From NCBI GenBank assembly GCA_036375715.1, contig DASVBS010000025.1, forward strand, positions 1 through 64,000: a DNA stretch of 64,000 nucleotides, read 5' to 3'. Position numbers and translations under genes: made by a program. Positions 1 to 64,000 of the stretch are shown here, piece by piece (the first letter of the stretch is position 1; each line of letters opens with the position of its first letter). Under the pieces are notes generated by a model. The model ran no database searches, was not told where the DNA came from, and saw nothing but the letters and a program-made list of their open reading frames with translations. This stretch comes from Longimicrobiaceae bacterium. Lineage in GTDB: Bacteria; Gemmatimonadota; Gemmatimonadetes; Longimicrobiales; Longimicrobiaceae.

Positions 1-6
1 CGCTTC

Positions 7-1041
7 GTGAGCCGGGGCGGCAAGGGGTGGATCACGGTGGCGCTGGGGGCCTGGGTGCTGGTGGGGCTGCTGGGGGAGAGCGGCGGCTGGGTGGAGGTGG
101 TGCGCAGGGGCACCGAGCAGGTCGCGGTGCGAGAGGCGGTCGACACCGGGAGCGCCGAGACCTCCGGCAGGGGCGCGAACGCGAGCCCCGGGACTGCTGG
201 AAGCGCCCGGACCACCGGGACCCCGACCCTGTCCCCTACCGCAGTGGCCGGCACCGACACGGCCCCCTCCACTCCGCCCGCGCTCGCCGACACCCCTGAC
301 TCGGCCAGTACCTCCGATACGCGGAGCGAGCCGACCGAGGGCCCGCGTCCAGCCTCACCGGAGGATACCTCCCCCGGTACGGAGGACACGTCGGAGGCTG
401 AAGCTCAGGGGGAAGGCGACGCACCGGCGGCCGCCGGAGCCGCTTCGGACCGGCCCTCCGCCGGAGCCGTAGCCGATACGCCGGTGGCCACCCGGACGCC
501 GGCCGAGACGGCGGCGGCACCGCCCGAGCGCGGCGGGAATGCTCCATGGGCGTCGGTGACCCTCGACGACATCAGGCGCGACATCAACTTCGACGCCCTT
601 CCTCCCGACGGTGGCGTGGTCACACCCATCGCGGCCGAGGGGACCGAGCCGGATCGGTTCATCGCCGAGCAGCTCGATTGTCTGCAGCAATGGCTTCCCG
701 AGTGGGAGCCAGCCCAGGTGCGGGACCCGGTGCAACGCGCGAGGAACATCCTGGACGTCGCCGCGGCGGCCGACCTGTACCAGATGGAGGCGATCGAGAG
801 CCTGGTCCCGCACATCGTGTTCGATCAGCTCCGCGACGAATTTCCGGAGGATCAGCTCGTCAAGATCCTCTACTGGATCGCGATGCACCCGGACGAAGGG
901 GATCCCCCGGCGGTCGACAAGCTGAGTCTCGTTTGCCTCGACGCATACGGCACCGTCAACATGGACGAGTTCCGCCTGCGCACCGCCATCTACGCCGTGA
1001 AGCTGCTCGGCCGGCTCACCGGCTTCATCACCCCGCGCTGA
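7..1041 (+). CDS. Hypothetical single-pass membrane protein with Thr/Pro/Ala-rich linker
   Basis: I do not recognise this 344-residue protein. Residues 8-28 form one hydrophobic segment that could be an uncleaved signal anchor. Residues about 45-175 are low complexity, rich in Ala, Thr, Pro, Ser and Glu, and probably a disordered extracytoplasmic spacer. Residues 176-344 look globular and mostly helical, with a tract of acidic and hydrophobic residues (IRRDINFDALPPDGG near the start of the domain) and two cysteines. The GTG at position 7 is the first start in the window, but the frame stays open to the window edge, so the true start may lie further upstream. It converges with the DUF6807 gene. 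Confidence 0.6.
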   Translation: MSRGGKGWITVALGAWVLVGLLGESGGWVEVVRRGTEQVAVREAVDTGSAETSGRGANASPGTAGSARTTGTPTLSPTAVAGTDTAPSTPPALADTPDSASTSDTRSEPTEGPRPASPEDTSPGTEDTSEAEAQGEGDAPAAAGAASDRPSAGAVADTPVATRTPAETAAAPPERGGNAPWASVTLDDIRRDINFDALPPDGGVVTPIAAEGTEPDRFIAEQLDCLQQWLPEWEPAQVRDPVQRARNILDVAAAADLYQMEAIESLVPHIVFDQLRDEFPEDQLVKILYWIAMHPDEGDPPAVDKLSLVCLDAYGTVNMDEFRLRTAIYAVKLLGRLTGFITPR

Positions 1042-1058
1042 TCGGCGCTGAGCGCCGA
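1042..1058. terminator. Small hairpin between convergent genes
   Basis: An 8-nt inverted repeat TCGGCGCT/AGCGCCGA with one central base starts right after the TGA at 1039-1041. It sits in the 33-nt gap between two convergent genes. There is no T run, so a terminator role is only suggested by position. Confidence 0.3.
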
Positions 1059-1074
1059 AGCCGCTGACCGCAGG

Positions 1075-2028
1075 CTATTCGCTCCCGCCCGCGTAGTCGT
1101 TGTAGAGATCGGCGATGCGAGCCTCCTCGGTCGTCCCGCCGTGCACGATCACCCGGTAACGCAGACGCAGCGGCTCTCCCTCGGCGAAATCGAGATGGCC
1201 TTCCTCCATCCAGTTGAAGGGGGTCGGAGAAAAGAAGCCGTAATCGCGTGTGAACCACGGCGGCGGCGACCAGGGGTTCGCGGGGTGGTTGAAGATCGCC
1301 AATCCCTCAACGACCCCATTGCGCGACCCGTAATAGTCGGCCCACTCCGCCACCTGCCCGAAAGTCCCCTCCTCGCTTTTCGCTCCGCGCGAGTTCACCA
1401 GCGTCCCCCCGCTGTCCACCGACAGAGCGGGTACCATCCGGGCGGAGAAGAGCGAATGGTTCGTCTGCTCGATGCGAACGTCCATCAGGGGGACGAGGGT
1501 GATTTCGAAGTCGATGACGTTGACGTCCTCGCTGGGACTGGAGATCCGGATCGTGCGCTCGTCCCGGAAGGGCGACTCAGCACCCGGCCGGCTCCAGAGG
1601 TTGCTCTGGGTGATGACGACTTCTTCCCCCTCCGCCTCCACGATCCGGGTCTCCTGTGCGACGATCTGCCCGCGGCTCAGCGAGTCCTGCCAGTAGTTGC
1701 CCCCGTTGACGCGGTCGGATCCGAAGAAGAGCGAATGATGGTGCGGGTAAGGCTCGGAGGTCTCGGTGGTGACGCTCTGACCGCTGCGCGGCCCGACCAC
1801 CGGGTAGAAGTAAGGGTACTTCTGGTCCCGGGCATATCGGTACTCGGTGAGCAGCTCACCGTCGACCGTCACGCGGATGCGATCCTCGAGCTGCTCGGCG
1901 CGAAGCGTCCGGCCGCTGCCGGCAGCGGGCGCGCACGCCGGGAGCAGCAACAGGACCGCACCTGCAATTACTCCCTGACGGAAACGCACGCGGTTTGTCG
2001 GGGACAACTCTGGAGGCATGGTCGGCAT
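1075..2028 (-). CDS. DUF6807 (PmoA-like) family lipoprotein
   Basis: This 317-residue protein matches the DUF6807 family, often labelled methane oxygenase PmoA although no oxygenase activity is established. The family hallmark is the segment YPYFYPVVGPRSG followed by a PHHHSLFFG cluster of histidines, which could bind a metal or a sugar. Residues 13-31 are hydrophobic and end in LLPAC, so Cys32 is a plausible lipidation site. I chose the ATG at 2028 (an in-frame ATG at 2019 is equally possible) because the open frame further upstream is Arg-rich, not protein-like, and runs into the divergent glycosylase gene. Relatives of this family often sit near carbohydrate-catabolism genes, which fits the sugar-acid cluster several kilobases away, but the substrate is unknown. 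Confidence 0.8.
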   Translation of the reverse strand: MPTMPPELSPTNRVRFRQGVIAGAVLLLLPACAPAAGSGRTLRAEQLEDRIRVTVDGELLTEYRYARDQKYPYFYPVVGPRSGQSVTTETSEPYPHHHSLFFGSDRVNGGNYWQDSLSRGQIVAQETRIVEAEGEEVVITQSNLWSRPGAESPFRDERTIRISSPSEDVNVIDFEITLVPLMDVRIEQTNHSLFSARMVPALSVDSGGTLVNSRGAKSEEGTFGQVAEWADYYGSRNGVVEGLAIFNHPANPWSPPPWFTRDYGFFSPTPFNWMEEGHLDFAEGEPLRLRYRVIVHGGTTEEARIADLYNDYAGGSE

Positions 2029-2209
2029 CGATCTACACTCTCTGACAGGCGAGGGGTGGCGTGTACAGAGTATCCGGGTAGGTTCTGAAGATGCCCCGCC
2101 GGTAGGGAAGGGGCGACGGTCGGACATGGATTCGGTCCCGCACGGAACGGGGATTCTAGTCCCACACCCCACGATCCGACAACCGCGACGCCACGGCTCG
2201 CTCTGCCAG

Positions 2210-3094
2210 ATGCCTGAGTTCCCCGAGATCTCTCTGTACCTGCACGCTCTCGAGCCGCGGGTCGTGGGCGAGGTCCTGGAGCGCGTCCGCATTCGCTCGC
2301 CCTCCCTCCTGCGCACCTTCGACCCGCCGGTCTCGGCGTGCGAGGGGAAGCGCGTAATCGGGCTGCGGCGGATCGGCAAACGAATTGTCTTCGCGCTCGA
2401 GGACGACCTCTTCCTCGTCCTGCACCTGATGATCACGGGCCGCCTGCAGTGGAAGAGTGCCGGGTCGGCGATCCCGAAGAAGGTCGGTCATGCGGGGCTG
2501 GACTTCGGCTCGGGCACGCTGCTCATTACCGAGGCCTCCAGCCACAAGCGGGCCTCGCTGCACGTGCTCCGCGGAGAGGAGGCGCTGGCCGCGCTCGATC
2601 CCGGCGGAATCGATCCTCTCGCGGCCGATCGGGCGGAGTTCGACGCTGCGCTCGACCGGGAGAATCACACCCTCAAGCGGGCACTCACCGATCCGCATCT
2701 CTTCAGCGGCATCGGCAACGCGCACTCCGACGAGATCCTTCACCGCGCCCGCCTCTCTCCTTTTCAGCGAACGCGGGACCTCGACGAGGAGGAACGGCAA
2801 CGCCTCTACGAAGCCGTTCGGACCTCGCTGCGAGAGTGGGCGGATCGGCTGATCCGGGAAGCGGGTGACGAGTTCCCCACCCGGGTCACCGCTTTCCATC
2901 CCGCCATGGCGGTACACGGGCGCTTCCGGCAGCCGTGCCCGGTCTGCGGCACCCCCGTGCAGCGCGTGGTCTACGCAGACAGAGAGTTCAACTACTGTCC
3001 GGGTTGCCAGACTGGCGGCCGGCTCCTGCGCGACCGGGCGCTGTCGCGCCTCCTGGGCGAGGATTGGCCGAGCCGGGTGGAGGAGATCGAGTGA
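2210..3094 (+). CDS. Fpg/Nei-family DNA glycosylase
   Basis: A 294-residue base-excision repair enzyme of the formamidopyrimidine/endonuclease VIII family, acting on oxidised bases in DNA. The start at 2210 places the catalytic N-terminus as M-P-E-F-P-E; after methionine removal Pro1 would be the Schiff-base nucleophile and Glu2 the partner. A GKR motif near residue 54 supplies the conserved lysine. The helix-two-turn-helix region reads GIGNAHSDEILHRARL, and the C-terminus has a four-cysteine zinc finger (CPVC...CPGC). Two things differ from textbook Fpg: Phe replaces Leu in the MPELPE start, and the usual DPRRFG loop is replaced by a TEASSHKRASL-like segment, so lesion preference may differ. 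Transcribed convergently with the NIPSNAP gene. Confidence 0.9.
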   Translation: MPEFPEISLYLHALEPRVVGEVLERVRIRSPSLLRTFDPPVSACEGKRVIGLRRIGKRIVFALEDDLFLVLHLMITGRLQWKSAGSAIPKKVGHAGLDFGSGTLLITEASSHKRASLHVLRGEEALAALDPGGIDPLAADRAEFDAALDRENHTLKRALTDPHLFSGIGNAHSDEILHRARLSPFQRTRDLDEEERQRLYEAVRTSLREWADRLIREAGDEFPTRVTAFHPAMAVHGRFRQPCPVCGTPVQRVVYADREFNYCPGCQTGGRLLRDRALSRLLGEDWPSRVEEIE

Positions 3095-3101
3095 AACGGG
3101 C

Positions 3102-3134
3102 GCGGGCGCGACCATTCCATGCGCCAGCGCCCGC
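3102..3134. terminator. GC-rich hairpin between convergent genes
   Basis: GCGGGCGC (3102-3109) pairs perfectly with GCGCCCGC (3127-3134) across a 17-nt loop. It fills the gap between the glycosylase and NIPSNAP stops. No T run follows on either strand, so factor-independent termination is uncertain. Confidence 0.35.
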
Positions 3135-3142
3135 CGCGAGCT

Positions 3143-3934
3143 CTAGATCTGCGAGTACTGAGTGGGCCGCAGGATCTCGTCCGTGATGTTGGAGACGGTG
3201 TCGGCGAAGTAGCTATCGCCAGAGAGCCGACGCCACTCCGGATCGTTCTGGAAGGTGGACCAGGCGGCGTCACGCGCGGCCATGTCCGGGAAGGTGAGCA
3301 TGTAGGTCAGGTTCGGCATCCTGGGGCCGATGACGGTCTCTCCGAAGAAGACCGGTGTCAGACCGGTTCGTCGGAAGATCTTGATCTCTCCTCCGCGCTC
3401 GTTGAACATCTCGATCTTCCGTAGCGCCGCGGCGTCGTTATGGCTCTCGTATCGGCGCAGCTCGAAGATCCGCGGTGATCGCTCGGCCGCGGTGGCGGGC
3501 GCCTCGAGCCGGGGCATGTCCGCGAAGGCTCGCAGAAGGGAGCTTTCAACGCGAACGAAGGCGGGGTCCCCGAGCGGTGCATCCAGCACCTCCGCTCCGG
3601 CCTGGCGGTATTCGCTATCCGCCATGAGCCGCTCGCGCAGGGTCACCACCGACTCGAGCGTCGGGTGGACGAGCAGGAGGATGATCGTCGGACGGTTCTC
3701 ACCGTACGTGACCGTGAACGCCCCGACCGGCCCGACCCCCGCCCGGTTCATGGCGGGAATGGCCACCTCGCCCAGAAATCTTCCCATCGCCCGTTGCTTG
3801 GGCCCGGGAATCGCCTGGTAGCGGCGGATTTCGAAGTACTGGCGCTCGTCCTGTCGGGCTGCAGCGGCGGAGATCCCGCCGAAGGGCGCCAGACCGGCCA
3901 CGGCGGAGGCGCTGAGGAAGTCGCGTCGATTCAT
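3143..3934 (-). CDS. Tat-exported NIPSNAP-family protein
   Basis: A 263-residue protein whose N-terminus MNRRDFLSASAVAGLAPFGG is a twin-arginine signal peptide, so it should be exported folded. The mature part contains two copies of the NIPSNAP ferredoxin-like alpha/beta-barrel module: the first begins at QYFEIRRYQ near residue 32 and the second at IFELRRYES near residue 152. NIPSNAP proteins are stress-responsive dimeric barrel proteins with no settled enzymatic role; the doubled architecture is usual in bacterial members. The ATG at 3934 was chosen because the Tat motif starts there; the upstream open frame is Arg/Ser-rich and non-coding in character. Confidence 0.9.
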   Translation of the reverse strand: MNRRDFLSASAVAGLAPFGGISAAAARQDERQYFEIRRYQAIPGPKQRAMGRFLGEVAIPAMNRAGVGPVGAFTVTYGENRPTIILLLVHPTLESVVTLRERLMADSEYRQAGAEVLDAPLGDPAFVRVESSLLRAFADMPRLEAPATAAERSPRIFELRRYESHNDAAALRKIEMFNERGGEIKIFRRTGLTPVFFGETVIGPRMPNLTYMLTFPDMAARDAAWSTFQNDPEWRRLSGDSYFADTVSNITDEILRPTQYSQI

Positions 3935-4255
3935 CCTGAGCTCGGCTTCGTTCGAGAGAAAGGGCAGGAAGCGATGATCCGCCGAAGACCGGCGCGGGCG
4001 CGCACAGGATAACACGCTGGCGGTGGACACGCCACTGGAGTCCACGGGACTTCCGCGGGCCGAGCTGACCTCAGCCGTCGACCAGGCATCCGCCGCAAGG
4101 AGATCCTGTTGAGCGCTGGGTCCACGTCCGGGCCGCGCGCAGACTCGCAAGTGCATCCTGCCCGGCATCGCTCGATCATGGGCTGTCGCCCGTTCGGCCG
4201 CGGGCCTATCATGGAAGCTCCGCCCGCAAGGTCCGAAAAGTTCGTCCTGTTGCCC

Positions 4256-6931
4256 ATGCTTCTCCGCCTACTTCGCTTACCGCTGCCGGCGGCGGCGATT
4301 CTGGTCTTGCTCGCCGCTCCGCTGTCCGGGCAGAGTGACCGCTCGATCCCCATTCCTGCCCTTCCCGACTCCACCCGTTCGCGGATCCTCGGGGAAATCA
4401 CGCCGCCGGCCGGCTTCGAGCTGACCATCTTCGCTGCACCGCCTCACCTCACCTACCCGACCTGTCTCTACCCGGCTGACGGAGGCGTCGTCTACGTCTG
4501 CACCGACCCCAACCTGCTCTTCGGGCGCGAGCGTTATCTGGGACGCGTGTTACGGTTCGTGGACGCGGACGGCGACGGCATTGCCGAGCGCTACACCGTC
4601 TTCGCGGACAGCCTCGACAGCGTGCGCGGGATCACCGTGGTGGGCGACGAGGTCTTCCTGATGCACGCCCCGGTGCTCGCCGCCTACCGGGACAGCGATG
4701 GCGACGGTGTCGCCGACTCCCGCCGGGTGGTGGTCGAGGGGCTGGGCTTCGGGCTCGATGACCGGAACGGCGACCACACCGCGAACTCGTTGCGGCTGGG
4801 CCTGGACGGCGCCATCTACGTGGCGGTGGGCGACTACGGATTCCTGCGCGCGACGGGCACCGATGGCAGGCAGATCTACCTTCACCGCGGCGGGGTCATT
4901 CGCGTCCGCCCGGACGGGACGGAGCTCGAGATCGTCGCCCGCGGGACCCGCAACATCTTCGATCTAGCGCTGGATTCCCACCTGCGGATCTTCACCCGCG
5001 ACAACAACAACAACGGGCAGGGCTGGAATTCGGTCTTCCACTACCTGCCGGTGGGTGCCGACGCGGGCTATCCCTCTCTCTTCCGCAACTTTCGGGAGGA
5101 GATCCACCCGGTGCTGGCCGACTACGGCGCCGGGGCGGCCACGACCACGCTCTGGCTGGACGAGCCGTCGTATCCCGCACCACTGTCGCGAGGGCTCCTG
5201 TCCGCCGACTGGGCCCTCAACCGGATCTTCCACCACCAGGTGACTCCGGTGGGTGGGACGTTCCGGATCACCCAGGAGGAGGTGATGACCGTTCCGCGGC
5301 CGGTGGACGCGGAGGTGGGGCCGAACGGCTTCCTGTATGTCGCCAGCCTCTCAGGAGGATCCTACGACTATGCCGGCGAGCACGTGGGGTACGTAGTGCG
5401 GCTGCGTCCTTTGAGCACGCCCGCGCCACACCCTTCGCTGGACGATGCGGACGAGGCCACCCTGGTGAACGCCTTGCTGGCTCCCTCCCAATCCCGGCGG
5501 CTGCAAGCCCAGCGAGCGATCCTCGACCGCGGCGCGACCGCGGGATTGCGGCGGCGCCTGGAAGCGGCGGTCTCCGAACGCGATGCGCCGGTTGCGGGCC
5601 GCATCGCGGCGCTCTTCACGCTGAAGCAACTGACAGGACCCGCGTCGCATGCGACCCTGCTGCGCGCGGCCGAAGATCCTGCGTTGCGGGAGGCAGCCCT
5701 GCGTGCGCTGGTGGACCGACAGAGTGAGCTCGGGGGCGTGCCCCCATCGCTCTATCTCGAGGCGTTGAGTGATTCCTCTGCGGCCGTTCGCCTCCAGGCG
5801 ATCCGCGGCCTCTCCCGCCTGGTGCCACCCGAGGCCGCGGGCGCGCTGATGCGCGCGGCCGTCGACCCTGACCCGACCGTCGCGCACGTCGCCCGCAACG
5901 AGCTCGCGGCGCTGGGTCCCGCTGCCGTCCCTGCGGCGCTCAACGCTCTCGATAGCGGAGATCCCTCGGCGCGATCGGCAGCGCTGCAGGTGCTCTCGCG
6001 GCTGCATGCGCCTTCAGTCGTAACCGAGCTCGCCCGGCGGTGCGATGGGGTGGATGCAGAGGCCCGAGTCGAGATCCTCGGCGGTCTCGCGCGGCTCTAT
6101 CATCGCGAGGGATTCTGGGACGGAGCGTGGTGGGGAAATCAGCCGAGCACGGAAGGGCCCTACTTCGCACCCGTGGAGTGGTCGGAGAGCCCGCGCATCC
6201 GGACGCGCTTGTTGGAGGGGATCCTGGAGGCGGAGGAGGAAGTCCGCACCTCTCTGCTCGAGCGCTTTGAGCGCGAAGGCGTACTCCCGAGGGAATCCTC
6301 GACTTTGCTCCAGGTCGCCGCACAGGCGAATCGCAAGCAGTACGCCGAGCTGGCGGAGCTCCTCCTGGGCGGCCGGGAGTTGGCTCCCGTGGCGCTGAAG
6401 CGGCTGGCTCAGCTCAGCTCCGCGCAGCCGGCCCTGCGCGAGGCGGCTGTGCGCGTCGTTACCGCCCTCCCCTCGCCACCCTTGGAGGCGGCCCCGCTCC
6501 TGGCCGAGGCCGCCGCCGCTAACTCGCTACCGGCTGCACTACGCGCCCGTGCGCTCACGGCCGTCACCCGTACCACACCGGCGGATCACGACCGCGTAAC
6601 CGTCGCCTTCGCCGCAGTAATACCCTCCCTCCCCGATCACCCCGAGCTGCTCCAGGCCTGGCGGCGCTACGTGGGCGATCGTCAGCGGGCCGAAGAGCTC
6701 GATCATTTCCTCGCTCTCGCTGCCGGCGGGGATGAGAACATCCGCACGCTCGGTTTTGCGGTGCTCGTGCAGGTAGCCGCCCTTCCCCGAGTCGATGAGA
6801 GGATCAGAGACCGCGCCCGGGACGCTATCGCGGCAGGGTGGAAGGATGCCGAGGCCGCCGCCGCGCTGCAGCGGGCCATCCGGCTCATGGAGGCAGAGGA
6901 TCGCTACCCGGAGCAGCTCGGAGGAGGTTGA
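4256..6931 (+). CDS. Exported quinoprotein-like beta-propeller with C-terminal HEAT repeats
   Basis: An 891-residue exported protein. Residues 1-28 (LLRLLRLPLPAAAILVLLAA) are a signal peptide. Residues about 40-400 resemble the soluble glucose/sorbosone dehydrogenase-like propeller seen in membrane-bound dehydrogenase-domain proteins of Planctomycetes and Verrucomicrobia. Two DxDGDG calcium-loop motifs lie near residues 103 and 145, and an Asn-rich DNNNNGQGWN loop near 249. Residues about 420-880 are a long array of HEAT-like helical repeats. Many relatives carry a C-terminal CxxCH cytochrome c domain; none is present here, so electrons would need another acceptor. The start could also be the ATG at 4211, which adds 15 residues before the hydrophobic core. 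The substrate cannot be read from the sequence. Confidence 0.8.
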   Translation: MLLRLLRLPLPAAAILVLLAAPLSGQSDRSIPIPALPDSTRSRILGEITPPAGFELTIFAAPPHLTYPTCLYPADGGVVYVCTDPNLLFGRERYLGRVLRFVDADGDGIAERYTVFADSLDSVRGITVVGDEVFLMHAPVLAAYRDSDGDGVADSRRVVVEGLGFGLDDRNGDHTANSLRLGLDGAIYVAVGDYGFLRATGTDGRQIYLHRGGVIRVRPDGTELEIVARGTRNIFDLALDSHLRIFTRDNNNNGQGWNSVFHYLPVGADAGYPSLFRNFREEIHPVLADYGAGAATTTLWLDEPSYPAPLSRGLLSADWALNRIFHHQVTPVGGTFRITQEEVMTVPRPVDAEVGPNGFLYVASLSGGSYDYAGEHVGYVVRLRPLSTPAPHPSLDDADEATLVNALLAPSQSRRLQAQRAILDRGATAGLRRRLEAAVSERDAPVAGRIAALFTLKQLTGPASHATLLRAAEDPALREAALRALVDRQSELGGVPPSLYLEALSDSSAAVRLQAIRGLSRLVPPEAAGALMRAAVDPDPTVAHVARNELAALGPAAVPAALNALDSGDPSARSAALQVLSRLHAPSVVTELARRCDGVDAEARVEILGGLARLYHREGFWDGAWWGNQPSTEGPYFAPVEWSESPRIRTRLLEGILEAEEEVRTSLLERFEREGVLPRESSTLLQVAAQANRKQYAELAELLLGGRELAPVALKRLAQLSSAQPALREAAVRVVTALPSPPLEAAPLLAEAAAANSLPAALRARALTAVTRTTPADHDRVTVAFAAVIPSLPDHPELLQAWRRYVGDRQRAEELDHFLALAAGGDENIRTLGFAVLVQVAALPRVDERIRDRARDAIAAGWKDAEAAAALQRAIRLMEAEDRYPEQLGGG

Positions 6932-6974
6932 CGGCGAGGCAAAGCCAATCCCGGGCGCCCTACTCTGTTCCCCC

Positions 6975-7742
6975 TTACCCTACCGGCACAGCCTCCGGGT
7001 CCCAGCGGTTGATCACCTCGCGAACCCCCTCGAGGTGCGCCTGCATGCGGCTAACCGCGAGCTCCTCGTCCCGATGCTCCAGCGCGTCGAGGATCCCGAG
7101 GTGCTCCTCGTAGTCGCTCTGCGGTGAGCCGTAGATGTTCAGGATCGAGCGCTGTTCCCGCTGGAAGTGCTGGCGCAGCACGTACAGCAGCTGCGCGAGC
7201 ACGATGTTCCCGGAGGCTCGGGCGATCTCCTGGTGGAACGCCATGTTGGTGGCGCTCAGAGCTCTCGGGTCGCCAAAGCTGTCGGCCGCCTTCGCGAGCA
7301 GCGAGCGCATTCTGGCGAGGTGCGCCTCGGTGGCAGATGTTGCGGCACACCTTGCCGCCTGTACCTCGATCGGGAGGCGGGCCTCGATGAGGTCGAGCAG
7401 GAGCTTCTTCTGCAACGGCCCCCCGTACGCCCTGCTCGCCAGCAGCAGGGCATCCTCGGCGCGCCTCACGTACACGCCGGAGCCGTGGCGGATCTCCACC
7501 AGACCCATCGCTTCCAGCTTCTTCAGCGCCTCGCGGAGGGTGGGATGACCCACTCCAAAATGGCGGGCCATCGCCATGATGGCGGGAAGGCGATCGCCCT
7601 CCCGGTACTCTCCCCTCAGGATGGACCTGCGGATCCGCTGCGCCAGCTCATCCGGGAGCGACTGCCGCGGAGCGCTGGCGGAAGTCCATCGCCCGCTTCG
7701 CCCCGTCGCTCGCGTTGCTGCCGCCCTCCGCGAACGGCTCAC
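6975..7742 (-). CDS. GntR/FadR-subfamily transcriptional regulator
   Basis: A 255-residue regulator with an N-terminal winged helix (about residues 28-92, including GDRLPAIMAMARHFGV and HPTLREALKKLEAMGLVEIRHGSGVYV) and a C-terminal all-helical FCD ligand-binding domain (about 105-235). The FCD domain has the Asp/His pattern that usually holds a metal and a carboxylate ligand (FHQEIARASGN, DYEEHLGILDAL). Such regulators commonly sense sugar acids or other carboxylates. It is the last gene of the seven-gene cluster that includes alpha-glucuronidase and glucarate dehydratase, starting with GTG inside the cupin stop (GTGA overlap), so it is probably the local autoregulated repressor responding to an uronate or aldarate. 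Confidence 0.92.
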   Translation of the reverse strand: MSRSRRAAATRATGRSGRWTSASAPRQSLPDELAQRIRRSILRGEYREGDRLPAIMAMARHFGVGHPTLREALKKLEAMGLVEIRHGSGVYVRRAEDALLLASRAYGGPLQKKLLLDLIEARLPIEVQAARCAATSATEAHLARMRSLLAKAADSFGDPRALSATNMAFHQEIARASGNIVLAQLLYVLRQHFQREQRSILNIYGSPQSDYEEHLGILDALEHRDEELAVSRMQAHLEGVREVINRWDPEAVPVG

Positions 7743-8251
7743 TGGCGTCTCGGTCGCCCCCAGTTCACGGCGTTTTCGGGATAATCCGGCTCACCGTTCA
7801 TTCCCGGAGAGGTCCACATCATCTCCAGGAAGGTGACCGGCTCGGTCCCGCCGTTCTTGATTGCATGCCATTGGTTCGGCGCCAGGAAGAGAGCGGCGCC
7901 CGCCTCCAGGCGCTCGGTGGCGGGATCGTCCTCCTTCAGCTGCACCTCCAGCACACCCTTCTCCACCACCAGCAGCATCTCGACCGGCTGGGAATGCGGC
8001 CGTGCGGGATACGGATTCAGCCCGGGCTCCATCGTCACCCGCCGGAGGCCCAGACTGAGCAGAGTGGAGGTCGGCGCCTGGAAGTAGACCTGCATGCTCC
8101 CTTCCTGGCTATCGATCGTGCGCAGATCCGCCGCGCGCACGATGCGGGTCCCCATCAGCTCGGGCTTCCAGTAGGCGGGCAGTTCGGATGCGGCCAGGAC
8201 CCCACCCACACCGAGTGCCAGGAAAATCGCGATACGGTTCCGTCGCTTCAT
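7739..8251 (-). CDS. Exported cupin-domain protein
   Basis: A 170-residue protein with an N-terminal signal anchor (MKRRNRIAIFLALGVGGVLAA) followed by a single cupin barrel. The metal-site region reads HSQPVEMLLVVEKG with one His and one Glu kept but the usual second His replaced by Gln, and the second motif is NQWHAIKNGG with its His. That pattern is closer to a sugar-binding or degenerate dioxygenase cupin than to a classic three-His enzyme. I chose ATG 8251, which opens the signal sequence and has a GAGAAA box upstream; a GTG at 8287 that overlaps the previous stop (GTGA) is an alternative adding 12 residues. Its stop overlaps the regulator start, so the two are translationally coupled. 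Confidence 0.85.
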   Translation of the reverse strand: MKRRNRIAIFLALGVGGVLAASELPAYWKPELMGTRIVRAADLRTIDSQEGSMQVYFQAPTSTLLSLGLRRVTMEPGLNPYPARPHSQPVEMLLVVEKGVLEVQLKEDDPATERLEAGAALFLAPNQWHAIKNGGTEPVTFLEMMWTSPGMNGEPDYPENAVNWGRPRRQ

Positions 8252-8283
8252 GATCGTTTCTCGACTCATCGGGTGAGTTCGGG

Positions 8284-9840
8284 TCACTCCTCGGTGCCCG
8301 TCGCCTGATACGCAGGGGCAGCCGCGCCTGCCTGCTTCAGCTGGTTCAGCGTGTAGTAGATCCGCGTGTTGACCATCGGGTTACCCTCGGCATCGACGAG
8401 CCCTTTGAGGTTGAGCTCGTAAACATAGCCCGGGACCAGCTCGGCCAGCCGAAGGCTCACCTTCCGTCCATCTTCCGAAACCTGGACGTCCTCCACCGCG
8501 ACCGGCTGCTTGTCGTGCTGCGGCGACCCGTAGTTGATGCTGTACTCGTAGTAGTACCGCTGGAAATCATACGTCGCAGCCTGTGATGCCACCTGCCGAT
8601 CGACCGGCTTGGTGAACGTCAGATCAAAGCCGTGCTCGGTGAGGTTCATCCGGAGGATCTCCATGGGCATCTCGCCCGTCCACACGATCCTCGTGATTCC
8701 CTCCGCACCGAGCCAGCCGTGATCGGTGTGACCGACCCAGAGGGATCCGTCGGGGGCAAAGGCAAGGCGGTTGCTGCCCAGACGGAGCGGCTCGCCCTCG
8801 ATGAACGGCGCCACGGCGCCCTGGAGCTGGTGGTTTACTTCCTCCAGCATCACCCGCATGATCACGGGGTGGTTCATCTCACCCACGAACATCTGCCCCT
8901 CGAACGGACCGAACTTGCCGCCCGTGTAGTCGAACACGGGCTGCGTGGGCGAGTTGGCCAGCACGCCCGTGGGGAACTGCACGATCTCCTTCACCCGCAT
9001 GCGATCCAGCACCGGCACCGGGATGGCTAGAGGGATGGTGGTGATCCCCTCCTCCCAGGCCAGGCTCGGTGGATGGCCGTGAAACCCATGCGGCTGCACA
9101 TGGAAGAGCTTACTCGTCCCCAGCCAGTCGCCCTGGTTGTCGGTGACGAACAGGTTCCCTTCGCGGTCCAACGCCAGACCATTGGGGGAGCGGAAGCCGC
9201 TGGCCCAGGGAATGGTCTTCCCGTCCGGGGTGATCTTCATGACCCACCCGCGGTACTCGACCGCGGAGAACATCCGCCCGATGCGACCCCGCGGGCTGTA
9301 GTCGCCGCGAATGATCGGTCGTACCGGCCCGTTGTTGGAGGCGGTGTTCAGCGAGAAGTAGAGGCTGCCGTCCGCGGCCATGATGGGGCCGTGGAGGAAC
9401 TCGGAGTAGTTACCCGACATGCCGAACTCATCGCTGATCGTCTCGAACAGGTCGGCCTTCCCGTCACCGTCCGTATCCACCACCCGGGTGACCTCCGGGC
9501 GCTGGCCCACGATCATCTCCCGCTCGTTGATCACCACCACTCCGAGCGGATCGTGAAGCCCGGTGGCGAAAACCGACCACTCGGACGACTTCGGGTCGTA
9601 GATGAGGATCTCCCCGTGGTGGAACACCGCCACCACCCTGCCATCTGGCAGGAAATCGATGCCACCGGTCTCCGGAACCTGTCCCGGCGGCGTCGGGATC
9701 TCCTCGATCCGATACGGAGGTCGGGGCAGATCCTCGCCTCCCTGCTGTGCCGGCGCGTCCGTGCGGATGAGGGCGGTGGCGACGAGGGCCGCCAGCGCGG
9801 CGGACGCGCCGAAACGGATGCGGTCTCTCACGCCGTTCAT
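8284..9840 (-). CDS. Exported quinoprotein-like beta-propeller dehydrogenase
   Basis: A 518-residue exported protein with a signal peptide (residues about 8-32, ending near APAQQ). Residues about 45-400 form a six-bladed propeller of the PQQ-type sugar dehydrogenase/NHL superfamily, with blades marked by repeated FxPDGRV, DREGNLFVTDNQGD and FAPDGSLWVGH segments and one calcium-type DTDGDGKADLF loop near residue 123. Residues about 405-505 are a beta-rich C-terminal domain. PQQ-binding residues cannot be confirmed by eye. It starts by an ATGA overlap with the cupredoxin gene, so an electron-donor/acceptor pair is plausible: the propeller oxidises a sugar or uronic acid and the copper protein takes the electrons. 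That role is inference. Confidence 0.8.
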   Translation of the reverse strand: MNGVRDRIRFGASAALAALVATALIRTDAPAQQGGEDLPRPPYRIEEIPTPPGQVPETGGIDFLPDGRVVAVFHHGEILIYDPKSSEWSVFATGLHDPLGVVVINEREMIVGQRPEVTRVVDTDGDGKADLFETISDEFGMSGNYSEFLHGPIMAADGSLYFSLNTASNNGPVRPIIRGDYSPRGRIGRMFSAVEYRGWVMKITPDGKTIPWASGFRSPNGLALDREGNLFVTDNQGDWLGTSKLFHVQPHGFHGHPPSLAWEEGITTIPLAIPVPVLDRMRVKEIVQFPTGVLANSPTQPVFDYTGGKFGPFEGQMFVGEMNHPVIMRVMLEEVNHQLQGAVAPFIEGEPLRLGSNRLAFAPDGSLWVGHTDHGWLGAEGITRIVWTGEMPMEILRMNLTEHGFDLTFTKPVDRQVASQAATYDFQRYYYEYSINYGSPQHDKQPVAVEDVQVSEDGRKVSLRLAELVPGYVYELNLKGLVDAEGNPMVNTRIYYTLNQLKQAGAAAPAYQATGTEE

Positions 9841-11003
9841 CGGGCGCCTCCCCCGTTGGGAATCATGGTGATGGTGAATTCACGCGCCTGGGCGGGCGTC
9901 AGGGTAAGCACGCCTTCCTGCCAGCGACCCGCGGAGCTCTCGATGCGAACCCCCGCGTCCGGCTCGGTGAGGAAGCGCACCGGCTCGTTCGTCTGAACGC
10001 GGAACCTGCGCACCAGCCCTCCCCCGTTGCGCGGCTCTATCCGTTCGCGGATGTCGGCGCCATCCACCGTATAGTGGAACTCGGGGATGTCCCGATCATC
10101 CAACTGGTAGCCGAGGAACTCCACTTCCTCCGCCTCGGTCCGGCTGCCGACGCGGAACGGCACGCCGATGTGGCTGCGGTAATAGATCTCCCCCTCCACT
10201 GTCGCGTACGCGTTGCCGTTCCCGCGCCAGTGAGGCCAGTTGTCGACGAAGCCGCCACTCCACGCATAGCGCAGGAAGACCTCGCCCGCGTCGAAGTTGT
10301 ACGACTCCCCTCCCTCGAACCCGACCGCGATGGAGGCGGGTCCGCTCTCCGGCAGGAAGGTGCGCGAGATGGCAGGGAAAGTCGTCCCGTAGGAAAGGGC
10401 GGGCCCTTCCTCCTCGGGCTGCGACGGTCCCCCGGACGGACGGCCGCCACCGCCACGCTGAGCACGCGGCGCCTGCGCCGGAGCCTCTCCGGCCGCTTCA
10501 GGAGTGCGCTGGCCGGGTGGCACGTTCTCGTCGCTCGCCAGCGCCGGCGGCTCCTGGCCCACGTACATCACCCCGTACATGACGAAGCCGTGCCCAGGGA
10601 AGGTACAGACGTAGGGGTAAGCCCCCGGCTCGCTCGGGGCGGTGAAGCGAAGCACGTAGCTGCCACCCCGCTCGACCTGCGGAGTGAAAGCGATCACCTG
10701 AGGAATGGAGGGCACATAGTCCTTCTCCACGCCGGCCTGCATTCCCGCCTGGACCACTTCCATGCGCGCCCCTGGCCGAGTGACCACCAGGTTATGGCTC
10801 ATGTCCGCCACATCGTCGCGGTTCTGGAAGAGGATCTTGACGGGAGCACCTGGAGGGGCCTGGAAGCGCACACGGTCGTAGCGGATCCCCGGAACCGCGT
10901 TGATCTCGACCGTGACCGTATCCGATGTCTGCGCCGTGGCCGCCATCGGGGCGCCTGCCCCCATCGCAATCAACAGCAGAACGGCGCGGCTTCTTGAGAG
11001 CAT
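9837..11003 (-). CDS. Azurin-type cupredoxin with C-terminal beta domain
   Basis: A 388-residue exported copper protein. Residues 1-24 are a signal peptide. The cupredoxin domain (about 28-150) keeps a full type 1 copper site: His70 in MSHNLVV, then Cys133, His138 and Met142 in YVCTFPGHGFVMYG, with the same C-x4-H-x3-M spacing as azurin. A Pro/Gly/Ala-rich linker follows at about 155-195, then a beta-rich domain of unknown function (about 200-388). The start ATG 11003 opens the signal sequence; a TTG at 11030 is in frame. It overlaps the quinoprotein-like gene by 4 nt, which supports a redox partnership in the periplasm. Confidence 0.88.
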   Translation of the reverse strand: MLSRSRAVLLLIAMGAGAPMAATAQTSDTVTVEINAVPGIRYDRVRFQAPPGAPVKILFQNRDDVADMSHNLVVTRPGARMEVVQAGMQAGVEKDYVPSIPQVIAFTPQVERGGSYVLRFTAPSEPGAYPYVCTFPGHGFVMYGVMYVGQEPPALASDENVPPGQRTPEAAGEAPAQAPRAQRGGGGRPSGGPSQPEEEGPALSYGTTFPAISRTFLPESGPASIAVGFEGGESYNFDAGEVFLRYAWSGGFVDNWPHWRGNGNAYATVEGEIYYRSHIGVPFRVGSRTEAEEVEFLGYQLDDRDIPEFHYTVDGADIRERIEPRNGGGLVRRFRVQTNEPVRFLTEPDAGVRIESSAGRWQEGVLTLTPAQAREFTITMIPNGGGAR

Positions 11004-11068
11004 GTATTGGTACTTGGAGCCGGGATTCAAGGTTGTAGGGTCATCAGTCGCGCGTTGGAACCGGAATC

Positions 11069-12337
11069 CTATGAGGCTTCACCCTCCACCACCATGGACC
11101 GCAGCTTCTCCTCATCAACCTCCGCCCCGAGACCAGGGCCGGTGGGGACAGCAATCGTTCCGTCGGCGGCGGGCTCGAGGGGAGTGCGCAGGATGCTGAC
11201 GTCCATGAACTGAGGACCGTTGAGGGCGGCCGGGAGCTTGTACTCGAAAGCTCCGTAGAGAGCCAGCGTACCGGCCAGCGAAACGTCCGGGTCGGTCAGG
11301 CCGCTACCGACGATCATCAACCCGGCGTCCTGCGCGATCTCGTACTGCCGCTTGGCCGGGAAGAGACCGCCACAGCGGGCGGGCTTCATGGCGATTCCGT
11401 CCAGCAGATCGAGCCGGATCATCTCCATCAGCGTCGACGGGGAGGTGAGCCCCTCGTCCATGAGGATCGGGAGCGCTCCTTGGCGGCGAAGATCGCGGTA
11501 ACCGGCCAGCCGGTTCGAGGGCAGGGGCTGCTCCAGGATGTCCACCCCCACGTCCGCTAGTTTCGGGGCCGCCAGTAGGGCGGTGGTGGTGTCGTAGCCG
11601 CCATTCGCGTCCGCCCAGAGGAATCCGTCCGGGAGCCGCTCCTTTACCCGCCTCGCCAGCTCCACGTCGAACTTCGGGTCCGGGCCGACCTTGATGTTGA
11701 CGTGGCGGTAGCCGCGCGAGATGCCGTCGTCGAGCAGGGGATCGAGATCGTCGAGGCTGACCGGGTTGGCGGTCCAGCTCATCACGATCTTTCCACCGGT
11801 GGGGCGTCCCCACAGCGTCGCGATCGGCTCGTTCATCAGCTTGCCCACCGCATCGTGGAGCGCCAGGTCGATCCCCGCCTTGGCCATCGGCTGACCGGTG
11901 GAGAACGAGGGCGCGATGTTCATCTCCATGATGCGGTGCGCCCCCGCAATGTCGAAGACGTTGTGGCCGATGAGCTCGGGCGCGATGTAGTTGCGCAGCG
12001 TGCTCGTGACCGTCTCCCGCGTCTCATAGCTCCACTTGGGGATCGGCACGCTCTGCCCCCACCCCACGACCCCGTTCTCCGTGGTCAGCTTGACCACGAC
12101 CGACGATCGGCCCGTGGGCGTCCCTTCCGGTCCCTCGAAGAACTTGAACCGGCCGACCATCGGGTAGGTGATCGGAAAGAGCTCGATCGAGGCGATCCGT
12201 ACCGGCGCGAGATCCCGCCAGGCATTGCCCCCCAGCCCCAGCGCCGCGCCGAAGGCCCCCAGCGATAAGCGGCTCACGAACTCTCGTCGGCTCTGGGGCA
12301 GCTGCGCGGAACGCTGAATGGATCGAGATGATGGCAT
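11069..12337 (-). CDS. Tat-exported mandelate racemase/muconate lactonizing family enzyme
   Basis: A 422-residue enolase-superfamily enzyme. Residues about 16-40 (QSRREFVSRLSLGAFGAALG) are a twin-arginine signal, unusual for a family that is normally cytoplasmic. The N-terminal capping domain runs to about residue 165 and the TIM barrel follows. Metal ligands are visible as the Asp of LWADANGG, the Glu of ILEQPLP and the Asp of LMDEGL. At the position of the KxK general-base motif the protein has VNIKVG, so only the second Lys is kept, as in several sugar-acid dehydratase and racemase subgroups. Substrate is likely an acid sugar, given the neighbours. The heptamer repeat tract begins 5 nt upstream of the ATG at 12337. 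Confidence 0.9.
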   Translation of the reverse strand: MPSSRSIQRSAQLPQSRREFVSRLSLGAFGAALGLGGNAWRDLAPVRIASIELFPITYPMVGRFKFFEGPEGTPTGRSSVVVKLTTENGVVGWGQSVPIPKWSYETRETVTSTLRNYIAPELIGHNVFDIAGAHRIMEMNIAPSFSTGQPMAKAGIDLALHDAVGKLMNEPIATLWGRPTGGKIVMSWTANPVSLDDLDPLLDDGISRGYRHVNIKVGPDPKFDVELARRVKERLPDGFLWADANGGYDTTTALLAAPKLADVGVDILEQPLPSNRLAGYRDLRRQGALPILMDEGLTSPSTLMEMIRLDLLDGIAMKPARCGGLFPAKRQYEIAQDAGLMIVGSGLTDPDVSLAGTLALYGAFEYKLPAALNGPQFMDVSILRTPLEPAADGTIAVPTGPGLGAEVDEEKLRSMVVEGEAS

Positions 12338-12341
12338 GGCG

Positions 12342-12489
12342 GTTATCCGTTGTCCGTTATCCGTTATGGGACGGGCTATCGGCTATCGGCCGGAATGGGA
12401 TGCTGCCAATGCGACCACAAGCGCCGCGTCCGCGACTTCTGGCTCCTGGCTTCTGCCCCCCTTCTAGCTTCCAGCTTCTAGCTCCTAGC
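12342..12489. repeat. Heptanucleotide short tandem repeat tracts
   Basis: Four tracts of 7-nt units share this 148-nt stretch. 12342-12369 holds GTTATCC, GTTGTCC, GTTATCC, GTTATGG. 12375-12388 holds two copies of GCTATCG. 12437-12457 holds TTCTGGC, TCCTGGC, TTCTGCC. 12462-12489 holds TTCTAGC, TTCCAGC, TTCTAGC, TCCTAGC. The base composition is far more AT-rich than the flanking genes. It lies between alpha-glucuronidase and the start codon of the exported enolase-family gene, occupying the leader of the latter. Confidence 0.85.
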
Positions 12490-12518
12490 TTCTCATCCTC
12501 AACTTCTCGAAACCTCAA

Positions 12519-12560
12519 GGAATTCAGAAGAATGCCGGGCAACATTCCGCAGAGAATTCC
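12519..12560 (-). terminator. Nested hairpin directly after aguA stop
   Basis: GGAATTC (12519-12525) pairs with GAATTCC (12554-12560), and inside this GAATG (12530-12534) pairs with CATTC (12543-12547) around CCGGGCAA. The structure touches the aguA stop codon at 12561-12563. No long T run follows on the minus strand, so it may be a processing or stabilising stem that separates aguA from the downstream genes instead of a full terminator. Confidence 0.5.
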
Positions 12561-14732
12561 TCAAATTCCCGGAGCATACGGAAACTCCAACCCCATATAG
12601 TACTGCAGCGTATGCTCCGGCCGCTCGTACTCCTCCGGAATTGGCATCCGCGAGAACTGCTGAAAGTACAGCAGCACCGCGTCGCGCCACCAGCGCGCCT
12701 CCTTTTCCTGGATCGCGAGGAACGCTCTCACGTCGGCGAAGCGTTGCTCGTCCACCTTCCCCTGCATCGAGTCCCACAGGCGCTGCATCCCACGAACCTG
12801 CTCCACGCCCAGGTTGTAGCGGTAGCAGAGCTCTTCCCAGAGGGTGCGCCCGCTCCGCAGCCGCTCGTCCCACCGCACGCGATGGAACCAGAGCAGGTAC
12901 TCGTCGGGGACCGTCTCGCGGTTGGCGAAGCGGTCCCGGACCTCGGGAAAGTACTGCTCCACCGCGTTGCTGCCGCTGGCCGTTCGATCGAAGCCGAGGC
13001 CCAGAGTATCCGCCCGGTGATAGTAGACCGACGTCCAGTCTGGTCGGCCGCCCCTCACCCAAGGCGCAGGGCCGTAGTGGTGGCTCCGCCCCATGATGTG
13101 CACAAGCCCGAGGGGCGTCATGTAGTTCACCACCGCCTCCCTTGACTCCATCATCATCTGCACGACGGGCGCGACGAAGGAGGGGTCGTTGCTGAAGGTC
13201 ATGCGCACCCAGTCTTCGGCGATCTCCCGGGACGAGGCGTACGGATCCCAGGCGAGCCGCCCGAACGCGTACCAGTTGGCCTGGTTGAAGTGCGACCCGC
13301 ACCAGTTGAAGTCGGTGCCGATGTTCGCCACCCCCGCCATCCCCGTCATCGGATAATCGTGGAGGCTACCGTCGATCACCCGGGCAACGGTGGACCCCTC
13401 GCCCTCGGCGTAGGTATCCGCCTTCAGAACTTCCTCGAAGAGAGCACCCAGGTACACCAGGTGTGTCGCCTGCCCGGTGTACTCTTTCGTGATCTGGAAC
13501 TCCATCATCAGCGGCGTCTCCGGCATCGCGCCGAAGAGGGGGTGAAACGGCTCGCGCGGCTGGAAGTCGAGCGGGCCGTTCTTCACCTGCACGAAGACGT
13601 TGTCGCGGAATTCCCCGTCGAGCGGCTTGAACTCATCATACGCCTGACGGATCCGATCCGTTGGCACCTCGTTGCTGTAGACGAAGGCGCGCCAGATCAC
13701 CACGCCGCCGTACGGAGCGACGGCGTTCGCAAGCATGTTCGCTCCTTCCGCATGGCTGCGGCCGTAGTCCTGCGGCCCGGGCTGGCCCTCTGAGTTCGCC
13801 TTGACGAGGAACCCGCCGAAGTCCGGAATGAGCGCGTAGATCTCCTCCGCCTTCGCCTTCCACCAGGCCTGGACGGCCGGATCGAGGGGGTCGGCGGTCT
13901 CCAGCCCACCGATCTCGATGGGCGCGCTGAAGCGAGCCGTGAGGAAGACGCGTATCCCGTAAGGCCGGAAGACGTCCGCCAGCGCCGCAACCTTATCCAG
14001 GTACATGGGGGTGAGCACCTGGGCATTGGCGTTGACGTTCGTCAGCACCGTCGCGTTGATCCCGATCGAGGCATTCGCCCGGGCGTAGTCCGTGTAGCGT
14101 GGAGAGAGATAGTCGGGGAGCTTGTGCCAGTCCCAGAGGGAGAAGCCCGCGTAGCCGCGCTCGACCGTGCGGTCCAGGTTGTCCCAGTGATTCAGCATCC
14201 GATACCGCACGCGCGGTGCGCTGCTGATGTCGAGCCGTGATACCGGCTGCTGCGTCTGCAGCAGGCGGAGCAGGTGAAAAGTGCCGTAGAGCGCGCCCAC
14301 CGGCGTATTTGCCGCCACCACCGTCATCGGTCCCTGGCCGCGCACGTCCAGCGTGCGGAGCAGGTATCCCTCGTCTCCCACTGCGCGCAGGTCCTCGCCC
14401 CATGGCTGCGACGCGATGAAGGGCGACGTTCCGGGCGTCCCGACAATGAGCGCGCCACCTCCGGAGGGTGAACCCGCGAGGGGCAGCTCCCGGTCGATCA
14501 TCCCGCTGAAGGCCCGCACCAGCTCGGCGTGCGCGACCGCCAGCGTCGGGTTCGACGTATCCACCACCAGCTCCGCGAACCTCTCGCGGTACTCGCTCAA
14601 CCGCTCGGCGTTGCTGACGGGGACGTAGCGCAGCCAGAGGTCGTAGCCGTTCTCGGCGCGAAGCGTCTGCGGCCAGAGGGCCAGCGCTCCGCAGAGCACA
14701 ATGATCTTCCGGGTAGCGATGCGGAGAGGCAT
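12561..14732 (-). CDS. aguA: GH67 alpha-glucuronidase
   Basis: A 723-residue glycoside hydrolase family 67 enzyme that releases (4-O-methyl-)glucuronic acid from the non-reducing end of aldouronic acids derived from glucuronoxylan. Length matches the family. Residues 1-26 form a signal peptide, so it is likely periplasmic. The catalytic set is present: Glu315 (in KANSEGQPG) as the general acid, and Asp389 (in GPLDFQPRE) and Glu417 (in ITKEYTG) as the base pair, with spacings of 74 and 28 that agree with the characterised Cellvibrio enzyme as I recall it. The N-terminal alpha/beta domain, the barrel and the helical C-terminus are all recognisable. No xylanase gene is in the window, so oligosaccharides must come from elsewhere. 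Confidence 0.95.
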   Translation of the reverse strand: MPLRIATRKIIVLCGALALWPQTLRAENGYDLWLRYVPVSNAERLSEYRERFAELVVDTSNPTLAVAHAELVRAFSGMIDRELPLAGSPSGGGALIVGTPGTSPFIASQPWGEDLRAVGDEGYLLRTLDVRGQGPMTVVAANTPVGALYGTFHLLRLLQTQQPVSRLDISSAPRVRYRMLNHWDNLDRTVERGYAGFSLWDWHKLPDYLSPRYTDYARANASIGINATVLTNVNANAQVLTPMYLDKVAALADVFRPYGIRVFLTARFSAPIEIGGLETADPLDPAVQAWWKAKAEEIYALIPDFGGFLVKANSEGQPGPQDYGRSHAEGANMLANAVAPYGGVVIWRAFVYSNEVPTDRIRQAYDEFKPLDGEFRDNVFVQVKNGPLDFQPREPFHPLFGAMPETPLMMEFQITKEYTGQATHLVYLGALFEEVLKADTYAEGEGSTVARVIDGSLHDYPMTGMAGVANIGTDFNWCGSHFNQANWYAFGRLAWDPYASSREIAEDWVRMTFSNDPSFVAPVVQMMMESREAVVNYMTPLGLVHIMGRSHHYGPAPWVRGGRPDWTSVYYHRADTLGLGFDRTASGSNAVEQYFPEVRDRFANRETVPDEYLLWFHRVRWDERLRSGRTLWEELCYRYNLGVEQVRGMQRLWDSMQGKVDEQRFADVRAFLAIQEKEARWWRDAVLLYFQQFSRMPIPEEYERPEHTLQYYMGLEFPYAPGI

Positions 14733-14828
14733 TCCGGTGCTGGGGAACGTAGTATTCGGGCACGGCGAAGGGGCGGGACGGATGGAGAGATGGCCGCCCC
14801 TCCGTAGCCCCGGGAGACCGGCGGACCG

Positions 14829-16070
14829 CTACCAGCGCATCGACGGTCGCCTGTCGTCCTCGGGATCGGCCCAGCGATCGTTCGGGATCAGCGGCGTCCA
14901 GCCCGGGCGCAGCGGATCCTGGTCGTAGAGGTACGGCCCGAGCTCCAGGAAGAGCTCGTGATACTCGCGCAGCTTCTCGCGATCGAGCGTTACCCCCAAT
15001 CCTGGTCCGTCGGGGACCTCGAGGGTGCCTCGCTCATACCGGAGCTTGCCCCCGACGATGATGTCGTCCTTGAGGTGGTGGTAGTGCGCATCGGCCGCGA
15101 AGCTCAGGTTGGGCAGCACCGCCCCCAGGTGGAGCATCGTGGCGAGCTGGATCCCCAGCTCCCCTGAGGAATGCACCGCCACCCCGATCTGGAACGTCTC
15201 GCAGACGGCGGCCGCTTTCACGCACTGCCGGATGCCACCCCAGAAGGTGGTATCCAGCAGGACGACGTCCACCGCCGGGTGGCGTACGTTGGCCGCGAGT
15301 TGCTCGAAATCCACCACCACGGTATTGGTCGCCAGGGGCACGCGCACTTTTTCCCGCACGCGGCGCATGCCGCTGAGGCCGAACACCGGGTCTTCGAAGT
15401 AGTCGTTGCGAAGATCTTCGATCTGCTGGCCGAACCGGATCGCCTGCTCGGTAGACCAGACGCCGTTCGGATCGAAACGGAAACGATCGTCCGGAAAGGC
15501 GGCCGCGAGCGCACGATAGCACTCCAGCTCGTACTCGGGCGGGAAGACACCGCCCTTGAGCTTGTGGGTCGTGAAGCCGTGCGTCTCGCGCAGCGTGCGC
15601 GCCTCGGCGACGAGCTGCTCGACCGTACGTACCTCACCGCTCCCCGATTGATCCGGGTACCTGAAGAACAGGTAGGAGGCGAAGGACACCCGGTCCCTCA
15701 GGCGACCTCCCAGCAGGTCGTGCACGGGAGCGTTCCAGGCCTGCCCGAGCAGGTCGAGGCACGCAAACTCCAGCGCGGCGAGGATCTGCGTACGGTTGTT
15801 ATAGAGTGAGGCCGTGGGGTTGGCGATCAGGAAGCGCAGCTCCTCCAGATCGACCGGATCCCTGCCGAGCAGGTAGGGCTTCAGCCCCTCAAAAGCCGCC
15901 ACGGCGCTCTGGCCCCCACCACCCATCTCCCCCAACCCGAGCCGGCCGTCGTCCGTCTCCACCTCGACGATCGTGCGAACGAACCGCCCCCAGTGGCACC
16001 CGTTTGCGTGCCGGAGCGGAGCGTACAACGGGACGGTCACGGGCGTCGCCCGGATCTCGGCGATCTTCAT
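14829..16070 (-). CDS. Glucarate dehydratase-like enolase-superfamily enzyme
   Basis: A 413-residue enolase-superfamily acid-sugar dehydratase closest to the glucarate dehydratase group, expected to convert D-glucarate to 5-keto-4-deoxyglucarate. It has no signal peptide and should be cytoplasmic. With the start at ATG 16070, the KxK base motif is Lys170-Leu-Lys172 in THKLKGGV, metal ligands include Asp200 and Asn202 (FDPNG) and Glu226 (YFEDP), Asn249 lies in ATNTVVVDF, and His300 in [10 protein letters not shown] corresponds to the second catalytic base. The C-terminal [20 protein letters not shown] resembles the conserved GlucD tail. An 18-residue upstream extension in frame lacks coding character. 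It is the first gene of the sugar-acid cluster, with a candidate operator 135 nt upstream. Confidence 0.92.
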
Positions 16071-16204
16071 CGAGGAAAGGGCTCGCGATGGGTACCGACG
16101 GCCCGGCGACCCGGCTGGCCGCAAGAGCCGATGGCGGCGAACGGCCCCCGCCCGCGGAAGAAAGAAACGGCCTGAGCGGCGGGCCAGCGGGGCAGTCAGC
16201 CCCG

Positions 16205-16226
16205 AGGTCAGATGATCAGATGACCT
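16205..16226. promoter_or_regulatory. Candidate GntR-type operator palindrome
   Basis: AGGTCA-GA-TGATCA-GA-TGACCT: the outer arms AGGTCA/TGACCT and the core TGATCA are perfectly palindromic. The same stretch also contains the 8-nt tandem repeat TCAGATGA TCAGATGA. It lies 135 nt upstream of the first gene of the cluster that ends in a GntR/FadR regulator, which makes it a candidate site for that protein. Confidence 0.5.
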
Positions 16227-16238
16227 GCGCGTGTCAAC

Positions 16239-16394
16239 CTATTCGGGCGCGAGTGCGGGTGTCAAGCAGCGGTCGGCGTGCTGAAAACCTGCCCGTTTCT
16301 CCCCTTCCACCACGGCCTTGGCCAGGCCCTGAACCCCCAGCCAACCCGCGCCCGCAATCAGGATCGCCACCCTCTCCCCGGAAGACATACGCAT
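16239..16394 (-). CDS. Possible 51-residue membrane peptide (doubtful)
   Basis: A minus-strand frame from ATG 16394 gives a short peptide whose residues about 8-24 (VAILIAGAGWLGVQGLA) could span a membrane, followed by a charged tail. The ribosome-binding site is weak and nothing in the neighbourhood supports it, so it may be chance. Confidence 0.2.
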   Translation of the reverse strand: MRMSSGERVAILIAGAGWLGVQGLAKAVVEGEKRAGFQHADRCLTPALAPE

Positions 16395-16699
16395 CCCGAG
16401 CTCGGGCGCTCCGGGGCGTCGGATAGGCGCCGCCGCGAAGTCCGGCGGAAACGCCGCCCAAGGTCCGCGACCACGCGGCGGAGAGGTCCGACCGAGTCCT
16501 CGACACTTCTCCACCCGACCATGGCGGAAAAAGATTGACGGGTAATATGTGACTCTAAGGGTCTGACCACAAACTTCCCGCCGTTTATTGGGTAATCGGT
16601 CATGAATTGGCACCAAGACGCTGGCGGCTCTTATGGGGACAGGTTACATTGAGGGCCAATCACCCCCGCGGTTCACCCATCCAGCACCGGAATCCGTAC

Positions 16700-17950
16700 A
16701 TGAGTCGTCGACGCCAGCCGCATAGGATCCCGCCCCCAATCTCTTACGGGTCTGAAATTCTCGATTCCGAGATAGTTCTCCACGAGTTCCCGGATGACCT
16801 GGGGCTGTACCTGTGGAAGAGTGTGCGCACCGTGCGCCTGTGGGGGGAGGTCGGAGACCGGCGATCCCACGTCTTCGACCCGGAGGCTTTCGCGCGCAGA
16901 ATCACACAGCTGCGCGCCTTACCGCTCGATCGAGACCTGCGGGAATCGCTGGAGACGGCCGCATCGATCCTGGGCGGAGACGACGTGGGACTGGAGACCA
17001 TCGTCACTGCCTGCCGGCACATCGCCTCCTGGGCGGAAGCGCGCGGCGCGCTGGGTACGGCGCTGGAGTTCACCCAGGCTGCAGCGCTGCTCCAGCCGGG
17101 TGACGCCGAGCTGGTGCATTCGGTGGCGCAGCTTGCCCGCCGGCGTGGCGAGTATGCACGGGCGGAATCCTGGTACCGCCAGGCGATTGCGACCGCCCGA
17201 CGCACCCACGAGTGGATCACCCTGGCGACGGCGTACCTCGAGCTCGGCCGTACCTTCCTTCAGCGGGGCAACCTGCCGGCTGCCCGCCAGACACTGATCC
17301 GTGGAGTGCGCGCGGCTACCCGACACTCGCTCTGGGAGGAGCGGGCGCTGCTGAGCCACGAGCTGGCCCGGTTGGCGATGCAGACGGAGCGACCCGCCGA
17401 AGTGGTGCGTAGTGGCCGGGCGGCGCTGGAAGCTTACGGCGCGGACCATCCGCGGCTGGCGCGGCTGGCCGCCGATCTCGGCGTCTTCTGGGTGCGGTCC
17501 GGCTACCCGCGCGAAGGGGCGCGCGTCCTGGAAGCCGTCGACACCAGCCGGCTCGATCCCGTTGAGCGGTTGGAGCGAGCGGCGGCGTTCGTCAGGGCCG
17601 CCGGGGCATCGCACCAGCCAGAGGAGGTGCGCGCCGCCTGGGACGACGCGATGCTCGCCCTCGAGGAGCCGGGCGTGGCGCGGGAGGCTGCCCCCGCCCT
17701 GCTGGATCTCGCCCTGGGAGCCGCTGCTGCCGGCGAGCTCGACCTGGCCCGGAAGGCGGCGGAGCGGGCATGTCGTGCCGCCGAGCTGCGATCCGATGGA
17801 ACCACCCGGGAAGCGGCCGAAGCGCTGTTGCGCGCGGCCCGCGGGGAGGAACCCGCCCCGTCACTTCCCTCCCGACGCGCCCCACGCGAGCTGCGCAGCC
17901 TGGCCGACGACCTCGTCGCCATGCTGGGCTCTCCGGCGCAGGCAGCCTGA
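16700..17950 (+). CDS. TPR-repeat protein
   Basis: A 416-residue helical repeat protein with no signal peptide. Residues about 110-360 form tandem TPR-like helix pairs, clearest in YARAESWYRQAIATARR, TAYLELGRTFLQRGNLPAARQ and LLSHELARLAMQTERPAEV. The N-terminal 100 residues carry a mixed segment with SEIVLHEFPDDLGLYLWKSVRTVRLW and no family I recognise. It is followed 134 nt later on the same strand by an AraC-type regulator, and the pair may work together, for example as a sensory scaffold and its output. The ATG at 16700 was preferred over 16607 because the extra 31 residues are Arg/Pro-rich and not protein-like. Confidence 0.8.
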   Translation: MSRRRQPHRIPPPISYGSEILDSEIVLHEFPDDLGLYLWKSVRTVRLWGEVGDRRSHVFDPEAFARRITQLRALPLDRDLRESLETAASILGGDDVGLETIVTACRHIASWAEARGALGTALEFTQAAALLQPGDAELVHSVAQLARRRGEYARAESWYRQAIATARRTHEWITLATAYLELGRTFLQRGNLPAARQTLIRGVRAATRHSLWEERALLSHELARLAMQTERPAEVVRSGRAALEAYGADHPRLARLAADLGVFWVRSGYPREGARVLEAVDTSRLDPVERLERAAAFVRAAGASHQPEEVRAAWDDAMLALEEPGVAREAAPALLDLALGAAAAGELDLARKAAERACRAAELRSDGTTREAAEALLRAARGEEPAPSLPSRRAPRELRSLADDLVAMLGSPAQAA

Positions 17951-18009
17951 CCATTGAGCGACTTCTCTCTGCGTTCCACCACCACCAGTCCACTCCTCCC
18001 CCTAGACCA

Positions 18010-18040
18010 GGTCGGAACCACGGCTCAGCCGGTTCCGACC
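18010..18040. terminator. Perfect 10-bp hairpin between TPR and AraC-like genes
   Basis: GGTCGGAACC (18010-18019) pairs with GGTTCCGACC (18031-18040) over an 11-nt loop. It lies 60 nt after the TPR stop and 45 nt before the AraC-like start. No T run follows, so it could be a weak terminator, a processing stem or an operator. Confidence 0.5.
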
Positions 18041-18084
18041 ATCGGCCTCCACGTGCTGCCGCGCCCGAACGACATCAGACCAAT

Positions 18085-18921
18085 ATGCAGTCAATCCCCT
18101 CGCCGCTCCTGGTTCTGCATTCCGACCCTGTACTGATCTCGCGACTGAATTCAGTCGCCCAGCAGCGCGGTTACGAGCTTCGTCGCTATCACGGTTGGGC
18201 GGAGCTCACCGAGGCGGCTCGCTCCGCGCCCGCCTCCGCGCTCATCATCGTGGACCCGTACGAAGGGACGCTGGACCGGAGCCAGATCGCGCCCGAGCTC
18301 GCGCGCCTTCTGGACGAACTCCCCTCACTGGCGATCACCGCCGCGATGCATCTCGTGCCGGGCACGCAGGAGCACGTGCGACGGCTGGGGGCGATGGGGG
18401 TCGTGCAGGTAATCGACCTGGAAGAGGAAACGACCACGACCGCCGTCGCCCAGCGGCTCGACTCCGCTCGGGGTCGCCCCCTGCGCGCGCTGATGGATCG
18501 GGCGCTGCCCGACTCCACCTCCGGCGCCGCTCGCGCTATCCTCGCCGCGGCCACCGCAATCGTAGCCGAGGGCGGGCAGGGTCAGGACCTTGCCGAGTTC
18601 CTGAATGTGACCCCACGGACCGTTTCCCGCTGGTGTCGCCGTGCCGCGCTTCCCCCACCCAAGCGCCTCCTTGCCTGGATGCGGATTCTGCTGGCCGCCG
18701 AGCTCCTCGACGACCCCGGCCGCAGGATCACCGAGGTCGCCGCCTCCTGCGGCTACGCCGCGGACAGCAGTCTCCGGCACACGTTGCGCACCTTCGTCGG
18801 CATGACCCCCACCGAGCTGCGGCAGCGCGGTGCCTTCGCCGTGAGCTCACGCCTCTTCCTGGAGGCGCTCGCCGAAGCCCGCTCGGCGGACAAGCGCTAT
18901 CGCGCGCCTTCGGCGCGGTAA
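18085..18921 (+). CDS. AraC-type transcriptional regulator with degenerate receiver-like N-terminus
   Basis: A 278-residue regulator. Residues about 8-120 have the alternating strand/helix pattern of a response-regulator receiver (LLVLHSDPVLISRL, ALIIVDPYEG, ITAAMHLVPG), but the acidic pocket and the conserved Lys are not convincing, so phosphorylation is doubtful. Residues about 165-255 hold two helix-turn-helix units of the AraC type: LAEFLNVTPRTVSRWCRRA, then ITEVAASCGYAADSSLRHTLRTFVGMTPTELR, which matches the family signature. It follows the TPR gene on the same strand. Targets are unknown; the palindrome at 19816-19840 in the next divergent region is one possibility. Confidence 0.85.
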   Translation: MQSIPSPLLVLHSDPVLISRLNSVAQQRGYELRRYHGWAELTEAARSAPASALIIVDPYEGTLDRSQIAPELARLLDELPSLAITAAMHLVPGTQEHVRRLGAMGVVQVIDLEEETTTTAVAQRLDSARGRPLRALMDRALPDSTSGAARAILAAATAIVAEGGQGQDLAEFLNVTPRTVSRWCRRAALPPPKRLLAWMRILLAAELLDDPGRRITEVAASCGYAADSSLRHTLRTFVGMTPTELRQRGAFAVSSRLFLEALAEARSADKRYRAPSAR

Positions 18922-18968
18922 ACGGCGGAGGGTGCGCGGGCACTCGGGGGGCACGGCAGGAAATCAGC

Positions 18969-19072
18969 CTGTAGGGGCGGCCCGTGTGGCAGCCCGCAAC
19001 TCGATACTGCGGGTTTCAGGGAGGCCGTCCGCAGCATCAGCGCGCGGACGCCCACAAAGGGCGCCCCTACAG
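18969..19072. repeat. Inverted-repeat intergenic element (MITE/REP-like)
   Basis: A 104-nt element with ends CTGTAGGGGCGGCCC (18969-18983) and GGGCGCCCCTACAG (19059-19072), which are near-perfect inverted repeats. Inside it, CCCGCA and TGCGGG form a second stem around ACTCGATAC. It has no coding capacity and sits between a plus-strand gene end and a minus-strand gene end. Similar GTAGGGGCG palindromes are common dispersed repeats in other phyla, from memory. Confidence 0.7.
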
Positions 19073-19113
19073 TCCGATCTCGAGGACGAACCCGCGGGGC
19101 CTCTGACGCGGCC

Positions 19114-19737
19114 TCAAGCCGGAGCCGTCGCGGTGGCCGATCGCGCCGCGCGGTCGATCGATTCCCAGAGAGCGATCCGTTCGGCGAGCTCCAGCCCGTA
19201 CTGGAGAAAGGCGCGGAATTTTTCCGGGGCCTTCTCGGGCTCCACGGTGACGGCGGAGAAGACCAGGCTACCGTAAACCGCCTTGGCCGCCGCATACCGG
19301 GGCGGCGGAATCTCCGCCATCCCCGGCGGCGCCAGGCTGCCACCACTCAGAAACGCGGCCAGCGCCGCGCACCCCGCTGGCGACTCCAGGCTCGCCGCGT
19401 TTGCCGCTTCCAGCGCCGCCCTCCGGTGCTCGTCGGTCGGCTCCGAGATCCACTTCTCAGTGGCCAGCAACGCCGTCTGCTCCTCCTGCGGCGGCACCTC
19501 TCCCAGCCCTTTGCGAGCACAGAGCCAGGCCCACCAGACCGCCTCGCGGCGGGGGAGCAGGTGCGCCAGAAACTTCACCGCGTCGGCCAGATACTCCGCC
19601 TCGATCAACGCATCCAGGTACTCCCGCGGCCCGAACGCCGGTCGCTGTAATCCCAGCGCCGGTGATTCCAGCTCGGCCATGGAGGCAACCTGCGCAACGA
19701 CGTACGCTAGCGGATTGGTGGATGCGGGTTCAATCAT
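19114..19737 (-). CDS. DUF6931-like protein
   Basis: A 207-residue soluble protein that is helical throughout, with a conserved-looking segment REAVWWAWLCARKGLG near residue 65 and a C-terminal half carrying KAVYGSLVFSAVTVEPE. From memory this WWAxLCAR pattern belongs to DUF6931 proteins, several of which occur beside VgrG or Hcp genes of type VI secretion loci; I could not verify that here. Its position 2 kb from vgrG fits. The start ATG 19737 was preferred to 19800 because the extra 21 residues are a Pro/Thr-rich non-conserved tail over the promoter region. No catalytic residues can be named. Confidence 0.65.
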   Translation of the reverse strand: MIEPASTNPLAYVVAQVASMAELESPALGLQRPAFGPREYLDALIEAEYLADAVKFLAHLLPRREAVWWAWLCARKGLGEVPPQEEQTALLATEKWISEPTDEHRRAALEAANAASLESPAGCAALAAFLSGGSLAPPGMAEIPPPRYAAAKAVYGSLVFSAVTVEPEKAPEKFRAFLQYGLELAERIALWESIDRAARSATATAPA

Positions 19738-19815
19738 CGGAGGCGGGACAGGAACGAGAGGCGTGGTGGCGGGACACGGGGGATCCCAGCGGCCAGACAC
19801 CTGCTGTCAGCATCT

Positions 19816-19840
19816 AATCGTTTGCTGCCGGCAGACGATT
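19816..19840. promoter_or_regulatory. Palindrome in divergent promoter region
   Basis: AATCGTTTGC and GCAGACGATT form 10-nt arms with one mismatch around TGCCG. It is located between the divergent DUF6931-like gene (start 19737) and the methyltransferase gene (start 19937), a typical place for an operator controlling both. Confidence 0.35.
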
Positions 19841-19936
19841 GTCAAGCACGGTGGGACTCCAACGCTGTCGAGAGACAGAGTTGCCGCATATCTTCTCCGG
19901 GTCCCGCCACCGCCACCTCGTCGCAAACACACGACT

Positions 19937-21481
19937 ATGCTGCCCTTCCTCGCTGCGACCATTGAAGAATTCGCTGCTATCCGCTCCCTCTTCGCCCGCT
20001 CCGGCTACTCGGAAGCCAACGTTTGCGCACGTACCGGCGTTGAGCGTATCGAAGACGTAGAGACGCTGCTCGAGGGCCGCGCGGGCAATCCGAATGTCGC
20101 CGACGCCCTCGACGTGCTGATCCGCCTTTTCATCGACTGCCTGCCGGTTCCTATCCCGGCGGTCGACACACTGCTCGCCGGCGACGGTCTCGAAGCCCTC
20201 AAACGCCTCAGCCTCCTGGCCGAACACCCCCGACAGCCTGGCCATTACGCCGCCAGCGTGCGTCTCTATCCCACGCACGGCCTCTACATTGCTTCGGACC
20301 TGGAGACCGATGCCCCGGGCCTCGCCCAGCCCGAGGAGCTGGGGCAGCCCGACCACGTTTTCTCCGCGATCACCTCACTCACCGGCACCTTCCTCAGCCA
20401 GCTTCCCACCTCCCCCTGCGAGCGCTTCCTGGAGCTCTGCGGCGGGACAGGGATCGCGGCCTTGCTGGCGGCACGTACCGCGAGAGAGAGCTGGACCGCC
20501 GATATCACCGAGCGCGCCACCCACTTCGCAACCTTCAACGCCCGACTGAACGACCTGCCCAACGTGAAGGTGGCACAGGGCGACCTCTACGAACCCGTGC
20601 GCGGCCTGACCTTCGATCGGGTCGTCGCCCACCCGCCTTATGTGCCGGCGACGGAGACGCGATTCCTCTACCGTGACGGCGGGCAGGACGGGGAAGAGAT
20701 CATCCGTCGGATCCTGCACGGTTTGCCCGACTACCTGGAGCCGGGCGGAAGCTTCTATCTCACCTGCGTCGCCACCGACCGTCGGGAAGGGCCGCTCGAA
20801 GAGCGATTCCGCCGGATGCTCGGCCATTCGGAGAACGAATTCGACCTGCTCCTCGTCGTCCATTACGAGATGCCGCCGCCCGAGTACTACGGACGCCTGG
20901 CTGCAGCGGGTAGGATTCCCTACACCGCCGCCGAAGAGCGGACCGAGCAGTTCCGCGAGCTCGGAGCGGAGCGGGTCGTCTACTGTAGCATGGTGCTGCG
21001 GCGCCAGACTGCTGAGCGTGCACCTTTCACCCTGCGAAGGGAGCGCGGCGTGAACGCAGCCAACAGGGAAGCCGAATGGCTGATCCGTTGGTGGACCCGC
21101 GCGATCGAAGAAAAGGACCTGCTGGAGCGTCTGCTCGACTCTCGAGCAAGACTGCTCCCCCACGGGCGCCTCGAGGTCATCCACCGGGTCGAGGATGGCG
21201 AGTGGCGCGTGGAGTCGTCGCGAATGCGCGTCGGTTATCCATTCGTGCGCACGATCGACCTGTCCCTGAATGCGGCCATGCTGCTCACCCTCTTCGACGG
21301 AGAGCGCACCGGACGTGAGATCTTCGACCGGTTGCAATCCTCCGGTGCGCTACCGCAGGAGGCGACGCCGGAGGGGTTCGCGGAGTTCATCCGCGAGCTG
21401 GTGACGGAAGGAGTGCTGGCTCTGGAGGAGACCGGCGAGCCCGAGCAGATGCCCGGAAGTGCAACCGTGGCATCAATCTAG
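19937..21481 (+). CDS. Class I SAM-dependent methyltransferase with flanking helical domains
   Basis: A 514-residue protein. The central part (about 140-330) is a Rossmann-fold methyltransferase: motif I reads FLELCGGTGIAALLAA, and the motif IV position has VVAHPPYVP, close to the (N/D)PPY motif of enzymes that methylate an amide or amino nitrogen, such as PrmC/HemK, but with His in place of Asn/Asp. The N-terminal 130 residues are helical and of unknown role. The C-terminal 130 residues, including NAAMLLTLFDGERTGREIFDRLQ, look like a winged helix. The substrate may be protein, DNA or a small molecule. It diverges from the DUF6931-like gene and lies next to the type VI locus. Confidence 0.85.
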   Translation: MLPFLAATIEEFAAIRSLFARSGYSEANVCARTGVERIEDVETLLEGRAGNPNVADALDVLIRLFIDCLPVPIPAVDTLLAGDGLEALKRLSLLAEHPRQPGHYAASVRLYPTHGLYIASDLETDAPGLAQPEELGQPDHVFSAITSLTGTFLSQLPTSPCERFLELCGGTGIAALLAARTARESWTADITERATHFATFNARLNDLPNVKVAQGDLYEPVRGLTFDRVVAHPPYVPATETRFLYRDGGQDGEEIIRRILHGLPDYLEPGGSFYLTCVATDRREGPLEERFRRMLGHSENEFDLLLVVHYEMPPPEYYGRLAAAGRIPYTAAEERTEQFRELGAERVVYCSMVLRRQTAERAPFTLRRERGVNAANREAEWLIRWWTRAIEEKDLLERLLDSRARLLPHGRLEVIHRVEDGEWRVESSRMRVGYPFVRTIDLSLNAAMLLTLFDGERTGREIFDRLQSSGALPQEATPEGFAEFIRELVTEGVLALEETGEPEQMPGSATVASI

Positions 21482-21523
21482 CGAATTGAACTCTCCTGTT
21501 CGGCATCGATGGCGGCCATGAAG

Positions 21524-21556
21524 CGCGGTCGCGGCGACGAATCGTCCGCGACCGCG
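21524..21556. terminator. Perfect 11-bp hairpin after methyltransferase gene
   Basis: CGCGGTCGCGG (21524-21534) pairs perfectly with CCGCGACCGCG (21546-21556). It lies 43 nt after the methyltransferase stop and 27 nt before the next start, so it probably ends or attenuates the upstream transcript. Confidence 0.5.
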
Positions 21557-21570
21557 GCGGTCACGAAAGC

Positions 21571-21578
21571 AGGAGGAG
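21571..21578 (+). promoter_or_regulatory. Strong Shine-Dalgarno for the 90-residue gene
   Basis: AGGAGGAG lies 5-12 nt before the ATG at 21583, one of the best ribosome-binding sites in the window. It is the main support for the small downstream gene being real. Confidence 0.6.
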
Positions 21579-21582
21579 TTCG

Positions 21583-21855
21583 ATGCAGCGATATACTTCC
21601 GAGCAGCGACGGCGCTATGCCGATCAGCTCTGTGCCATGATCAGGGAGTGGATCGGCAACGAAGAAAACCACTTCGAGTTCAGCGTCCAGCGAGGTGTCG
21701 AGTGGCGGCCCGAAATGGGCACCGGCGACCGTCATCCGCGACCCAATCCGAGCCTGACCTTCACGCTGTTGATCAACGGAGGTGCCAGGGACACGGCGGG
21801 CGAACCGATCATTCCCGCACCACGTGTGTTTGGCGATAACGACGTCATCAATTGA
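21583..21855 (+). CDS. Small conserved-looking hypothetical protein
   Basis: A 90-residue soluble protein starting MQRYTSEQRRRYADQLCAMI and ending PAPRVFGDNDVIN. I do not recognise the family. It has no signal peptide, transmembrane segment or known motif; the N-terminal half is helical and charged, the C-terminal half has beta character (PSLTFTLLINGG). Codon use matches the neighbours and the ribosome-binding site is strong. It converges with vgrG, 17 nt away, so it could encode a small accessory protein of the type VI system, but this is only positional. Confidence 0.75.
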   Translation: MQRYTSEQRRRYADQLCAMIREWIGNEENHFEFSVQRGVEWRPEMGTGDRHPRPNPSLTFTLLINGGARDTAGEPIIPAPRVFGDNDVIN

Positions 21856-21872
21856 CCATCGACAACTGATCA

Positions 21873-24050
21873 TCAATTGATCATGGTGACCGCCCCCTTC
21901 ACCGTCATCATGGCGTCGGCGGTCACCTGAGTCATCAGACCCTTCACCTGCGTCTGCACCTGGCCCTCGATCTTCACCATCATGCCTTTGATGGTGATCC
22001 CCGTCTGGTCGATCTTGATCGAGTTCTGGCCCACTTTCATCTCGATGCCCTGCATCGCCTCCTCGGAGATGGAGCCGAGCTTCGCCTGCGTCGTCGCGTT
22101 GCCCATGTTGAGGACGAGCGAGGCGTTGCCCATCTTCAGGGTGGTCGTCAGGTTGCCTTTCTCCAGCGTCAGCTCGTCGTTGCCCACGGCCAGGCTGACG
22201 CTACGGTTCCCCTTCTTGATCTCGACCGTCTCGTTACCCTGATCGAGGGTCACGCTGCGGTTGCCCTGTTTCAGCGTGATTGCCTGGTCGCCGGTTGCGA
22301 GGGTGATCGTCTGATTCTTGTAGACGTCGACCTTCTGGCTCCCGTCCGAGGCATTCGAGCCGCCGACTCCCACCTCGATCGTCTGGTTGTTGAAGATCTG
22401 GACCGTCTGGTCGCCTTTGTCCTTCTTCTCGAAACCCACCTTGCGAGTTTCGTTGTTCTCCACCACCGCGTTCAGATTCTTCTCGGCGTGGAGATAGATC
22501 TCCTCCTCCCCTTTCTTGTCCTCGAAGCGGAGCTCGTTGAAGGTCTCCGGACTGCCTTTCGGGGTGCTCCGCGTCTTGATCCCGGTCTGCGTCGCGTTGT
22601 CGGGTAGCTTGTACGGGGGCATCGTCTCGGGGTTGTAGACCATGCCCGTGATCAGCGGACGATCCGGGTCGCCCTCGAGGAAGTCCACCACCACCTCAGA
22701 GCCGACGCGCGGAATCGCGACCATTCCCCAGTTCTTACCCGTCCACGGCGAGGACACGCGAAGCCAGCACGAGCTGGCGTCGTTCTTCTTCCCCTCCCGG
22801 TCCCAGAAGAACTGCACCTTCACCCGGCCGTACTTGTCGGTGAAGATCTCGGCGTCCTTCGGGCCGACTACCACGGCTGTCTGAGAGCCGTAGACCCGCG
22901 CCTTGGGAGTGACTCGCGGCGGCGCGAAAGGAACGTCCGCGGGGATACAGCTGAAGGAGTTCTCGTATTTGAAGGGCGCGCCGTCCACATTCTCGTAGTT
23001 CTCCACCGACGCGACGTGGCGAACGCTGACCAGGTAGTACTCGCGGTTGGCATCCCGCCGATAGTGACGCTCGATGCCGAACTTGTGCCCGGGAATGAGC
23101 ATCGGGTAATTGCTCGCTCCGCTCAGCCGCGTCTGGAGAGCGCCGGCCTCGCGGGCCCGAATCTCAGCCGTGCGGGAATTGTCGCTGAGGATCTTCTGCA
23201 GCTCCGAGGCCTGGTCTCCCCCGCCAGGGCTGACTCCGTCGAAACGTTTGGCGTACTCACCGGGGTAGTCGTAGAGCTCGGCTGCTGGTGCGCCATTCTC
23301 CACTTCGTCCGCTGCCGAGACATCAGTGGACGGGAGCTCGAAGTTGTGATCCCACAGCGTCACCTTTCCGCTCACCATCGAGCTCTCGAAGTCCAGACCC
23401 AGGATGCGGGGCTCCGTAAGCCCCTCCGGCACGGTGGAATCGGGTGAGACAGGGATCTTCGTGGTACTGCCCGGAATCGTGGGTGCCTGCAGCGAGATAT
23501 TGCCGAGCACGAGATCGTGGCTGCCGGACGCGTGCTTGAAGAAGTAGAAGATCCCCTCCTCCTCCATCAGCCGCGAGAGATAGGCGAATGAGGTCTCGCC
23601 GTACTGGACACAGTAGTTCCGCGGCTCGAACTGGCCGTTGATCTGATTGGTGTGATCGACGCCGAGCTGCTTCAGAACCTTGGTAAGGATGTCCGGGACC
23701 GCCACGCCCTGGAAGATCCTGTTGTCTCGCACCAGTGTGCCGAGCCACAGCTTGGGCACGACCTCGGCTCGGTAGCGCGCCAGTCGCACCAGCCGGGGGC
23801 CCTGCCCGAAGCGGCTGATGATGCCGTTGATGTAGCGGGTCTCGCTCCCGAAGTCGATCTCGATGGTGACCGATTGCCCGAGTAGCTCCGCGGGATCCAG
23901 GTCGCTCTTCTCCGAGAGCAGGTCCAGCTTGAATCGGAAGAGGGAGGAGACGTACTCCTCCCCTTCGAGCCGCTCGAGAAGGAGGACGTCCTTGCCGAGC
24001 GGAGTGCTGATCCGTAGCGGTCGGTTCGCCTGTGTCAGTTCTCCCGCCAT
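21873..24050 (-). CDS. vgrG: Type VI secretion spike protein VgrG (TssI)
   Basis: A 725-residue spike protein. Residues about 1-380 match the gp27-like hub (for example RFKLDLLSEKSDLD, GIISRFGQGPRLVRL, NYCVQYGETSFAYLSRLMEEEGIFYFF), residues about 390-480 the gp5 OB-fold (PKDAEIFTDKYGRVKVQFFWDREG, WGMVAIPRVGSEVVVDFLEGDPDRPL), and the tail is a triangular beta-helix built from short repeats such as GNRSVTLDQGN and GNETVEIKKGN. The chain stops soon after the helix (TMIN), so there is no enzymatic extension and no visible cargo domain. It is the last gene of the left arm. No PAAR-tip gene is next to it. Confidence 0.97.
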   Translation of the reverse strand: MAGELTQANRPLRISTPLGKDVLLLERLEGEEYVSSLFRFKLDLLSEKSDLDPAELLGQSVTIEIDFGSETRYINGIISRFGQGPRLVRLARYRAEVVPKLWLGTLVRDNRIFQGVAVPDILTKVLKQLGVDHTNQINGQFEPRNYCVQYGETSFAYLSRLMEEEGIFYFFKHASGSHDLVLGNISLQAPTIPGSTTKIPVSPDSTVPEGLTEPRILGLDFESSMVSGKVTLWDHNFELPSTDVSAADEVENGAPAAELYDYPGEYAKRFDGVSPGGGDQASELQKILSDNSRTAEIRAREAGALQTRLSGASNYPMLIPGHKFGIERHYRRDANREYYLVSVRHVASVENYENVDGAPFKYENSFSCIPADVPFAPPRVTPKARVYGSQTAVVVGPKDAEIFTDKYGRVKVQFFWDREGKKNDASSCWLRVSSPWTGKNWGMVAIPRVGSEVVVDFLEGDPDRPLITGMVYNPETMPPYKLPDNATQTGIKTRSTPKGSPETFNELRFEDKKGEEEIYLHAEKNLNAVVENNETRKVGFEKKDKGDQTVQIFNNQTIEVGVGGSNASDGSQKVDVYKNQTITLATGDQAITLKQGNRSVTLDQGNETVEIKKGNRSVSLAVGNDELTLEKGNLTTTLKMGNASLVLNMGNATTQAKLGSISEEAMQGIEMKVGQNSIKIDQTGITIKGMMVKIEGQVQTQVKGLMTQVTADAMMTVKGAVTMIN

Positions 24051-24080
24051 TACGCCATCCCGTGCGAAGATGGACCGCCC

Positions 24081-26825
24081 TCAGGCGGAGGCCACCGGGA
24101 CGTTCACCGCCACCGGTTGAAGCTCGTCGAAGTGATACTCGAAGGCGCCGTCCTGACCGACGGCAACGCGGATCCTGTCCGGCTTCTTTCCTTCCACCAT
24201 CCGGGAGAGCAGGAGCCTGGAGAGGTCGGGCAACAACGTATTCGTCAGAATGTTGTCGACATTGCGCGCACCGCTCTCCACCTCGGTGCAGCGCTCCGCG
24301 ACCACGTCGATCAGCGCACCATCGTAATCGAGCTGGAGCCGGTGCGCCTCTGCCATGCGTCGCTGGATCTTGCCGAGCTTCAGCCGGATGATCTGCTTGA
24401 GGTTCTCGTCCCGGACGGGGAAATACGGAATGATGACCAGTCTGCCGAGGAACGCAGGCTTGAAGATCTTGTTGAGCTCCGGCTTCAGCGCCTTCACCAG
24501 GCCTTCATGGCCGGGCATGGTCTCGGGATCGGCAGTGAGCTTCATGATCGTATCGGTTCCCGCATTGGTGGTGAGGATGATCACCGTGTTGCGGAAGTCG
24601 ATCTGTCGCCCCTCGCCGTCCTCCATCACGCCCTTATCGAAGACCTGGAAGAAGAGCTCGAGCACGTCGGGGTGCGCCTTCTCCACCTCGTCCAGGAGCA
24701 CCACCGAGTATGGCCGGCGGCGCACCGCCTCCGTGAGCACTCCCCCCTCACCGTAGCCCACGTATCCGGGAGGCGATCCCTTCAGCGTCGAAACGGTGTG
24801 TGCCTCCTGGAACTCCGACATGTTGATGGTGATGAGATTGTGCTCACCGCCGTAGAGCAGGTCGGAGAGGGCGAGGGCGGTCTCGGTCTTCCCGACACCC
24901 GACGGGCCGACCAGCATGAACACGCCCTTGGGCTTGTTCGGATCCTCGATTCCTGCTCGTGACGTCTGAATCCGCCGGCTGATATACTCCAGCGCGTGAT
25001 CCTGCCCGATCACCCGTCCGGCGAGGTGCTTCTGCATGTCGAGTACGGCCTGCAGCTCGTCGCGCAGCATCTTGCCGACCGGAATCCCCGTCCACCCGGA
25101 GATCACGCTGCCGACCAGCCGTGAGTCGACGCAGACCGGGATCAGCGGCGACTCCCCCTGTACCTCTTCCAGCTCGGCATTGAGGCGGTCGAGCTCGGCG
25201 CGCAGGCTCCGCAGGTCGGGGGTGTTCGGCGGATCAACGGGTTCGCTGCCGTCTCCGGCCGTTTCGTGCCTGGCGACGGAGGCAGCGCGCGCGGCCACCA
25301 GCGCCTCCTCCACGGCCTCGCGCGCCGCCCGAACTCGCTCGACCAGCTCACGCTCGCGCTCCCAGGCCGCCTCTAGCTTCTCCAGCCGGCTCTGTGTCTG
25401 CGCCCGGAGGGCGGCGATTGCCTCGAGTCGCTGCGAGTGATCCACCCCCAGCGCACTCTCCCGCTCCAGCACCCGCTGCTGCACATCCAGGTCGTCCAGA
25501 GTTCGCCGCGCATCCTCGATCGGCGCGGGAACCGTAGACTGTCCGAGCGCGAGACGTGCGCACGCCGTGTCCAGGACGCTGACCGCCTTGTCCGGGAGCT
25601 GCCGATCGGGGAGGTAGCGGTGGGACAGCCGCACCGCAGCCTCCACCCCATCGTCCAGGATGCGCACGTTGTGATGCCGCTCGAGGGCCGACACGATCCC
25701 CCGCATCATCACCAGGCATTTTTCCTCCGACGGCTCCTCCACCTTCACGAGCTGGAATCGGCGGGCGAGTGCGGGGTCCTTCTCGAAGTACTTCTTGTAC
25801 TCCGACCAGGTGGTGGCGGCGATGGTGCGAAGCTCACCGCGCGCCAGCGCCGGCTTGAGCAGGTTGGCCGCGTCGTTCTGCCCGGCCTGGCCGCCGGCTC
25901 CGATCATGGTGTGGGCTTCGTCGATGAAGAGGATGATGGGCGTGGGTGAAGACCGCACCTCCTCGATCAGGCCCTTCAACCGGTTCTCGAACTCACCCTT
26001 GATTCCCGCCCCCGCCTGGAGCAGAGCCAGGTCCAGAGTGCGTAGGGTGACCCCCTGAAGCGGCGGCGGCACGTCGCCGTGGGCGATCCGCATCGCGAAC
26101 CCCTCCACCACCGCCGTCTTCCCCACCCCCGCCTCGCCGACCAGGATCGGGTTGTTCTGTCTGCGCCGGGTGAGGATGTCGACCACCTGGCGGACTTCGA
26201 AATCGCGGCCCAGGACCGGATCGAGCTTGCCCTGGCGAGCGCGCTCGGTGAGGTCGATGGTGAACTGATCGAGGTTGGGGGTCTGTCCCGAGCCACGTAC
26301 CGCGCCCTCGCCGGCGGAACTCGGCGCCGCGGCGCCGGTCGCCCGCGACTCCTCGACAGATTCGGCGACGGTGGTGGCGAACTGCCGCTGGAGGTCCTCG
26401 GCGCGGATCTTTTCGAACTCCCGGCTGATCCCGCGGACCATGCGCGCCAACTCCTCGTTGGCGACGAGCGCCAGGATCGTGTGCCCGCTGCGGATCTGCG
26501 ATGCCCCGAAATCCAGCGAGCCCAGCGTCCACGCATCGCTCAGCATCTTCACCAGGCTGGGGCTGAGGGAAGGAGTGCGCGCGTTGCCCGAACGCAGGCG
26601 ATCGACGCTGGCGGTGAGGTCGGCAGCCAGGCGAGAGCGGTTCACCTCGTAATGGCGGAGGATCGCGGCGAGGTCGGCGTCCGGGACGTCGAGCAGCTTG
26701 AGCAGGTAGTGCTCTACCTCCACGTCGTAGTTCGTCCGGGACAGGCAGAGACCCGCGGCTGCCTCGACGGCGTTGCGGGTGGTGTCGTTCAGCCGTCCGA
26801 TCAGCGATCGCAGGTTCACGTTCAT
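24081..26825 (-). CDS. clpV: Type VI secretion sheath-disassembly ATPase ClpV (TssH)
   Basis: A 914-residue AAA+ disaggregase that extracts and recycles the contracted TssB-TssC sheath. It has an N-domain (about 1-150), a first ATPase module with Walker [12 protein letters not shown] and the sensor segment [16 protein letters not shown], a coiled middle domain (about 430-560) typical of the ClpB group, and a second module with Walker [15 protein letters not shown]. The start ATG 26825 opens with [20 protein letters not shown], the usual ClpV N-terminus; 36 further in-frame residues upstream overlap tssG and are not conserved in style. It starts 13 nt after tssG. Confidence 0.97.
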
Positions 26826-26838
26826 CGATGTCTCTCCG

Positions 26839-27852
26839 CTAAAGCTTGAGGATTGTGTCGTCCGCGTCGCGAGAGAACTCCGCCGACCGGATCCAGGTCG
26901 CCCACCCGAGTGGCTGGCGATGCGTGTCGTCACCCAGGACGACGCCGGGAACCTCCTGCGCCGCGAGCACGAGCTGGAGCTCGAATTCGTACTCGTCGCG
27001 GCCGTAGAAGCGGGTCAGCTCGCGCAGCCGCGCGTAGGCATCACCAGTGGGGAGAAAGCGCTCGTACTGATCGAACGGGAGTGGTCCGATACGGATGCGG
27101 ACGCGACTCTGTGGATCCCAGATCTCGTCCCCGACTACCGCGCCTCGCCCCAGGCAGGAAGAGGGGCCGGTTCCGTCCTCGGAGAGGGCACAGAGATCGT
27201 GCTCCGGCAGCGGGTACCATCCTCCCTCGAACTGACTCACCTGGACGGGCACGCCGAAATAGTCCTCGAGGAGCTGCTCCAGCGCCACGGCGCTTCGCTG
27301 CGGCGCGGCGAGCAGACCAGCATAGAAAACGAGCGCCTCCTCCTCGAAGGGCAGGCCTTCGCGGGTCGCCGGAAGCCCCATCCCCACCAGGTCCAGCAAA
27401 TGCTCTCGAAGGGCATCGCCCTCCTTCCCCACCTCCACCGCCACCCGGTATTTCTTCCACGCCCGGTAGAAGAGGGAGAGGATCCGGTGGTGGAACAGAT
27501 CCAGGAAGTCGCCGAGGGGCGACTCCCGGATCCTGCCTCGCTCGATGGTGAGCTCGGTGTAGTGATGAGGCAGAACTCCCTGAGGCCCGATCAGCCCCAA
27601 AAAGTTCACCCGCATCGACGCAGGTCCTGAGTCGTCCCAATCGAGCGAATGGATCTCGCCGGGAGGGAACGCGATGCTCCTATGGGCGCTGAAGCGCACC
27701 ACCTCCCGGGACGGATCCACGAAGTGGCCGACCGGCTCCCGATCCGGCCTCAGCTCCTCCAGCAGGCGAACCGCCTGGAAGAACCCGAAGGCGCTGGGAT
27801 CTTCCCGTAGCGCCTCCTCGAGCGCGCGCCGCGCTAGAGCAGCGTCTTCCAT
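26839..27852 (-). CDS. tssG: Type VI secretion baseplate protein TssG
   Basis: A 337-residue wedge component that joins TssF and TssK to TssE in the baseplate. Diagnostic segments include FGFFQAVRLLEELRPD near the N-terminus, VNFLGLIGPQGVLPHHYTELTIER in the middle, and LDLFHHRILSLFYRAWKKYRV. The C-terminal beta-rich half contains VRIRIGPLPFDQYERFLPTGDAY, also characteristic. The ATG at 27852 overlaps the end of tssF by 19 nt; a GTG at 27870 adds 6 residues and is possible. Translational coupling to tssF is expected since the two proteins form a 2:1 complex. Confidence 0.93.
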   Translation of the reverse strand: MEDAALARRALEEALREDPSAFGFFQAVRLLEELRPDREPVGHFVDPSREVVRFSAHRSIAFPPGEIHSLDWDDSGPASMRVNFLGLIGPQGVLPHHYTELTIERGRIRESPLGDFLDLFHHRILSLFYRAWKKYRVAVEVGKEGDALREHLLDLVGMGLPATREGLPFEEEALVFYAGLLAAPQRSAVALEQLLEDYFGVPVQVSQFEGGWYPLPEHDLCALSEDGTGPSSCLGRGAVVGDEIWDPQSRVRIRIGPLPFDQYERFLPTGDAYARLRELTRFYGRDEYEFELQLVLAAQEVPGVVLGDDTHRQPLGWATWIRSAEFSRDADDTILKL

Positions 27853-29672
27853 CCCGCTCGTGGCGCCCACTCCGCCAGCACACCGCGCCTCTGGCGGGAC
27901 CTGGCGGTGACCGCACAGAAGCTGTTCATGGAGACGGCGAGGGCCAGGAAGTGGTGCAGCACTGAAGCCAGCAGGTAGACGCCTCCCCCCGCAAAGTGCT
28001 CCTCGTCGAAATCGATCTCCACCCGATGCCCCCGGGCGAAAGTGAGCCCGAACTCCCCTTCCACCCGCGCGTGGGTGGGCGCACTTCGCACGTCGACGAT
28101 CCCCGAGATCTGCGCCTCACCCGCGGCGGTCTCGCCCACGTTGTGAAGCCTTAGAAGTTGCTTGAGCGGCTCCGGGCCGCCGGAGACCAGCGAAGTGTAG
28201 TTGAGCGAGAGCTGGGTGATCAGCTTCCACAGTTGAGCGGTTCCGAGCGCCGGCTGGAGTGCCTCGGTGGGCTTGACGAGCGCCACGATCCGGTGGATGG
28301 GACCGCCGCCCGGCAATTCGAAGTCTCCCGCCGGGTTTCCGAAGGGAAGGCGGCTAGGGAGGTTGCCATTGTGGCAAAGCAGTCGCGCGGTAACCGCGGT
28401 GGCGTTGGGCCGGGCGATGGCGCCGGTGCGGTCCACGAAGGAGAGGTACACGTCGGTGCCCTCGTCCGCGCGCCAATGCACCGGCTTCCGGCGCGCATGC
28501 CAGTAGCGCTCAGCCGTGCCGCGCCTCGCATGCCCCATGGAGTAGAAGGGCTCGAAGCGAATGGGAGAGGCACTGTCGGGCGTGGTCGCGACCACTTCTT
28601 CGATCGAATAGATCCCCGTGTTGCTTCGCCGTTTCAAGTCCGGGACGAGGAGGTATTCCTCGCGAGTATGATCCAGCAGAATGGGCTCCGAGACCTGCGG
28701 GAAGAGGTTGACGATCGGAGCGCAGTTCAGGCGGATCGTGTCGGCCGCAACGCCCGCCTCGAGCATCGCCCGGCGCTCACTTCGTTCGAAGCTGGAGATC
28801 AGGAAGACCACTTCGATCCGCGAGCCGAAACCGGCGGCGCGCACCCGCTCGAAGCCGGTCAGATCGAGGAAGAGGAACTTGCCCGGGAAGGTGAAATACT
28901 CCTGCAGCAAGCGGTAGCCGACGAAGGTGCGGCCTTCCGACGGAAGCATCCCTTCGTTGCGTGCGAAGCCTACCGGCCGCAACGCGCTGGGTGGCAGGCT
29001 CACGACCGGAGCCGAGCTGTCCGGCGTGCGATCTCGAATGACGATCTCGAGGCAGTTGTTGCACAGCAGCTCGTACAGCGTGGTCGCCAGGTTTGGCTCG
29101 GCGCTGAGGTGCAGGCGTAGCTCGTCGATCTCCAGCTTGTCGAACCCGAAATCGGAGGGAGCGCGGAGATCCACCTTCAGCGCCGCCACCGCACCTCTGG
29201 TCGCCAGCGGCGGATCGAGCTGGTAGGGAACCGACCACCGCGCCGCTTCCACTTCCACGGGCCAGAGTCGGGTCGTGTAGCTGCAGCGAAAGCGGCAGGG
29301 AACGCCGCCGACCGGACGCGAGTGGAGAAGCGCGTCCGCGGGCACCTCCAGCCCGCGCGGGAGCTTGGCCTGTTCCTCGTCGAGCTGGAACTGCACCAGC
29401 GACATCGAGGGGGTCGGACGGACGTAATGTGGATAGACGACGTCCAGCAGCGCCTCACTGAACTGCGGCAGGTCGTCCTCCAGACGGAGCTGCACCCGCG
29501 CGGCAAGGAAAGCAAAGCCCTCCAGCAAGCGCTCAACGTGCGGATCATCGCACTTGGTCGGCTCGAGCAGCAGCCGGGACGCCACCTTCGGGTAGCGGCG
29601 GGCGAACTCGGCGCCGGTCCGCCTGAGGAAGCTCAGCTCCTCCTCGTAGCGGGCAAGCAGGGCGTCACGCAC
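27834..29672 (-). CDS. tssF: Type VI secretion baseplate protein TssF
   Basis: A 612-residue baseplate wedge protein. The N-terminus MRDALLARYEEELSFLRRTGAEFARRYPKVA and the following HVERLLEGFAFLAARVQLRLEDDLPQFSEALLDVVYPHYVRPTPSM region are hallmark TssF sequence. The rest is beta-rich and of typical length. It begins with GTG inside the end of tssE (8-nt overlap) and its end overlaps tssG, so tssE-tssF-tssG are read as a coupled block, in line with their stoichiometric assembly. Confidence 0.97.
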   Translation of the reverse strand: MRDALLARYEEELSFLRRTGAEFARRYPKVASRLLLEPTKCDDPHVERLLEGFAFLAARVQLRLEDDLPQFSEALLDVVYPHYVRPTPSMSLVQFQLDEEQAKLPRGLEVPADALLHSRPVGGVPCRFRCSYTTRLWPVEVEAARWSVPYQLDPPLATRGAVAALKVDLRAPSDFGFDKLEIDELRLHLSAEPNLATTLYELLCNNCLEIVIRDRTPDSSAPVVSLPPSALRPVGFARNEGMLPSEGRTFVGYRLLQEYFTFPGKFLFLDLTGFERVRAAGFGSRIEVVFLISSFERSERRAMLEAGVAADTIRLNCAPIVNLFPQVSEPILLDHTREEYLLVPDLKRRSNTGIYSIEEVVATTPDSASPIRFEPFYSMGHARRGTAERYWHARRKPVHWRADEGTDVYLSFVDRTGAIARPNATAVTARLLCHNGNLPSRLPFGNPAGDFELPGGGPIHRIVALVKPTEALQPALGTAQLWKLITQLSLNYTSLVSGGPEPLKQLLRLHNVGETAAGEAQISGIVDVRSAPTHARVEGEFGLTFARGHRVEIDFDEEHFAGGGVYLLASVLHHFLALAVSMNSFCAVTARSRQRRGVLAEWAPRAGWKTLL

Positions 29673-30150
29673 CGTCGCCTCCGTTCACGAAGATCTTTCC
29701 GGAGGCGGTTTCGAGCACCGTGTCGAAGACCACGCGCTCGGGGTTCGGCTCCATTCTCAGTAGGGCTTCGATCACGAAGCGGGCAAGGCGCGATCCCTTC
29801 TCCTCGGCCGGGTGTATCGTCACCCTCACGTCGGCGAGGCGGGGCTCGAAGAGACGGATGCACTCCTCTATGTCACGAGCCAGGGCCTGCAGGGCGTCGG
29901 GCGAGTCGGCGCTGCGTGAGCTGACGTCCGGCAGCCCGAAGTGATAGACGGACCGCTGGACCTCCCGGTACGCCTCGGGAGCCGGCTCCGAGATCCGGCG
30001 AGTGTTGAGAAGCCATTCGAGGTCGCGGACCAGCGACTGCTTCAGCGCCTCCACCGACCCGACCCAGGAAGAGCCCGCTTCCCAATCGGCGGGCTGGATC
30101 AGCCGGTCGATCACCGAGAGGCGAAGGGTGGGCTCCGGGCCGGTGCTCAT
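29665..30150 (-). CDS. tssE: Type VI secretion baseplate protein TssE (gp25-like)
   Basis: A 161-residue gp25/lysozyme-fold baseplate component that links the wedge to the sheath. The conserved core is present: SLVRDLEWLLNTRR with the ExxLNTR-type signature, SVYHFGLPDVSS, and the C-terminal FEPRLADVRVTI strand region. The ATG at 30150 overlaps the tssA stop by 4 nt (ATGA) and its end overlaps tssF by 8 nt, so it is translated as part of a tightly coupled run. Confidence 0.95.
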   Translation of the reverse strand: MSTGPEPTLRLSVIDRLIQPADWEAGSSWVGSVEALKQSLVRDLEWLLNTRRISEPAPEAYREVQRSVYHFGLPDVSSRSADSPDALQALARDIEECIRLFEPRLADVRVTIHPAEEKGSRLARFVIEALLRMEPNPERVVFDTVLETASGKIFVNGGDGA

Positions 30151-31964
30151 TGCTCAGGTGATCCCCGTCCAATCTGCATACCCTGGATCGGATCGAGGCG
30201 GCAGACACGGACGAAGAGGTGCTGCACTGACGAGGTGTCGCCGTCGATATCCACATTGGCCCGGTAGAGGAGCCCCAGCGCTCGCGCCACGATCCCCGCC
30301 TCTTCCCAGGTCTCCAGGTTGTGCTCGGTGATCGTCTCGGAGAGCTCTTCCAGGATCGGCAGCGCCACCATTGGCTGCCCCGCCTCGACCAGGATGGACG
30401 CCGCCTCCATGCGCCGCAGGAATCGTCCGCGCTGGCTGCGCTCCTGCTCCGCCTCTCGCATCAAAAGGTCGACCGCGTCGTTGTGACGACCGGCCTTTGC
30501 CAGCTCCCGAGCGCGCGCAAGCGGATCGAACCGCGTGCGGCGCGGCGGAGGTGGAGGCCCGTCTTCCTCCGCGGGAGCGCTCTCCGGGAGCAATCCCTCA
30601 GCGCGCAGCCAGGCCCGCGTCTCCGCGTTGGCGGTGGGCGTGTCGTCGGCGAGGGTCAGCGAGGGGAGCTCGGGGATGTCGGCCAGAAGCTGGCCCAGCG
30701 CACCCCGGATCAACCGTCCCACGACGAGGTGGTCGTCGCCGAGGGCATCGGTGGCAGTGACCACGTAGCGCTGAAGGTCGAGCCAGCCGCGGCCGTACGG
30801 GGTGGCCATGACCTCCTCGGCCGCTTCCAGCAGCTCGGGCCATTGCTCCTCGAGGAGCAATGCCTTCAGCCGAGAGCGCAACTCGGTCGGGGGCGCGGCG
30901 AGGAGTGTCGGTTCCACCCCGTCCCCACCGGCGCGCAGCTCGCCCCAGCGGAGACCTCGCAGCATGAGGTAGGGGCCGGGATCGGCCGGATTCTCGCGGC
31001 GCAAAAGCCGCGCGGCCGCCGCAATGCTCGCTTCGGCGCCAGCGCGGCCGACGGGGGCCATGGCGGGAGAAGCGGCCAGGCTCGCGACCTGGCCAGCGGC
31101 AGCGTCGATCGTTCCGCCGCCTGTCGCTTCGGCGTCGAACAGCGGAGCCACCACAGCCTCGGTAACCACCTCCGGTTCGACAACCACCGGGTCGGGATCG
31201 GTTTCCAGCTTCCGGTCCAGCAGCTCGCTGGCCACCTGGCGGACCTCGCGCAACGCATCGGCGAGCGAGCTGTAGTTGGGCGCATCGACGCCGAATAGCT
31301 CGTCGCTCACGCGCTCCAGCTGAGCGAGCGATTCCGAGGCCTGGTCGATCCCCTGGATCAGCGTCCGGTACCACGTCTTGGGAGTCGCCGCAAAAGCCGC
31401 GTCGAACTCCTCGGCGGTGAGCCGGCCGGCCGCGATCGCCGCGTTACGGGCGTCGCGCGCCTCGTAGGTGGTGGCGTTTTCCTCGTAGCCCACCACACGC
31501 GAGTCGCGGTACGCCGCCATGTCGTAGCCCTCCTGAACCACCGGCATGGTGCGCACGGCGGGACCGAGGTACCCTCCGAGCCAGACGAGGGGAGCGGCCC
31601 GCATCTCCGCGTCGCCGTCCTCCAGCTCGGGGTGCAGGTGATCCCAGAAATTCTCCAGCAGCCCTCGAATGAGGTCCAGGCCGGCGGCGAACGACCCGAA
31701 GCCCTCCTGCTTCAGCAGAGCCTCCGCCAGCCACGCGGCTATCTGGAGGTCTTTTGACCGTTCCCGCAGGACCTGAGTCGCAAGTCGAATGACGAGGCCG
31801 TAGTCGGCGGTCTTCCGCTCGCGCTCCCACTCGCCGCTGGGGAGGTCCGCCTCCTCCGTCCTGGCGACTCGGATCTGATCGTAGACCGGATCGTAGCGCA
31901 GGTATTCGCCCCCGGGGTTCTCCCCCGGGATCGCTTCCAGCAACTCCGCGGCTTCCAACGGCAT
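30147..31964 (-). CDS. tssA: Type VI secretion assembly protein TssA
   Basis: A 605-residue cap/priming protein that recruits baseplate and tail components and helps sheath extension. The ImpA N-terminal domain covers about residues 1-130, with ENPGGEYLRYDPVYDQIRVARTEE and KDLQIAAWLAEALLKQEGF...FWDHLHPELEDGD as signatures. The middle is Ala/Gly-rich (about 270-330) and the C-terminal third is helical, with TPYGRGWLDLQRYV and EELSETITEHNLETWEEA, as in the long TssA class. It lies between tagJ and tssE, with an ATGA overlap to tssE. Confidence 0.93.
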   Translation of the reverse strand: MPLEAAELLEAIPGENPGGEYLRYDPVYDQIRVARTEEADLPSGEWERERKTADYGLVIRLATQVLRERSKDLQIAAWLAEALLKQEGFGSFAAGLDLIRGLLENFWDHLHPELEDGDAEMRAAPLVWLGGYLGPAVRTMPVVQEGYDMAAYRDSRVVGYEENATTYEARDARNAAIAAGRLTAEEFDAAFAATPKTWYRTLIQGIDQASESLAQLERVSDELFGVDAPNYSSLADALREVRQVASELLDRKLETDPDPVVVEPEVVTEAVVAPLFDAEATGGGTIDAAAGQVASLAASPAMAPVGRAGAEASIAAAARLLRRENPADPGPYLMLRGLRWGELRAGGDGVEPTLLAAPPTELRSRLKALLLEEQWPELLEAAEEVMATPYGRGWLDLQRYVVTATDALGDDHLVVGRLIRGALGQLLADIPELPSLTLADDTPTANAETRAWLRAEGLLPESAPAEEDGPPPPPRRTRFDPLARARELAKAGRHNDAVDLLMREAEQERSQRGRFLRRMEAASILVEAGQPMVALPILEELSETITEHNLETWEEAGIVARALGLLYRANVDIDGDTSSVQHLFVRVCRLDPIQGMQIGRGSPEQ

Positions 31965-31976
31965 CGTTTCGGGGCT

Positions 31977-32687
31977 TTACGCTTCCGGGGAGTTGATCAC
32001 GAGCTCGCGCACCTCGAGGATGGGAACGAGCTCATCGTCGACTCGGAGGAGCTTCTGGCCGATCGGAACGACGGTACCGTCCGGAAGCTCCTCCCAGTCG
32101 GTGACCCTGCCGAGGCGCACCTCCTCGTCGGAGCTGCGCCAGGCAAGGGGAGTGGTGGCGGGGACGAGGACTTCACCCAGCTCGGCGCGGGTGAAGGACT
32201 CGCCTGGTCTGACTACGGCGGGGATCCATAACAGATCGCGCAACCGCTGTGGGAGAGGCGCGGTCACGGAAGCGATCTGCGCGAAGGGAATCCAGGTGTA
32301 CTGGCCCGCGGCGTAAACCTCCAACCGTGCCCCGATCCGCGGGTCGGCATCGGAGATCGAGGAGAAGGGCTCTCCGTTGAGAGTTCCGGACAGCCGCTCC
32401 GGCGCGGGAGAGCCCGAAGCGGCACGATTGTCCAGGAAGAGCTGCTGCCGCGTGCGTTCCGCGTGCAGGGCGCTGCGGTAGAGCAGCGCCCCCATTTCCG
32501 CCTCCCGACTGGTTTGCGCGATCAGGTCCAGTTGCTTCTCGGCGCGATCGAACTCGCCGGCGAAGCAGAGGAGCTCGAACAGGAAGGTCCGCTCGCGCAC
32601 GAGCGTCGGATCCTGTCGAAGGTTTCCTCCCAGCACCTGGATGGCTTCGGAAAGCCTTCCCTGCTCGTAAAGCTGCTGCGCGTTCAT
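31977..32687 (-). CDS. tagJ: Type VI secretion accessory protein TagJ (ImpE family)
   Basis: A 236-residue ImpE/SciE-family protein. The N-terminal helices (YEQGRLSEAIQVLGGNLRQDPTLVRERTFLFELLCFAGEFDRAEKQLDLIAQ) are TPR-like, and the second half is the conserved domain with AGQYTWIPFAQIASVTAPLPQRLRDLLWIPA and AWRSSDEEVRLGRVTDWE. In other systems TagJ binds the N-terminal helix of TssB and is thought to modulate sheath contact with ClpV. It sits between hcp and tssA in a common gene order for clusters that also carry a kinase. Confidence 0.9.
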   Translation of the reverse strand: MNAQQLYEQGRLSEAIQVLGGNLRQDPTLVRERTFLFELLCFAGEFDRAEKQLDLIAQTSREAEMGALLYRSALHAERTRQQLFLDNRAASGSPAPERLSGTLNGEPFSSISDADPRIGARLEVYAAGQYTWIPFAQIASVTAPLPQRLRDLLWIPAVVRPGESFTRAELGEVLVPATTPLAWRSSDEEVRLGRVTDWEELPDGTVVPIGQKLLRVDDELVPILEVRELVINSPEA

Positions 32688-32708
32688 AGCGAGAGGCAGA
32701 GTCCGAGA

Positions 32709-33191
32709 TCACTCCGGAGCGTTCGCGGCGATGTCCCACGAAACCGACGGTGCCTTGGCCTGCGCACCCTTCGGCGCCTGTTCCTTATAGGTCATCTTCA
32801 CCTTGGCGAAGTTCAGCGTGACGCTCTCCGTAAGCCGGTCCTCACCACCGCTGCCACCGGTCGAGTAGGACGTGACGAGCACGTCCGCCATGTGGATCGT
32901 GAGGTACTCGAGGGGCGTCTCGCCCGCCTTGCGTACGACCAGCGTCGCCTCGGGGAAGTGCTTGCCATTGCAGCAAGCGAGGAAAATCTCGGTGCTCGCC
33001 AGGTCGACGTACTTGGTGAAGGAGAGGTCCTGGACATTCACCTTGCCGGAGCCACCGCCGCCCCCTGTATGGAAGCTTCCCGCGTTGCTGGCTCCCCAGC
33101 TCCAAGCGAGAATGTCAATCTCGTCCTTATGAGTCTTGTCTTTGGACTCGCCCTGAATGTCGCCCAGCTTGAGGAACATGTCGACTGCCAT
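32709..33191 (-). CDS. hcp: Type VI secretion tube protein Hcp (TssD)
   Basis: A 160-residue tube subunit. The start MAVDMFLKLGDIQGESKDKTHKDEIDILAWSWG is the standard Hcp N-terminus, and FTKYVDLASTEIFLACCNGKHFPEATLVVRKAGE and LEYLTIHMADVLVTSYSTGGSGGEDRLTESVTLNFAKVKMTY complete the fold. A Gly-rich loop (HTGGGGGSGK) follows the first strands. ATG 33191 was chosen because residues upstream in frame are not Hcp-like. It is preceded by a stable stem-loop after tssC, a common arrangement that lets hcp mRNA accumulate above the rest of the operon. Confidence 0.96.
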   Translation of the reverse strand: MAVDMFLKLGDIQGESKDKTHKDEIDILAWSWGASNAGSFHTGGGGGSGKVNVQDLSFTKYVDLASTEIFLACCNGKHFPEATLVVRKAGETPLEYLTIHMADVLVTSYSTGGSGGEDRLTESVTLNFAKVKMTYKEQAPKGAQAKAPSVSWDIAANAPE

Positions 33192-33237
33192 GACCGTTTC
33201 TCCCGTGATGGAGTGAAGGGATGGAACTGCACGACAA

Positions 33238-33279
33238 GGAGTGATTGCGGGCGGGCGGCTGCCCCCCCGCAATCACTCC
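33238..33279 (-). terminator. 14-bp stem between tssC and hcp
   Basis: GGAGTGATTGCGGG (33238-33251) pairs perfectly with CCCGCAATCACTCC (33266-33279). On the minus strand it begins 9 nt after the tssC stop and ends 46 nt before the hcp start. With no T run, a partial terminator or RNA-processing stem that sets a high hcp level is more likely than full termination. Confidence 0.6.
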
Positions 33280-33287
33280 GAGGGGCG

Positions 33288-34769
33288 CTACGCCTGAGCC
33301 GGCGGCGGAAGGTCCGCGACGAGGCGCATCGATACGGACAGCTCGTCGAGTTGGAAGTGGGGCCGCAGGAAGGCGACGGCACGGTAGGCTCCCGGCTTGC
33401 CGGGAATCTCCATCACGTCCACACGGGCTTCCTTCAACGGCTTCTCCGCCTTGACGCTGAAGCTGGCGCTGTCGTTCGTGACCACGTAGTTGCCGATCCA
33501 GTTGTTCAGGAACTGCTCCATCTGGTCTCGCGAGCTGTAGCCGCCAATCTTGTCCCGCATCATCGCCTTGAGATAGTGGGCGAAGCGAGAGACGGCGAAG
33601 ATGTAGGGGAGCTGCGCAGACACGCGGGCGTTTGCAGTCGCGGCAGGCTTGTCGTACACTTTCGGCTTCTGGCACGACTGGACGCTGAAAAACGCGGCCT
33701 TGTCGGTCCCCTTCTGGTGCACCAGCGGAATGAAGCCCAGATCCGCGAGCTCCTTCTCCCGACGGTCCGTGATCGGGGTCTCCGTCGGGCACTTCATGAT
33801 CAGCTCACCTGAATCAGTGCGGAAGTTGTGGACGGGCAGCCCCTCCACCAATCCTCCGCTCTCCACGCCGCGAATGGTCGCACACCAGTTGTATTTCGCA
33901 AATGAGTTGGTGATACGCGCGGCGAGCGCCCAGACGGCGTTCCCCCACAGATACCGGTCGTGGTCGGTCCCGTCGACCTTCTCATCGTAATCGAAAGCCT
34001 CCACCGGTACCGTATCACGCCCGTACGGCTCGCGAAGGAGCATGCGGGGGGCGGTGAGCCCCACGTAGCGGCTGTCCTCGCTGTCCCGGAAGGTCTTCCA
34101 GCGGGCGTATTCGGTGGTATCGAATACCTTGGCGAGATCACGCGGGGCGTCGAGCTGGGTGAAGCTCTCGAGATTGAACATGCTCGGCGACGCGCCCGCG
34201 AGGAACGGCGCGTGCGCCGCCGCGGCGACCTGCGAGACCTTCTCGAGCAGCTCGATGTCCTGTCCCGACTTGCCGAACTCGTAGTTGCCGATGAGTGCCC
34301 CGAACGGAGCCCCACCGAACACTCCGAATTCCTCCTCGTAGACCTTCTTGAAGAGAGCGCTCTGGTCGAACTCGGGGGCGCGCTGCAGGTCGCGCAGCAG
34401 CTCCTTCTTGGAGGCGTTGAACACCTTGATCTTCAGCATCGTGCTCGTTTCCGTGTTGTCGAGCAGATACTTCAGCCCCCGCCAGGCCGCCTCCAGCTGC
34501 TGGAATTCGGGGTGGTGCATGATCTCATTGAGCTGGATCGAGACGAGGTGATCCAGCTGCGCAATGCGGGCGTTGATCATCGCTTCCGTGTCGGGAGCGA
34601 TGCGGATCTCGCCCTTCAGCACCTCGTCGACGAAGCTCTTGATCAGATTCCTGCCGCGCTCGCGAGCGGCGGGCTCCGTGCCGAAGCGCCCCTGCTCGAC
34701 GATCTGATCGAGCAGGCTCAGCTCTGTGGTCTCGGTCGCCTGCTGCAGCTCAGCTTCACTCTTCGCCAT
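33288..34769 (-). CDS. tssC: Type VI secretion sheath large subunit TssC
   Basis: A 493-residue contractile sheath protein (EvpB/VipB/IglB family). Signature segments are FNASKKELLRDLQRAPEFDQSALFKKVYEEEFGVFGGAPFGALIGNYEF, RFMLLREPYGRDTV-type text at LTAPRMLLREPYG, and PYIFAVSRFAHYLKAMMRDKIGGYSSRDQMEQFLNNWIGNYV. It overlaps tssB by 14 nt and has its own ribosome-binding site (GGAGGG inside the end of tssB), consistent with 1:1 production of the heterodimer that assembles around the Hcp tube. Confidence 0.98.
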   Translation of the reverse strand: MAKSEAELQQATETTELSLLDQIVEQGRFGTEPAARERGRNLIKSFVDEVLKGEIRIAPDTEAMINARIAQLDHLVSIQLNEIMHHPEFQQLEAAWRGLKYLLDNTETSTMLKIKVFNASKKELLRDLQRAPEFDQSALFKKVYEEEFGVFGGAPFGALIGNYEFGKSGQDIELLEKVSQVAAAAHAPFLAGASPSMFNLESFTQLDAPRDLAKVFDTTEYARWKTFRDSEDSRYVGLTAPRMLLREPYGRDTVPVEAFDYDEKVDGTDHDRYLWGNAVWALAARITNSFAKYNWCATIRGVESGGLVEGLPVHNFRTDSGELIMKCPTETPITDRREKELADLGFIPLVHQKGTDKAAFFSVQSCQKPKVYDKPAATANARVSAQLPYIFAVSRFAHYLKAMMRDKIGGYSSRDQMEQFLNNWIGNYVVTNDSASFSVKAEKPLKEARVDVMEIPGKPGAYRAVAFLRPHFQLDELSVSMRLVADLPPPAQA

Positions 34770-35280
34770 CGGTCCCTCCCTCCGGGGTAATCTCCGCCTT
34801 CAGCTTCGCGAGATCCTCCTCGCTGGCCAGGGTCGCCTGCAGAATCTCCTCGAGCTTCTCGTTCCCCTGGAGACTGCCGCGCAGATCCGCCAGCTGCTGT
34901 CGCAGCTCGAGAAGCTTACGCAGCGGCTCCACCTGCTGTGCGACCCGCTCCGGCGAGAAGTCGTCGAGACTCTCAAAGCGCAGATCGACCGCGAGCTTGC
35001 CAGCGTCGGCGTCCTCGGAAAGCAGATTGTCAACGGTGAGGGAGAGGTGGGGACGCATGCTCTTCAGCACGTCGTCGAAATTGTCCGGCGTTACCTCGAC
35101 GAACTTGCGCTCCTTGAGCTTGGCGAGGGGTTCTTCCGGATGCCCGGTGAAATCGCCGAGGACGCCCATGACGAAGGGAAGCTCCTTCATCTCGATGGCA
35201 CCGCCGGTCTCTACCTCGTACTTGATGTGCACCCGAGGAGCGCGGACTCGCTCGAGTTTCGCGTTTACGCTCTCGGCCAT
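34756..35280 (-). CDS. tssB: Type VI secretion sheath small subunit TssB
   Basis: A 174-residue sheath protein (VipA/IglA family), first gene of the left arm. The diagnostic sequence is RVHIKYEVETGGAIEMKELPFVMGVLGDFTG near the N-terminus, then ERKFVEVTPDNFDDVLKSMRPHLSLTVDN and the C-terminal helix LRKLLELRQQLADLRGSLQGNEKLEEIL, which binds TssC and, in many systems, ClpV or TagJ. Its Shine-Dalgarno lies in the loop of a small hairpin (see the entry just upstream), which could tune translation of the whole sheath block. Confidence 0.97.
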   Translation of the reverse strand: MAESVNAKLERVRAPRVHIKYEVETGGAIEMKELPFVMGVLGDFTGHPEEPLAKLKERKFVEVTPDNFDDVLKSMRPHLSLTVDNLLSEDADAGKLAVDLRFESLDDFSPERVAQQVEPLRKLLELRQQLADLRGSLQGNEKLEEILQATLASEEDLAKLKAEITPEGGTDGEE

Positions 35281-35297
35281 TCACAGACTCCTGTCTG
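35281..35297 (-). promoter_or_regulatory. tssB ribosome-binding site presented in a hairpin loop
   Basis: On the minus strand CAGAC-AGGA-GTCTG puts the Shine-Dalgarno AGGAG in the loop and first base of the closing arm of a 5-bp stem (35284-35297), 7 nt before the ATG at 35280. The stem could modulate initiation at tssB. Confidence 0.6.
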
Positions 35298-35623
35298 GAG
35301 GGTGATCGTTTGGCGGGTTGAACGAGGTGTAAAACTGGTCGGATTCGAGGTCGAGACGGGATGGCGGGCGGTCAGCTACTTGGAGATACGTGGTGACGCA
35401 GGTGGGGCTTGGCGTCACGCGCCGGCATCCCGAACCCCGAAGGGCCAGGGTGGTACAGGTTAGGGAGCTGCGCACAGAATGTCAAGAAATCGCTGTCGGG
35501 ATACCCTTGCCGCGCGGGGGCCGGCGGCCCAAGGTTTAGGGTTGTCCCACAGCGGGGCGACCGCGCCACGCGCCGCCCGGCCCACTTGCCTCATCGTTTG
35601 ATCCCGACATTCCGGAGCTGCCC
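35281..35623. other. Divergent control region of the two type VI arms
   Basis: 343 nt separate tssB (minus) and tssK (plus), so both main promoters should lie here. I found the RBS hairpin next to tssB and a GC-rich stem (GGGCC at 35518-35522 with GGCCC at 35526-35530, flanked by CCTTG/CAAGG). No convincing sigma-54 or sigma-70 box could be fixed. Confidence 0.5.
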
Positions 35624-36976
35624 ATGCGGCCATTGCAGAAGGTGCTGTGGACGAAGGGAGTCCTTCTCAACCCGCAGCACCTGCAGCTTCAGGACGGCTA
35701 CCTCGAGGCCCTGGTCGCCTTCCAGCTCGGCGTGCTTCGGCACGCTCCCTGGGGGTTCACGCGCCTGGAGATCGATCAGGAATCGCTGGCTGCAGGGTCG
35801 CTCGCCATCCGCTCGGCTTCGGGCCTCTTCCCGGACGGGCTGCCCTTCCTCATCCCCGAGTCCGACCAGCCGCCTCCGCCCAAGCCGTTCCAGGATCATT
35901 GGCGGCCCGACCAGCAGAGCATGCAGCTGTACCTGGCCGTCCCCGAGTTGCGGGAGGGCGCGCAGAACGTCGCCATGCGTTCGGAGGGACAGGGCACACG
36001 CTTCGTGGCGGAGGCCGTGTTGCGCAGGGACGAGAATACCGGCCTGGCAGAGAAGCCGCTCCAGCTCGCTCGCCGGAACCTGCAGCTGCTGGCGGAAGGG
36101 GAAGCATTGGAAGGCTTTTCGCTGCTGCCGGTGGCGAGAGTGATCCGCTCCGAGGCAGGCACGCCGCAGCTCGACCCGCACTACGTGCCGCCGGTTCTCG
36201 ACGTTGCGGCCAGCGGCTACCTGGTAACGCTGGCGCGGCGACTGTTGGAGATTCTCTCCGCCCGCAGCAGCACGCTGGCGGGAACCCGTCGGCAGCGGAA
36301 CCGCGGCCTGGCCGATTTTGGCTCGTCCGACGTCGCCAACTTCTGGCTGCTCTACACCATCAATCGCCACCTGCCGGTCGTGCGTCACCTCTCCGAGAGT
36401 CGCCGCACGCACCCGGAGTCCCTCTTTCGCGAGCTGCTCGCCCTGGGCGGAGCGCTGACCACCTTTTCGCAACGCTATCATCCGCGCGACCTTCCCGGAT
36501 ACGATCACGACGACCTGGGCGGGTGCTTCGGGCGACTCGACGCAATCATCCGGGAGCTGCTCGAGACGGTGGTGCCGATCCACCACGTGGTGATTCCGCT
36601 GCGCTCCACTGGAACCCATGTCTACGCGGCCGCACTCGACGAGGAGCGGCTCTTCGCGGGCACCCAGCTCTTCCTAGGGATTCGCTGCGAAGCCTCTGCG
36701 GAGGAGGTGGCGCGCCGCGCCCCGCAGCTGGTGAAGCTGAGCTCGGGAGACCAGATCGAGCGGCTGATCCGCCACGCCCTCCCGGGTCTCCCCATGCGAT
36801 ACCTGGCGACGCCCCCGGGAAGCGTGCCGATCAAGCTCGACTACCAGTATTTCCAGCTCGAGCGCACCGGGAGCGACTGGGACGCGATCCGCACGGCGCG
36901 CAATCTGGCCGCGTACGTTCCGGCGGACTTCCCGGAGGCACAGCTGGAGCTGGTCGTCCTGCTGCCTTCCGGCTGA
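35624..36976 (+). CDS. tssK: Type VI secretion baseplate protein TssK, copy 1
   Basis: A 450-residue adaptor that joins the baseplate to the TssL-TssM membrane complex. The N-terminal shell domain starts KVLWTKGVLLNPQHLQLQDGYLEALVAFQLGVL, the family signature in modified form, followed by GLFPDGLPFLIPE. The middle helical part has NFWLLYTINRHLPVVRHL and RELLALGGALTTFSQRYHPRDLPGYDHDDLGGCF, and the C-terminal head contains PGLPMRYLATPPGSVPIKLDYQYFQLER. It opens the right arm with a GGAG box 8 nt before the ATG. A second tssK follows 2.3 kb later, so the two may serve different partners. Its stop lies inside the palindrome at 36964-36996. Confidence 0.95.
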   Translation: MRPLQKVLWTKGVLLNPQHLQLQDGYLEALVAFQLGVLRHAPWGFTRLEIDQESLAAGSLAIRSASGLFPDGLPFLIPESDQPPPPKPFQDHWRPDQQSMQLYLAVPELREGAQNVAMRSEGQGTRFVAEAVLRRDENTGLAEKPLQLARRNLQLLAEGEALEGFSLLPVARVIRSEAGTPQLDPHYVPPVLDVAASGYLVTLARRLLEILSARSSTLAGTRRQRNRGLADFGSSDVANFWLLYTINRHLPVVRHLSESRRTHPESLFRELLALGGALTTFSQRYHPRDLPGYDHDDLGGCFGRLDAIIRELLETVVPIHHVVIPLRSTGTHVYAAALDEERLFAGTQLFLGIRCEASAEEVARRAPQLVKLSSGDQIERLIRHALPGLPMRYLATPPGSVPIKLDYQYFQLERTGSDWDAIRTARNLAAYVPADFPEAQLELVVLLPSG

Positions 36977-36996
36977 GCGCGGCTCAGCCGGAAGGC
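36964..36996. terminator. Perfect 15-bp palindrome overlapping both convergent stops
   Basis: GCCTTCCGGCTGAGC (36964-36978) is the exact complement of GCTCAGCCGGAAGGC (36982-36996) with a 3-nt loop GCG. The stem contains the TGA of tssK copy 1 on the plus strand and the TGA of the motif-repeat gene on the minus strand, so one structure can end both transcripts. The C-terminal residues of both proteins (PSG) are consequently identical. Confidence 0.75.
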
Positions 36997-39035
36997 GCGG
37001 CAGTGGGGGCCTCCGCCGCCGGCAGGGAGTCGGGTAGCGTCTCCCCCGTATTCGGGGCGAGGGCGGTGCGGAGCACGAGGTAGAGTACGAGCGCAATCGC
37101 CAGGATCGCGACGAGCACCAGGCCGACGATGATCCCCGGATGCGTTCCCTTGCGAGATGAATCCGGGGCGAGAGCGGCCCCCGCTGCCGGTTGTGTCGGA
37201 GGCGCCGGGGGCGGAGAGCTGACAGGCGGGGGTGCCACCGGCGGCACAGGCGTCTGCGCCGAGATGATGCGGGTATATTCGCCCGCTGGCGGAGGCGGCG
37301 GTGGGGCGGGCGGCGCCATCTCGGCAGGGAGCGGCGGCAGCTCGGGATCGACCGGGTGGCGTGGCGGGGCCGCGCTCTGCGCCGACGGAGCGGGCGATGG
37401 CGGTGGCGGCGGGGGAGGAGGCGCACTGCCGTGGAGGCGCTCGCGGTAGCTGTCGTCGCCCAGGGGCGAAGGCGGCCAGGCCGGTGGCTGAGCGGCACCT
37501 CCCGCGGGGTGGGTCAGCGGGGGGTGCGCGGGTGGCGCGGGGGGCGTGGGTGTTCCGCTCAGCTTCTGGAACATGCGGGTGAACTCCCCCTGCCCCGAGG
37601 GCGCCTGCGACGCCGCGCCCGGATGCGGGGACGACGCCGGGGGCGCCGGCGGAGGGGTGGTCGGCGGTCCGGCGACCGGGGGGCGCGCGGGCCCCGCCTC
37701 CACAGGTGGCGGCGAGCCGGCTACACGCGGCGGCTCCGCGGGGAGGGACGGGGTGACGGGCGGCGATACCGTCGGGGTGGGTGTTGCCCCGGGTGTGGCA
37801 GGGGGCACCTCCGCCGACGCAGCGGGGGGTGTCGCCGCGCGGAAGAGCCGGGTGAACTCGCCAGGACCTTCCCTCGCGGCGGACTCCGCGGCCGAGGCGC
37901 CCCGCTGCGGAGGCGCGGCCGCTTCAGACGCCTCGGCAGTAGGGGCAGGGGCATCGGGCTGGGACACCGGTGTGCTGGCCCCCGGAGCGTGGGGTGGCGC
38001 CCCGTAGCTGGCGGGTGGGGCACCCAGGCTGGTGGGCGACGCATCCGCCGCGGAGTCTGGCGGGGTCGCGGCGCGGAAGAGCCGCGTGAACTCACCCGGT
38101 CCCTCCTGCCCGCCGGCCTCCGCGGTCGGGGTGCCTCGCTCTGGAGGCGTGGACGCGGAGGGCGCGCCCACAGGAGGGACGGGGGTCGTGGGTTGCGACC
38201 CCTGGGTAGAGGGCGTTGCACCCGGGGTGGTAGGCACTGACCCCGATGTGATGGGCGTTTCCCCTGGTGTGGCGGGTGGCGCCGCCGCAGCGGGGTCGGG
38301 CGGCGTTGCCGCACGGAAGAGTCGGGTGAACTCGCCGGGGCCTTCCTGCGCAGGGTCGTCCGACGCCGGAGAAGCATGCCCAACAGCCGTAGCCGGGGGC
38401 GCCGAATCGGGGTCTCGCGCCACCGGTGGTGCACCGGTCGACGGCGACTGCATGTTCGAGGGCGCCTCCGTCGGGGAGGCCGGCGTGGTCGGGGAGACTG
38501 GATCCGCCGGTCGCAAGGGCTGCGGGGTCGCCCCGGCCGCAGGACCGGACGGCGGTGGGGCCGCCGCAGCGCTGGACGGGGGCACCTGGGTGGGCGGAAG
38601 GTCGAAGTCGATCGACGCGGCGGCCGGCTCGACATTCCGCTCCCGGCTCCAGCTCCCCGCGCCCTCGTCCGCCAGGGCGTCCAGGGGAGGGGCCACGGCG
38701 CGGCCGAAGAGCCGCTCGAACTCGTCCGTCGCCGGCGGCGGTGCCGGCGCGGCGGCCGGCCCCAGCCACTCGTCGAAGGTGCGGAAGTCCATCAGGAAGC
38801 GGGTCACCACCACCGCTCTCCCGTCGACATCCAGCACCTCCAGGATTCGCTCGCGGCGATCGACATCGATCTCGCCGAGCCGCGTAAGGATGCCACCCCG
38901 CCAGGCCGCGAGTGAGGCGTCGAGAAAATGCACCATCACGATCGCTCCGGTCCTGCTGCGCGCGAGGTAGGTTTGCGACCCCTCGACGACCGGTCGGATC
39001 AGGGGATAGCGCGATTCGAGCTCGGTGCGGTTCAT
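36984..39035 (-). CDS. Proline-rich membrane protein with vestigial kinase N-lobe and EFTRLF-type repeats
   Basis: A 683-residue protein not recognised as a named T6SS component. Residues 1-92 resemble the N-lobe of a Ser/Thr kinase without the C-lobe: GAIVMVHFL looks like the VAIK strand, and RILEVLDVDGRAVVVTRFLMDFRTFDEWL like the hinge. The next 540 residues are Pro/Ala-rich and carry a repeated short motif: EFERLF at 105-110, EFTRLF at 235-240, 315-320 and 393-398, EFTRMF at 484-489 and EYTRII at 586-591. A single transmembrane helix spans about 634-657, with a short tail. In five copies a Thr is followed by R and then hydrophobics, a plausible phosphorylation and FHA-binding site. It is embedded, in reverse orientation, between two tssK genes. 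Confidence 0.9.
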   Translation of the reverse strand: MNRTELESRYPLIRPVVEGSQTYLARSRTGAIVMVHFLDASLAAWRGGILTRLGEIDVDRRERILEVLDVDGRAVVVTRFLMDFRTFDEWLGPAAAPAPPPATDEFERLFGRAVAPPLDALADEGAGSWSRERNVEPAAASIDFDLPPTQVPPSSAAAAPPPSGPAAGATPQPLRPADPVSPTTPASPTEAPSNMQSPSTGAPPVARDPDSAPPATAVGHASPASDDPAQEGPGEFTRLFRAATPPDPAAAAPPATPGETPITSGSVPTTPGATPSTQGSQPTTPVPPVGAPSASTPPERGTPTAEAGGQEGPGEFTRLFRAATPPDSAADASPTSLGAPPASYGAPPHAPGASTPVSQPDAPAPTAEASEAAAPPQRGASAAESAAREGPGEFTRLFRAATPPAASAEVPPATPGATPTPTVSPPVTPSLPAEPPRVAGSPPPVEAGPARPPVAGPPTTPPPAPPASSPHPGAASQAPSGQGEFTRMFQKLSGTPTPPAPPAHPPLTHPAGGAAQPPAWPPSPLGDDSYRERLHGSAPPPPPPPPSPAPSAQSAAPPRHPVDPELPPLPAEMAPPAPPPPPPAGEYTRIISAQTPVPPVAPPPVSSPPPAPPTQPAAGAALAPDSSRKGTHPGIIVGLVLVAILAIALVLYLVLRTALAPNTGETLPDSLPAAEAPTAAPSG
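37831..38350 (-). repeat. Three in-gene DNA repeats encoding the EFTRLF motif
   Basis: Near-identical blocks of about 40 nt lie around 37831-37870, 38065-38106 and 38305-38350, each coding for the GPGEFTRLFRAATPP segment. A shorter relative occurs at about 37561-37600. Their DNA similarity points to internal duplication and possible copy-number change by recombination. Confidence 0.6.
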
Positions 39036-39250
39036 GGCGGGGCGGAAAACGAGCGGAGAGGCTGTTCGGTGGCGGCAAGCTTCACTGGCCCATGGCTGGC
39101 CTCGCCCGTATCATTCGGGTGGGCTGCCCATCCTTGCAACTCTACACCTGGCCTAACCACGGCGCAAACGACTGTCGTGTATCTGGAGACTGTCCGCGAC
39201 CTTCCACGCTCGTCGCTATCCGGCCCATCCTCGAACCCGATCGTCCTGTC

Positions 39251-40576
39251 GTGAGCTCGCTCGGCCGTGTCGTCTGGCATGAAGGCATGCACCTGTCGCA
39301 GCACCACTTCCAGGCGCAGAGCCGATATTTCGAGGAGCTCATCCGCTTCGTCGCCACCTCGCTGGCGCCGGAGACCTGGGGTCTGGCGGGCTACGAGCTC
39401 GACGCCGAGGCGCTCCGGAACGACACCGTTGCGCTGGTACACGCACGCGGCCTGATGCCGGACGGCCTCCCGTTCCAGTTTCCGGAAGATCCGCTTCCGA
39501 GCCCGCTCCCGATTCGCGAGCTCTTCTCCCCCACGCGGGACAGCCATCTCGTGCTGCTGGCCATCCCCCCGTTCGTGGAGGGGCGGCCGAATCTCTCCTC
39601 GGGGGAGTCGGAAACGGCCGGAGTACGTTTCGCCTCGGCGACCAAGCTCGCGGTGGATGAGGCGGGCGGCGTCGACACGCGGGAAGTGCTGATCGCCCGC
39701 AAGAACTTCCGCCTTCTCCTCGACGCCGAGGTATCCGAGGATCTCGTCACCCTCCCGCTAGCGCGCGTGCGGCGAGACGGCTCCGGTCATTTCGTCTACG
39801 ATCAGGCCTTCATTCCGCCGCTGCTCCGGATCGGGGGGAGCTCGAGCCTGCTCTCGGCGCTCGATTCCCTGATGGAGAAGCTCTCCGCCCGCGCAGCATC
39901 GCTCGCGGAGGCGAGCGGATCGCCGGAGACGGAGGTGGCCGACCACTGGCTGGCCCACACGCTCCACGAAAGCCTCGGAACGCTCGGCCACTATCGGCGC
40001 TTGCGGCAGGCGCATCCGGCCGCACTCTTTGCTGAGCTAGCACGGCTGGCGGGAGCACTCTGCACCTTCTCCATGCACGCCCATCCGCGCGACCTGCCGA
40101 CCTACGATCACGCGCGGCCGTGGGAGTCGTTCGGAGACCTGATGCGCCGCATCGTTGAGCTGCTGGACGTGGTAGCTCCCTCCAACACCATTCGCATCCC
40201 GGTGCGGCCGGTAGCCGAGGCGTTCTACGCGGCTACTGTTACGGATCCGCGGGCGTTCGGCAACTGCGACTGGTACCTCGCGGTGCGGTCCCGCCTGGAT
40301 CCGGCAGAGCTGGCCGGTGCTGTTCCCCGGCTGGTGAACATCTGCTCGGCACGGCACATCGACCGTCTGGTGCGCGAGGCAATTCCCGGATTGATCCCGA
40401 AGCACGTACTCTCACCTCCACCCGGGGCTGCGCCGAGGGCAGGCACGGAGTACTTCTCCATCCCCCGCACCGGGCCCTGCTGGACCTCCATCGTGGACAC
40501 CCGGGAGGTGGGGCTGTACGTGCCCGCAGCGCTCGCGGAACCTGAGTTGGAGATTATCGTGACCTTACATGTTTGA
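39251..40576 (+). CDS. tssK: Type VI secretion baseplate protein TssK, copy 2
   Basis: A 441-residue TssK paralogue. From GTG 39251 the N-terminus reads SSLGRVVWHEGMHLSQHHFQAQSRYFEELI, which fits the classical TssK start (VVWxEGMxLxxxHFQ) better than copy 1. GLMPDGLPFQFPED, PRDLPTYDHARPWESFGDLMRRIVELLDVV and PGLIPKHVLSPPPGAAPRAGTEYFSIPR complete the match. The frame is open upstream to 38912 but that part overlaps the divergent motif-repeat gene. It leads directly into tssL and tssM, the usual partners of TssK, so this is likely the membrane-complex adaptor, with copy 1 possibly specialised. Confidence 0.93.
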   Translation: MSSLGRVVWHEGMHLSQHHFQAQSRYFEELIRFVATSLAPETWGLAGYELDAEALRNDTVALVHARGLMPDGLPFQFPEDPLPSPLPIRELFSPTRDSHLVLLAIPPFVEGRPNLSSGESETAGVRFASATKLAVDEAGGVDTREVLIARKNFRLLLDAEVSEDLVTLPLARVRRDGSGHFVYDQAFIPPLLRIGGSSSLLSALDSLMEKLSARAASLAEASGSPETEVADHWLAHTLHESLGTLGHYRRLRQAHPAALFAELARLAGALCTFSMHAHPRDLPTYDHARPWESFGDLMRRIVELLDVVAPSNTIRIPVRPVAEAFYAATVTDPRAFGNCDWYLAVRSRLDPAELAGAVPRLVNICSARHIDRLVREAIPGLIPKHVLSPPPGAAPRAGTEYFSIPRTGPCWTSIVDTREVGLYVPAALAEPELEIIVTLHV

Positions 40577-40658
40577 GGGACGGGGTGGTCCGGCGCCCGT
40601 CGCCCCGGTATATTGACGCGGCGACGCCCCCCTCCTCTTTTCCGCCTTCCCAGACTCT

Positions 40659-41402
40659 ATGTCGACCGTCGCCCCACCGACCCTCCAGCATCGATCGACG
40701 CCTCCCGCGACGACCCGCCGCGGCGCGCTTGCGCTTGCGCTGCAAGAGCCCTTGACGGCGGGTGCCCGGCTGCGCGCGAACAGGCAGGTGGCCTCCGACG
40801 GTGAGGCCTTCCGCACCCAGATCAAGCACCTGATTGCGCGCGCCGACCAGGAGGCTCGTGCCCAGGGTTACGATCCCGCCGATGTGAAGCTGGCGGTCTA
40901 CGCTTATGTGGCGTTTCTCGACGAGTCGGTCCTCAACTCCGGCCAACCGATGTTCGCCAACTGGGCGCGTCAGCCGCTCCAGGAAGAGCTGTTCGGCGAT
41001 CATCGCGGCGGCGAGCTCTTCTTCCACTACCTCGATGAGCTGCTCGCCCGCCCCGATTCGGAAGACCTCGCGGACCTGCTCGAGGTGTTTCAGCTCTGCA
41101 TGCTGCTCGGATTCCGCGGCCGCTATGGCGCCGTCGACGATGGCGGACTCCGCACACGGTTGCAGGCAGTTCATCAGAAGATCGAGAGAATTCGCGGCCG
41201 TCCGGGCGCGCTCTCGCCGATCGCCGCGCTGCCGCAGGACGACCGCCTGCCCGAGCTACGGGATCCATGGCTGAGACGGCTACTGCTCTTCGTCGGGGCG
41301 CTGCTGCTGATCACCGTCGTGCTCTACGTCGTGTTCCGGCTCTCCCTCGGAGGGCAGGTCAACGATCTCCGCGACCTGGCAACGGAGCTGCTCCGACAGT
41401 GA
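40659..41402 (+). CDS. tssL: Type VI secretion inner-membrane protein TssL (DotU family)
   Basis: A 247-residue tail-anchored protein. The cytoplasmic domain has the DotU signatures FRTQIKHLIARADQEARAQGYDPADVKLAVYAYVAFLDESVLNS, WARQPLQEELFGDHRGGELFF and DLLEVFQLCMLLGFRGRYG. One transmembrane helix lies at about residues 207-227 (LLLFVGALLLITVVLYVVF), leaving a short periplasmic tail. No peptidoglycan-binding OmpA-like extension is present, so cell-wall anchoring must come from another protein. Starts 82 nt after tssK copy 2 and is followed by tssM. Confidence 0.95.
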   Translation: MSTVAPPTLQHRSTPPATTRRGALALALQEPLTAGARLRANRQVASDGEAFRTQIKHLIARADQEARAQGYDPADVKLAVYAYVAFLDESVLNSGQPMFANWARQPLQEELFGDHRGGELFFHYLDELLARPDSEDLADLLEVFQLCMLLGFRGRYGAVDDGGLRTRLQAVHQKIERIRGRPGALSPIAALPQDDRLPELRDPWLRRLLLFVGALLLITVVLYVVFRLSLGGQVNDLRDLATELLRQ

Positions 41403-41442
41403 CCTCCCTGACACCGACCTCTGCTGCCCTGTCGGCGACGAC

Positions 41443-44400
41443 ATGAAGACTCGGAAGGCCTGGATTGCCGCGCTGGTGACGCTGGCGGGTTTTCTCTTGC
41501 TGGCCGTGGTTCTCGACTGGCTCCTCCCCATAAACGGCGCCGATCGCGTCCTCCTCTGGGTCGGGATGCTGCTACTGGGCGGAATCGCCGCTTTCCTGCT
41601 CTACCTGCAGCTCGCACCACGGACGGCAAAGAAGAAGGGGCAGAGCGACGTCGAGCTGCTCCTGGCCGCCGCCCGCGAGCGTCTGAAGAAGGCGGGGATC
41701 TCAAAGGGTAAACCGGGACGTCTCCCGGTCACGCTGGTGATCGGCCCGACCGGCTGCGCCAAGACGACCTCGGTTCTCCAATCGGGGCTTGGAGCCGAGT
41801 TGCTCGCGGGAGAGACCTCCGGCCCAGCCGGAGTCGCACCCACCGAAGCCGTCAACATCTGGTACGCTCGGGGTGGCCTGATCGTGGAGGCGGGTGGGAA
41901 GGTGCCGGGCGATGCGGAACGCTGGCGTAGGCTGCTGCAGGGCCTGCGACCGGCACGGCTGGCCGCGGCACTCGGCAGAGGCAAACAGCCCCCGCGCGTG
42001 GCGGTCGCCTGCGTGAGCTGTGACCTCCTCCAGACATCCGGTAGTGGAGCGGCGCCGTCGGCCACCCAGCTGCGAGATGCGCTCGCCGAGGTCGCGCGCC
42101 AGTGGGGCGTTCGACTCCCGGTCTACGCGCTTTTCACCAAGGCCGACCGCATCCCCCACTTCGAGGAGTATGTGCGTGGGATGACGCGGGAGGAGACCCA
42201 GGAGCTCCTGGGGGCTACTCTGCCGTTAGCGGAGGTGACCCCTGGCGACTACGCCGACCATCAGGCGCACCGGCTCCGCACCGCCTTCGGCAACATCTTC
42301 GGCTACCTGGCGGCGCGACGCCTCGAGCTGCTTCCCCGTGAGCAGCGCGAGGCGGATCGTGGGGGCGCCTACGAGTTTCCACGGGAGATTCGCAAGCTCA
42401 CCGAGGCCGCGTCGCTGTTCCTGACCGAGCTGTGCCGGCCCAGCCAGCTCGGCATGAACCCCTTTCTCCGGGGGTTCTACTTCGCGGGCGTTCGACCGGT
42501 GATCGTCAGCGACACGCCAGCCGCCTCTCCCCAGCCGCAGCAGCGGATTTCTCTGGAGGCGACGGGCGTATTCGGCATCCCGTCGCTCACGGCGCCGCAG
42601 CCGGCGGCACGACCCTCCGGGGGCCGTCGTGTGCCCGACTGGGTCTTCCTGCGCCGGCTCTTCCCCGAGGTGATCCTCGCGGATGAGCGCGCCCACGCGC
42701 TCACCGCAGGCGGCCGTCGGGTGGACCTGCTGCGCCGCAGCCTGCTCGCCGCCGCGGCGGTGCTGCTGCTGGTGCTGTCCACCGGGTTCACGGTGTCGTA
42801 CGTGAACAACCGGGCGCTGCTGGCCCGGGGTCGCGATGCGCTGGAGGCGGTCCGACCGCTGGCGGCCGCGGTCGGCGAGGCTCCCCCGGAGCCCTCGCTG
42901 GTGCGCCTCGACTCCCTGCGCGCCACGGTCGATCGACTCAGCGACCACCTGCGAGGTAGGCCGCCTCTCCGCCTCCGCTGGGGGCTGTACACGGGCGACA
43001 AGGCGCGGTTGCCGCTGCGCCAGGTCTATTTTGACCGCTTCACCGAGCTGCTCTGGGGAACCACCCGTGGCGATCTGCTCGCCACACTCCAGTCGCTGCC
43101 GGATCAGCCGCAGGCAACCGAAGACTACTCCAGGATCTACGAGGCGCTGCGCGCATACCTGGTCACGACCAGTCATCCGCAGGAGAGCACTCCCGAGATC
43201 CTCACGCCGGTCCTGCTCCGCGAGTGGAGGTTCGGCGACAGCCTCGACCCGGCTCGTCGCGAGCTGACGAGCCGCCAGTTCGACTTCTTCGCCCGCGAGT
43301 TGCCCCTCGGACACCCGTTGCCGGCGGAGCCGAGCGAGCCAGTGGTGATCGCGGCGCGCGAGTTCCTGGCGAAGTTCACCGGGGTGGAGCCGTTCTACCG
43401 GGCGCTCCTCTCCGAAGCAGCCCGCGCTGGAGAGCCGATCCGCTTCGCGGAGCTGTATCCCCAGGCGAGCGCGGTGGTCCAGAGCTCTCAGGCGGTGCCG
43501 GCCGAGTTCACGCAAGCGGGTTGGGCACGGGTGGATTCGATCCTCGCCGACCTCGATCGGCTACTCACCCGCGAGGATTGGGTCCTGGGCGAGCGCGCCG
43601 CCATCGCCCCCTCCGACCGCGAGCGGCTGGCGGCCGACCTGCGCACTCGCTACGTGACCGACTATGCGGACGCCTGGCAGCAGTTCCTGGAATCCGCTTC
43701 CGTGGCCGGTTTCTCCGGGCCTGCTGATGCAGCGCGGAAGCTGGATCTGCTCGCGAGCAACCAGTCGCCGCTCCTGCAGCTGATCGCCCTGGCCTCTCGC
43801 CACACCTCGGTGGACAGTACAGTGTTGCGCCAGCTCTTCCAGCCGGTCTACGCTGTCATTCCGCCCGGTGAGTCAGACAGCTACATCAACGACGCGAACG
43901 CGCCCTATATGGGCGGACTCGTTTCGCTCCAGTCGGCCATGGCACAGGTCGCCGACGCGACTGGACCGGACCGCACGGAGGCGCTGGCTCAGGCGCAGAT
44001 GAGCGTCCAGCAGCTCGACCTGAGGGTGAGCGAGCTGACCCAGGGCTTCAGGACGGAAGGGAGGTCCGTGCTGGTGGGGAACCAGGTGCAGCGACTGCTG
44101 GAGTCACCGGTCGTTGCCGCCCGAGGGCTCGTGCGCGGGCTCCCGACCGCGCAGGTGAACGCGGCGGGGGCAAGCTTCTGTGCCCCCTTCCGCGCCCTCG
44201 AAGCCAGGTATCCGTTCGACGAGCGGGCGGTAGAGCCAGCCTCCATCGACGACCTCAGTGCACTACTCGGGCGCCCCAACAGCCGTCTGTGGAGCTTCTA
44301 CGAGGAGCAGTTGAGTCAGCTCCTTATACCGCAGGGGAACCAATATGCCGCGCCTCCTGCCGCCGAGCCCCGCCCGACGGAGGCCTTCACCGCGTTCTTC

Positions 44401-44844
44401 AACCGGGCTGCCCGGATCTCCGAGGCTCTTTTCCCGGACGGGGCCGAATCGCCCACCGTGCGCTTCGCGCTCCAGGTCTCGACCTCGAACGACCTCCCTG
44501 AGGTGCGCGTCACGATCGACGGGCAGACGCATGCGTTCACGCGAACCATGCCGGCCGCGCACACTTACGTCTGGGATGGAGCCCGCGCCCGCACCGTACG
44601 CGTGACCAAGGTGGTGGACGGGGTGGAGACCACGCTGCTGGAAGGCAGCGAGGGGCCGTGGGCGCTGCTTCGGCTCCTGCACCTTGCGAGCTGGGAGCAG
44701 ACGGGTGCCCAGCAGTACCGCCTGCGCTGGCTTCTCGCCGAAGCTCCCGGCGAGTTGACCGCCACGCTGACCTTCGCGTCGCGTGTGCCGATCTTCGCGC
44801 CCGGCCAGCTCCGGCTGGGCTGCGTATCTCAGATTCTCCGCTGA
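41443..44844 (+). CDS. tssM: Type VI secretion inner-membrane protein TssM (IcmF family)
   Basis: An 1133-residue membrane-complex core. Two transmembrane helices lie near residues 8-29 and 35-58, a third near 432-452, followed by a large periplasmic part. The cytoplasmic nucleotide-binding region carries GPTGCAKTT at 101-109, a Walker A with Ala in place of the last Gly, so ATP or GTP binding may be weakened. IcmF-family text is clear in PVYALFTKADRIPHFEEYVRGMTREE and in the C-terminal domain VRFALQVSTSNDLPEVRVTIDGQ...WALLRLLHLASWEQTG. The stop overlaps the next start by one base (TGATG), linking it to the lipoprotein gene. Confidence 0.97.
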   Translation: MKTRKAWIAALVTLAGFLLLAVVLDWLLPINGADRVLLWVGMLLLGGIAAFLLYLQLAPRTAKKKGQSDVELLLAAARERLKKAGISKGKPGRLPVTLVIGPTGCAKTTSVLQSGLGAELLAGETSGPAGVAPTEAVNIWYARGGLIVEAGGKVPGDAERWRRLLQGLRPARLAAALGRGKQPPRVAVACVSCDLLQTSGSGAAPSATQLRDALAEVARQWGVRLPVYALFTKADRIPHFEEYVRGMTREETQELLGATLPLAEVTPGDYADHQAHRLRTAFGNIFGYLAARRLELLPREQREADRGGAYEFPREIRKLTEAASLFLTELCRPSQLGMNPFLRGFYFAGVRPVIVSDTPAASPQPQQRISLEATGVFGIPSLTAPQPAARPSGGRRVPDWVFLRRLFPEVILADERAHALTAGGRRVDLLRRSLLAAAAVLLLVLSTGFTVSYVNNRALLARGRDALEAVRPLAAAVGEAPPEPSLVRLDSLRATVDRLSDHLRGRPPLRLRWGLYTGDKARLPLRQVYFDRFTELLWGTTRGDLLATLQSLPDQPQATEDYSRIYEALRAYLVTTSHPQESTPEILTPVLLREWRFGDSLDPARRELTSRQFDFFARELPLGHPLPAEPSEPVVIAAREFLAKFTGVEPFYRALLSEAARAGEPIRFAELYPQASAVVQSSQAVPAEFTQAGWARVDSILADLDRLLTREDWVLGERAAIAPSDRERLAADLRTRYVTDYADAWQQFLESASVAGFSGPADAARKLDLLASNQSPLLQLIALASRHTSVDSTVLRQLFQPVYAVIPPGESDSYINDANAPYMGGLVSLQSAMAQVADATGPDRTEALAQAQMSVQQLDLRVSELTQGFRTEGRSVLVGNQVQRLLESPVVAARGLVRGLPTAQVNAAGASFCAPFRALEARYPFDERAVEPASIDDLSALLGRPNSRLWSFYEEQLSQLLIPQGNQYAAPPAAEPRPTEAFTAFFNRAARISEALFPDGAESPTVRFALQVSTSNDLPEVRVTIDGQTHAFTRTMPAAHTYVWDGARARTVRVTKVVDGVETTLLEGSEGPWALLRLLHLASWEQTGAQQYRLRWLLAEAPGELTATLTFASRVPIFAPGQLRLGCVSQILR

Positions 44845-45443
44845 TGCGATCGCTCACTGCCTCCATGGCCAGCTACAAGCTTCGCTCGCTCCTCCTTCTG
44901 CTCGGCATCGCCCTCGTCCTGCCGGCCTGCCGGCGCAGTGGAGGAACGCAAGCTCCCGCTGGCCCGCCACCGCCCGCGCCGCTCGCGCCTACCGCCCTGC
45001 TCTACTACGACAACAGCGGCGGCATCCAGGATTCTCTGCGGGTGGTGATCCGCGATGCGGAGGAATTCGAGCGCACCTGGCGCCGTGCCACCTCGACCCA
45101 GTCCTCGCCCCCGCCGATGCCGACGGTTGCGTTCGACCGCGCAATGGTGCTGCTGGTCGCGGCCGGGCGCATGAAGCCGGACGATGTGGTCCGCGTCGAT
45201 AGCGTGGGCATCCACGACGAGGTGACCGCGACCGGCGAGCGCGAGCGGGTGATGCAGGTCATCGTCCGCACCGTGCGAGGCTGCGGCGGCTTCAGCAGCG
45301 ACGCATATCCGCTGGCGCTGGTGCAGGTCGCGCGCTTCGAGGGGCCGGTGCGATTCACCGAGCGGAGCGAACGGGCAGCCGGTTGCGCGGGAGCGGCCCT
45401 CATCGAGAGCCGGCCGCTATACGCATCGAAGCATTCTGAATGA
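44844..45443 (+). CDS. PrcB-like lipoprotein, candidate TssJ substitute
   Basis: A 199-residue lipoprotein: signal peptide with lipobox LVLPAC places the lipidated Cys at 29. The mature domain (about 50-199) is beta-rich and resembles the PrcB C-terminal domain, with FDRAMVLLVAAGRMKPDDVVRVDSVGI followed by VIVRTVRGCGGFSSDAYPLALVQVARFEGPVRFTE. TssJ, the usual outer-membrane lipoprotein that binds TssM, is missing in this locus, and this gene starts inside the tssM stop (TGATG), the place where tssJ-like partners are often found. A TssJ-like role is inference; it could also be an unrelated envelope factor. It overlaps the kinase start by 4 nt. Confidence 0.85.
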   Translation: MRSLTASMASYKLRSLLLLLGIALVLPACRRSGGTQAPAGPPPPAPLAPTALLYYDNSGGIQDSLRVVIRDAEEFERTWRRATSTQSSPPPMPTVAFDRAMVLLVAAGRMKPDDVVRVDSVGIHDEVTATGERERVMQVIVRTVRGCGGFSSDAYPLALVQVARFEGPVRFTERSERAAGCAGAALIESRPLYASKHSE

Positions 45444-47119
45444 CCACCCATCACGAACAGACCGGCCCGCAGGGCCCCGAGTTGCCGCCTACGCTGGCCA
45501 ACGGCGCGGAGACCGACGCCTCGACTTCGGGCGACCTGGTAGGCCGCGTGCTCGCCGGCCGCTATCGCATCCTGCGAAAGCTCGGCGAAGGGGCCATGGG
45601 CGCCGTGTACCTGGGCGAGCACCTGAAGATTGGTCGAAAGGACGCGATCAAGGTCCTCCGCGATCAGCTCGCCAGCGACCCCGATGCGATCGCCCGCTTC
45701 GTCCGCGGGACCCGCAACGTGTCGATGATCCGGCACCCGAACATCTGCACGATCTACGACTACAGCGACACGGCGGATGGTATCCAGTTCGTGGCGATGG
45801 AGTTCGTGCCGGGCGAGACGCTGCGCGACCTGCTGAACCGCGAGACGAGGCTGCCCGTCGATACCGCGGTAAAGATCGCCATCCAGGTGGCCGAGGCGCT
45901 CGACGCCGCTCACCAGGTGGGGATCGTCCACCGAGACCTCAAGCCCGCCAACATCATGGTCGTGCAGGGGCGGCAGGGCCTGGAGGTCAAGGTGGTCGAC
46001 TTCGACATCGCGAAGGGTTCGCAGGAGGGGGAGGGCGAAGAGGTCACGCGAATGGGATTCGTGGTGGGCACGCCCGAGTACATGAGCCCCGAGCAACTCA
46101 TCGGCGATCGTCTCGACGGACGGAGCGACGTCTACTCGCTGGCGCTGGTACTCTACCGCATGCTGACAGGCACGCTTCCGTTCGCCGCTCAGGACACGCA
46201 GGACCTGATGGTCAAGCGCCTGACCGAAGAGCCGATGAGCCTCGCCGGCGGCCTTCCCGGGGCGTCCTTTCCGCTCGCCCTCGAGATGGCGATTCGCCGC
46301 GCGCTGCAGCGGAAGCCGGAAGACCGCCAGCGAACGGCCGCCGAGTTCGCGCAGGAGGTCGCTGCCGCGGTTTCCCCGGTCGTCAGGGATCGGCGTTCGG
46401 CGCCGCGCGGCGACACAAGTGCCTCGACGCGCGAGACGGAGCGCTCACGCACCGATTCATCGGAGACTGACGGGCGGCGGCGCTTGGTCCTGCTGTGGGG
46501 CGGAGGGGCCACCGCGGCGGTGGCGCTGGTGGCCCTCGGCCTCTTCGCCTTCGGAGGGGAGGGAGGAGAGGGAGGCGAGGAGCTCGCGACTGACACGCCG
46601 TCTCCGCAGACGCCGATGGTCGAATACAGCGATCCGGTGTCGACAGCCGAGGACGAAGCCTCCGGCAGTCCGGCCGAACCGGAAGCCGATACCGCCGCAC
46701 TCGGCTCTGCTCCAAGTGCTCAAGGCACCCGGCAGACTACCTCCGTGGCGGCAGAGCCGGCGGGAAATCCACCGGAAGAGGCGAGGGCTGAGGGCGCGCC
46801 GGCGGAACCGTCGACCGCTGTATCTGCCTCGCCCTCGCAGGACGAGCTCCTCTCCATGCTGGAGCGAACGATGGACCCCGGCTCGAGCGGACCCGCGCTC
46901 CGGGAGATTCACCAGCGCGCGGCCGATGCCTGGAACGACCGGACGATCCCGAGTGAACATCGGGCGCTGGCGGCGTACGTCGCTAGCAACAGCCTGATCG
47001 CTCTGGGCGACACGACGCAGGCCGTGACCTGGCTGCAGCGCGCCGTCGATCTTCGCCCTGACTACGACCCGTACCGGACCGAGCTGAATCTCTACCAGCA
47101 GCTCCTCCGCGGATACTGA
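45440..47119 (+). CDS. Transmembrane Ser/Thr protein kinase (PpkA-like)
   Basis: A 559-residue kinase. The catalytic domain (about 42-310) has the glycine loop LGEGAMGAVY at 48-57, Lys71, the HRDLKPANI loop with Asp166, and GTPEYMSPE at 210-218. The metal motif is DFD (187-189) instead of DFG. A transmembrane helix at about 349-372 is followed by an Ala/Pro/Glu-rich spacer and a helical TPR-like C-terminus (about 470-559). In other type VI systems PpkA phosphorylates an FHA protein to trigger assembly; an FHA protein is encoded immediately downstream. Starts with an ATGA overlap on the lipoprotein gene. No PppA-type phosphatase was seen. Confidence 0.96.
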   Translation: MTTHHEQTGPQGPELPPTLANGAETDASTSGDLVGRVLAGRYRILRKLGEGAMGAVYLGEHLKIGRKDAIKVLRDQLASDPDAIARFVRGTRNVSMIRHPNICTIYDYSDTADGIQFVAMEFVPGETLRDLLNRETRLPVDTAVKIAIQVAEALDAAHQVGIVHRDLKPANIMVVQGRQGLEVKVVDFDIAKGSQEGEGEEVTRMGFVVGTPEYMSPEQLIGDRLDGRSDVYSLALVLYRMLTGTLPFAAQDTQDLMVKRLTEEPMSLAGGLPGASFPLALEMAIRRALQRKPEDRQRTAAEFAQEVAAAVSPVVRDRRSAPRGDTSASTRETERSRTDSSETDGRRRLVLLWGGGATAAVALVALGLFAFGGEGGEGGEELATDTPSPQTPMVEYSDPVSTAEDEASGSPAEPEADTAALGSAPSAQGTRQTTSVAAEPAGNPPEEARAEGAPAEPSTAVSASPSQDELLSMLERTMDPGSSGPALREIHQRAADAWNDRTIPSEHRALAAYVASNSLIALGDTTQAVTWLQRAVDLRPDYDPYRTELNLYQQLLRGY

Positions 47120-47161
47120 CCTCCACCGCCCCCATTTCCCGGCACGATTCGGAGACTCCCT

Positions 47162-48535
47162 TTGGACGCACAGCTCGGAATCCTCACGGGAGCGCGCGCG
47201 GGCGAGACGCTGAGCTTCTCGCAGCGAGCGATCTCCGTAGGACGGCACCCCGAGGTCGATCTTCGCTTCGACCCCGCTTCCGACCGGGCAGTGTCAGCTC
47301 GGCATGCATTGCTCTTCTACGAAGACGGCAACTGGTACATTCGCGACCTCGGCAGCCGGAACGGGACCTTCGTCAACGACCGGCCGGTGAGGGAGGATCT
47401 CCGTCTGAGGAACGGGGATCGGATCACCTTCGGCGTGCAGGGCCCCACGGTACAGTTCGCCACCGATCGCGCCTCCTTGACCGGGTTCGCCGCGGCGAGT
47501 CCTGCGGCAAGGGACTCCCGCGGCCCCTCAACCGTGGAGCGTCTGCGAATCGAGCTGGTTCGCCGGACCCGCCGCTATCGCGCAGCGGCCATCGGGCTCG
47601 TGGTGGTGGCCGCCGGAGTCGTGGGAACGATTCTCTTCCTTGGCGATCGTCAGCGCGCCGCCTGGGATCGAGAGCGCACGGCGATGCGACTGCAGATCGA
47701 CAGCCTGCACTCCGCGGGCAGCCGGGCGATCGAGAGTTTGGAGCAGCAGTTGAGCGCGCTCACCAGCTCCCTGCGCGCTTCGGAATTGCGCATCCAGGAG
47801 CTCCAGGAGGCGATCGCGGCCGCTGAGTCGCGCGGCAATATCGGCGAAGCCGAGGGGCTGCGGCGTGAGCTGCTCGCCGAGAGCACCGGATTGCGCAACC
47901 GGCAGGTCGCGGCGGGCCTCGACTTCGAGCTCATCCAGGATCGCAACCGGCACGCGGTTGCTCGCATCTTCGTCGAGTACGAGAGCGGAGAGGTCGCAAC
48001 TGCCACGGCCTTCGCCATCCGCCCGGACGCCACCCTGCTGACCAGCCGTCATGTCATGGTCGACGCCCAGGGTGTGCTGCGGCCGCGCCGCATCGCCGTC
48101 CAGTTCTCGGATTCCGAGCAGGTGTGGCCAGCCCGGCTGCTGGCCGTGTCCGACGCGGATCTGGCCCTGGTCAAGGTGGACAACATTCTGGGGCGAGTCC
48201 CGGTCGTTCACGGTCTCAACCTGCGCGGCGATACGCTGCCACCCGGTAGCCCGGTGGCCATGATCGGATTCCCGCACGGAGGCGCCGTGGCGGATCCGGA
48301 TCTCACGGTGGGCTACGCCCGACCTCTGCTCTCGGCCGGGGTGATACAGGAGACCTCGCCGACCCGGTTCAGGGTGCAGGGCTACGGGGCCGTAGGGGCG
48401 AGTGGCAGTCCGGTGCTGGACGCCAACGGCGACGTGGTGGCGATCGTCTTTGGAGGGCGGGCCGAGCCCGATGGGCATTCTGTTTACGCCGTGCCGGCGG
48501 CGGCAGCAGAGCGCTTGCTCACAGAAGTGTTTTGA
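47162..48535 (+). CDS. FHA domain - transmembrane - trypsin-like serine protease fusion
   Basis: A 457-residue protein with three parts. Residues about 1-100 are a cytoplasmic FHA domain with the conserved SVGRHPEVDLRF, SARHALL and DLGSRNGTFVN motifs that bind phosphothreonine. A transmembrane helix follows at about 138-160, then a coiled coil at about 165-230. Residues about 255-457 are a trypsin/HtrA-like protease with complete triad: His297 (LTSRHVM), Asp333 (SDADLALV) and Ser414 (GASGSPV). The protease should face the periplasm. TTG 47162 is the only start that keeps the FHA strand 1, and it has a GGAG box upstream. The kinase gene ends 42 nt upstream, so a phospho-signal passed across the inner membrane to the protease is a natural model. 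Confidence 0.93.
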   Translation: MDAQLGILTGARAGETLSFSQRAISVGRHPEVDLRFDPASDRAVSARHALLFYEDGNWYIRDLGSRNGTFVNDRPVREDLRLRNGDRITFGVQGPTVQFATDRASLTGFAAASPAARDSRGPSTVERLRIELVRRTRRYRAAAIGLVVVAAGVVGTILFLGDRQRAAWDRERTAMRLQIDSLHSAGSRAIESLEQQLSALTSSLRASELRIQELQEAIAAAESRGNIGEAEGLRRELLAESTGLRNRQVAAGLDFELIQDRNRHAVARIFVEYESGEVATATAFAIRPDATLLTSRHVMVDAQGVLRPRRIAVQFSDSEQVWPARLLAVSDADLALVKVDNILGRVPVVHGLNLRGDTLPPGSPVAMIGFPHGGAVADPDLTVGYARPLLSAGVIQETSPTRFRVQGYGAVGASGSPVLDANGDVVAIVFGGRAEPDGHSVYAVPAAAAERLLTEVF

Positions 48536-48542
48536 TTTTTTT

Positions 48543-48558
48543 CGCCTGGCCGCAGGCG
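48543..48558. terminator. Short hairpin between convergent genes
   Basis: CGCCTG-GCCG-CAGGCG forms a 6-bp stem. A run of seven T lies just before it on the plus strand (48536-48542), so it does not have the classical order for either gene, although it sits between the FHA-protease and CsgG-like stops. Confidence 0.3.
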
Positions 48559-48567
48559 CAATCTACC

Positions 48568-49275
48568 TCAACTTCCAGTCAGCTGGCGAAGCGCCTCCCT
48601 CGCCTCGGTCATCTCGGGGAACCGCTCGGCAATCTGCCGATACAGCTCGATGGCCTGCTCCTGCCGGCCTCCGTCCTGGAAGACCTGCGCGCGGGAGAAC
48701 ATGGTCACCGCCTCGGGTGGGATCTCGCGCGAGCGGCGCTCCTGGACCAGGGCGACCTCGAGCGGAGGTAGGTCGATTCCTTCGGTGATCTCATTCGCGA
48801 AGTCGACCAGCATCTCGTAGAGATTCTCCTTCCGGTTCCGCAGCTCCACCGGCTGCATCACCTCCCCCGTCTCCACGTTGATGATCCGTCCGTCGAGCCG
48901 GAAATTCCCATACAGGTCCATGAAGACGCCGGTTACGGCATAGCGGGCGCCGACCAGGCGACCGATGCGAGCCGCCGTGCCGGGGTCCACCTGCCCGGTG
49001 CGCACCAGCCCCTGCTCTTCGAGGATGGCTCTCAGCTGGCTCCGCTCCACCACACGCAGGTTTGTGTTCTGCGCCAGCTCCGTCAGCATCAGCTGCTGGA
49101 TACCCACCTCGAGTGGCGCGAGGTCCTCCCGATCCGGACCGAATGATCCGCCATTCGTAAACGGAAAGACCGCCACGCCGGGCCGCGTGTCCGTCGCTTG
49201 AGCGAACAGCTCCACGGTGGCCAGGGGCAACAGCAGAAGCGCAAGAACAACCCGACGAGTCCAGTTGCAATGCAT
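48568..49275 (-). CDS. CsgG-like exported protein
   Basis: A 235-residue exported protein with a signal peptide (RRVVLALLLLPLATVELFAQ). Residues about 30-160 match the CsgG/curli-assembly domain: RPGVAVFPFTNGGSFGPDREDLAPLEVGIQQLMLTEL, LRVVERSQLRAILEEQGL and GRLVGARYAVTGVFMDLYGNFRLDGRIINVETGE. Such domains form outer-membrane-associated oligomers or periplasmic assemblies. There is no lipobox Cys, unlike true CsgG. The C-terminal 60 residues are TPR-like (AVTMFSRAQVFQDGGRQEQAIELYRQIAERFPE). The ribosome-binding site GGGGAGG is strong. It may work with the adjacent divergent outer-membrane protein. Confidence 0.85.
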   Translation of the reverse strand: MHCNWTRRVVLALLLLPLATVELFAQATDTRPGVAVFPFTNGGSFGPDREDLAPLEVGIQQLMLTELAQNTNLRVVERSQLRAILEEQGLVRTGQVDPGTAARIGRLVGARYAVTGVFMDLYGNFRLDGRIINVETGEVMQPVELRNRKENLYEMLVDFANEITEGIDLPPLEVALVQERRSREIPPEAVTMFSRAQVFQDGGRQEQAIELYRQIAERFPEMTEAREALRQLTGS

Positions 49276-49723
49276 GTGAGCCTCCCCTGAGGAAGTCGTA
49301 GCGGCCGATCAACCTTCCGTTCCGATGACGATCCTTCTTCTCCGATGGGCAGCGATCGCGTTCTCGCCCACTTCGCCTATCGGCCGCTCTGCGACGAAGG
49401 GATCACCACCGCAGCCGGGACCTGCCGATGGTATCGACATCTTGTCGGAGGATCAGTGCGCGTAGGTCAGCACGAGCCACGAACGATGACGAGAGAGGAG
49501 ACGATCGAGGTCCGGTCAGGAAAGGTCGCAGAGGTGACGTGTGCGGCCGTTGGGGTCGTTGATTCGGCTACAAAGACCGCTCCACAGACCGATACTAAGT
49601 CTCAGAACGGTCGGCAGGCAAAGTAATCTCGGCTCGTCCTTTGCGGTAGCATTTCGAGTCCCTACTCCTGCCCCCGACCCCCGATCTCGCCCGAAAAGGC
49701 CCCACCCCGTTCCACGATCGACA
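49276..49723. other. Divergent intergenic region
   Basis: 448 nt separate the CsgG-like gene (minus) and the outer-membrane protein gene (plus). The strong ribosome-binding site of the CsgG-like gene lies at its left edge. I see no other supported gene or repeat; small open frames here lack coding character. Confidence 0.4.
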
Positions 49724-51010
49724 ATGTCGAGGAAGTCGAATCTGCCGACGCTCCTGCTCGCGCTGGCGACCATGACAATGGTTCCGGAGGTTGCGAGCTC
49801 GCAAGTGCCGCTCACGCCTCGCTCCCTGGGGATGGGAGGGGCGCTGGACGCGGCAGCCCGCGGTCATGAAGCCATCTTCCTGAACCCGGCAAACCTGGCC
49901 CTCCCTGACTCACCGGACTGGTCGGTGGCGCTGGCGGGAATCTCTGCTGCGGCCAAGCTCGAGGGAGTCGACCTCGACGAGGTGGTCGACCTGTTTGGTT
50001 ACGAGGACCTATCCGACGCGGAGCGGGCTGATCTGCTCGCGGAGATCCCGGCAACGGGCGTGCGGGGGAAGGTCGACGTCCGAGCTCCCGTGGCGGCAGT
50101 CCAGGTCGGGCCGTTCGGTCTGGGTGCCGCATTCGTGACGCTCGGCGATCACGGAATCTCCCGCGACATGGTCGAGCTCTTCCTCAACGGCTACGAAGAG
50201 GGGCGCACGAATTACTCCGTGGACACCACGCGCGGTCAACGTGTCTCTCTGTGGGATGTCGCCGTCGCCTACGGCGCCAACGCCGGGCCTGTGACTGTGG
50301 GTGTCACCGGGCATCTGCTGCTTGGAGGCGTGCTCGTGCGGACCTTCACGGCGGATCCACAGATCGACCTCGTCAGGAACGAAATCGACGTGGGCTATCG
50401 TGGGCTGCGCTCCACGGGCGGCTCGGGGATGGCGTTGGATTTCGGCGCTGCCTACCAGCCGCTTCGCAGCGTGACGTTGAGCGCCGCCGTGACCGGAGCG
50501 TATTCGCGCCTCGACTGGTCCGACGACGTGCGCGTTCGTGAGTTGACTCTGACCCGGGAGGACTTCGACAACCGGGAAGGGCTCTCCGACTTCATCGAGC
50601 GCTACGAGGAATCCGAGCGAGCCCTGCAGCCCGAAGACGAAGCGCTGCTCGGCGTAAGTGCGACGGAGTTTCTTCAGGCCGGATCGGAGCTGCCTACCCG
50701 GGCAACACTGGGCGTAGCCTGGCAGCCCACCCCTTCGACCGACTTCGTCGCCTCCTACTCGGACGACCTCACCGAGGGACGGCTGGGTGGCGACTGGACG
50801 CGACGCCTGGGCGTCGGCTTCGAACACCGGTTCTGGCTCGTGGCCCTGCGCGCAGGGGCGGCGACCGACGCGGACGAGGAGCGGATGCTGACCGGCGGAC
50901 TCTCGGTCGGCCCGGTGAACCTGGGGATCGCGCGGCTCACCGGAGGAGGTGACGCAGGCGATCACGTAGGCTGGGTCGGTGTCTTCGGCTTGAGCACGAG
51001 CGTGCACTGA
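49724..51010 (+). CDS. Outer-membrane beta-barrel protein (DUF5723/TraF-like)
   Basis: A 428-residue exported protein with signal peptide (about residues 1-26, ending ASSQ). The mature N-terminus reads VPLTPRSLGMGGALDAAARGHEAIFLNPANLALPDSPDWS, the conserved plug-like region of the DUF5723/conjugal-transfer TraF-like/FadL-related outer-membrane group, with the NPAN motif. The rest alternates short hydrophobic strands (GAAFVTLGDHG, DVAVAYGANAGPVTVGVTGHLLLGG, FGAAYQPLRSVTLSAAVTGAYS) as in a beta barrel, with a long acidic loop about 290-330. It probably transports a hydrophobic solute or anchors surface machinery, but substrate is unknown. A strong bidirectional terminator follows. Confidence 0.8.
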   Translation: MSRKSNLPTLLLALATMTMVPEVASSQVPLTPRSLGMGGALDAAARGHEAIFLNPANLALPDSPDWSVALAGISAAAKLEGVDLDEVVDLFGYEDLSDAERADLLAEIPATGVRGKVDVRAPVAAVQVGPFGLGAAFVTLGDHGISRDMVELFLNGYEEGRTNYSVDTTRGQRVSLWDVAVAYGANAGPVTVGVTGHLLLGGVLVRTFTADPQIDLVRNEIDVGYRGLRSTGGSGMALDFGAAYQPLRSVTLSAAVTGAYSRLDWSDDVRVRELTLTREDFDNREGLSDFIERYEESERALQPEDEALLGVSATEFLQAGSELPTRATLGVAWQPTPSTDFVASYSDDLTEGRLGGDWTRRLGVGFEHRFWLVALRAGAATDADEERMLTGGLSVGPVNLGIARLTGGGDAGDHVGWVGVFGLSTSVH

Positions 51011-51019
51011 AGCCGGTCC

Positions 51020-51072
51020 ATAAGTGAGCACCGCCGCTCGCTGCTCCACGCAGCGAGCGGCGGCTCACTTAT
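51020..51072. terminator. Bidirectional stem-loop terminator
   Basis: ATAAGTGAG (51020-51028) and CCGCCGCTCGCTG (51031-51043) pair with CAGCGAGCGGCGG (51051-51063) and CTCACTTAT (51064-51072), with only a CA bulge and a 7-nt loop. The A/T-rich outer arms give T tracts on both strands, and it lies between two convergent genes. Confidence 0.85.
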
Positions 51073-51089
51073 TCGGCTCAGCCGATCGC

Positions 51090-52214
51090 TCAACCGCCTC
51101 CCGCCATCCTCCGCCGACGCTTCGCCGCGGACCCGCCGCCGTTCACCAGCTCTACGTCGATCTGCGGCTGCACCACCCGGTTGTCGAGGAGCGACCGCGT
51201 CGACCCCCGCACTACCAACTCGGCCTCGAACTGGATCTGTCTGGGCGGAATCACCTGCTGCGCCTGAATATGCTCCAGCAGGATCTTCGCGGCCTGCTCG
51301 CCCATCTCGAACTTCGGAACGTGCACCGACGTGAGCGGGATCGAGAGGTAGTCCAGTATGGGCAGGTTGTCGTAGCCCACCACCGACACGTCCTCCGGTA
51401 CCCGCAGCCCCAGCTCCGTGAGAGCGCGGCAGAGCCCCAGCGCCACCATGTCGTTGAAGCAGGTGACGGCAGTCGGCCGATCCGCGGCCGAACGCTCCCC
51501 GAAATACTGCAGGCCAACGCGGTAGCCGTCCTCGAGGTGCGCACCGGTCGGGACAATGGCGTCGTCGGAAAAGGCGATGTGCGAGGCGCTGAACGCCCGG
51601 TAGAGACCGTCGATGCGCTCTTTGCCGTGCATCGAATAGGGCGGCCCCGCAAAATGAACGATGCGCGTGTGTCCGAGCGAGATGAGGTGCTCCACCGCGC
51701 GCCCTGACGCCGCCACATTGTCCACGCCGATCAGGCTCGCGTTCAGCCCCCAGATCGACTCCAACAGTATGAAGGGGAAGTTGCGCCGCTTCAGCTCGAA
51801 GAGCGGAGAGAGGTCGGTTTCTTTATTGAGAACGGGGTACAGGATCAGTCCGTCGACATTCATCTCCTGCAGGAGATCGAGCGCCCGGCGCTCCTCCTGG
51901 TAGTCCCCCTCCGAGCTCGCCACCAGCACCGTGTACTCGTGCTTCGACGCGTAGGCGCGGACGCCGGCCACGACCTCCGAGTAGAACGGGTTATCGATCT
52001 CCCGGATGAGCACGCCGATGCTACCGTTGCGTCGGGAGCGGGATCGCCCCGCGCGATCCGACGGCCGATAGTTGAGCTGGTTCATCACGGCGAGCACCCG
52101 CTGACGGGTGATGTCGCTCACCGAGTCACGCCCGTTCAGAACCGCCGAAACCGTTCCCTTCGAGACCCCGGCTTCCCGGGCCACGTCGTTGATCGTTGGT
52201 CGCTTCGCTACCAT
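51090..52214 (-). CDS. LacI-family transcriptional regulator
   Basis: A 374-residue repressor. Residues about 4-60 hold the LacI helix-turn-helix and hinge (PTINDVAREAGVSKGTVSAVLNGRDSVSDITRQRVLAVMNQLNYRPS). Residues about 68-345 form the periplasmic-binding-protein-like sensor domain with GSIGVLIREIDNPFYSEVVAGVRAYA, GVDNVAASGRAVEHLISLGHTRIVHFAGP and PTAVTCFNDMVALGLCRALTELGLRVPEDVSVVGYDNLPI. A basic tail (RRRRMAGGG) ends the chain. It probably senses a sugar. ATG 52214 starts the DNA-binding domain; a further GTG at 52232 is possible. The target may include its own promoter at 52353-52368. Confidence 0.95.
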   Translation of the reverse strand: MVAKRPTINDVAREAGVSKGTVSAVLNGRDSVSDITRQRVLAVMNQLNYRPSDRAGRSRSRRNGSIGVLIREIDNPFYSEVVAGVRAYASKHEYTVLVASSEGDYQEERRALDLLQEMNVDGLILYPVLNKETDLSPLFELKRRNFPFILLESIWGLNASLIGVDNVAASGRAVEHLISLGHTRIVHFAGPPYSMHGKERIDGLYRAFSASHIAFSDDAIVPTGAHLEDGYRVGLQYFGERSAADRPTAVTCFNDMVALGLCRALTELGLRVPEDVSVVGYDNLPILDYLSIPLTSVHVPKFEMGEQAAKILLEHIQAQQVIPPRQIQFEAELVVRGSTRSLLDNRVVQPQIDVELVNGGGSAAKRRRRMAGGG

Positions 52215-52940
52215 TCCAGCCCCCGGTCCCATGCTCCAGGACTGGACCTGGAGGCAGAGTAGTTGAGTGTCTCCGACATGGAGGAGTGAGGTCGTGCGAA
52301 GGTCGATCTGGTGGAAGCCTGATATTGCAGATTCTCGACGCGTGGTGCAAGCCGATCAAGTGATCGGATGACTGTCGGAAGACAAAGCCCCATCCCCGGT
52401 TGGAAGCACCGGCACCGGGATCCCCGTCGTGAGGAAGCCGGGCGAAGCGCTCGGTGAGGCTTCCCTCGCCGGGGAAGTGTCCCTCCCGCACAATCGCTGC
52501 TCTCTTCCGAGACCCGCGGACTTCTGCCAGGCGGGCCATCTGGACGATGATCTCGCTGGCTACCGCAACCTCCAGACCCGGAAGATCCGCACCGCAAATG
52601 ACGAAGGAGACAGAGGCTACGATGGAGCGGAGGCGAGCCAGCTCCGAATCCTCACGTGCACGGCCACCCCGTTACGGCTCGTGGAAGCGAGCGGGGGCTC
52701 GAAGGTGGGCAGAGACTGCGGAGGCGTTGCGGCCTCCTCACCGGCAATACTGCGTAGTCTCGCTGCCCTGTCAATCGTGGATTTTTGCGGACGAGAATCG
52801 CTCGAGCGAGGGCCGGCCGGAACGCCAATCGGCGAGGCGGGTATTTCGGCTCGAGTCTCACCTTTCGCACGACGCGCGCGCGCGGCAGATTTCCGTGCGC
52901 GCGTTTGCATGTTTACCGGCCCCACTCGACCGCGAGATCG
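52215..52940. other. Long divergent intergenic region with possible gene remnant
   Basis: 726 nt between the LacI gene (minus) and lgt (plus). It carries a palindrome at 52353-52368. On the minus strand at about 52383-52670 an open stretch without a good start reads as a plausible protein fragment (for example SFVICGADLPGLEVAVASE and AAIVREGHFPGEGSLTERF), which could be a decayed gene or a short unrecognised one. I see no repeats or RNA structures with confidence. Confidence 0.4.
52353..52368. promoter_or_regulatory. Palindrome upstream of lacI-type gene, candidate operator
   Basis: CCGATCA-AG-TGATCGG has perfect 7-nt arms. It lies 139 nt upstream of the LacI-type start. LacI operators are usually 14-20-nt palindromes with a CG centre; the centre here is AG, so the match is only partial. 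Confidence 0.35.
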
Positions 52941-53801
52941 ATGTATCCCGTCCTCTTCCGAATCGGCGACTTTGCCGTCACCTCGTTCGGGGTGATGATG
53001 GCACTCTCCTTCCTCGTCGGCGGCTGGATCCTGTCGAAGGAGCTGAAGCGGAAAGGGGAGAACCCGGATGTTGCCTGGGAGGTGGTGTGGTGGGCAGCGA
53101 TCGGCGGAATCGTCGGCGCCCGCCTTTACTACCTGATCCTGACCTGGCCGCATACCATCGCCGATCCGTGGGGTGCGATCACCTCTCGCGGCGGACTGGT
53201 CTGGTACGGCGGGTTCATCGGTGCGGCGCTGCTGATCTACTGGCGGCTGAAAAAATCGGGGGTGGCGATCCCCCGCGTGGCCGACGCCGTGGCACCCGCG
53301 CTCGCCGTGGCGTACGCGATTGGACGGCTGGGATGCTTCCTCGTGGGAGACGACTACGGGCGGCCGACGGATCTTCCCTGGGCGATCGCCTTCCCCAACG
53401 GAGCGCCGCCATCCACCGCCGAGAACCTGCGGGAGCAGTTTGGCATTCCCATCCCTCCAGGAGTACCGGGGGATACGGTGATGGCCGTGCATCCCACGCA
53501 GCTCTACGAGATCGCGATGTCGCTCCTGATCTTCGCGATCATCTGGCGGTTGCGCGAGCGCATCGCACCCGCGGGCGCCCTCTTCTGCATCTACGTGGCG
53601 CTGGCCGGCGTGGAGCGGTTTATCGTCGAGATCTTCCGGGCCAAGGACGATCGCTTCTTCGGCGCCTTCACGATGGCGCAGCTCATCAGCCTGGCGCTGG
53701 TCGCCGTGGGAATCGCCGGCGCCACCTACCTGCTCCGGCGCCGCAGCGACACCTCGCTAAGCGGCGCCGAAGCGCCGGAGCGGGCGCGTAGCCGCGGCTG
53801 A
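52941..53801 (+). CDS. lgt: Prolipoprotein diacylglyceryl transferase
   Basis: A 286-residue inner-membrane enzyme that transfers diacylglyceryl from phosphatidylglycerol to the lipobox Cys of prelipoproteins. Seven hydrophobic segments are visible. The Lgt signature is present as YAIGRLGCFLVGDDYGRPTDLPW (family GRxGNFxNGExYGxPT), with several substitutions, including Cys-Phe for Asn-Phe, and VHPTQLYE precedes the C-terminal helices with the essential VERFIVEIFR text. It starts at ATG 52941 with a MYPVLFRIGDFAVTSFG N-terminus that fits the family. The genome needs it for the many lipoproteins encoded here. Confidence 0.97.
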   Translation: MYPVLFRIGDFAVTSFGVMMALSFLVGGWILSKELKRKGENPDVAWEVVWWAAIGGIVGARLYYLILTWPHTIADPWGAITSRGGLVWYGGFIGAALLIYWRLKKSGVAIPRVADAVAPALAVAYAIGRLGCFLVGDDYGRPTDLPWAIAFPNGAPPSTAENLREQFGIPIPPGVPGDTVMAVHPTQLYEIAMSLLIFAIIWRLRERIAPAGALFCIYVALAGVERFIVEIFRAKDDRFFGAFTMAQLISLALVAVGIAGATYLLRRRSDTSLSGAEAPERARSRG

Positions 53802-53836
53802 CGAGGCTCGTTCTCCCACATCACCCCGGTCCTTAG

Positions 53837-53873
53837 CGCCCCGGTCTTCCGGCCGGGGCGGCTCTACATTTTT
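53837..53873 (+). terminator. Rho-independent terminator after lgt
   Basis: CGCCCCGG (53837-53844) pairs perfectly with CCGGGGCG (53853-53860) over an 8-nt loop, then a T5 run at 53869-53873. Good intrinsic-terminator shape 36 nt after the lgt stop. Confidence 0.8.
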
Positions 53874-53983
53874 CCGACGTGGTCTTTCTGCCGACTGAAC
53901 ACCCGCCGATGCTTGCCAAAGGCTGAATCCTCGGCGCATCTTCCTGGCCTTCCCCGTTCCCGCATCCCCAACTCGAACGACTC

Positions 53984-54910
53984 ATGAAGAGCCGCTCATC
54001 TTTCCTCGTTCCTGCAATGCTCCTGCTCGCCGCCGGCTGCGCTGGCGAGCCCGAGACGAACGATCAGGCCGCCGGGGCTGCGGCGGATACCGCTCCGGCT
54101 TCCGCGGCCGGGTCGCAGGTCGCCCTGGTGGATGGGTTCTCCGGTCCCGAGTCGGTCCGGTACGACGAAGAGGCCGACGTCTATTTCGTGGGCAACTTCA
54201 ATGGAAATCCCGCCGAGCTCGACAACAACGGCTTCATCAGCCGCCTTTCGCCGGATGGAGAGATCCTGGACCTGCAATTCATCGCAGGAGGGCAGAACGG
54301 CGTCACCCTCCACGCCCCGCGCGGAATGACCATCGTCGGTGACACCTTGTGGGCGTGCGACACGGACGCCGTACGCGGCTTCAACCGCACCACCGGCGAG
54401 CCGGTGGCGGAGGTGAGCTTCACGCAGTTCGAGCCCGGGTTCCTGAACGACATCACGGCGGGGCCCAATGGAGAGCTCTACGTTACCGACAGCGGCCGCA
54501 ACCGCATCTACCGCATCGATGGTCGCACCCCCTCCATCGCCCTCGAGGACGAGGCGCTGAATCGCCCGAACGGGATCACCTGGGACCGGACGACCGGGAA
54601 TGCGGTGGTCGTCCCCTTCGGCGGAAACCAGGTCCTGAACCGCTGGGGAGGCGGTGCCCCAGGCCTGGAGCCGATCGCAGAGGGGCTGCAGGGCGGGAGA
54701 TACGACGGGGTGGAGGTGCTTGGCTACCGCCGGTTGATGGTCGCCAGCCAAGCGGATTCCAGCATTCACATCGTGCAGGACGGACAGATCGCGTCCAGTC
54801 TGAAGACGGTGGGAGCGCCCGCGGACATCGGCTACGACCTCCGCCGCAACCGCGTCGCCGTGCCCTTCGTGGCGCTGAACCAGGTGGAGATCCTGCAGCT
54901 GCCTGAGTGA
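53984..54910 (+). CDS. SMP-30/NHL-type beta-propeller lipoprotein
   Basis: A 308-residue lipoprotein with lipobox LLAAGC (Cys19) and an Ala/Asp/Thr-rich linker. The mature part (about 45-305) is a six-bladed propeller of the SMP-30/gluconolactonase-NHL kind: blades are marked by GPESVRYDEEADVYFVGNF, APRGMTIVGDTLWACDT, DITAGPNGELYVTDSGRNRIYRI and LNRPNGITWDRTTGNAVVVPF. Asn/Asp at the third and fifth segments could bind a divalent metal as in gluconolactonases, which would fit sugar-lactone turnover, but this is not proven. It converges with the propeller lipoprotein at 54926. Confidence 0.85.
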   Translation: MKSRSSFLVPAMLLLAAGCAGEPETNDQAAGAAADTAPASAAGSQVALVDGFSGPESVRYDEEADVYFVGNFNGNPAELDNNGFISRLSPDGEILDLQFIAGGQNGVTLHAPRGMTIVGDTLWACDTDAVRGFNRTTGEPVAEVSFTQFEPGFLNDITAGPNGELYVTDSGRNRIYRIDGRTPSIALEDEALNRPNGITWDRTTGNAVVVPFGGNQVLNRWGGGAPGLEPIAEGLQGGRYDGVEVLGYRRLMVASQADSSIHIVQDGQIASSLKTVGAPADIGYDLRRNRVAVPFVALNQVEILQLPE

Positions 54911-54925
54911 GGAGGGGGCGGGAGG

Positions 54926-55825
54926 TTACGACTCCAGCCAGCACTGCAGCACGGCCAGCGTACCTCTCGCCCCTGGAAATCCTCCTTCGCTCGTCAGCAC
55001 GACGCCACCATTGTCGAGCAGCGCGACCGCCTCTCCCTGCACTTCGCCGAGCTGTTGCAGGTCCACCGTCACGGCCGGCGAACCGCTGCCGAGGAGGTCG
55101 GGGGTCCTCCAGATCCGCAGGCGCTTGTAGGTGCGGATTGCCACCCACTCCCCCGAGAGGGACGTCGACGCGCCGGTCACCTGCTCCTCCAGGGGCTGCG
55201 CACCCCGGGTCAGCGTACGAACGAGCTCCAACGTGGCCGGTTCGCCGTGAGGGATCACTGCTGGATATCGGTACAGCTCGACCGACTCGGCTCGTCCTTT
55301 GGTGACCAGGTAGATCTCGCCCTGGGGCAGCACGAAGATTGCCTCGGTGTCTCTCGGCCCGCCCGGATAGCGGGCCGGTAGGAACTCCGCCTCCACCACC
55401 TCGCCCGACGTCGGATCCGGCTCCGGGAAGCGGTAGATCACGATCCGGTCCCGGCGGGCCGCGCCGTCCCCTGTATCGCCAACGTACAGACAGGTGCCGG
55501 CCGCACAGGACGCCAGAGCCAGATCCTCCCAGTCGTTTGCCAGGGCGCGCCCCACCGGAACGCGGGCGAGGATCCCCTCGTCACGTCGGAACGCCACGAG
55601 TTCTGGTTCCGATCCTGAGTCGTTGTGAGACCAGATGACGCCGGGGTACCGGCGGCTCACCGCGACCCCGCTCGTCTCCTCCAACCCGTCGGGAAGGGGC
55701 GTTGGCGGCTGGACGACCTCGCACCCTTCGGTCCGCGCATCGCTCTGCCCGCAGGCAGACAGCACCACCAGGACGGCGAGCTCAATAGCGACGTCCCGCA
55801 GTCGCCCCCATCTACTTTTCTTCAT
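54926..55825 (-). CDS. Beta-propeller lipoprotein downstream of polyphosphate kinase
   Basis: A 299-residue lipoprotein. The signal peptide runs to the lipobox VLSAC with Cys25. The rest is beta-rich with propeller-type blades (GLEETSGVAVSRRYPGVIWSHNDSGSEPELVAF, LYVGDTGDGAARRDRIVIYRFPEP, DTEAIFVLPQGEIYLVTKG, GEWVAIRTYKRLRIWRTPD). DTGDG and NDSG could bind calcium. I do not recognise a named family. It starts 4 nt inside the end of the polyphosphate-kinase gene (ATGA overlap), so it is produced from the same transcript and may act at the outer membrane in the same process. Confidence 0.8.
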   Translation of the reverse strand: MKKSRWGRLRDVAIELAVLVVLSACGQSDARTEGCEVVQPPTPLPDGLEETSGVAVSRRYPGVIWSHNDSGSEPELVAFRRDEGILARVPVGRALANDWEDLALASCAAGTCLYVGDTGDGAARRDRIVIYRFPEPDPTSGEVVEAEFLPARYPGGPRDTEAIFVLPQGEIYLVTKGRAESVELYRYPAVIPHGEPATLELVRTLTRGAQPLEEQVTGASTSLSGEWVAIRTYKRLRIWRTPDLLGSGSPAVTVDLQQLGEVQGEAVALLDNGGVVLTSEGGFPGARGTLAVLQCWLES

Positions 55826-58800
55826 GACGTCCGGAAAGCGGTCCCCGCCTGGTGATAACTTCCGTCGGCGTGCAGGACCCAGCCTTTGGGGTTAGCCAGA
55901 TCTTCGGTAAGGATGCTGGCCAGGGTGGCACGATGCCGCGGATCGAAAATCGGCGTGATGATCTCCACGCGGCGACTCAGGTTCCGCGGCCGCCAGTCGG
56001 AGGAACCGATGAAGTACTCGGGATCACCCCCGTTCCAGAACTCGAAGATGCGGGCGTGCTCGAGGAATCTCCCCAGGATGCTGCGCACGGTGATGCGCTC
56101 GGACAGTCCCGGTACGCCTGGACGAAGGCAGCAGATACCCCGAACCACCAGGTCACAGCGGACACCCGCCTGCGAGGCGCGATAGAGGGCCGCGATCACC
56201 TCGGGATCCGTGAGGCCGTTGATCTTCACGCGAATCCGCCCCTCGCGTCCAGCACGGGCATGGTCGACCTCCCGTGAGATCAACTCCAGGAAGCGCTCGC
56301 GCATGTTGAATGGCGCCACCAGCAGGTGCTCGAACTGCGTGGGTGCCGAGTAGCCGGTAAGGCCGTTGAAGACGTCCTGCAGTTCCTCGCCGAGCTCCTG
56401 ATTCGCGGTCAGCAAGCCGAGGTCGGTGTAGGCGGCCGCAGTGGCCGCGTTCAGGTTTCCGGTCCCGATGTAGGTGTAGCGCTTCAGGCCCGCCGGCTCG
56501 CGCCGCACGATCAGCAGCACCTTCGCGTGCACCTTGAGGTGGGCGGGCCCGTAGACGACGTGAATCCCCGTCGATTCCAGCTTGCGAGCCCACTCGATGT
56601 TGCGCTGCTCGTCGAAGCTCGCCTTCAGCTCGACCAGCGCCAGCACGTCTTTCCCCTGCCGACGCGCCTTGCGCAGCAGGTTGACCACCTGCGACGAGCG
56701 GCTCGTCCGGTAAAGCGTGATCTTCACCGAGACGACCTTGTCGTCGCTCACCGCCGCGGAGAGTACCCGCTCCACGCTCTCTTCGAAGGAATCGTAAGGG
56801 AAGCGAACGAGGATGTCCCCCTCGGAGAGCTGCTGCCACACCGAACGTCCGTCCAGGGGCTGCCGCCGTTCGAGCGGCGGATAGTGAAGCTCCTCCACCG
56901 GCAGGTCGGCGATTTCGGCGAGACCGAAGAGGTCCACCAGCCGGTCGACTGCGTAGACGTCCGCGGGGCCCAGGGTGGAGACAGATTCGCCCGCGGCGAA
57001 CTGCAGCTCGCGTAGCAGCGAATCACGCATCTCCTCAGGCATGGAGTCCTCCACCTCGAGGCGCACGATGGGCCCCAGCGAACGACGGAGGAGCTTCTCC
57101 TGCACCGCCTGCAGGAGATCCGGGGTGTCCTCGTCGATGTCGAGGTTCGCGCTGCGTGTCACCCGGAAGACGTAGGCGTGCGCGACGTCCAGACCGCGGT
57201 ACAGCTCCGGAAGACCGGCCCGGATCACCTCTTCGATGGGGATGAAGCGACGCCCGCCGGGCAGCGGCACGAAGCGCGGGAGCTCGCCGGGCAGCTCGAT
57301 GGCCGCGAAATGCTCGGCTCCGTCCTCCGCGGAGCGGACCACCACGGCGAGCGCGGGGCGAAGATTCCGGATGTGCGGGAAGGGGTGGCTGGGATCCGCG
57401 GCCAGCGGCGTCAGCACGGCCGCGAGCTGCATCGCGTAGTTGTCCTCCAGGTAGTCCCGGTCGTACTCGTCGAGGTCGTCCCAGCTCAGCAGCTCGATCC
57501 CCTCGTCCCGAAGGTCCGGGATCAGCTCGTTCCAGAGGAATGCGTACGTATCGGTGAGGATCTGGCGCACGCGCAGACCGATTGCCTCGAGCTGCTGACC
57601 AGGCGTGAGCCCGTCCAGGGTGAGCTTGCGGCTACCGGAGGCGAGCTGCTTGTGAAAGCCGGCGACACGCGTGCGGAAGAACTGGTCGAGGTTCGACCCC
57701 AGAATGGAGACGAAGCGGACGCGCTCGAGCAGCGGAACGGTGGGATCTTTAGCCAGCGCGAGAACCCGCTCCTGAAAGGCCAGCTCGCTCAGCTCCATGT
57801 TCAGGAGCGCCTCGGGCGGCGGTCGGTCGAGACCCTTCGTCTTCTGCCGCTCGAAGGCACCCGTGGGCCCGGTCACCTGGGCCGACTCGTCCCGACTCAG
57901 CAGTCGGAAGGGCCTCTCAGGCACGGCTGGCCGAGCCTGGTGCTGCTCGTGCTCCGGCTCCGATCGCACGGTCGGTGCGCTCAGGAACGCGGTCCGGGAA
58001 ATCGTGTGCAGTGCGGTGAGGGTCGACGTATCGCGCAGCTCGAGCGAGGCGGCGCGCCTGATCGCGGAATCGAGCGGCACCCAGACGATCTCGTCCGCGC
58101 ATTCTTCCTCTCTCACCGGGGTGTTGCGCTGCGCGAGCCAGACCTCGAGAGCCGGCCGATTCCCGAACCCCGGGTTGGTACTCAGCAGCCGCACCTCACC
58201 GTGCGAGGAGCCGAAGGTAGCACGGAGTACTCGCCGGCACGCCTCCTCGCCCCAACCGGGACCTACCGGGATGCGCAGCCCGTCTTCTTTTCGCACCAGC
58301 GCCAGCTCCTGGCCGCGCTGCAGCACCACCGCCACCTGGCGGGCGCTGACCAGCTCACGCTGCAGCCGCTCGACCTCCACTTCGTCGAGGATGTCGCGCG
58401 CCCGCGCGATGCGCGAGGAAAAGGTGGGCGCCAGGCCGTGCGCGGTCCGCAGCTCCGCCACCAGCTTCTTGATCGGCCCGTCGTCCTCGACCGGGATCGT
58501 GACCTCCAGCTCGTCGAATTCGACAGCGATATCCCCCTGGCGGAGGGTAACGGCGTCCAGCGCGAGCACGATGTCCTCGTCAATCCCGTCCAGATGGGCG
58601 GTTCGCTTCCAGCGCATCGTCTCCAGCTCGAGGCGTACGGTGAGGCTGTCGGGCTCTAGCATGGAGCGGAGAAGCCGCGCCGGCTCGGAGTCGCGGGCGA
58701 AGAGCTCCTCCGGTTCGGCGCCGTTCACCTCCGCGATGGAGTGGCTTCGCACGCGGTCCCCCTCCGGCCCTTCACGCTCCTGGACGTCGACGGATAGGGT

Positions 58801-59004
58801 GCGCACTCCGTCGGCGCGGATCGTGAGCCGCGCCGTCACTCCGCGACGGTCGAGATCGGCGGCGAGGGTATCGAAGTAGATCTCGCGGAAGAATTCCTTG
58901 CGGGCGTGCCCCGCGCGCAGGCCAGGCACGATCTCGCCCATTGCGAGATGCTCGAGCAGCTCGCGGGAGGGAACCTCGAAGCGGAGCACCCGTTCGGAGG
59001 TCAT
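55822..59004 (-). CDS. ppk1: CYTH/VTC-like + Nudix-like + polyphosphate kinase 1 fusion
   Basis: A 1060-residue protein, about 350 longer than ordinary PPK1. Residues about 1-205 look like a triphosphate-tunnel (CYTH/VTC) domain: REIYFDTLAADLDRRGVTARLTIR, LRLELETMRWKR and FDELEVTIPVEDDG carry the alternating charged strands of that fold. Residues about 220-335 resemble a degenerate Nudix domain. From about 385 the PPK1 core is complete: NMELSELAFQERVLALA start, H826 in HLKVHAKVLLIVRRE as the autophosphorylated His, and H983 in LEHARIFEFWNGG as the second catalytic His, with TYIGTGNLNAATA between them. It makes or uses inorganic polyphosphate. The tunnel domain may add a polyphosphate-binding or hydrolysing step. 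Confidence 0.95.
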   Translation of the reverse strand: MTSERVLRFEVPSRELLEHLAMGEIVPGLRAGHARKEFFREIYFDTLAADLDRRGVTARLTIRADGVRTLSVDVQEREGPEGDRVRSHSIAEVNGAEPEELFARDSEPARLLRSMLEPDSLTVRLELETMRWKRTAHLDGIDEDIVLALDAVTLRQGDIAVEFDELEVTIPVEDDGPIKKLVAELRTAHGLAPTFSSRIARARDILDEVEVERLQRELVSARQVAVVLQRGQELALVRKEDGLRIPVGPGWGEEACRRVLRATFGSSHGEVRLLSTNPGFGNRPALEVWLAQRNTPVREEECADEIVWVPLDSAIRRAASLELRDTSTLTALHTISRTAFLSAPTVRSEPEHEQHQARPAVPERPFRLLSRDESAQVTGPTGAFERQKTKGLDRPPPEALLNMELSELAFQERVLALAKDPTVPLLERVRFVSILGSNLDQFFRTRVAGFHKQLASGSRKLTLDGLTPGQQLEAIGLRVRQILTDTYAFLWNELIPDLRDEGIELLSWDDLDEYDRDYLEDNYAMQLAAVLTPLAADPSHPFPHIRNLRPALAVVVRSAEDGAEHFAAIELPGELPRFVPLPGGRRFIPIEEVIRAGLPELYRGLDVAHAYVFRVTRSANLDIDEDTPDLLQAVQEKLLRRSLGPIVRLEVEDSMPEEMRDSLLRELQFAAGESVSTLGPADVYAVDRLVDLFGLAEIADLPVEELHYPPLERRQPLDGRSVWQQLSEGDILVRFPYDSFEESVERVLSAAVSDDKVVSVKITLYRTSRSSQVVNLLRKARRQGKDVLALVELKASFDEQRNIEWARKLESTGIHVVYGPAHLKVHAKVLLIVRREPAGLKRYTYIGTGNLNAATAAAYTDLGLLTANQELGEELQDVFNGLTGYSAPTQFEHLLVAPFNMRERFLELISREVDHARAGREGRIRVKINGLTDPEVIAALYRASQAGVRCDLVVRGICCLRPGVPGLSERITVRSILGRFLEHARIFEFWNGGDPEYFIGSSDWRPRNLSRRVEIITPIFDPRHRATLASILTEDLANPKGWVLHADGSYHQAGTAFRTS

Positions 59005-59053
59005 CGGACGGCTCGGCTGGGGCTCATCTGGAGAGAGGCCATGCGCTGAGGGG

Positions 59054-61630
59054 TCAGAAAGGAACGCCGAATTTGAAGTAGATCGTACCGTGGTCGCCTT
59101 CGGCGTAGAGAGCAGACGCCGCGATCAGAGTCGAGCGCACGCGGAAGCGAAACCAGAGGCCGCCACCGTAGGCGGTGTGCCATCCTCCCGGCGATTCACC
59201 GTCGACGTATACCCGGCCGGCGTCCGCCAATCCAAGAACTCCGAGATCACCCCTAACGATCCACTTTACCTTCCCGAGCGGCAGGCGAGCCTCGGCATTC
59301 CCGAACACCATCGCGTCGCCTGCATACCGCTGAAAGCGGTACCCCCGCACCGTGGCGGAGCCGCCGAGAAACGCGGCTTCGTGGATCGGGAAGTCACCCC
59401 ACAGGTGCATTCCCCCTGCCCGCAGTGCAAGCGTGGGGGAGCCGCGAAACAACGGCGTCAGGTACGCGGAGGCGACGGCGTGCGCCTCGCCGAAGGCTTC
59501 ATCCGCGTCCCAGAATGCCGGATATCCGCTCCCGCCGACCCGCAGGGACACCCCACGCGTCGGAAAGAGGGTGGCGTCGCGCGTGTCCACCACCAGCTCC
59601 GATCGTCCCCCCACCTGCCCGTAGTTCCGCCCACCCTCGTGGCCCGCCGCGAAGGGAGTTCCCTCCGGCTCCTGAGTGCGCGTGAACTCGACGACAGGCC
59701 CCAGCGAAAACCGTGCGGCCCTCCCCAGCTCCTGATACCAGGACACACCCGCCAGCAACCTGTTCTGGCGCACCACGTAGAAATCCGCGTTCTCGCTGGC
59801 TTCCGACTCGTTCCCGAACCCGTAGAAGTGGAGCGGGTCGAGCTGAGACACGAAGAGCTCGACCTCCATTCCTGCTGACGATCGGGGCCGCCGGAAGTCA
59901 CCCCGGACCCCACCGGCAAACGCGCCGGTCAGCGTGCCTACCTCCAGGCCGACGTCGAGCCGGAAATCGTACGGGACCTGGCGAAATCCGTAGCGCGTAT
60001 AGCTTCGGGTCAGGCCGAGGATCAGACCTTCCGACGAGTGGTAATCGAGCGAGGGAATCCACCGGCGCAGCGCCCCCCAGTCGCGGAACGATTCGCCGCT
60101 CAGCGACTGAACCGCCTCCGGTGCTTCGTATTCTGCCGTATCAACGATCGTCCCCCGACCGCGAACCAGCTCGTTCTCACCCCCGGTATCGTGCAACGAA
60201 GTGTGCCCCCCCACCGTGGACGAATCAGTCAGGTGGTCGTCCCCTCCCCCGCCGATCAGGCGAACTCCAATCGATCTGCCTTCCCCGCCACGCACCACCG
60301 CGCGATCGTCGCCCCCGTGGAGGTAAATGCGTATCTCGCGCGTCTCTGACCGGCGGAAGACGCGGTCGAAGAAGGCATCTCCTTCGTCAGGCGAGGACTG
60401 CCCCTCTTCGCCCGGAAAGAGGCGCACGCGCACCTCGCCGTCGCCGATCCGCTCCACCAGCGCGAAGTCGTCCTCGTCCGTCGCCGGCACATCGACCTCG
60501 GTGGAGATGAGGTCGTAGAACTCCTCGGCGGCTTCCGGCAGTGCGTCCCGACGCCAGCGGAGGATCTCCCCGATCTCCCGCGAGGTGTCGCCTACGTACT
60601 CGGGCGGGAGGCGGCTCATCGCCTCGTCGATGACCTCATTGGTCACGCGGGAGACGACGAAGGCAGCGACTGAATCCCACGTGCTGCGGTCGAGACCGGA
60701 GAGCAGGCGTCGGTCCAGCTCGCGGCCGTTGAGCGTAAGTCCCTCCAGGTAGTACCCCCTGCCAAAGCGCACCGCGTTGGGCGCGAAGGTCCGGCCCAGA
60801 ACCATGAGGAGACCGTCATAGTCCACGAACGCGTAGTCGCGGTCCCGCGGGATCGGTCGATAGCGTGTGATGCCCCCGGGCTCCTTCACCTCCGCCCAGC
60901 GCCACTGATCGTCGTGCCGGTCCCAGTCGCCGATCATCAGGTCCACCAGACGAGCGGTCAGGAACTCGGTCGCGTCGACCCGATTGGTGCGATCCTCCTC
61001 CAGGCGTTCCAGAAGCGTCTCCGTCCCGACGATCCTGGAGAAGCCACCGAATCCGGCCGTGCCTCCCTCGCCTTCTTCGGGGCGTTCCTCGATGATTCCC
61101 AGCATGCCCGCGAACTCTTCGCGAAACTCGCCCAGGGCGGGGTCATCGGGCATCACCGCCAGCGACGGTTCGGGATGCAGCACACCGACCGCATCCAGAA
61201 TGGGCGGCACCATGAGCGCGCCGGCCGGATGTAGGGAGCTGACCTGATCCTGGATCGCGGTGCCTACCAAGGTGCCATGCAGCGCCGGTTCATCCGATAG
61301 CTGAGGGAACTTGTCCACCGAGCGGAAGGTGTACTCGCGCCCGTTGTGGGACAGGAAGCGTAGCGAGATGGTCTGATTGCCGCCGCCGCGCTGGGTAGGG
61401 GTGAGCCCGCCCGCGAAGGTGTCCAGCGCGAGCACGGGGACGCGAATGGGGGTGGCCCACGCCGCGCGGTAGTCGTCCCCGAAAATTAATCCCCGCAGTC
61501 CCGAACCGGCGTACTGCGGCCCGGGGACGACGGTGACCGAATCCTGCGCTCGCGCCGGGGCATCACCTGTGACCAGCGCGAACACGCCGAGCGCGAGAGC
61601 GAATCCCTGTCCAGGACGAAGTGGGATCAT
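59054..61630 (-). CDS. Omp85-family outer-membrane protein with kinase-like periplasmic domain
   Basis: An 858-residue exported protein. Residues 1-29 are a signal peptide. Residues about 110-300 contain GDWDRHDDQWRW (234-245) and, 25 residues on, PRDRDYAFVDYDG, a pattern like the catalytic loop (DRHxxE) and metal motif of Fam20/HipA/CotH-type atypical kinases. An RTX-like calcium loop GGGGDDHL lies near 460. From about 545 the sequence is a beta barrel ending in FKFGVPF, with GSATVRGYRFQRYAGDAMVFGNAEARLPLG, the conserved Omp85/D15 surface-antigen text. It lies between the DUF4956 and ppk1 genes. From memory, Bacteroidetes D15 proteins share this architecture with an additional phosphoesterase, absent here. 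Confidence 0.88.
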   Translation of the reverse strand: MIPLRPGQGFALALGVFALVTGDAPARAQDSVTVVPGPQYAGSGLRGLIFGDDYRAAWATPIRVPVLALDTFAGGLTPTQRGGGNQTISLRFLSHNGREYTFRSVDKFPQLSDEPALHGTLVGTAIQDQVSSLHPAGALMVPPILDAVGVLHPEPSLAVMPDDPALGEFREEFAGMLGIIEERPEEGEGGTAGFGGFSRIVGTETLLERLEEDRTNRVDATEFLTARLVDLMIGDWDRHDDQWRWAEVKEPGGITRYRPIPRDRDYAFVDYDGLLMVLGRTFAPNAVRFGRGYYLEGLTLNGRELDRRLLSGLDRSTWDSVAAFVVSRVTNEVIDEAMSRLPPEYVGDTSREIGEILRWRRDALPEAAEEFYDLISTEVDVPATDEDDFALVERIGDGEVRVRLFPGEEGQSSPDEGDAFFDRVFRRSETREIRIYLHGGDDRAVVRGGEGRSIGVRLIGGGGDDHLTDSSTVGGHTSLHDTGGENELVRGRGTIVDTAEYEAPEAVQSLSGESFRDWGALRRWIPSLDYHSSEGLILGLTRSYTRYGFRQVPYDFRLDVGLEVGTLTGAFAGGVRGDFRRPRSSAGMEVELFVSQLDPLHFYGFGNESEASENADFYVVRQNRLLAGVSWYQELGRAARFSLGPVVEFTRTQEPEGTPFAAGHEGGRNYGQVGGRSELVVDTRDATLFPTRGVSLRVGGSGYPAFWDADEAFGEAHAVASAYLTPLFRGSPTLALRAGGMHLWGDFPIHEAAFLGGSATVRGYRFQRYAGDAMVFGNAEARLPLGKVKWIVRGDLGVLGLADAGRVYVDGESPGGWHTAYGGGLWFRFRVRSTLIAASALYAEGDHGTIYFKFGVPF

Positions 61631-61743
61631 GCGGTGCCCGCCGGCGTGTCTGTGTTTTCGAGTCGCAATCGTACCGGAAGGCCGGTCGATGCATCGCCAG
61701 CGCGGCGCACAGAAGCGCAAACCATGCCGGCGGGCGGTCGGTG

Positions 61744-62880
61744 TCAGGACCGATCCTCCGCGGGGACGCGAGTGGAGCGGGCGCGCGAGCGGAGTCTGAA
61801 GGGAATGTACTCCGCGGCCTCGACCTGCGCCGACCAGCGCTCGTCGAGGGCGCCGACGAGATCGATCGGGCTGATGTCCTCCTTCATCCGTACGAGATAC
61901 TCGAGTGTCGTGATCCCCTCTTCACGTGGCGCGATCCGCACCAGTCGCCAGTCCATGGCCATGTCGGCCAGGGCTTCCTGAACCGTGTGTCGCGCCACCT
62001 CGGGCCGCTCCGCGTGCACGAGCAGGATCCCGTCCGTCCTCATGTCCTCCGCCTCTTCCAGCAACGAACGCCGGATCTCCTTGCGCCGCTCCGGGGTCTG
62101 GGCGACGAAGAGCTCGGAGGAGCCGGTGGAGAGAATCCCCGTCTCACCGTACCGTCCGCCGTAGATCGACCCGATGTTGAAGCGCCACAGGATGAGTACG
62201 ACAAAGTTGAAAATGATGGACATCACCAGCGCCACGTCGAGCGCCTGGACGCCGGCCGACAGGCCGATCGCGATGACCAGGAATATGTAGACGGCGTCGC
62301 GGGGATCTTTCAGTGTATTGCGGAAGCGCACCGCCGCGACGATCCCGGCGAGGCTGAACGCCAGTGCGAGGCTGTTCTTGACCACCAGAGCGATCCCGGC
62401 CACGACGATCGGTAGGATGACCACCGCCCTCACCAGCGCGGGGTCGTACTGTAGGCGCTTGATGCGCATGTACACGCCGGCGACCGGCACGATGAGCGCG
62501 AGGGCGCCCAGGATGGCCAGGGTCGTCGCGTAGGCGCGATCGAGCGCCATACGCACCATAGCCCTCTCGGCCGACGTCGCGTCGATCGTCTCGCCTCCGA
62601 TGACCTGACTCGCCTCATCGCTGATCGCGGGGAGCGTCACCGGACTGAGAAACGCGCGTCGGGTCGAAGGAAAGTAGTGGGTGAGCGCCGCGACCAGGGC
62701 GATCAGCACCACGTAGTAGAGGAAGAGGCGAAGGAAAGGGGAGTCCCGAACCCAGGCGAGAAACTCGGCTCCCGGACCGCGACGGGTCGGCGCCACAGGG
62801 GGGATCGGATCCTTTTCCAGGCCGGGGGCATTCGCCTCCAGCTCCGCCAGCTCGTCGATACGGATCCGCTCTTCGTCCAT
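61744..62880 (-). CDS. DUF4956-family multi-pass membrane protein
   Basis: A 378-residue inner-membrane protein. After a 45-residue acidic cytoplasmic N-terminus there are about five to six hydrophobic helices (about 48-68, 122-142, 153-172, 176-192 and 205-240), then a soluble C-terminal domain of about 135 residues. The conserved DUF4956 stretch is KNSLALAFSLAGIVAAVRFRNTLKDPRDAVYIFLVIAIGLSAG. In other genomes DUF4956 genes neighbour VTC-domain polyphosphate polymerases and CotH kinases, and here it sits with a VTC-like-PPK1 fusion and a kinase-like Omp85 protein. It probably forms the membrane part of that system. First gene of the operon, divergent from recQ. Confidence 0.9.
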   Translation of the reverse strand: MDEERIRIDELAELEANAPGLEKDPIPPVAPTRRGPGAEFLAWVRDSPFLRLFLYYVVLIALVAALTHYFPSTRRAFLSPVTLPAISDEASQVIGGETIDATSAERAMVRMALDRAYATTLAILGALALIVPVAGVYMRIKRLQYDPALVRAVVILPIVVAGIALVVKNSLALAFSLAGIVAAVRFRNTLKDPRDAVYIFLVIAIGLSAGVQALDVALVMSIIFNFVVLILWRFNIGSIYGGRYGETGILSTGSSELFVAQTPERRKEIRRSLLEEAEDMRTDGILLVHAERPEVARHTVQEALADMAMDWRLVRIAPREEGITTLEYLVRMKEDISPIDLVGALDERWSAQVEAAEYIPFRLRSRARSTRVPAEDRS

Positions 62881-62998
62881 GGGATTATGTGGGAGTGAGC
62901 CGCCGAACTCGGCAAGAAGCGTGCTGCACGTGGCCCACCTCTTGCCCCTCCCTCCGTCCGGAAGATGGCGGAATTTCATCCATTTCGCGCGAGGAAGC

Positions 62999-64000
62999 TT
63001 GAGCGAAACCCCGACAGAGACCCCGCCGGAGCAACTCTACGCAACCCTTCGGGACCGCTTCTGTCTCGACGAATTCCGAGAGGGGCAGAAAGAGGCGGTG
63101 GAGGCCGTGCTCGCCGGGCGGGACACCCTGGTCATCATGCCGACCGGCTCAGGGAAATCGCTGATCTACCAGCTCCCTGCCCTGCTCCTTCCCGGGCTCA
63201 CCGTGGTCGTCTCGCCGCTCATCGCGCTGATGAAGGACCAGACGGACAAGCTCGAGGAGCTGGGGGTGGACGCGCGGGCGATCAACTCCTCGCTCAGCGA
63301 TCGGGAGCGCGCGGCGGAGGAAGAGGCCGTCGAGCACGGTGAGGGCAAAATCCTCTACGTGACGCCCGAGCGCTTCCGCGACCGCGAGTTCTTCGAGGTG
63401 CTGCTGGGGCGCAAGGTGTCGCTCTTCGTGGTCGACGAGGCGCACTGCGTCAGCCAGTGGGGCCACGATTTTCGCCCGGACTACATGATGCTGGGCTCCA
63501 TCGCCCGCCGCCTCGGCCGACCCCCGATCCTGGCCCTCACCGCGACCGCCCCGCCGGAGGTCCAGGACGACATCGCCACCCAGCTGGGAATGGTCGATCC
63601 GTTCCGGGTGGTCGGCGAGCTGATCCGCCCGAACCTGTTCCTCGAGGTGATCCCCACCGTGAACGACGAGGCGAAAGACGTCGCCCTCGAGCAGATCCTC
63701 CGGGACACGGAGGGAAGCGGGATCATCTACACCGCGACCGTGCGAGAGGCGGAGCGGCTCTACGCGGAGCTCGGCTCACGCTGGCCTGTTGCACTCTACC
63801 ACGGAAAGCGGCCCGCGCGCGAGCGCGAGGAAGCACAGGATGCCTGGTCCACGGGCGCCGTGAAAGCGATCGTCGCTACGAACGCATTCGGCCTGGGGAT
63901 CGATAAGGCGGACATCCGCTTCGTGGTCCACTACCAGTTCCCCGGATCCCTGGAGGCGTACTACCAGGAGGCGGGTCGGGCGGGGCGTGGCGGCGCCGCC
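62999..64000 (+). CDS. recQ: RecQ-family ATP-dependent DNA helicase, 3' end cut by window
   Basis: The first 334 residues of a superfamily 2 helicase that unwinds DNA 3'-5' in recombination and fork repair. Motifs in order: FREGQKEAVEAVLAGRDTLVIMPTGSGKS (motif I), VVVSPLIALMKDQ (Ia), FVVDEAHCVSQWGHDFRPDY (DEAH box II with the RecQ-specific aromatic loop), ALTATAP (III), YHGKRPAREREEAQDAW, AFGLGIDKADIRFVVHYQFP (V) and YYQEAGRAGRGG (VI). The frame stays open to the last base, so RQC and HRDC domains lie beyond the window. TTG 62999, 5 nt after a GAGG box, is the best start seen; the frame is open further upstream, but without a better start. Confidence 0.95.
   Translation, partial: MSETPTETPPEQLYATLRDRFCLDEFREGQKEAVEAVLAGRDTLVIMPTGSGKSLIYQLPALLLPGLTVVVSPLIALMKDQTDKLEELGVDARAINSSLSDRERAAEEEAVEHGEGKILYVTPERFRDREFFEVLLGRKVSLFVVDEAHCVSQWGHDFRPDYMMLGSIARRLGRPPILALTATAPPEVQDDIATQLGMVDPFRVVGELIRPNLFLEVIPTVNDEAKDVALEQILRDTEGSGIIYTATVREAERLYAELGSRWPVALYHGKRPAREREEAQDAWSTGAVKAIVATNAFGLGIDKADIRFVVHYQFPGSLEAYYQEAGRAGRGGAA

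Follow-up and report, generated by a model that had tools for sequence, protein, structure and literature searches.

We found that the DNA analysed here (the window, 64,000 nucleotides) carries a full type VI secretion system (T6SS) locus in which a gene for a proline-rich membrane protein with repeated [FY]-T-x-Φ-F motifs is flanked by two tssK genes. This motif protein is a real, conserved and T6SS-specific component, the family-defining accessory of a dual-TssK T6SS. Its family is undescribed: searches of Pfam, NCBIfam and PADLOC gave no family assignment, and none of the papers searched mentions the motif letters. The component is new, whereas control of T6SS by a kinase and an FHA protein is already known.

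Architecture of the motif protein and its locus

The motif protein consists of a predicted pseudokinase N-lobe, a Pro/Ala-rich linker carrying the repeats and a C-terminal transmembrane (TM) helix (Table 1). The Pro-rich tail is probably disordered, and the helix probably acts as a tail anchor that leaves the N-terminus in the cytoplasm. A preliminary description of this DNA had listed, in one locus, a Pro-rich TM protein with three EFTRLF repeats, EFTRMF and EYTRII, a TM Ser/Thr kinase and an FHA–TM–protease protein. All of these were recovered, the repeats together with the C-terminal helix and the three genes as an intact cluster; overlooked had been the kinase N-lobe at the N-terminus, the two flanking tssK genes and the motif copies without Thr. 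The kinase matched the Pkinase profile and kept its Lys, HRD and DFD positions in the family alignment. The FHA-protease combines an FHA domain (E=1e-21) bearing the usual Arg, Ser and Asn residues with a TM segment and a Trypsin_2 match (E=3e-16) in which His, Asp and Ser occupy the triad positions as expected. It is not a TagH/Fha-type protein: the FHA domain is present, but the protein (P0003) scored 45.2 bits against TIGR03354, below the cut-off of 120, and its architecture is FHA–TM–trypsin.

Table 1. Coordinates of the features of the locus within the window
Feature	Position	Strand	Detail
TssK1 baseplate subunit	35624..36976	+	TIGR03353, 410 bits
Motif protein, 683 aa	36984..39035	−	antisense between the two tssK genes
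C-terminal TM helix, aa 635-653	37077..37133	−	hydropathy 3.2
GEYTRII, juxtamembrane motif form	37263..37283	−	SEYTRVIS / SDFTRMIS in relatives
SYRERL, belonging to another short conserved motif (SYLDRL)	37434..37451	−	sequence comparison; present in many relatives
GEFTRMF copy	37569..37589	−	
GEFTRLF copy 3	37842..37862	−	
GEFTRLF copy 2	38076..38096	−	
GEFTRLF copy 1	38316..38336	−	
DEFERLF, sixth motif copy	38706..38726	−	Glu instead of Thr
N-terminal domain, aa 1-91, predicted protein-kinase N-lobe, C-lobe absent	38763..39035	−	structure prediction and profile search
TssK2, second TssK	39236..40576	+	PF05936, E=3e-114; TIGR03353, 341 bits
TssL (DotU)	40659..41402	+	
TssM (IcmF)	41443..44844	+	
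TM Hanks-type Ser/Thr kinase	45440..47119	+	PF00069, E=3.2e-45
FHA, TM, coiled coil, trypsin-like protease	47162..48535	+	FHA 47231-47434, protease 48002-48445

Two AlphaFold models of the N-terminal domain had pLDDT values of 88 and 91.5, and its best 50 Foldseek matches were protein kinases throughout (prob 0.99–1.00). The order β1–β2–β3–αC–β4–β5–hinge of a kinase N-lobe was found, with VMVH replacing VAIK (His at 38939–38925, invariant in the family). Neither the catalytic Lys nor an HRD/DFG C-lobe is present; the invariant His at the Lys position and the Pro-rich linker after the hinge indicate an N-lobe-only pseudokinase and no kinase. A profile of the domain matched T6SS-locus kinases with E down to 2e-7, and also PDB MARK2, and hhalign of a small N-lobe profile against eight locus kinases gave no significant match; kinship with kinases is drawn solely from structure and from this Acidobacteriota-weighted profile. 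As judged from these models and sequence comparisons, the N-terminus is a truncated pseudokinase, a kinase N-lobe devoid of C-lobe and catalytic Lys. To our knowledge, N-lobe-only pseudokinases are rare.

The 16-residue block EGPGEFTRLFRAATPP is the same in three copies, although these show synonymous differences at 7–11 of the 16 codons, and the linkers flanking it share only about 54–60% identity. Identical copies with synonymous codon differences amid diverged linkers point to purifying selection; a recent tandem duplication as the source of the identical motifs was ruled out by the differences at synonymous sites.

Distribution of the family and conservation of the motif

Members of the motif-protein family occur in Gemmatimonadota, Acidobacteriota and one MAG of the Myxococcales. 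The N-terminal domain was detected in 44 of 395 Gemmatimonadota genomes, every one of them TssK-positive. Strong TssK matches occurred in 46 of the 395, so that 44 of 46 have the domain and the remaining genomes have none; the two exceptions are G018, where the motif gene is present with the domain undetected in the ORF, and G349, which is fragmented. At least 3 of 396 Acidobacteriota genomes gave strong domain matches, a lower bound as true kinases crowded the prefilter. The usual gene order is tssK1, motif gene (antisense), tssK2, tssL and tssM, and two TssK genes were present in 13 of 13 further genomes tested, dispersed loci included. G412 was dropped as a T6SS-free control because its T6SS genes are present but dispersed.

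When a degenerate DNA pattern for the motif was run against the organism's own 4.37 Mb genome, all four matches lay in the motif gene, and 68 of 70 matches in 21 related genomes fell within the motif-gene family; the reversed-pattern control gave none in the own genome, and the control in the relatives likewise gave none. Outside this gene the motif is essentially absent. Pattern matches in PAS and CheR proteins (relatives L035 and L039–L041) and in single genes of other phyla were excluded, having neither N-lobe nor T6SS.

Each protein contains from one to about 15 copies of [FY]-T-x-[LMI]-F. It had been anticipated that the relay idea set out below would fall if most relatives lacked the Thr; Thr occupies the central position in 413 of 456 copies. 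In the others it gives way to Glu, Ala, Met, Asn, Ser, Asp, Leu or further residues, but never to Val or Ile. Copies without Thr (about 9%) often read [DN]E[FY]EKLF, and in DEFEKLF, DDFMKLF and EFNKLF the Phe and the hydrophobic positions persist. At the dispersed G412 locus, Thr is missing from 8 of 15 copies. FHA domains normally reject Glu or Asp in place of phosphothreonine (pThr).

Linkage of the kinase and the FHA-protease

Of the 43 loci examined, 34 also encode a Hanks-type membrane Ser/Thr kinase whose catalytic residues are intact. No kinase was present in the sequence read around the locus in G220, G405, G408, G411, G413 and some others, and the motif Thr is retained in loci without a linked kinase. 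The activation loop of the kinase, EVTR[LM]G (EVTRMG at 46040–46057 in the window), resembles the motif EFTR[LM]F. This likeness, together with the N-lobe pseudokinase and a variable number of near-identical sites, would suit a protein that serves the kinase as a decoy or competing substrate. As a degenerate copy of a kinase, it would buffer kinase activity through its many Thr sites, so that T6SS firing is delayed or needs a threshold to be passed, and no reader would be required. However, the +3 Phe and flanking positions are conserved more strongly than a mere substrate requires, and the Thr outlasts kinase linkage, which leaves the decoy a very improbable explanation.

The motif may instead act independently of phosphorylation, as an ordinary short linear motif: its Phe and hydrophobic positions would engage a groove on a core component of the T6SS, either the TssK1/TssK2 trimers or some other part of the baseplate. 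The role of the Thr would then be structural, and the protein would be a membrane tether capturing baseplates by avidity. The constant neighbours of the motif gene are indeed the two TssK genes and not an FHA gene, the Phe and hydrophobic residues survive in Thr-less copies, and some loci devoid of a linked kinase still keep the Thr. But a structural β-branched Thr should tolerate Val or Ile, seen in 0 of 456 copies, most loci do have a linked kinase, and the motif protein itself bears a kinase-derived domain. The core proteins of these loci were also searched for the motif as a sign of mimicry, and none carries it. We consider such docking rather unlikely.

The FHA gene was linked in 11 of the 43 loci, nearly all in the window organism's own family and its sister family, with isolated cases otherwise; in the 10 FHA-bearing loci of these two families the FHA-protease adjoins the kinase. 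Almost no Gemmatimonadaceae locus contained an FHA gene, nor did any of the Acidobacteriota and Myxococcales loci read, yet the motif was kept there. The Acidobacteriota loci had no linked FHA gene, with no full-length FHA-protease homologue in the genome, and there the arrays are longer and motif conservation is no lower. A universal FHA reader of the motif was rejected on account of this lineage restriction.

These counts bear on the phosphothreonine relay of the preliminary description, in which the kinase phosphorylates the array and the FHA-protease captures the pThr, gating secretion or the periplasmic protease. The co-occurrence that it predicted held for the kinase in most loci but failed for the FHA gene in most, so the relay idea is only partly supported: a conserved T6SS-linked component, its Thr and its kinase linkage stand, and FHA capture as a general mechanism does not. 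Homologues outside a kinase/FHA context, which it took as counter-evidence, do exist as far as FHA is concerned, this gene being absent from most loci. The intact cluster in the window, the adjacency of FHA-protease and kinase, the canonical FHA residues and the +3 Phe of the motif all agree with the full relay, but the longer Acidobacteriota arrays are maintained without a linked FHA gene or full-length homologue, and the relay would at most be a lineage-specific use; as a whole it seems improbable. With FHA linkage confined chiefly to the organism's own order, FHA capture is unlikely to be the ancestral job of the motif, though it may operate in this organism.

A candidate mechanism and its relation to known systems

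The explanation we tentatively prefer, at somewhat less than even chances, is a tail-anchored multivalent scaffold that would use its pseudokinase N-lobe to dock onto the T6SS kinase and would be controlled by putative Thr phosphorylation. The protein would sit in the inner membrane with its tail in the cytoplasm. Related bacterial kinases dimerise by back-to-back N-lobe pairing, and the N-lobe may pair in this way with the locus kinase, its possible origin. The kinase would then phosphorylate the Thr residues of the array, and the phosphorylated array could form a multivalent docking or phase-separating platform gathering T6SS parts at the membrane complex; from gene order, baseplate units of TssK or proteins that partner them are the most plausible candidates. 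In the organism's own order, the FHA–TM–protease may have been added as a pThr reader coupling the platform to a periplasmic protease. Against this scaffold stand the Thr kept where no kinase is linked, the lineage-restricted FHA gene, the non-significant hhalign comparison and the Thr-less copies, many of a form that FHA should not accept.

In Proteobacteria, PpkA phosphorylates Thr14 of TssL and Fha then binds (PMC3953482), and condensates of PpkA and Fha recruit T6SS parts (PMC12607579). The window shares with this pathway a membrane Hanks-type kinase and an FHA protein at a T6SS locus. It differs in that the Thr targets known for that pathway lie singly on TssL or Fha, that no repeated-motif pseudokinase scaffold is involved there and that TagH/Fha is unfused to a TM–trypsin. 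Among the proteins of the window that were scanned, none stood out as a PppA-type phosphatase. The pTQxF motifs of MDC1 are read by the FHA domain of RNF8 (PMC11884936); the +3 Phe of our motif fits pTQxF, and the family likewise has multiple copies of a Thr motif with +3 Phe, in a probably disordered region. The MDC1 repeats are phosphorylated and read multivalently by FHA, but they are eukaryotic, with a fixed +1 Gln, ATM as the kinase and unrelated proteins, whereas in the window family the +1 residue varies and FHA linkage is not universal, an FHA gene accompanying the motif in 11 of 43 loci. In GarA/OdhI, the conserved Thr of the N-terminal ETTS motif is phosphorylated by the bacterial Hanks kinase PknB/PknG and is FHA-linked (PMC12321487). 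This is, by contrast, a single site in cis with the FHA domain of a cytosolic metabolic regulator, with no T6SS and no repeats. The GarA/OdhI motif presumably continues as ETTSVFRA, with a +3 Phe followed by Arg-Ala as in EFTRLFRA.

T6SS control by Thr phosphorylation in the cited literature concerns Proteobacteria and one or two phosphosites; in contrast, the T6SS class described here spans phyla, has a doubled TssK and regularly includes a component of its own that combines a dead half-kinase with as many as about 15 Thr-motif copies. It is conceivable, though somewhat less likely than not, that this T6SS-specific protein, an N-lobe-only pseudokinase joined to a membrane-anchored tail of multivalent phospho-motifs, is what defines a dual-TssK class found in Gemmatimonadota, Acidobacteriota and a myxobacterium, and that it governs assembly through a clustering of baseplate parts at the membrane that the kinase drives. 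The N-lobe offers a simple test case for N-lobe pairing as a means of Hanks-kinase control. If true, the proposal would establish multivalent phospho-scaffolding in a bacterial nanomachine, condensate-style assembly of a T6SS could be tested directly, and the motif gene would be a clean marker for this T6SS class.

A motif gene between two tssK genes

The type VI secretion (T6SS) locus on this Gemmatimonadota contig is complete. The preliminary description had correctly characterised the kinase, the FHA-transmembrane-protease and the Pro-rich motif protein, and had overlooked the position of the motif gene between two tssK genes, a further motif copy in which Glu replaces Thr (DEFERLF), and a domain at residues 1-91.

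Features of the T6SS locus in the window
Feature	Position	Strand	Context
VgrG, TssH, G, F, E, A, ImpE/TagJ, Hcp, TssC, TssB		-	precede TssK1
TssK1	35624-36976	+	
Motif protein	36984-39035	-	
TssK2	39236-40576	+	
TssL, then TssM			downstream of TssK2
Small lipoprotein	44841-45443	+	between TssM and kinase
Transmembrane Ser/Thr kinase	45440-47119	+	
FHA-TM-trypsin protein (FHA-protease)	47162-48535	+	
CsgG-like/TPR protein	48568-49275	-	adjoins FHA-protease

The N-terminal domain was present in 44 of 395 Gemmatimonadota genomes, each TssK-positive. Strong TssK matches occurred in 46 genomes, and the domain match was wanting only in G018, where the motif gene is present and the domain was undetected in its ORF, and in G349, a fragmented genome. 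The order tssK1, motif gene (antisense), tssK2, tssL, tssM was kept across Gemmatimonadota, and recurred in most Acidobacteriota loci and in one Myxococcales MAG. Thirteen further genomes each carried exactly two TssK genes, and in genome G412 the T6SS genes were dispersed yet present.

TssK1 and TssK2 of the window are divergent, and two TssK were found in nearly all tested genomes with the motif protein. Genome G328 has two motif protein copies (L089 and L090), the second lying near kinase, TssH and VgrG and not flanked by tssK genes. Because no TssJ was recognised in the window locus, the lipoprotein is a candidate TssJ counterpart; it matched no NCBIfam family and gave only sub-threshold Pfam matches. 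Many loci keep it between TssM and kinase, the Myxococcales locus L291 among them. Several Gemmatimonadaceae loci have relatives of the CsgG-like protein close to their T6SS kinase.

Selection on the repeated motif

The motif is real and under selection. A degenerate DNA pattern of it was confined to the motif protein gene in the window's own genome, and 68 of 70 matches in 21 further genomes fell inside this gene family, where a reversed-pattern control gave none. The three EGPGEFTRLFRAATPP copies are identical at 16/16 residues and differ by 7, 9 or 11 codon changes, every one synonymous, and the linkers separating them share only about 54-60% identity. With the Thr position left free, 456 copies were found in 106 family members, some loci having been fetched twice so that rows are partly non-independent: Thr 413, Glu 10, Ala 6, Met 6, Ser 5, Asn 5, Asp 4 and a few others, with Val or Ile in 0/456. 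Of 311 distinct 12-mers, 276 have Thr. Gemmatimonadaceae proteins carry 1-5 copies, and the number reaches about 15 among Acidobacteriota. Two further elements recur in constant order, a juxtamembrane form, S/G-E-[FY]-T-R-[IVM]-I, and a second short motif, SYLDRL. At locus L288 of G412, 8 of 15 copies lack Thr, mostly as EFN[QRK]LF; other relatives differ.

A predicted half-kinase domain

Structural models and a larger sequence profile identify the N-terminal domain as one half of a kinase, the N-lobe. AlphaFold models from Gemmatimonadota-weighted and Acidobacteriota-weighted alignments, with a few sequences in common, gave pLDDT values of 88 and 91.5 and the same predicted beta-beta-beta-alphaC-beta-beta-alpha fold. 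The top 50 Foldseek matches in the PDB were kinases for each model (probability 0.99-1.00; best E 1.7e-3 and 1.2e-3). The domain profile matched MARK kinases across the whole N-lobe (E=0.0056) in a PDB search where some designed repeat proteins also scored, probably a composition effect. It also matched kinases of the same T6SS loci (E down to 2e-7) and kinase-like ORFs in about 100 acidobacterial genomes, kinase identity being checked just for those inside T6SS loci. An invariant or nearly invariant His replaces the catalytic Lys of VAIK, and the protein has no C-lobe. With a small alignment of kinases, hhalign gave no significant match, so the assignment rests on structure and the larger profile. 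Two or three consecutive kinases directly follow TssM at L280, L282 and L285 (Acidobacteriota), and their N-lobes are the nearest kinase relatives found of this pseudokinase domain.

Kinase and FHA linkage and the proposed regulation

Of 43 motif gene loci, 34 had a kinase nearby and 11 an FHA gene, both lower bounds as several contigs stop too soon. In the window's own family and one sister family, the FHA-protease was adjacent wherever contigs reached far enough, except in G220, where neither kinase nor FHA was found. In Gemmatimonadaceae it was absent from the locus, excepting G171, where an FHA gene lies some 15 kb off; G223 and G263 carry unlinked full-length homologues. It was absent from Acidobacteriota loci, and full-length homologues were also absent in the genomes tested. 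The suggested capture of the motif by the neighbouring FHA-protease is plausible in the window organism, but as a lineage-specific addition.

The main rival to phospho-regulation is a phospho-independent docking motif, favoured by copies without Thr, loci without a kinase and the constant TssK neighbours. Phospho-regulation is favoured because Thr is often swapped for acidic or polar residues and never for Val or Ile, and because the kinase is linked. That EFTR[LM]F resembles the activation loop of the kinase, EVTR[LM]G, adds weak evidence, since T-R-x-G is common among Hanks kinases. The anatomy, conservation and linkage of the motif protein are shown. Its membrane orientation is inferred; its N-lobe may pair with the locus kinase, the motif Thr would be phosphorylated, and T6SS parts may be recruited multivalently.

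Kinase-FHA control of T6SS is already established: PpkA phosphorylates TssL Thr14, which Fha then binds (PMC3953482), and PpkA/Fha condensates recruit T6SS components (PMC12607579). MDC1 TQxF/RNF8 (PMC11884936) offers a eukaryotic parallel in which FHA reads an array of Thr-x-x-Phe repeats. None of these systems is known to include a pseudokinase scaffold; the window FHA protein failed the TagH model, and the literature searched did not mention the motif. The regulation therefore appears to be a variant of the known kinase-FHA type, and the family of the component that carries it seems not to have been described before.
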